From: Caldilineaceae bacterium
GTDB lineage: Bacteria > Chloroflexota > Anaerolineae > Caldilineales > Caldilineaceae
NCBI GenBank assembly: GCA_028819675.1
Contig: JAPPKT010000410.1
Location: 1-9,381 of the forward strand
Length of the DNA stretch: 9,381 bases
Direction: 5' to 3'
Position numbers and translations under genes: made by a program. Below are positions 1 through 9,381 of this stretch, piece after piece. How positions within the stretch are numbered: position 1 is the stretch's first letter; each line of letters begins with the position of its first letter. The notes under the pieces were generated by a model, which was not told the origin of the DNA, made no database searches, and saw only the letters and a program-made list of their open reading frames with translations.

Positions 1-40
1 GGGGGCGCTCTCCTCCGCATTTCCCCAAAAAAGGTGGCAG

Positions 41-78
41 AATAAACAAAGGTGGGAGACGCAACCGCGCCTCCCACC
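41..78 (-). terminator. Strong intrinsic terminator after the M81 gene
   Basis: Read on the minus strand, a perfect 8-base arm GGTGGGAG (78-71) pairs with CTCCCACC (58-51). The bases between them, GCGC-GGTT-GCGT, extend the stem by four pairs (one G-U) and close it with a GGTT tetraloop, giving a 12-pair hairpin. It is followed at once by TTTGTTTATT (50-41). It begins 38 bases beyond the M81 stop codon. There is no T-tract on the plus-strand side, so it is directional and should end transcription of the minus-strand operon. Confidence 0.85.
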
Positions 79-116
79 CTCGCCCTTCTGCCAGTTTTTC
101 CCTTCCGAGAAAGCTC

Positions 117-1595
117 TTACGTCCCCGTCGTGAACGGATACAACTCGCGGCCAAGACGCCGGAATGGCAGATCGCGCAAACTGTGGACGCTCGGCTCCGC
201 CACCACGTGGATTGCGCCCGCCCACGACTCAAACCCCGCGCGAAAATGCGTGCTCGATTTCACACAAATGTACCGCATCTGCCGCGGGTCCAAACCCAGC
301 GTCCGCGCAAAGGCCGTATCGAAGGGCTGTTCCCGTCCGCTCACCAGCAACACGTGGATCCCATCCTGAACTACGTGCGCCGACAGGCCCATGTTCCCGC
401 TCAGCCCCGCATACATCGGCCCGTCATACCGGAATACCCCGTCCGACAGCGCCGCAACCTCCACCTCCATCGACACGGGATCCCCCTGCAACCGCGACGA
501 CTTGCCGCCCACCTCCAGGGCCAACCGCGCGCCGACACCCGCCTCGTGACAGAGCGCAGCCGCCTCTGGGTCGACAATGTAGAGCACGCACGCGTCCTCC
601 AACCGCATGTCGACGAAAGTCTGCAACACGCCCGTACTGTCGCCCGGCGAACCGCCGCCCGGGTTGTCATGCAAATCGGCCAGAATAATCGGGTAGCGCC
701 CCGCCGTCTGTGCCCTTTCCAATGCCGTACGCGCCGGCAGCAACTCCATCTGCCAGTCCTCCCGCCGTGCGTAAATCCACTCTCCCAACTGGACGGCCAG
801 CGCTTGGGCCAGCTTCTGGTCATCGTCCGTCACAATGTAGACTGAAGCCCCCATATCCGGCACGTCGGCCAGGAAAAAGCAGGTGGCAATCGAGCCGCAC
901 ACCACGCCCGGCAAGGACTCGATCCGGTGCAGCTCAGCGATCGCACTCCGCATTGGCGGATGCGCGGTCACCTGGTTAAGCCCCCAGACCATCGGAATCT
1001 GATGCAAAGCCATCGTCGGCCGCAGACCCTCGCGCACAATCCGCACCAGCACGTCCGCACACTCGCGGCCGCGCGCCGACATGTCGACCTCCGGATAGCT
1101 CTCCCGCCCGATCAGGACATCCGCCATCTCTACCATCTGCTGCGACACGTTCGAATGAATGTCGAGCTGCGCCAGAACCGGCACCCCAGGACCGACCGTC
1201 TCCCGCACCGCCGCTAGCAGATGACCCTCCGCATCTCCCAGCCCATCGGGCCCGTCCAGATCCCCCACCGACATCGACCCGTGCAGCTCCAACAGCACGC
1301 CGTCCAACGGCATCGCCTTCGCGATCCCGTCCAAAATGCGCCCCAACAGTTCGTCATACAGCGGCCGCGGCGTCGGCGCGCTCGGGTGAGGTTCTCCAAA
1401 CAACGTCGGAATCAGCTCGAAGTCATGCGCTTCCGCACCCTCGATAAAGCCCCCGATCGGCGTATTCGTCCCCGCAAACGTACTCAGTATATCCTCGCCT
1501 TCGAGCAGAAACCGCTCCCGATAGCTCTCAATCGTCGTCGGTACCGGCGTGAACGTACTGCTCTCATGACTCAGCCCACCCGTCGCAACCCTCAT
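117..1595 (-). CDS. M81 family metallopeptidase, MlrC-like
   Basis: This 492-aa protein has the full two-domain architecture of the M81 family, whose name-giving member MlrC degrades linearized microcystin. Most genomic relatives have unknown substrates. The N-terminal domain (about 1-290) shows the opening HESSTF (10-15), the ELHGSM motif (103-108) and the metal-binding DIH motif (D145, H147) followed by SYPEVDM (166-172). The C-terminal domain (about 300-485) shows ADLHDNPGGGSPGDST (306-321) and VKSSTHFRAGF (446-456). There is no signal peptide, so it is probably cytoplasmic. The ATG at 1595 follows AGAGGGGAG at good spacing. Oddly, the position 22 residues after H147, which I recall as the third zinc ligand His in MlrC, is Glu (E169). 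It is the last gene of the cluster, just before a strong terminator. Family assignment is secure. Substrate is unknown, with an amide or peptide bond in a sugar-linked compound as one guess. Confidence 0.92.
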   Translation of the reverse strand: MRVATGGLSHESSTFTPVPTTIESYRERFLLEGEDILSTFAGTNTPIGGFIEGAEAHDFELIPTLFGEPHPSAPTPRPLYDELLGRILDGIAKAMPLDGVLLELHGSMSVGDLDGPDGLGDAEGHLLAAVRETVGPGVPVLAQLDIHSNVSQQMVEMADVLIGRESYPEVDMSARGRECADVLVRIVREGLRPTMALHQIPMVWGLNQVTAHPPMRSAIAELHRIESLPGVVCGSIATCFFLADVPDMGASVYIVTDDDQKLAQALAVQLGEWIYARREDWQMELLPARTALERAQTAGRYPIILADLHDNPGGGSPGDSTGVLQTFVDMRLEDACVLYIVDPEAAALCHEAGVGARLALEVGGKSSRLQGDPVSMEVEVAALSDGVFRYDGPMYAGLSGNMGLSAHVVQDGIHVLLVSGREQPFDTAFARTLGLDPRQMRYICVKSSTHFRAGFESWAGAIHVVAEPSVHSLRDLPFRRLGRELYPFTTGT

Positions 1596-1639
1596 CCGAC
1601 ACTCCCCTCTTGAAGCCAGCTTCTCACTCCGAACCCCTT

Positions 1640-1678
1640 ACTGACCACTGACTACTGACTACTGACTACTAACCACTG
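1640..1678. repeat. Heptamer tandem array ACTGAC(C/T), copy A
   Basis: Five and a half head-to-tail 7-base units: ACTGACC, ACTGACT three times, ACTAACC, then a partial ACTG. A second array of the same unit lies at 9299-9330. The array fills much of the 73-base gap between the SDR and M81 genes and runs into the SDR coding end. The TAG stop (1671-1669) sits in the variant unit ACTAACC, and the last codons are also made of repeat sequence. Similar heptamer arrays occur between genes in several bacterial phyla. Confidence 0.85.
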
Positions 1679-2469
1679 CCGTCATCCGGCTCCGGCAGCA
1701 CGAGACCGTGCACAAACCCCCCGTCAACCCGCAATATCGAGCCGGTTGCGTAGTCCGCATCATCGCTGGCCAGATAGGCCGCCGCCTTGCCAATATCCTC
1801 CGGCACGCCAATCCGCCCCCAGGGAATCCGCTTTCCGCCTTCCGCTATCTCCTCCTCGCTGTAAAAGCTGCGTTCACCCGGCGTATCGATCCATCCGGGA
1901 TTGATCACGTTGACATTGATGCGGTCCCCTGCCAGCTCCGCCGCCATCGTCCGCCCCAGGTGATTGATCGCCGCCTTCGACATGTTGTAAGCGCCGCTGC
2001 TGGGAAACGCGATCTCCTCGTGCACCGAGCTGATGATCACGATCTTGCCCCGGCTGCGTCCCGTGAGCGGCTGCTTCAGCATCTGCTGCGCCGCCAGTTG
2101 GCACGTGTGAAAAACGCCGAACTGCGTCACTTCAAACGTGCGCATCACGTTCTCCCACTTCGCCTCCACCACCGGCTCCCGGATCGACACCGCCGCATTC
2201 GCCACCGCCACGTCAAGGCGGCCAAAGCGCTCAACCGCCCCCTCGATCATCGCCGCAATCGCGCTGCGGTCCGAAACGTCCGCCTGCCACACCAGCGCCT
2301 CACTGCCCATCTCCCTGATCTCCTCGGCCGCGCTGTGGGCTTCCGCCTCCGAAGTACGGTAGTTCACCACCACGTTCGCGCCCTCCTCCGCCAGGCACAG
2401 CGCGATCCCGCGCCCAATCCCCAGCGACGCCCCGGTAACCAGAGCCGTCTTTCCCTCAAATCGTCTCAT
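1669..2469 (-). CDS. SDR family NAD(P)-dependent oxidoreductase
   Basis: A classical short-chain dehydrogenase/reductase, a soluble Rossmann enzyme that interconverts alcohols and carbonyls. An in-frame GTG at 2472 precedes the ATG at 2469. I prefer the ATG because GGAG lies 7 bases before it but only 4 before the GTG. Numbered from the GTG (267 aa): nucleotide-binding TGASLGIG (13-20), NYR after strand 2 (37-39; the Arg suggests NADP use is possible), D65-V66 near the adenine, catalytic S149, Y162 and K166 in YNMSK, then NPG (191-193) and the terminal RVDGGF. The usual NNAG is ANAA (91-94), and the Asn of the catalytic tetrad appears to be Thr (VTQFGVF, 115-121). The final GSG and stop are encoded by a heptamer repeat. 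It lies in a sugar-type operon with a Gfo/Idh oxidoreductase, so a sugar or sugar acid substrate is plausible. It is often labelled glucose 1-dehydrogenase, which I would not assume here. Confidence 0.93.
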   Translation of the reverse strand: MRRFEGKTALVTGASLGIGRGIALCLAEEGANVVVNYRTSEAEAHSAAEEIREMGSEALVWQADVSDRSAIAAMIEGAVERFGRLDVAVANAAVSIREPVVEAKWENVMRTFEVTQFGVFHTCQLAAQQMLKQPLTGRSRGKIVIISSVHEEIAFPSSGAYNMSKAAINHLGRTMAAELAGDRINVNVINPGWIDTPGERSFYSEEEIAEGGKRIPWGRIGVPEDIGKAAAYLASDDADYATGSILRVDGGFVHGLVLPEPDDGSG

Positions 2470-2533
2470 CACAAAACTCCATTTCTAATGCACTATCTCT
2501 CGAGCAAAGAACCCGCATGATCCCTGAAAAGTG

Positions 2534-2596
2534 TTCTTCGCGCCCCTTCGCGTCTCTTCGCAGATAAAAATGAGATGTTCTTCGTGGCCCTTCGCG
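2534..2596. repeat. Duplicated TTCGCG-rich dispersed element
   Basis: Two 19-base copies of TTCTTCGYGSCCCTTCGCG, at 2534-2552 and 2578-2596, differ at two positions. A partial TTCGCAGATAAAAATGAGATG lies between them in part (2557 onward). Including the shared preceding TG, 19 of 21 positions match. On the minus strand the unit reads CGCGAAGG-like. It occupies the 132-base gap between the glycoside-hydrolase-like gene and the SDR gene. It has no open frame or strong dyad of its own. CGCGAAGG-type repeats are, from memory, common between genes in environmental genomes. Confidence 0.7.
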
Positions 2597-2604
2597 GATT
2601 ATCC

Positions 2605-4086
2605 TCAACTGAACCAGTAGGAGTACAACTCCGACTGCCACAAATGGAAACGCAAGCGCACCGTCCGCCCCGCCAGCTCCCTCAACCCGCGCCCGCCTCG
2701 CCACTGAACGCACTCGTCAATACTGTCCATCATAACCGGAACGCAATCATCCTTCGTGTAGCCATCTACAGCCTGCCCGCTACCGGCATCTATCACTTCG
2801 GCGATTACCCGGCCCCGCCATGAATCCGCGTTCACACGCAGGTTGTCGCCGCTGACCTCGATCGGTTTCGTCAGAACCGACCCCCACTCAATGCCTCCCT
2901 TGAGCGAAACGAACCCGTCCATCCGCAGCCGCGCCATGCACATTGCGCTGCCATCCAGGTAACGCCTGTTCAGGAGGTCCTCAATCGAAAGATTACGATA
3001 CCGGAAGCCCATATAGTAGAACCACAGCTCGTTGTTCCTCTCCACAGGCCTGTTCAGAACTACGATCTGCCCCGTATCATACGTCTCGCCGTCACTCACC
3101 GGCGATAGCTCCAAAAACGGCGCCCGACCCGCCACCCGCTCCCAATCCAGCAGATTGCGGCTCGATGCCAGTTCCACCGACTTGCGGCTGTCTACGTTCT
3201 CATACATCGGCGGATGTTTCCCCGCCCAATGGTGCATCACCGGCGTCGCCAGGTAAAGCCCCTCATACGGAAATATGGGGAAGTTGTAGACGTCCGTTCG
3301 CCACTCCTCCGGCCGGTTGTAGATCGGGCTACGGTAGGCCGGGTCGTCGAAGAATTTCTGCAGCCGTTCAAAACCGTTCTCCTGATCGGTCTGATCGGCA
3401 TGAAAGATCAGCCCGTGCTCCTCCCAGTCAGCGAAATTCTTGCTCGTGTACAGCTGAAAGGAACGACCGTAAGGCCCGTTCCGTTTGGCCGCCGCTATGA
3501 ACAGCCTCTCTGTCTCGTCATAGGTGAGGTGCGACTCGTCATGACTGTGCAGAGACGGAACATCCAGCTCTTCCCAGTGCAGGAAGTCTCCCGACACCAT
3601 CGAGCGCAGTTCACTCTCCCCGTATCGCAACCCCTTGAACCGCCGGCTCGGGTCCGGATCATGCGGATCGTGTACCGGCCCCTGCAGCATGCCTTGCGCG
3701 CTGGGCAGGATGTTGTTCTCTAAGCCAACCGGTGTGCCCCGCCAGGTCGGCGCAGGATAGTCGTACAGGCCCAGGAAGGGCTTCTCCCAGTTCACGCCGT
3801 CCTCCGAAGTGGCGTAACAGGCGTACCTCTCAACGACGGCCGCCGCGCCCGTACCATCCAGCTTGACTTCGGGATCCAGCCCCTCCGCGCCGGTCAGGTA
3901 GATCATCTTGAAGATCCCCTCGTCCGGCAGCCACACCGGCGAAGTCCGAACCTGGATCGAGTTGTTCTCCCAGCGGTACTCCGGCCGGATCACGACATTT
4001 TCACGCGCCTTCTGCGGCTGGTGCAGCTTGCGCGCCAGATTGTCGATCGCCTCGACCTCGTGATCGTCGATAAAGAGATGTTTCAT
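2605..4086 (-). CDS. Predicted glycoside hydrolase-like beta-propeller protein (GH43/GH32-like)
   Basis: A 493-aa protein of the loosely defined group annotated as GH32/GH43-like five-bladed propellers, acting on or binding carbohydrate. The blades are marked by repeated arabinanase/invertase-type strands: VWLPDEGIFKMIY (51-63), YATSEDGVNWEKP (91-103), RFKGLRY (149-155), SGDFLHWEEL (165-174), YTSKNFADWEEHG (213-225), ELASSRNLLDWERV (305-318) and ELWFYYMGF (353-361). The SxDxxxW pattern recurs at each blade edge. Residues from about 405 form a separate beta-rich tail with NADSWRG, a Gly-rich turn and LAGRTVRLRF. There is no signal peptide, so a cytoplasmic role is likely. I cannot assign the catalytic acids with confidence. 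The ATG at 4086 has AGGAAAGAGGG upstream. Only 30 bases separate it from the upstream Gfo/Idh gene, indicating co-transcription. Confidence 0.75.
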   Translation of the reverse strand: MKHLFIDDHEVEAIDNLARKLHQPQKARENVVIRPEYRWENNSIQVRTSPVWLPDEGIFKMIYLTGAEGLDPEVKLDGTGAAAVVERYACYATSEDGVNWEKPFLGLYDYPAPTWRGTPVGLENNILPSAQGMLQGPVHDPHDPDPSRRFKGLRYGESELRSMVSGDFLHWEELDVPSLHSHDESHLTYDETERLFIAAAKRNGPYGRSFQLYTSKNFADWEEHGLIFHADQTDQENGFERLQKFFDDPAYRSPIYNRPEEWRTDVYNFPIFPYEGLYLATPVMHHWAGKHPPMYENVDSRKSVELASSRNLLDWERVAGRAPFLELSPVSDGETYDTGQIVVLNRPVERNNELWFYYMGFRYRNLSIEDLLNRRYLDGSAMCMARLRMDGFVSLKGGIEWGSVLTKPIEVSGDNLRVNADSWRGRVIAEVIDAGSGQAVDGYTKDDCVPVMMDSIDECVQWRGGRGLRELAGRTVRLRFHLWQSELYSYWFS

Positions 4087-4116
4087 TTCGGACCCTCTTT
4101 CCTGGCAAAGACTGTC

Positions 4117-5217
4117 TTAGAAGTGCCCTTCGTCCCGCAACATGTACAACTGCGACGAGCGGTCGGCCAGCGGCAGCTCCACCGGCCGGTTCCCCTGCCG
4201 CTGCGACTCGTATATACCCATCACCATCTCCAGCGACGCCACCCCGTCCTCTCCGTTCGAGCTCGGCTCGCCCCCGTCCTCGATGCAGCGCACCAACTCC
4301 TCCACCGCCAGCTGGATCGAGCTCGCTTCCTCAATCGCCGGAAACGGCTGTGGCTCCAGCGTATACCACTCAATCCGGGGATCCGGCTCATTCAGGCGGT
4401 CCGTCGTGTCCACGCCCAGCAGCCACTGGTTCCCCGCATACTCAAGACTGATTACGCCGTCTGTCCCCTGCAGTTCAAGTCCGAACCGCGCATAACGGGT
4501 CAGCTCATTGGCCATACTGACCGCGCTCACCCCGGAATGAAAGCTGAAGATCGCGTCGCTTATATCTTCCACCCTGAATTCGTGTCGGTGCCGTCGGTGG
4601 GCTGTCCCTATCACCGACTTGACATCGCCCGCATATATCCTGAACAAGTCAAACGTATGCACCGCATCATGGATCAGCGGCCCTTCCTCGTCCGCCGTCC
4701 AAGCCGGAAACGGCTTCACCCCCTGGCAGATGCCCAGCATCGAAATCAGATCGCCAATGGCGCCCTCATCCAGCATCTCCTTCGCCTTAATGAAAGCCGG
4801 GTTCCAGCGCCGCGAATGGTTCACCGACAGCACACACCCCGTGCTCCGGCACGCCGCCACGATCGCGTCCCCATCCTCCAGACTCAGCGCCAGCGGCTTC
4901 TCACACAGAATGCCCTTCGCCCCGTTCTCAACCGCCGCCTCGACAATGTCCCGGTGCAGCCCCGGATGCGTCGCCACGCACACAATATCCAGCTTCTCCT
5001 TCTCCAGCATCTCCCTGTAGTCCAGGTAAAGCGCGTCCACATCCCACATCTTCCCGAACACCTGCAGATGCTCATTACCCCGGCTCGCCCCCGCCACCAG
5101 CTCCGTCTGCGCACAAACCGCCACCCCGCCCGCATGCGTAAGCGGCGTCGGCGGGTCCGTCTCCCAAAGAGTCCCAATCCGACCGCAACCAACCAGCCCG
5201 GCACGATAAGTATTCAT
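4117..5217 (-). CDS. Gfo/Idh/MocA family NAD(P)-dependent oxidoreductase
   Basis: At 366 aa this is a normal-length member of the Gfo/Idh/MocA family, which oxidises or reduces sugars, inositols and related polyols in the cytoplasm. The N-terminal Rossmann fold carries VGCGRIG (9-15; G10, G12, G15). The dinucleotide/substrate motif CEKPLAL is at 105-111 (catalytic-type K107). VNHSRRWNP (132-140) begins the C-terminal alpha/beta domain. The active-site helix GPLIHDAVHTFDLFR (179-193) supplies the expected D184 and H187. The rest is the beta-sheet dimerisation domain. The ATG at 5217 follows AAAGGAAC. It is the first gene of the four-gene minus-strand cluster, and an 8+8-base inverted repeat lies just upstream, so regulation by a sugar-responsive factor is possible. 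Substrate cannot be deduced from sequence alone. Confidence 0.95.
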   Translation of the reverse strand: MNTYRAGLVGCGRIGTLWETDPPTPLTHAGGVAVCAQTELVAGASRGNEHLQVFGKMWDVDALYLDYREMLEKEKLDIVCVATHPGLHRDIVEAAVENGAKGILCEKPLALSLEDGDAIVAACRSTGCVLSVNHSRRWNPAFIKAKEMLDEGAIGDLISMLGICQGVKPFPAWTADEEGPLIHDAVHTFDLFRIYAGDVKSVIGTAHRRHRHEFRVEDISDAIFSFHSGVSAVSMANELTRYARFGLELQGTDGVISLEYAGNQWLLGVDTTDRLNEPDPRIEWYTLEPQPFPAIEEASSIQLAVEELVRCIEDGGEPSSNGEDGVASLEMVMGIYESQRQGNRPVELPLADRSSQLYMLRDEGHF

Positions 5218-5235
5218 GGAGTTCCTTTCTGTGGA

Positions 5236-5279
5236 TTACTGAGGCAATTCTGATGTTGAGCTGCAACTTCGCTCAGTAA
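5236..5279. promoter_or_regulatory. 8+8-base inverted repeat in the Gfo/Idh leader
   Basis: TTACTGAG (5236-5243) and CTCAGTAA (5272-5279) are perfect reverse complements 28 bases apart. Inside them GTTG and CAAC (5255-5258 and 5264-5267) form a second small dyad. The element lies 19 to 62 bases upstream of the Gfo/Idh ATG, where an operator or structured 5' leader would sit. I see no convincing -35/-10 pair beside it, so the regulatory role is inferred from position and symmetry. Confidence 0.4.
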
Positions 5280-5340
5280 GACGGGGCAAACCGAGACACA
5301 ACTGGTGTCGTTGACATTTCCCTCCAGCCAGCCATCCCAC

Positions 5341-5370
5341 TGTAGGGGCACCCCTCGTGGGTGCCCTCCC
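5341..5370. repeat. GGGGCACCC hairpin repeat
   Basis: Perfect 8-pair stem GGGCACCC (5346-5353) and GGGTGCCC (5359-5366) with a 5-base loop CTCGT, preceded by TGTAG and followed by CCCGGGCCCGC. It is very GC-rich in an otherwise AT-richer spacer. It lies 47 bases beyond the nuclease stop codon, but there is no T-tract on either side, so it is unlikely to be a standard intrinsic terminator. The form resembles the GTAGGGGC...GCCC hairpins I recall as dispersed repeats in Chloroflexota and cyanobacteria. Confidence 0.65.
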
Positions 5371-5413
5371 GGGCCCGCAAATTTTGGATCATTTTATCGT
5401 CAACGACTGCCTG

Positions 5414-5896
5414 TTACCCCTTGAGCGAATCGGCCAGATTCCCTCGGCGATTACAACGTGCAATCTTGATTGTTAGTCGTTGGCCTCGAAAATTTACTTT
5501 GAGGCGGTTCAGCGTACGGAGTTGCTTTGGGTGGATTCGTTTGCCGTAGAACACTACAGGAATAAGTTTGGATTCCATACCTCTCAGCGCGACGCGTACA
5601 GCGAAGTTTGCCCCTTGCTGCAACTGCCCATGTACTTCAGATGCATCTACATTCCCGGCCTTCAACTCCGCCGGTACCGTAAGGAGCTTGCCGTCTGTGT
5701 CGACCAGAAATATTACCAAGTCGCATCGACTTCCTTCAAGCGAGTGGTCGGGAAACGCGCGATCTGCGTCCACCGTAATTCGTGGCGAAGGCACGCCATC
5801 CAAATAAACCCGGCAACCCTCACGTCGGTGCGACCGGCTAAGATTCTCTTCCCCTACTCTGGACCTGATCGTGTCTAGGACTTCACCCCTGCTCAC
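5414..5896 (-). CDS. Small PD-(D/E)XK nuclease-like protein, partner of the upstream ATPase
   Basis: I do not recognise a named family for this 160-aa protein, but it has a clear PD-(D/E)XK nuclease core. D59 lies on a hydrophobic strand (CDLVIFLV, 58-65). PAELKAG (75-81) then gives E77-x-K79. The following helix contains Q91 (HGQLQQG), as in RecB/Hjc-type nucleases. E16 or E17 could be the N-terminal helix acid. The C-terminal third (118-152) is rich in Lys and Arg and could bind nucleic acid. It starts with GTG at 5896, inside the last codons of the ATPase gene (14-base overlap), with AGGAG 9 bases upstream, implying translational coupling and a joint function. Its base composition, like that of the ATPase, is poorer in GC than the flanks. 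Likely role: effector nuclease of an ATPase-gated defence module. Fold confidence is moderate to high, biological role inferred. Confidence 0.75.
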   Translation of the reverse strand: MSRGEVLDTIRSRVGEENLSRSHRREGCRVYLDGVPSPRITVDADRAFPDHSLEGSRCDLVIFLVDTDGKLLTVPAELKAGNVDASEVHGQLQQGANFAVRVALRGMESKLIPVVFYGKRIHPKQLRTLNRLKVNFRGQRLTIKIARCNRRGNLADSLKG

Positions 5897-7463
5897 GCGC
5901 AGCGGCTCCTGCTAGTTCCTGGAACTGGTTCTGCAGTGCCGCTGACCGGTTGTAGAGCGCTTCCGCAACGCTTTCGTATTCCTCCGGCTCAATCCCTTCA
6001 ATCCTATCAAACGGTATCTCTTCAATCGTCGAACCGGAAGAATCGTCTTGCTCGCGAAATAGCCAGACTCCTACCTCCTCAGGCAGGAGCGAAACTGATT
6101 CGGCTGAATCGCTATCATGTTCCTTCGATAGTCCCTCTAATTCCCCCTCGCGCATCAGATTAGCGAGTTCCATCAGAAGCCAGTCGCTGTGGGTGGTTAC
6201 GACTACCTTTACGCCAGCGCGAACGAGGCGAGCCAAGGTCCGGGCCATCTGCGTCTGAGCAGCGGGATGCAGATGTGCTTCAGGTTCTTCAATAATAAGC
6301 ATGTCGCCAGCGGAAACGATGCCTCGTAGAAACAGCACAACCGGGGCGAGTTCGGTCACCATTGACGACGCCCGCGCCAGCCGTATGTCCTTCTCGGTCT
6401 CCCAGGGCCGGTAGACAAACTCCGGATATCCCCCTGCGATGGCTCGATTCGACCTGATCCGCCCTGCAAGTGTTTCTCGCTCTAAAGCATCCGCGGCCTT
6501 GGCCATTGAACCCACGCTACTACGGTCTTCCTCAAAAAGGATCAATTTTTGCAAGAAATCTGATATCATGCCCGAAAAGGTAGGAAGCTCTGGAAAGCGC
6601 TCCATTCCGACGCGAGTTGACCGCGCTACTAGAGAGCTGGCGATAACGCGGTGGCTCTGCATAATGCCACTACGGGCGGCCGGCAAGTAATGAGTTTCAC
6701 CATGCCAGCCCGCAGCACTAGCGAGGTGCTTTTCAAAAGAGTCAAGAATAAAAGGGCTTGTTATCCAAGCATCTTCTCTAAGGGAGTCCTCAAGCAACTG
6801 TTGAAATTGCTGCAGTTCTCGCCTGATTCCTAGCTCTTCAGCTGACCATCCCTTTGGGAGAAGTACAATGTCTTCGACTTTGCCATCTGTAGATAAACCA
6901 GAATCAGTAACACACAACGCGTAGCTCCACAGATCTTGCTTCGCCTCACTGGCCCTTAGGGAAATCTCCATTTTCGCGCTTGCGGGCAACCGGACCAGTT
7001 CAGAAACTGATTCAAGATCGAAGCAGCGCTCCAGTTCAATTCCAATGAATTCACCCAAAGAAAAAGGATCTCCTATGGTGATCCAGGCGGTATCTTGCAG
7101 ATTAATGGGAAAGTCCGAGAATTTGAACTGCCTACCCTCTGCATCCAGTTTCGCCCTAAAATCTTGGATATCCTCCTTGGTGAAGGCATACCCTCCTGGC
7201 AGGTTCGAATCTAAATCAAAAAAAGGACGCCTTTCATGATCTATGACCGGTAGCCGTCGAAATCCACCCATTATTTGCCGCAACGCATAAACCAATACGG
7301 CGAAGTAAGTTTTTCCGGTGTTGCTGGGACCAACAAGAACTGTCAAAGGGCGTAAGTCTACTGCTCCACTCTCGATAGGCCCGAAGTTTTTTACCGAAAC
7401 GCGAAAGTCTGGCGGGTCACCCCAATGAAGACCCTGGATTTCGGTAGTCTCGTGTTCGCACAT
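5883..7463 (-). CDS. AAA/ABC-type ATPase of the OLD/AAA_15/AAA_21 group
   Basis: A 526-aa cytoplasmic ATPase with an SMC/ABC-like head. Residues 19-30 (DFRVSVKNFGPI) are the standard opening strand of this group. Walker A is GPSNTGKT (45-52), YLPAARSGI (259-267) is a conserved mid-protein motif, and ASSMVTELAPVVLFLR (365-380) is the signature-like region. Walker B is MLIIEEPEAHLHP (388-400, E392/E393), and the switch histidine is in VVTTHSDWLL (421-430). About 200 residues between Walker A and YLPAARSG form a mainly helical insert. The C-terminus (431-526) is acidic and lacks a TOPRIM domain, so this is not a complete OLD nuclease. The ATG at 7463 has AGGA 8 bases upstream. It overlaps the nuclease gene by 14 bases. 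Comparable ATPases pair with effectors in antiphage systems (Septu PtuA, PARIS AriA). ATPase identity is secure; a defence role is inference. Confidence 0.92.
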   Translation of the reverse strand: MCEHETTEIQGLHWGDPPDFRVSVKNFGPIESGAVDLRPLTVLVGPSNTGKTYFAVLVYALRQIMGGFRRLPVIDHERRPFFDLDSNLPGGYAFTKEDIQDFRAKLDAEGRQFKFSDFPINLQDTAWITIGDPFSLGEFIGIELERCFDLESVSELVRLPASAKMEISLRASEAKQDLWSYALCVTDSGLSTDGKVEDIVLLPKGWSAEELGIRRELQQFQQLLEDSLREDAWITSPFILDSFEKHLASAAGWHGETHYLPAARSGIMQSHRVIASSLVARSTRVGMERFPELPTFSGMISDFLQKLILFEEDRSSVGSMAKAADALERETLAGRIRSNRAIAGGYPEFVYRPWETEKDIRLARASSMVTELAPVVLFLRGIVSAGDMLIIEEPEAHLHPAAQTQMARTLARLVRAGVKVVVTTHSDWLLMELANLMREGELEGLSKEHDSDSAESVSLLPEEVGVWLFREQDDSSGSTIEEIPFDRIEGIEPEEYESVAEALYNRSAALQNQFQELAGAAAREQG

Positions 7464-7740
7464 ATTGAGGTTCCTGCGTTCCCCATTTCGTCATTCTTAC
7501 CCGGGCGGATCTGGATGTCCGAAATGCCCGCGCTCAGGGCAGGCTGACGTCCCTTGCACTTTGACAAGTGCTCGTTGGGACTCGACGAAGTCCGTACCTG
7601 TCTATTTCACTTAACGTGCGCCCCGCAGATGCTGTTTCGCCCCATCAAGAGCTGGTCTCAAGACCAATGCGCTGTTACCGATGCCGCCATACTACCAGTC
7701 CCAGTAGATGGTGGACAAGTCAATTCACGGGAGACAAACA
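7464..7740. other. 277-base intergenic spacer, MFS to ATPase
   Basis: No credible gene is present; the plus-strand frames here continue as antisense frames of the MFS gene. It contains a weak promoter candidate (7493-7521), a 6-pair dyad with a 4-base loop (GCACTT-TGAC-AAGTGC, 7556-7571) and a small TGGTCT-CA-AGACCA palindrome. No T-tailed hairpin was seen after the MFS stop. The spacer sits at the upstream edge of the AT-richer ATPase-nuclease segment. Confidence 0.6.
7493..7521 (-). promoter_or_regulatory. Weak sigma70-like promoter candidate for the ATPase gene
   Basis: On the minus strand CGGACA (7521-7516) and AAGAAT (7498-7493) are 17 bases apart, each matching four of six consensus bases. 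The start of transcription would fall about 23 bases before the ATPase ATG, leaving room for the AGGA ribosome site. Matches this weak arise by chance, so this is only a candidate. Confidence 0.2.
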
Positions 7741-9039
7741 TCACACCCGCGAAATCCGCCGCCTGAACGGCCACCGGTACCGCAACCTCTGCCTCTCCCT
7801 GTACTCCTCATCCCCCGGCGTCGGCGCCGTCACCCGCCCAAACATCACCCAACCCATCACCAGGAAAGCCACACTCAGCAAAAAGACCGCGCTGTGCGGC
7901 GCACCCAGTCGCAACAGCCCAACCGTCACCAGCGGCGCCACCAGTCCCCGCAGCCCCACCACCGTCGACTGGATCGCCGCATACTCCGTCACCCGTTCCG
8001 GGTCAGCCAGCTGGATGCCCGCGCTGATCCGCCCCAGCTCGAAGCCCGCCATCCCCAGACCCCGCGCAATAGCCGAAGGCATCAACATCCACAGGCTTTG
8101 TGCCGACATGTAAGTGAGCGGCGTCACGATCGAGAGCGCCGCGATAGCCCGTACGACGAATAGACCGCCCCGCTTGTCGATCGTCCGTCCCCACACAAGA
8201 TAGCTGAAAAACCAGGTGATTGACTCCACCAGGCCCAGCAATCCAATATCAGAATACGAGAGCTGCAGGCGGTCCACCTGCACGACCGGGTATAGCGGCC
8301 AGCTTAGCAGCCCTCCCAGCCCGAAAAGCGAGTAACTGACCAGGTAGACGGCGAAATTCCTGTCGCTGCGCACAATCTGCCACAGATCGGAAAAAGTCTT
8401 CGTCTGGCGCGGCGGCAACTCCCCCTCGTCGAGGTCAATGCGCGTGAACAGATATGTGGCCAGAATGCCGAATAGCGCACCAATCGGGAAGAGGACCTGG
8501 TACCCTACCCTGTCCAAAGCCCACCCTGCCAATGGCGTGACCAACAGGATGATCGAAACGCGCCCCATCCGCACCGTCGACATCACCTTACCCCGCCCGC
8601 TCTCAGGATAAATCTTCTGGATCACCCGCGTATAGGCCGGGATCACAAACGCTTCCAACAGCCAGAACACGATCCCAATCGCCATCAGCTGCACCGCGCC
8701 CGTCACGAACGCCGTCAGCAAAAAGAGCGAACGCCCCAGCAGCCAGCAGAATACAATAATGTTGATCGTACGCCGCCGCCGCATCAACACGATGCTGAAT
8801 GACGTGAAGACCGAGCCGACAAAAAGCAGGGCTGTATACAGCGCCAGCATATCAACCGTGGCGCCCTGACGTCGCAGCACAACCTGCGTAAACGGGATAA
8901 TACAAGCATAAAAAACGCCGTAAGCCAGCGACATCGAAAGCTCGATGTGCATGACACGGCGCACAGAGGGCGAAAGTGAACCGGCCAGGGCCGTCTCGAC
9001 CCAAATGACGGTTCGACTCACTAATTCTTTTGTATTCAT
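7741..9039 (-). CDS. MFS transporter
   Basis: An integral inner-membrane carrier of the major facilitator superfamily, 432 aa from the ATG at 9039. An in-frame GTG at 9063 would add 8 residues, but GGAGCAAAG directly before the ATG is the better ribosome site, and the GTG lies inside a palindrome. I count about 12 hydrophobic segments, two sets of six divided by a charged loop near residues 200-222 (TRIDLDEGELPPRQTK). Loop 2-3 is strongly basic (RRRR, 87-90), at the place of MFS motif A. PESGRGKVMSTVRMG (145-159) and DRVGYQ (176-181) lie in the N-half, and the motif-A-like WGRTIDKRGG (283-292) in the C-half. The C-terminal 20 residues are Arg-rich and cytoplasmic. Substrate is unknown. It is not tightly linked to the genes downstream, being separated by 277 bases. 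Confidence 0.92.
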   Translation of the reverse strand: MNTKELVSRTVIWVETALAGSLSPSVRRVMHIELSMSLAYGVFYACIIPFTQVVLRRQGATVDMLALYTALLFVGSVFTSFSIVLMRRRRTINIIVFCWLLGRSLFLLTAFVTGAVQLMAIGIVFWLLEAFVIPAYTRVIQKIYPESGRGKVMSTVRMGRVSIILLVTPLAGWALDRVGYQVLFPIGALFGILATYLFTRIDLDEGELPPRQTKTFSDLWQIVRSDRNFAVYLVSYSLFGLGGLLSWPLYPVVQVDRLQLSYSDIGLLGLVESITWFFSYLVWGRTIDKRGGLFVVRAIAALSIVTPLTYMSAQSLWMLMPSAIARGLGMAGFELGRISAGIQLADPERVTEYAAIQSTVVGLRGLVAPLVTVGLLRLGAPHSAVFLLSVAFLVMGWVMFGRVTAPTPGDEEYRERQRLRYRWPFRRRISRV

Positions 9040-9053
9040 CTTTGCTCCAGCCT

Positions 9054-9069
9054 CAGGCACCACTGCCTG
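9054..9069. promoter_or_regulatory. Palindrome before the MFS start
   Basis: CAGGCA (9054-9059) and TGCCTG (9064-9069) are perfect reverse complements around the 4-base centre CCAC, ending 14 bases upstream of the preferred MFS ATG. A 16-base symmetric site at this position could be an operator for a local repressor or a leader hairpin close to the ribosome site. Evidence is symmetry and position only. Confidence 0.35.
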
Positions 9070-9298
9070 GCGTTATGCGTGCGACCTGTACTCAACACTC
9101 TACTTTCGGGCCGGAGCGTCCAACAAGATGCAACGGGCGAACTCGTCCCAAAACGCAACAACCCGGCCCGCCTCCACGGCAGCACCGGACATCACCAATA
9201 CCGTATCACAGACCCACATCCCCGCCAACCGAACCGGGCCTCTGCAAGCAATGATTCTCCAAACCGCTCTGCCCAGCCTTATCTCCCGCTCGGCTCCC

Positions 9299-9330
9299 AC
9301 TGACCACTGACTACTGACCACTGACCACTG
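9299..9330. repeat. Heptamer tandem array ACTGAC(C/T), copy B
   Basis: Four full units (ACTGACC, ACTGACT, ACTGACC, ACTGACC) and a partial ACTG. Unit and orientation are the same as in the array at 1640-1678, but the order of C- and T-ending units differs, so the two arrays are related but not simple copies. It is intergenic, about 260 bases upstream of the MFS start. Confidence 0.85.
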
Positions 9331-9345
9331 CTCTTCTGGGCGGTC

Positions 9346-9360
9346 GGGCCTATTCGGCCC
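9346..9360. repeat. GC-rich hairpin near the window edge
   Basis: GGGCC (9346-9350) and GGCCC (9356-9360) pair around the loop TATTC. A nearby GCGG...CCGC-type pairing is possible in the last 15 bases. No T-tract follows on either strand. It directly follows heptamer array B and may be part of a composite repeat that continues outside the window. Confidence 0.4.
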
Positions 9361-9381
9361 TCCCTTGTGCGGGGGCTCCGC

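Follow-up and report, generated by a model that had tools for sequence, protein, structure and literature searches.

Pairs of an ABC ATPase and a PD-(D/E)XK nuclease have already been published as defence operons under the names PD-T4-4 and WonAB (PMC10952713, PMC9519451, PMC12137116). PD-T4-4 was found in E. coli by phage-survival selection (PMC9519451) and consists of an ATPase with PF13175 and a PD(D/E)XK protein (PMC10952713). WonAB, which comes from the V. cholerae WASA-1 prophage and resembles PD-T4-4 according to its authors, requires both genes and both active sites for defence, the outcome being abortive infection (PMC12137116). WonA is predicted to dimerise and to have the nuclease docked on its C-terminal extensions, while overproduction of WonB halted translation and left genomic DNA intact, from which the authors suggested rRNA or tRNA as the target (PMC12137116). 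WonB was also reported to be toxic in excess of WonA, and since the toxicity of WonAB needs ATPase activity, simple sequestration was excluded by the authors, in whose words the group is a larger, still uncharacterised family that combines ABC-ATPase sensors and nuclease effectors (PMC12137116). An operon of an OLD-ABC ATPase and a novel REase, known from an in silico survey cited in the same paper, has by the description given there the same architecture (PMC12137116). Here, a two-gene locus of a Caldilineaceae bacterium is compared with these systems. The original prediction had proposed its ATPase–nuclease pairing as a distinct and undescribed one, which has to be given up in view of the published PD-T4-4 and WonAB pairs.

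The window, i.e., the whole analysed stretch of 9,381 nucleotides (contig JAPPKT010000410.1), carries both reading frames as they had been described, on the minus strand and overlapping by 14 nt, and the Walker A, Walker B and TTHSD motifs were located where they had been claimed (Table 1). RASSMVTEL is a putative ABC signature.

Table 1. Features of the ATPase–nuclease locus and its immediate flanks (positions in the window; functional parts are proposals, active-site residues are candidates)
Feature	Positions	Strand	Basis
MFS transporter, flanking the slot upstream, outside the system	7741..9063	-	Pfam MFS_1
OLD/SMC-like ABC ATPase, first gene of the pair, 526 aa, ATG start	5883..7463	-	ORF, Pfam, PADLOC, AF2
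Walker A GPSNTGKT, residues 45-52	7308..7331	-	sequence alignment
Hypervariable insert, residues 67-255, proposed to sense the trigger	6699..7265	-	pairwise identities
AARSGIMQSHR motif, residues 262-272	6648..6680	-	alignment with plasmid ATPases
Putative ABC signature RASSMVTEL, residues 364-372	6348..6374	-	alignment
Walker B and D-loop IIEEPEAHLHP, residues 390-400	6264..6296	-	sequence alignment
H-loop TTHSD, residues 423-427	6183..6197	-	sequence alignment
C-terminal extension, residues 446-526, proposed docking site of the nuclease	5886..6128	-	analogy with WonA, AF2 model, identities
Gene overlap of 14 nt, nuclease GTG within the 3' end of the ATPase gene	5883..5896	-	ORF coordinates
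Small PD-(D/E)XK nuclease (predicted fold), second gene of the pair, 160 aa, GTG start	5414..5896	-	ORF, AF2, fold matches, conservation
D59, active-site candidate, preceded by C58	5720..5722	-	41/41 aligned
E77-L78-K79, active-site candidates	5660..5668	-	E77 and K79 each 41/41
Q91, active-site candidate on the next helix	5624..5626	-	41/41; helix 85-102
Gfo/Idh/MocA oxidoreductase, flanking the slot downstream, outside the system	4117..5217	-	Pfam GFO_IDH_MocA

The ATPase matches AAA_15 (E 3.3e-21) and AAA_21 (1.6e-11) in Pfam, and its AF2 model (pLDDT 75.8, pTM 0.80, with pLDDT below 50 at residues 1-14, 80-90, 265-294, 447-454 and in two short stretches near 490) finds PtuA and the heads of SMC and Rad50 as structural matches. 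Its best PADLOC models are PD-T4-4_A (1.1e-39) and PDC-M47A (3.3e-29), which match in two stretches and not end to end, the NsnB, AriA, Old and GajA models scoring below both; all 62 ATPases of alignment A4 also match PD-T4-4_A and PDC-M47A and, more weakly, NsnB, AriA, Old, GajA and others. Compared with five plasmid ATPases of PD-T4-4/PDC-M47 type, the window protein is 19-22% identical and, from Walker A as far as the H-loop, agrees with them at the invariant positions. The AARSGIMQSHR motif stands in register with the (E/Q)R(T/D)(G/S)I...R stretch of PD-T4-4-type ATPases, R264 and R272 being invariant and G266 and I267 kept in at least 90% in this alignment, where S366 and L372 of the putative ABC signature are invariant as well.

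For the small protein nothing over the cut-off was found in Pfam, nor any HNH match at E ≤ 1. Its AF2 model (pLDDT 94.0, pTM 0.89) gives modest fold matches, mostly to nucleases, the best ones being PD-(D/E)XK nucleases. In the model, D59 precedes strand 60-65, E77 and K79 end strand 71-79, and Q91 lies in the helix mentioned in Table 1, so that the D...(E/D)xK core is placed on adjacent strands followed by a helix, and a PD-(D/E)XK fold is predicted for the protein. The four residues are invariant across the window nuclease and 40 relatives hand-picked from the first search (41 relatives at E ≤ 1e-3) and the profile search (453), which upholds the D59...E77-x-K79...Q91 core proposed in the original prediction.

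An HNH nuclease partner is a feature of Septu (PtuAB), and a TOPRIM domain, either fused or as a partner, that of PARIS, OLD and Gabija. Septu, like PtuA of retron Ec78, differs from the window in having an HNH effector (according to the PDB titles for retron IA) instead of PD-(D/E)XK, and it is excluded by the predicted PD-(D/E)XK fold of the partner together with the Pfam result for HNH. PARIS, OLD and Gabija are excluded by the lack of any TOPRIM match in Pfam at E ≤ 1 in either protein, as had been stated initially for the ATPase. WonAB, as described, is a two-gene operon with an OLD-type ABC ATPase followed by a PD-(D/E)xK nuclease, just as in the window, this likeness being one of description, drawn via the PD-T4-4 resemblance stated in its paper and not from the WonA and WonB sequences; its location in a prophage, however, contrasts with that of the window-type pair, which occupies metabolic slots of Caldilineaceae chromosomes. 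With PD-T4-4 the locus shares the best ATPase model, Walker A, the R264/R272 motif, the signature, Walker B and the H-loop, but the ATPase is longer (526 aa versus 460-474 model positions) and the nuclease is shorter (160 aa versus model lengths of 190-206) and has no PD-T4-4_B match. For PDC-M47, a PADLOC candidate system (models PDLC04664-04669) whose name was not found in the literature searched, the window matches the A model as given above and barely reaches the B model (E 0.05).

PDC-M47B is the only PADLOC model matched by the window nuclease at E ≤ 1, the threshold at which PD-T4-4_B gave no match. Applied to relatives, the PD-T4-4_B models detected one sequence per model both in set A1 (42 scanned, best 0.0044 and 0.011) and in set A5 (41 scanned, best 0.027 and 0.037), whereas PDC-M47B model PDLC04668 found 28 of the 41 family nucleases at E ≤ 0.1 (best 2e-6); hhalign comparisons of the nucleases gave 84.9% and 92.6%. 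This nuclease was not found in viral, phage and plasmid searches, and the ATPase has there distant kin alone (42 plasmid and 5 phage records). Seven plasmid loci were hand-picked from 40 listed distant ATPase matches, the phage matches and those annotated as DUF3696 (Burkholderia, Nostoc, Paracoccus, Cupriavidus, Photobacterium) being left unopened; each of the seven carries a second gene of 176-210 aa, a statement that therefore holds for these seven loci only. The second genes match PD-T4-4_B and/or PDC-M47B models, which cross-match, and show the same D...(E/D/Q)xK...Q pattern as the family nucleases; in 6 of the 7 the D follows a C. A profile made of the seven plasmid partners placed 18 of 23 family nucleases at ranks 1-18 among 5,496 ORFs (the window nuclease at rank 6, E 0.0032), the other five being absent from the matches listed at E ≤ 100. 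In the reverse direction, profile A5 put all seven partners first among 174 ORFs, with a strong score for the first alone (2.7e-8; 0.016-0.74 for the other six), and profile A1 put four of them first and all seven within the top eight. The ATPase models and these reciprocal ranks assign both genes, as judged by sequence, broadly to the PD-T4-4/PDC-M47 group, the nuclease falling outside the narrow PD-T4-4_B definition. Thus, the pair largely matches systems that already bear a name in PADLOC; the pairing is a known one, and the Caldilineaceae pair is a divergent, widespread and poorly recognised branch of it.

The two genes form a stable operon with the ATPase first and on the same strand. Across 46 Caldilineaceae genomes, some of them incomplete MAGs, 17 nuclease matches were found in 12 genomes, every one directly after an ATPase on the same strand; conversely, 17 of 18 family ATPase matches (E ≤ 1e-40) adjoin a nuclease, and the remaining match is a fragment of 190 aa located where its contig ends. 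In a sample of 400 genomes of the phylum, all 13 with a nuclease match have it next to an ATPase, and since one of these loci repeats the family set, 12 further ones bring the total to 29 of 29. Contig sizes common to 120 ATPase and 126 nuclease records number 22, as compared with 0-1 in six shifted versions, in agreement with this linkage. The numbers of relatives of both proteins and the 29 of 29 nuclease loci next to an ATPase put the observation far beyond chance. Up to three copies occur per genome (G411). The gene overlap and the GTG start, called in all five slot-1 copies compared (see below), suggest translational coupling, as would suit an effector whose amount has to stay within that of its regulator; this arrangement would keep the nuclease from outrunning the ATPase. 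Values of dN/dS are 0.10-0.16 for the nuclease (10 of 10 genome pairs) and 0.13-0.18 for the ATPase (computable in 9 of 10), with dS near saturation in several comparisons, as against 0.06-0.09 and 0.03-0.06 for the flanking genes, so that both genes look to be under purifying selection, though a weaker one than their neighbours. In 500-base windows, G+C content is 0.47-0.56 across the pair and 0.56-0.65 in the flanks; promoter and terminator scans stayed at chance level and the Rfam scan gave no match.

New here are the presence of the pair in a variable slot, from which it is absent in 10 relatives with the same flanks, and the hypervariable insert of the ATPase. The slot between the MFS transporter and the Gfo/Idh oxidoreductase (slot 1) holds the pair in the window and in four further genomes (G001, G002, G411 and G418). 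The oxidoreductase is present in 24 of the 46 family genomes, which comprise four with the pair in slot 1, one (G408) with oxidoreductase and pair on different contigs, five that were not opened and 14 that were fetched. In 10 of these 14 the transporter (best match 85-96% identical, in tandem in two genomes) adjoins the oxidoreductase at an interval of 169-1,414 bp without the pair; the other four, in which no transporter was found, were set aside. Five of the 10 pairless intervals encode a VapC-like protein, one assigned by a test (VapC43, E 2.4e-16) and four by likeness; the 82-aa ORF preceding the VapC-like gene in locus L104 looks like a ribbon-helix-helix antitoxin, although it has no PDB match. 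A second slot lies upstream of genes for a probable S-adenosylhomocysteine hydrolase and S-adenosylmethionine synthetase, these identities and that of a kinase being assigned from Pfam tallies without named members and from the general appearance of the sequences. As PF05221 gave no match in the 46 genomes at E ≤ 1e-40, a cut-off which was too strict, a protein query was then used. The pair occupies this slot in six loci and is absent in all nine others fetched, among them G406, where the hydrolase shares 98.8% identity with the one adjoining the pair in G417. Its presence and absence at both slots indicate that the pair is gained and lost as one compact block; mobility genes did not catch the eye in these comparisons. 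Defence-model matches near 19 pair loci show no clear excess over control regions: at PADLOC E ≤ 1e-20, 34 families (25 listed) were matched by 112 ORFs neighbouring the pair (19 of 20 loci used) and 24 families by 112 of 120 control ORFs (8 dropped to equalise), these being family tallies, which hide protein counts, on ORFs from a simple gene caller, which may pick spurious antisense ORFs and found no core gene in the locus dropped (L074). Hence the initial expectation was borne out for the adjacency of the two genes and not for defence islands, even though the slots are variable.

Over 62 ATPases the mean pairwise identity is 0.40 within the insert and 0.74-0.82 in the ABC parts. The window insert is 38% identical to that of G411 and 32% to that of G418, whereas identity to the same proteins reaches 69-85% in the ABC and C-terminal parts. 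A further case is G001 versus G411, where the nucleases are 95% identical (dS 0.24) and the ATPases 66% (dS 1.5), with nucleotide identity in the ATPase gene of 0.43-0.73 before residue 260, then 0.71-0.79, and 0.79-0.90 after residue 381. This pattern is to be expected of a recombinant; alternatively, the insert by itself may have changed faster. When the distances of each ATPase region are correlated with those of the nuclease across 23 loci, the C-terminal extension does not stand out: Spearman coefficients are 0.71 for the extension, 0.61 for the insert and, in the regions of the ABC core, 0.71 and 0.73, and partial correlations are 0.24 (p 0.004) for the insert and 0.25 (p 0.001) for the extension. 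What points to docking of the nuclease on the extension is thus the analogy and the G001/G411 mosaic. One may tentatively picture, with the odds leaning against the full set of its parts, a large unnamed chromosomal branch in which the insert serves as an exchangeable sensor, the ABC core, extension and nuclease travel together, and whole cassettes trade places with toxin genes of the VapC type at fixed sites between housekeeping genes.

Taken together, with a probability of about 0.8 we consider the pair to be a two-gene anti-phage cassette of the PD-T4-4/WonAB/PDC-M47 kind acting via abortive infection, and the defence role presumed from the beginning gains support from the closest profiles being those of defence proteins. 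In this scheme, the ABC ATPase, probably dimerising on ATP, would act as sensor and regulator, its insert probably meeting the infection trigger, and the PD-(D/E)XK effector would probably be held on the C-terminal extension. Sensing of the trigger would release or activate the nuclease, which would then cut nucleic acid, either RNA (with tRNA or rRNA as in the proposal for WonB) or DNA, and stop the infected cell; abortive infection is likely by analogy with WonAB. It is also conceivable, if less readily accepted, that the pair cuts phage DNA directly, in a restriction-like manner and without cell death, the ATPase recognising a feature or structure of DNA. The DNA enzymes EcoO109I and EndoMS among the nearest Foldseek matches of the nuclease speak for this, as do the SMC/Rad50-like head of the ATPase and the Vassallo screen, in which, as reported, 7 of 11 putative DNA-acting systems gave direct immunity and not abortive infection (PMC9519451). 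On the other hand, WonB, the closest studied relative, halted translation with genomic DNA intact (PMC12137116), and top VIA-align rows for the nuclease are mostly Can2/Cdn1/Card1-type CRISPR ancillary nucleases, rows within 1 Z being tied and all Z under 8.

The same head fold, the metabolic surroundings and the position kept in several related genomes would suit a pair with a housekeeping role in DNA repair, similar to Rad50/Mre11 or SbcCD, and with no part in defence, but this is very improbable for a pair that occurs in only 12 of 46 family genomes (incomplete MAGs among them), is missing at the corresponding sites of close relatives, reaches three copies per genome, has a rapidly diverging insert and finds its closest profiles among defence proteins. 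Rather unlikely, too, is a toxin-antitoxin-like module in which the ATPase neutralises a nuclease toxin and the pair is kept by addiction and not by selection for phage defence. The overlap of the genes, the VapC-like gene in slot 1 of half of the pairless relatives and the reported toxicity of excess WonB (PMC12137116) agree with it, whereas the ATPase gene comes first and has ABC motifs, and the dependence of WonAB toxicity on ATPase activity, in its authors' account, is against simple sequestration (PMC12137116). Since toxicity and defence are compatible, this explanation shades into that of an abortive-infection cassette.

For the group of ABC-ATPase sensors with nuclease effectors, the Caldilineaceae pair adds a branch with thousands of ATPase relatives (5,362 among 8,000 candidates scored), whose nuclease is barely detected by the current B-subunit models. 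Its natural mosaics, with near-identical nucleases and strongly differing inserts, point to a possible phage-sensing part, which makes the trigger directly testable by domain swaps.

A second branch of the ATPase-nuclease pair is represented by six loci of relatives (L061, L062, L064, L067, L068, and L070), where it lies immediately upstream of, and on the same strand as, genes that probably encode an S-adenosylhomocysteine hydrolase and an S-adenosylmethionine synthetase; this site is without the pair in all nine of the other relatives examined. As for the interval between the MFS transporter and the Gfo/Idh oxidoreductase, a VapC-like gene takes the place of the pair in five relatives, being named so by a VapC43 match in L098 and by likeness in L099, L100, L102, and L104, the last of which also has a small ORF upstream of this gene.

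Two kinds of repeated element were observed (table below). The palindrome, possibly an interspersed repeat, is located shortly 3′ of the nuclease gene in the window and in genomes G002 and G408. Short direct repeats bracket the gene run of the window, lying at either end of it with a spacing of 7.6 kb; an exact 17-nt pattern taken from the latter was found in none of 120 loci. The MlrC-like gene is part of a metabolic gene run, and its product scores 228 bits against the NCBIfam MlrC model, far below the cut-off of that model.

Coordinates of the repeats and of the M81 metallopeptidase gene
Feature	Window	Other loci	Pfam
M81 metallopeptidase / microcystinase MlrC-like protein	117-1595		9e-87
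Palindromic repeat GGGCACCC-N3-GTGGGTGCCC	5346-5366	L002 7100-7120; L027 361-381	
Short ACTGACTACTG-type direct repeats	1631-1693 and 9297-9331		

The ATPase matches in G411:C3 and G417:C1 each contain one in-frame TAG, which is probably the ordinary stop codon, since at both loci an intact ATPase ORF (522-523 aa) terminates slightly within the matched region. In the nuclease family, the alignment of 41 sequences (the window and 40 selected relatives) revealed four near-invariant cysteines, C28 (41/41), C58 (39/41), C111 (38/41), and C148 (41/41), with L111 occupying the third of these positions in the window nuclease. These residues could be implicated in metal binding or in bracing of the fold.
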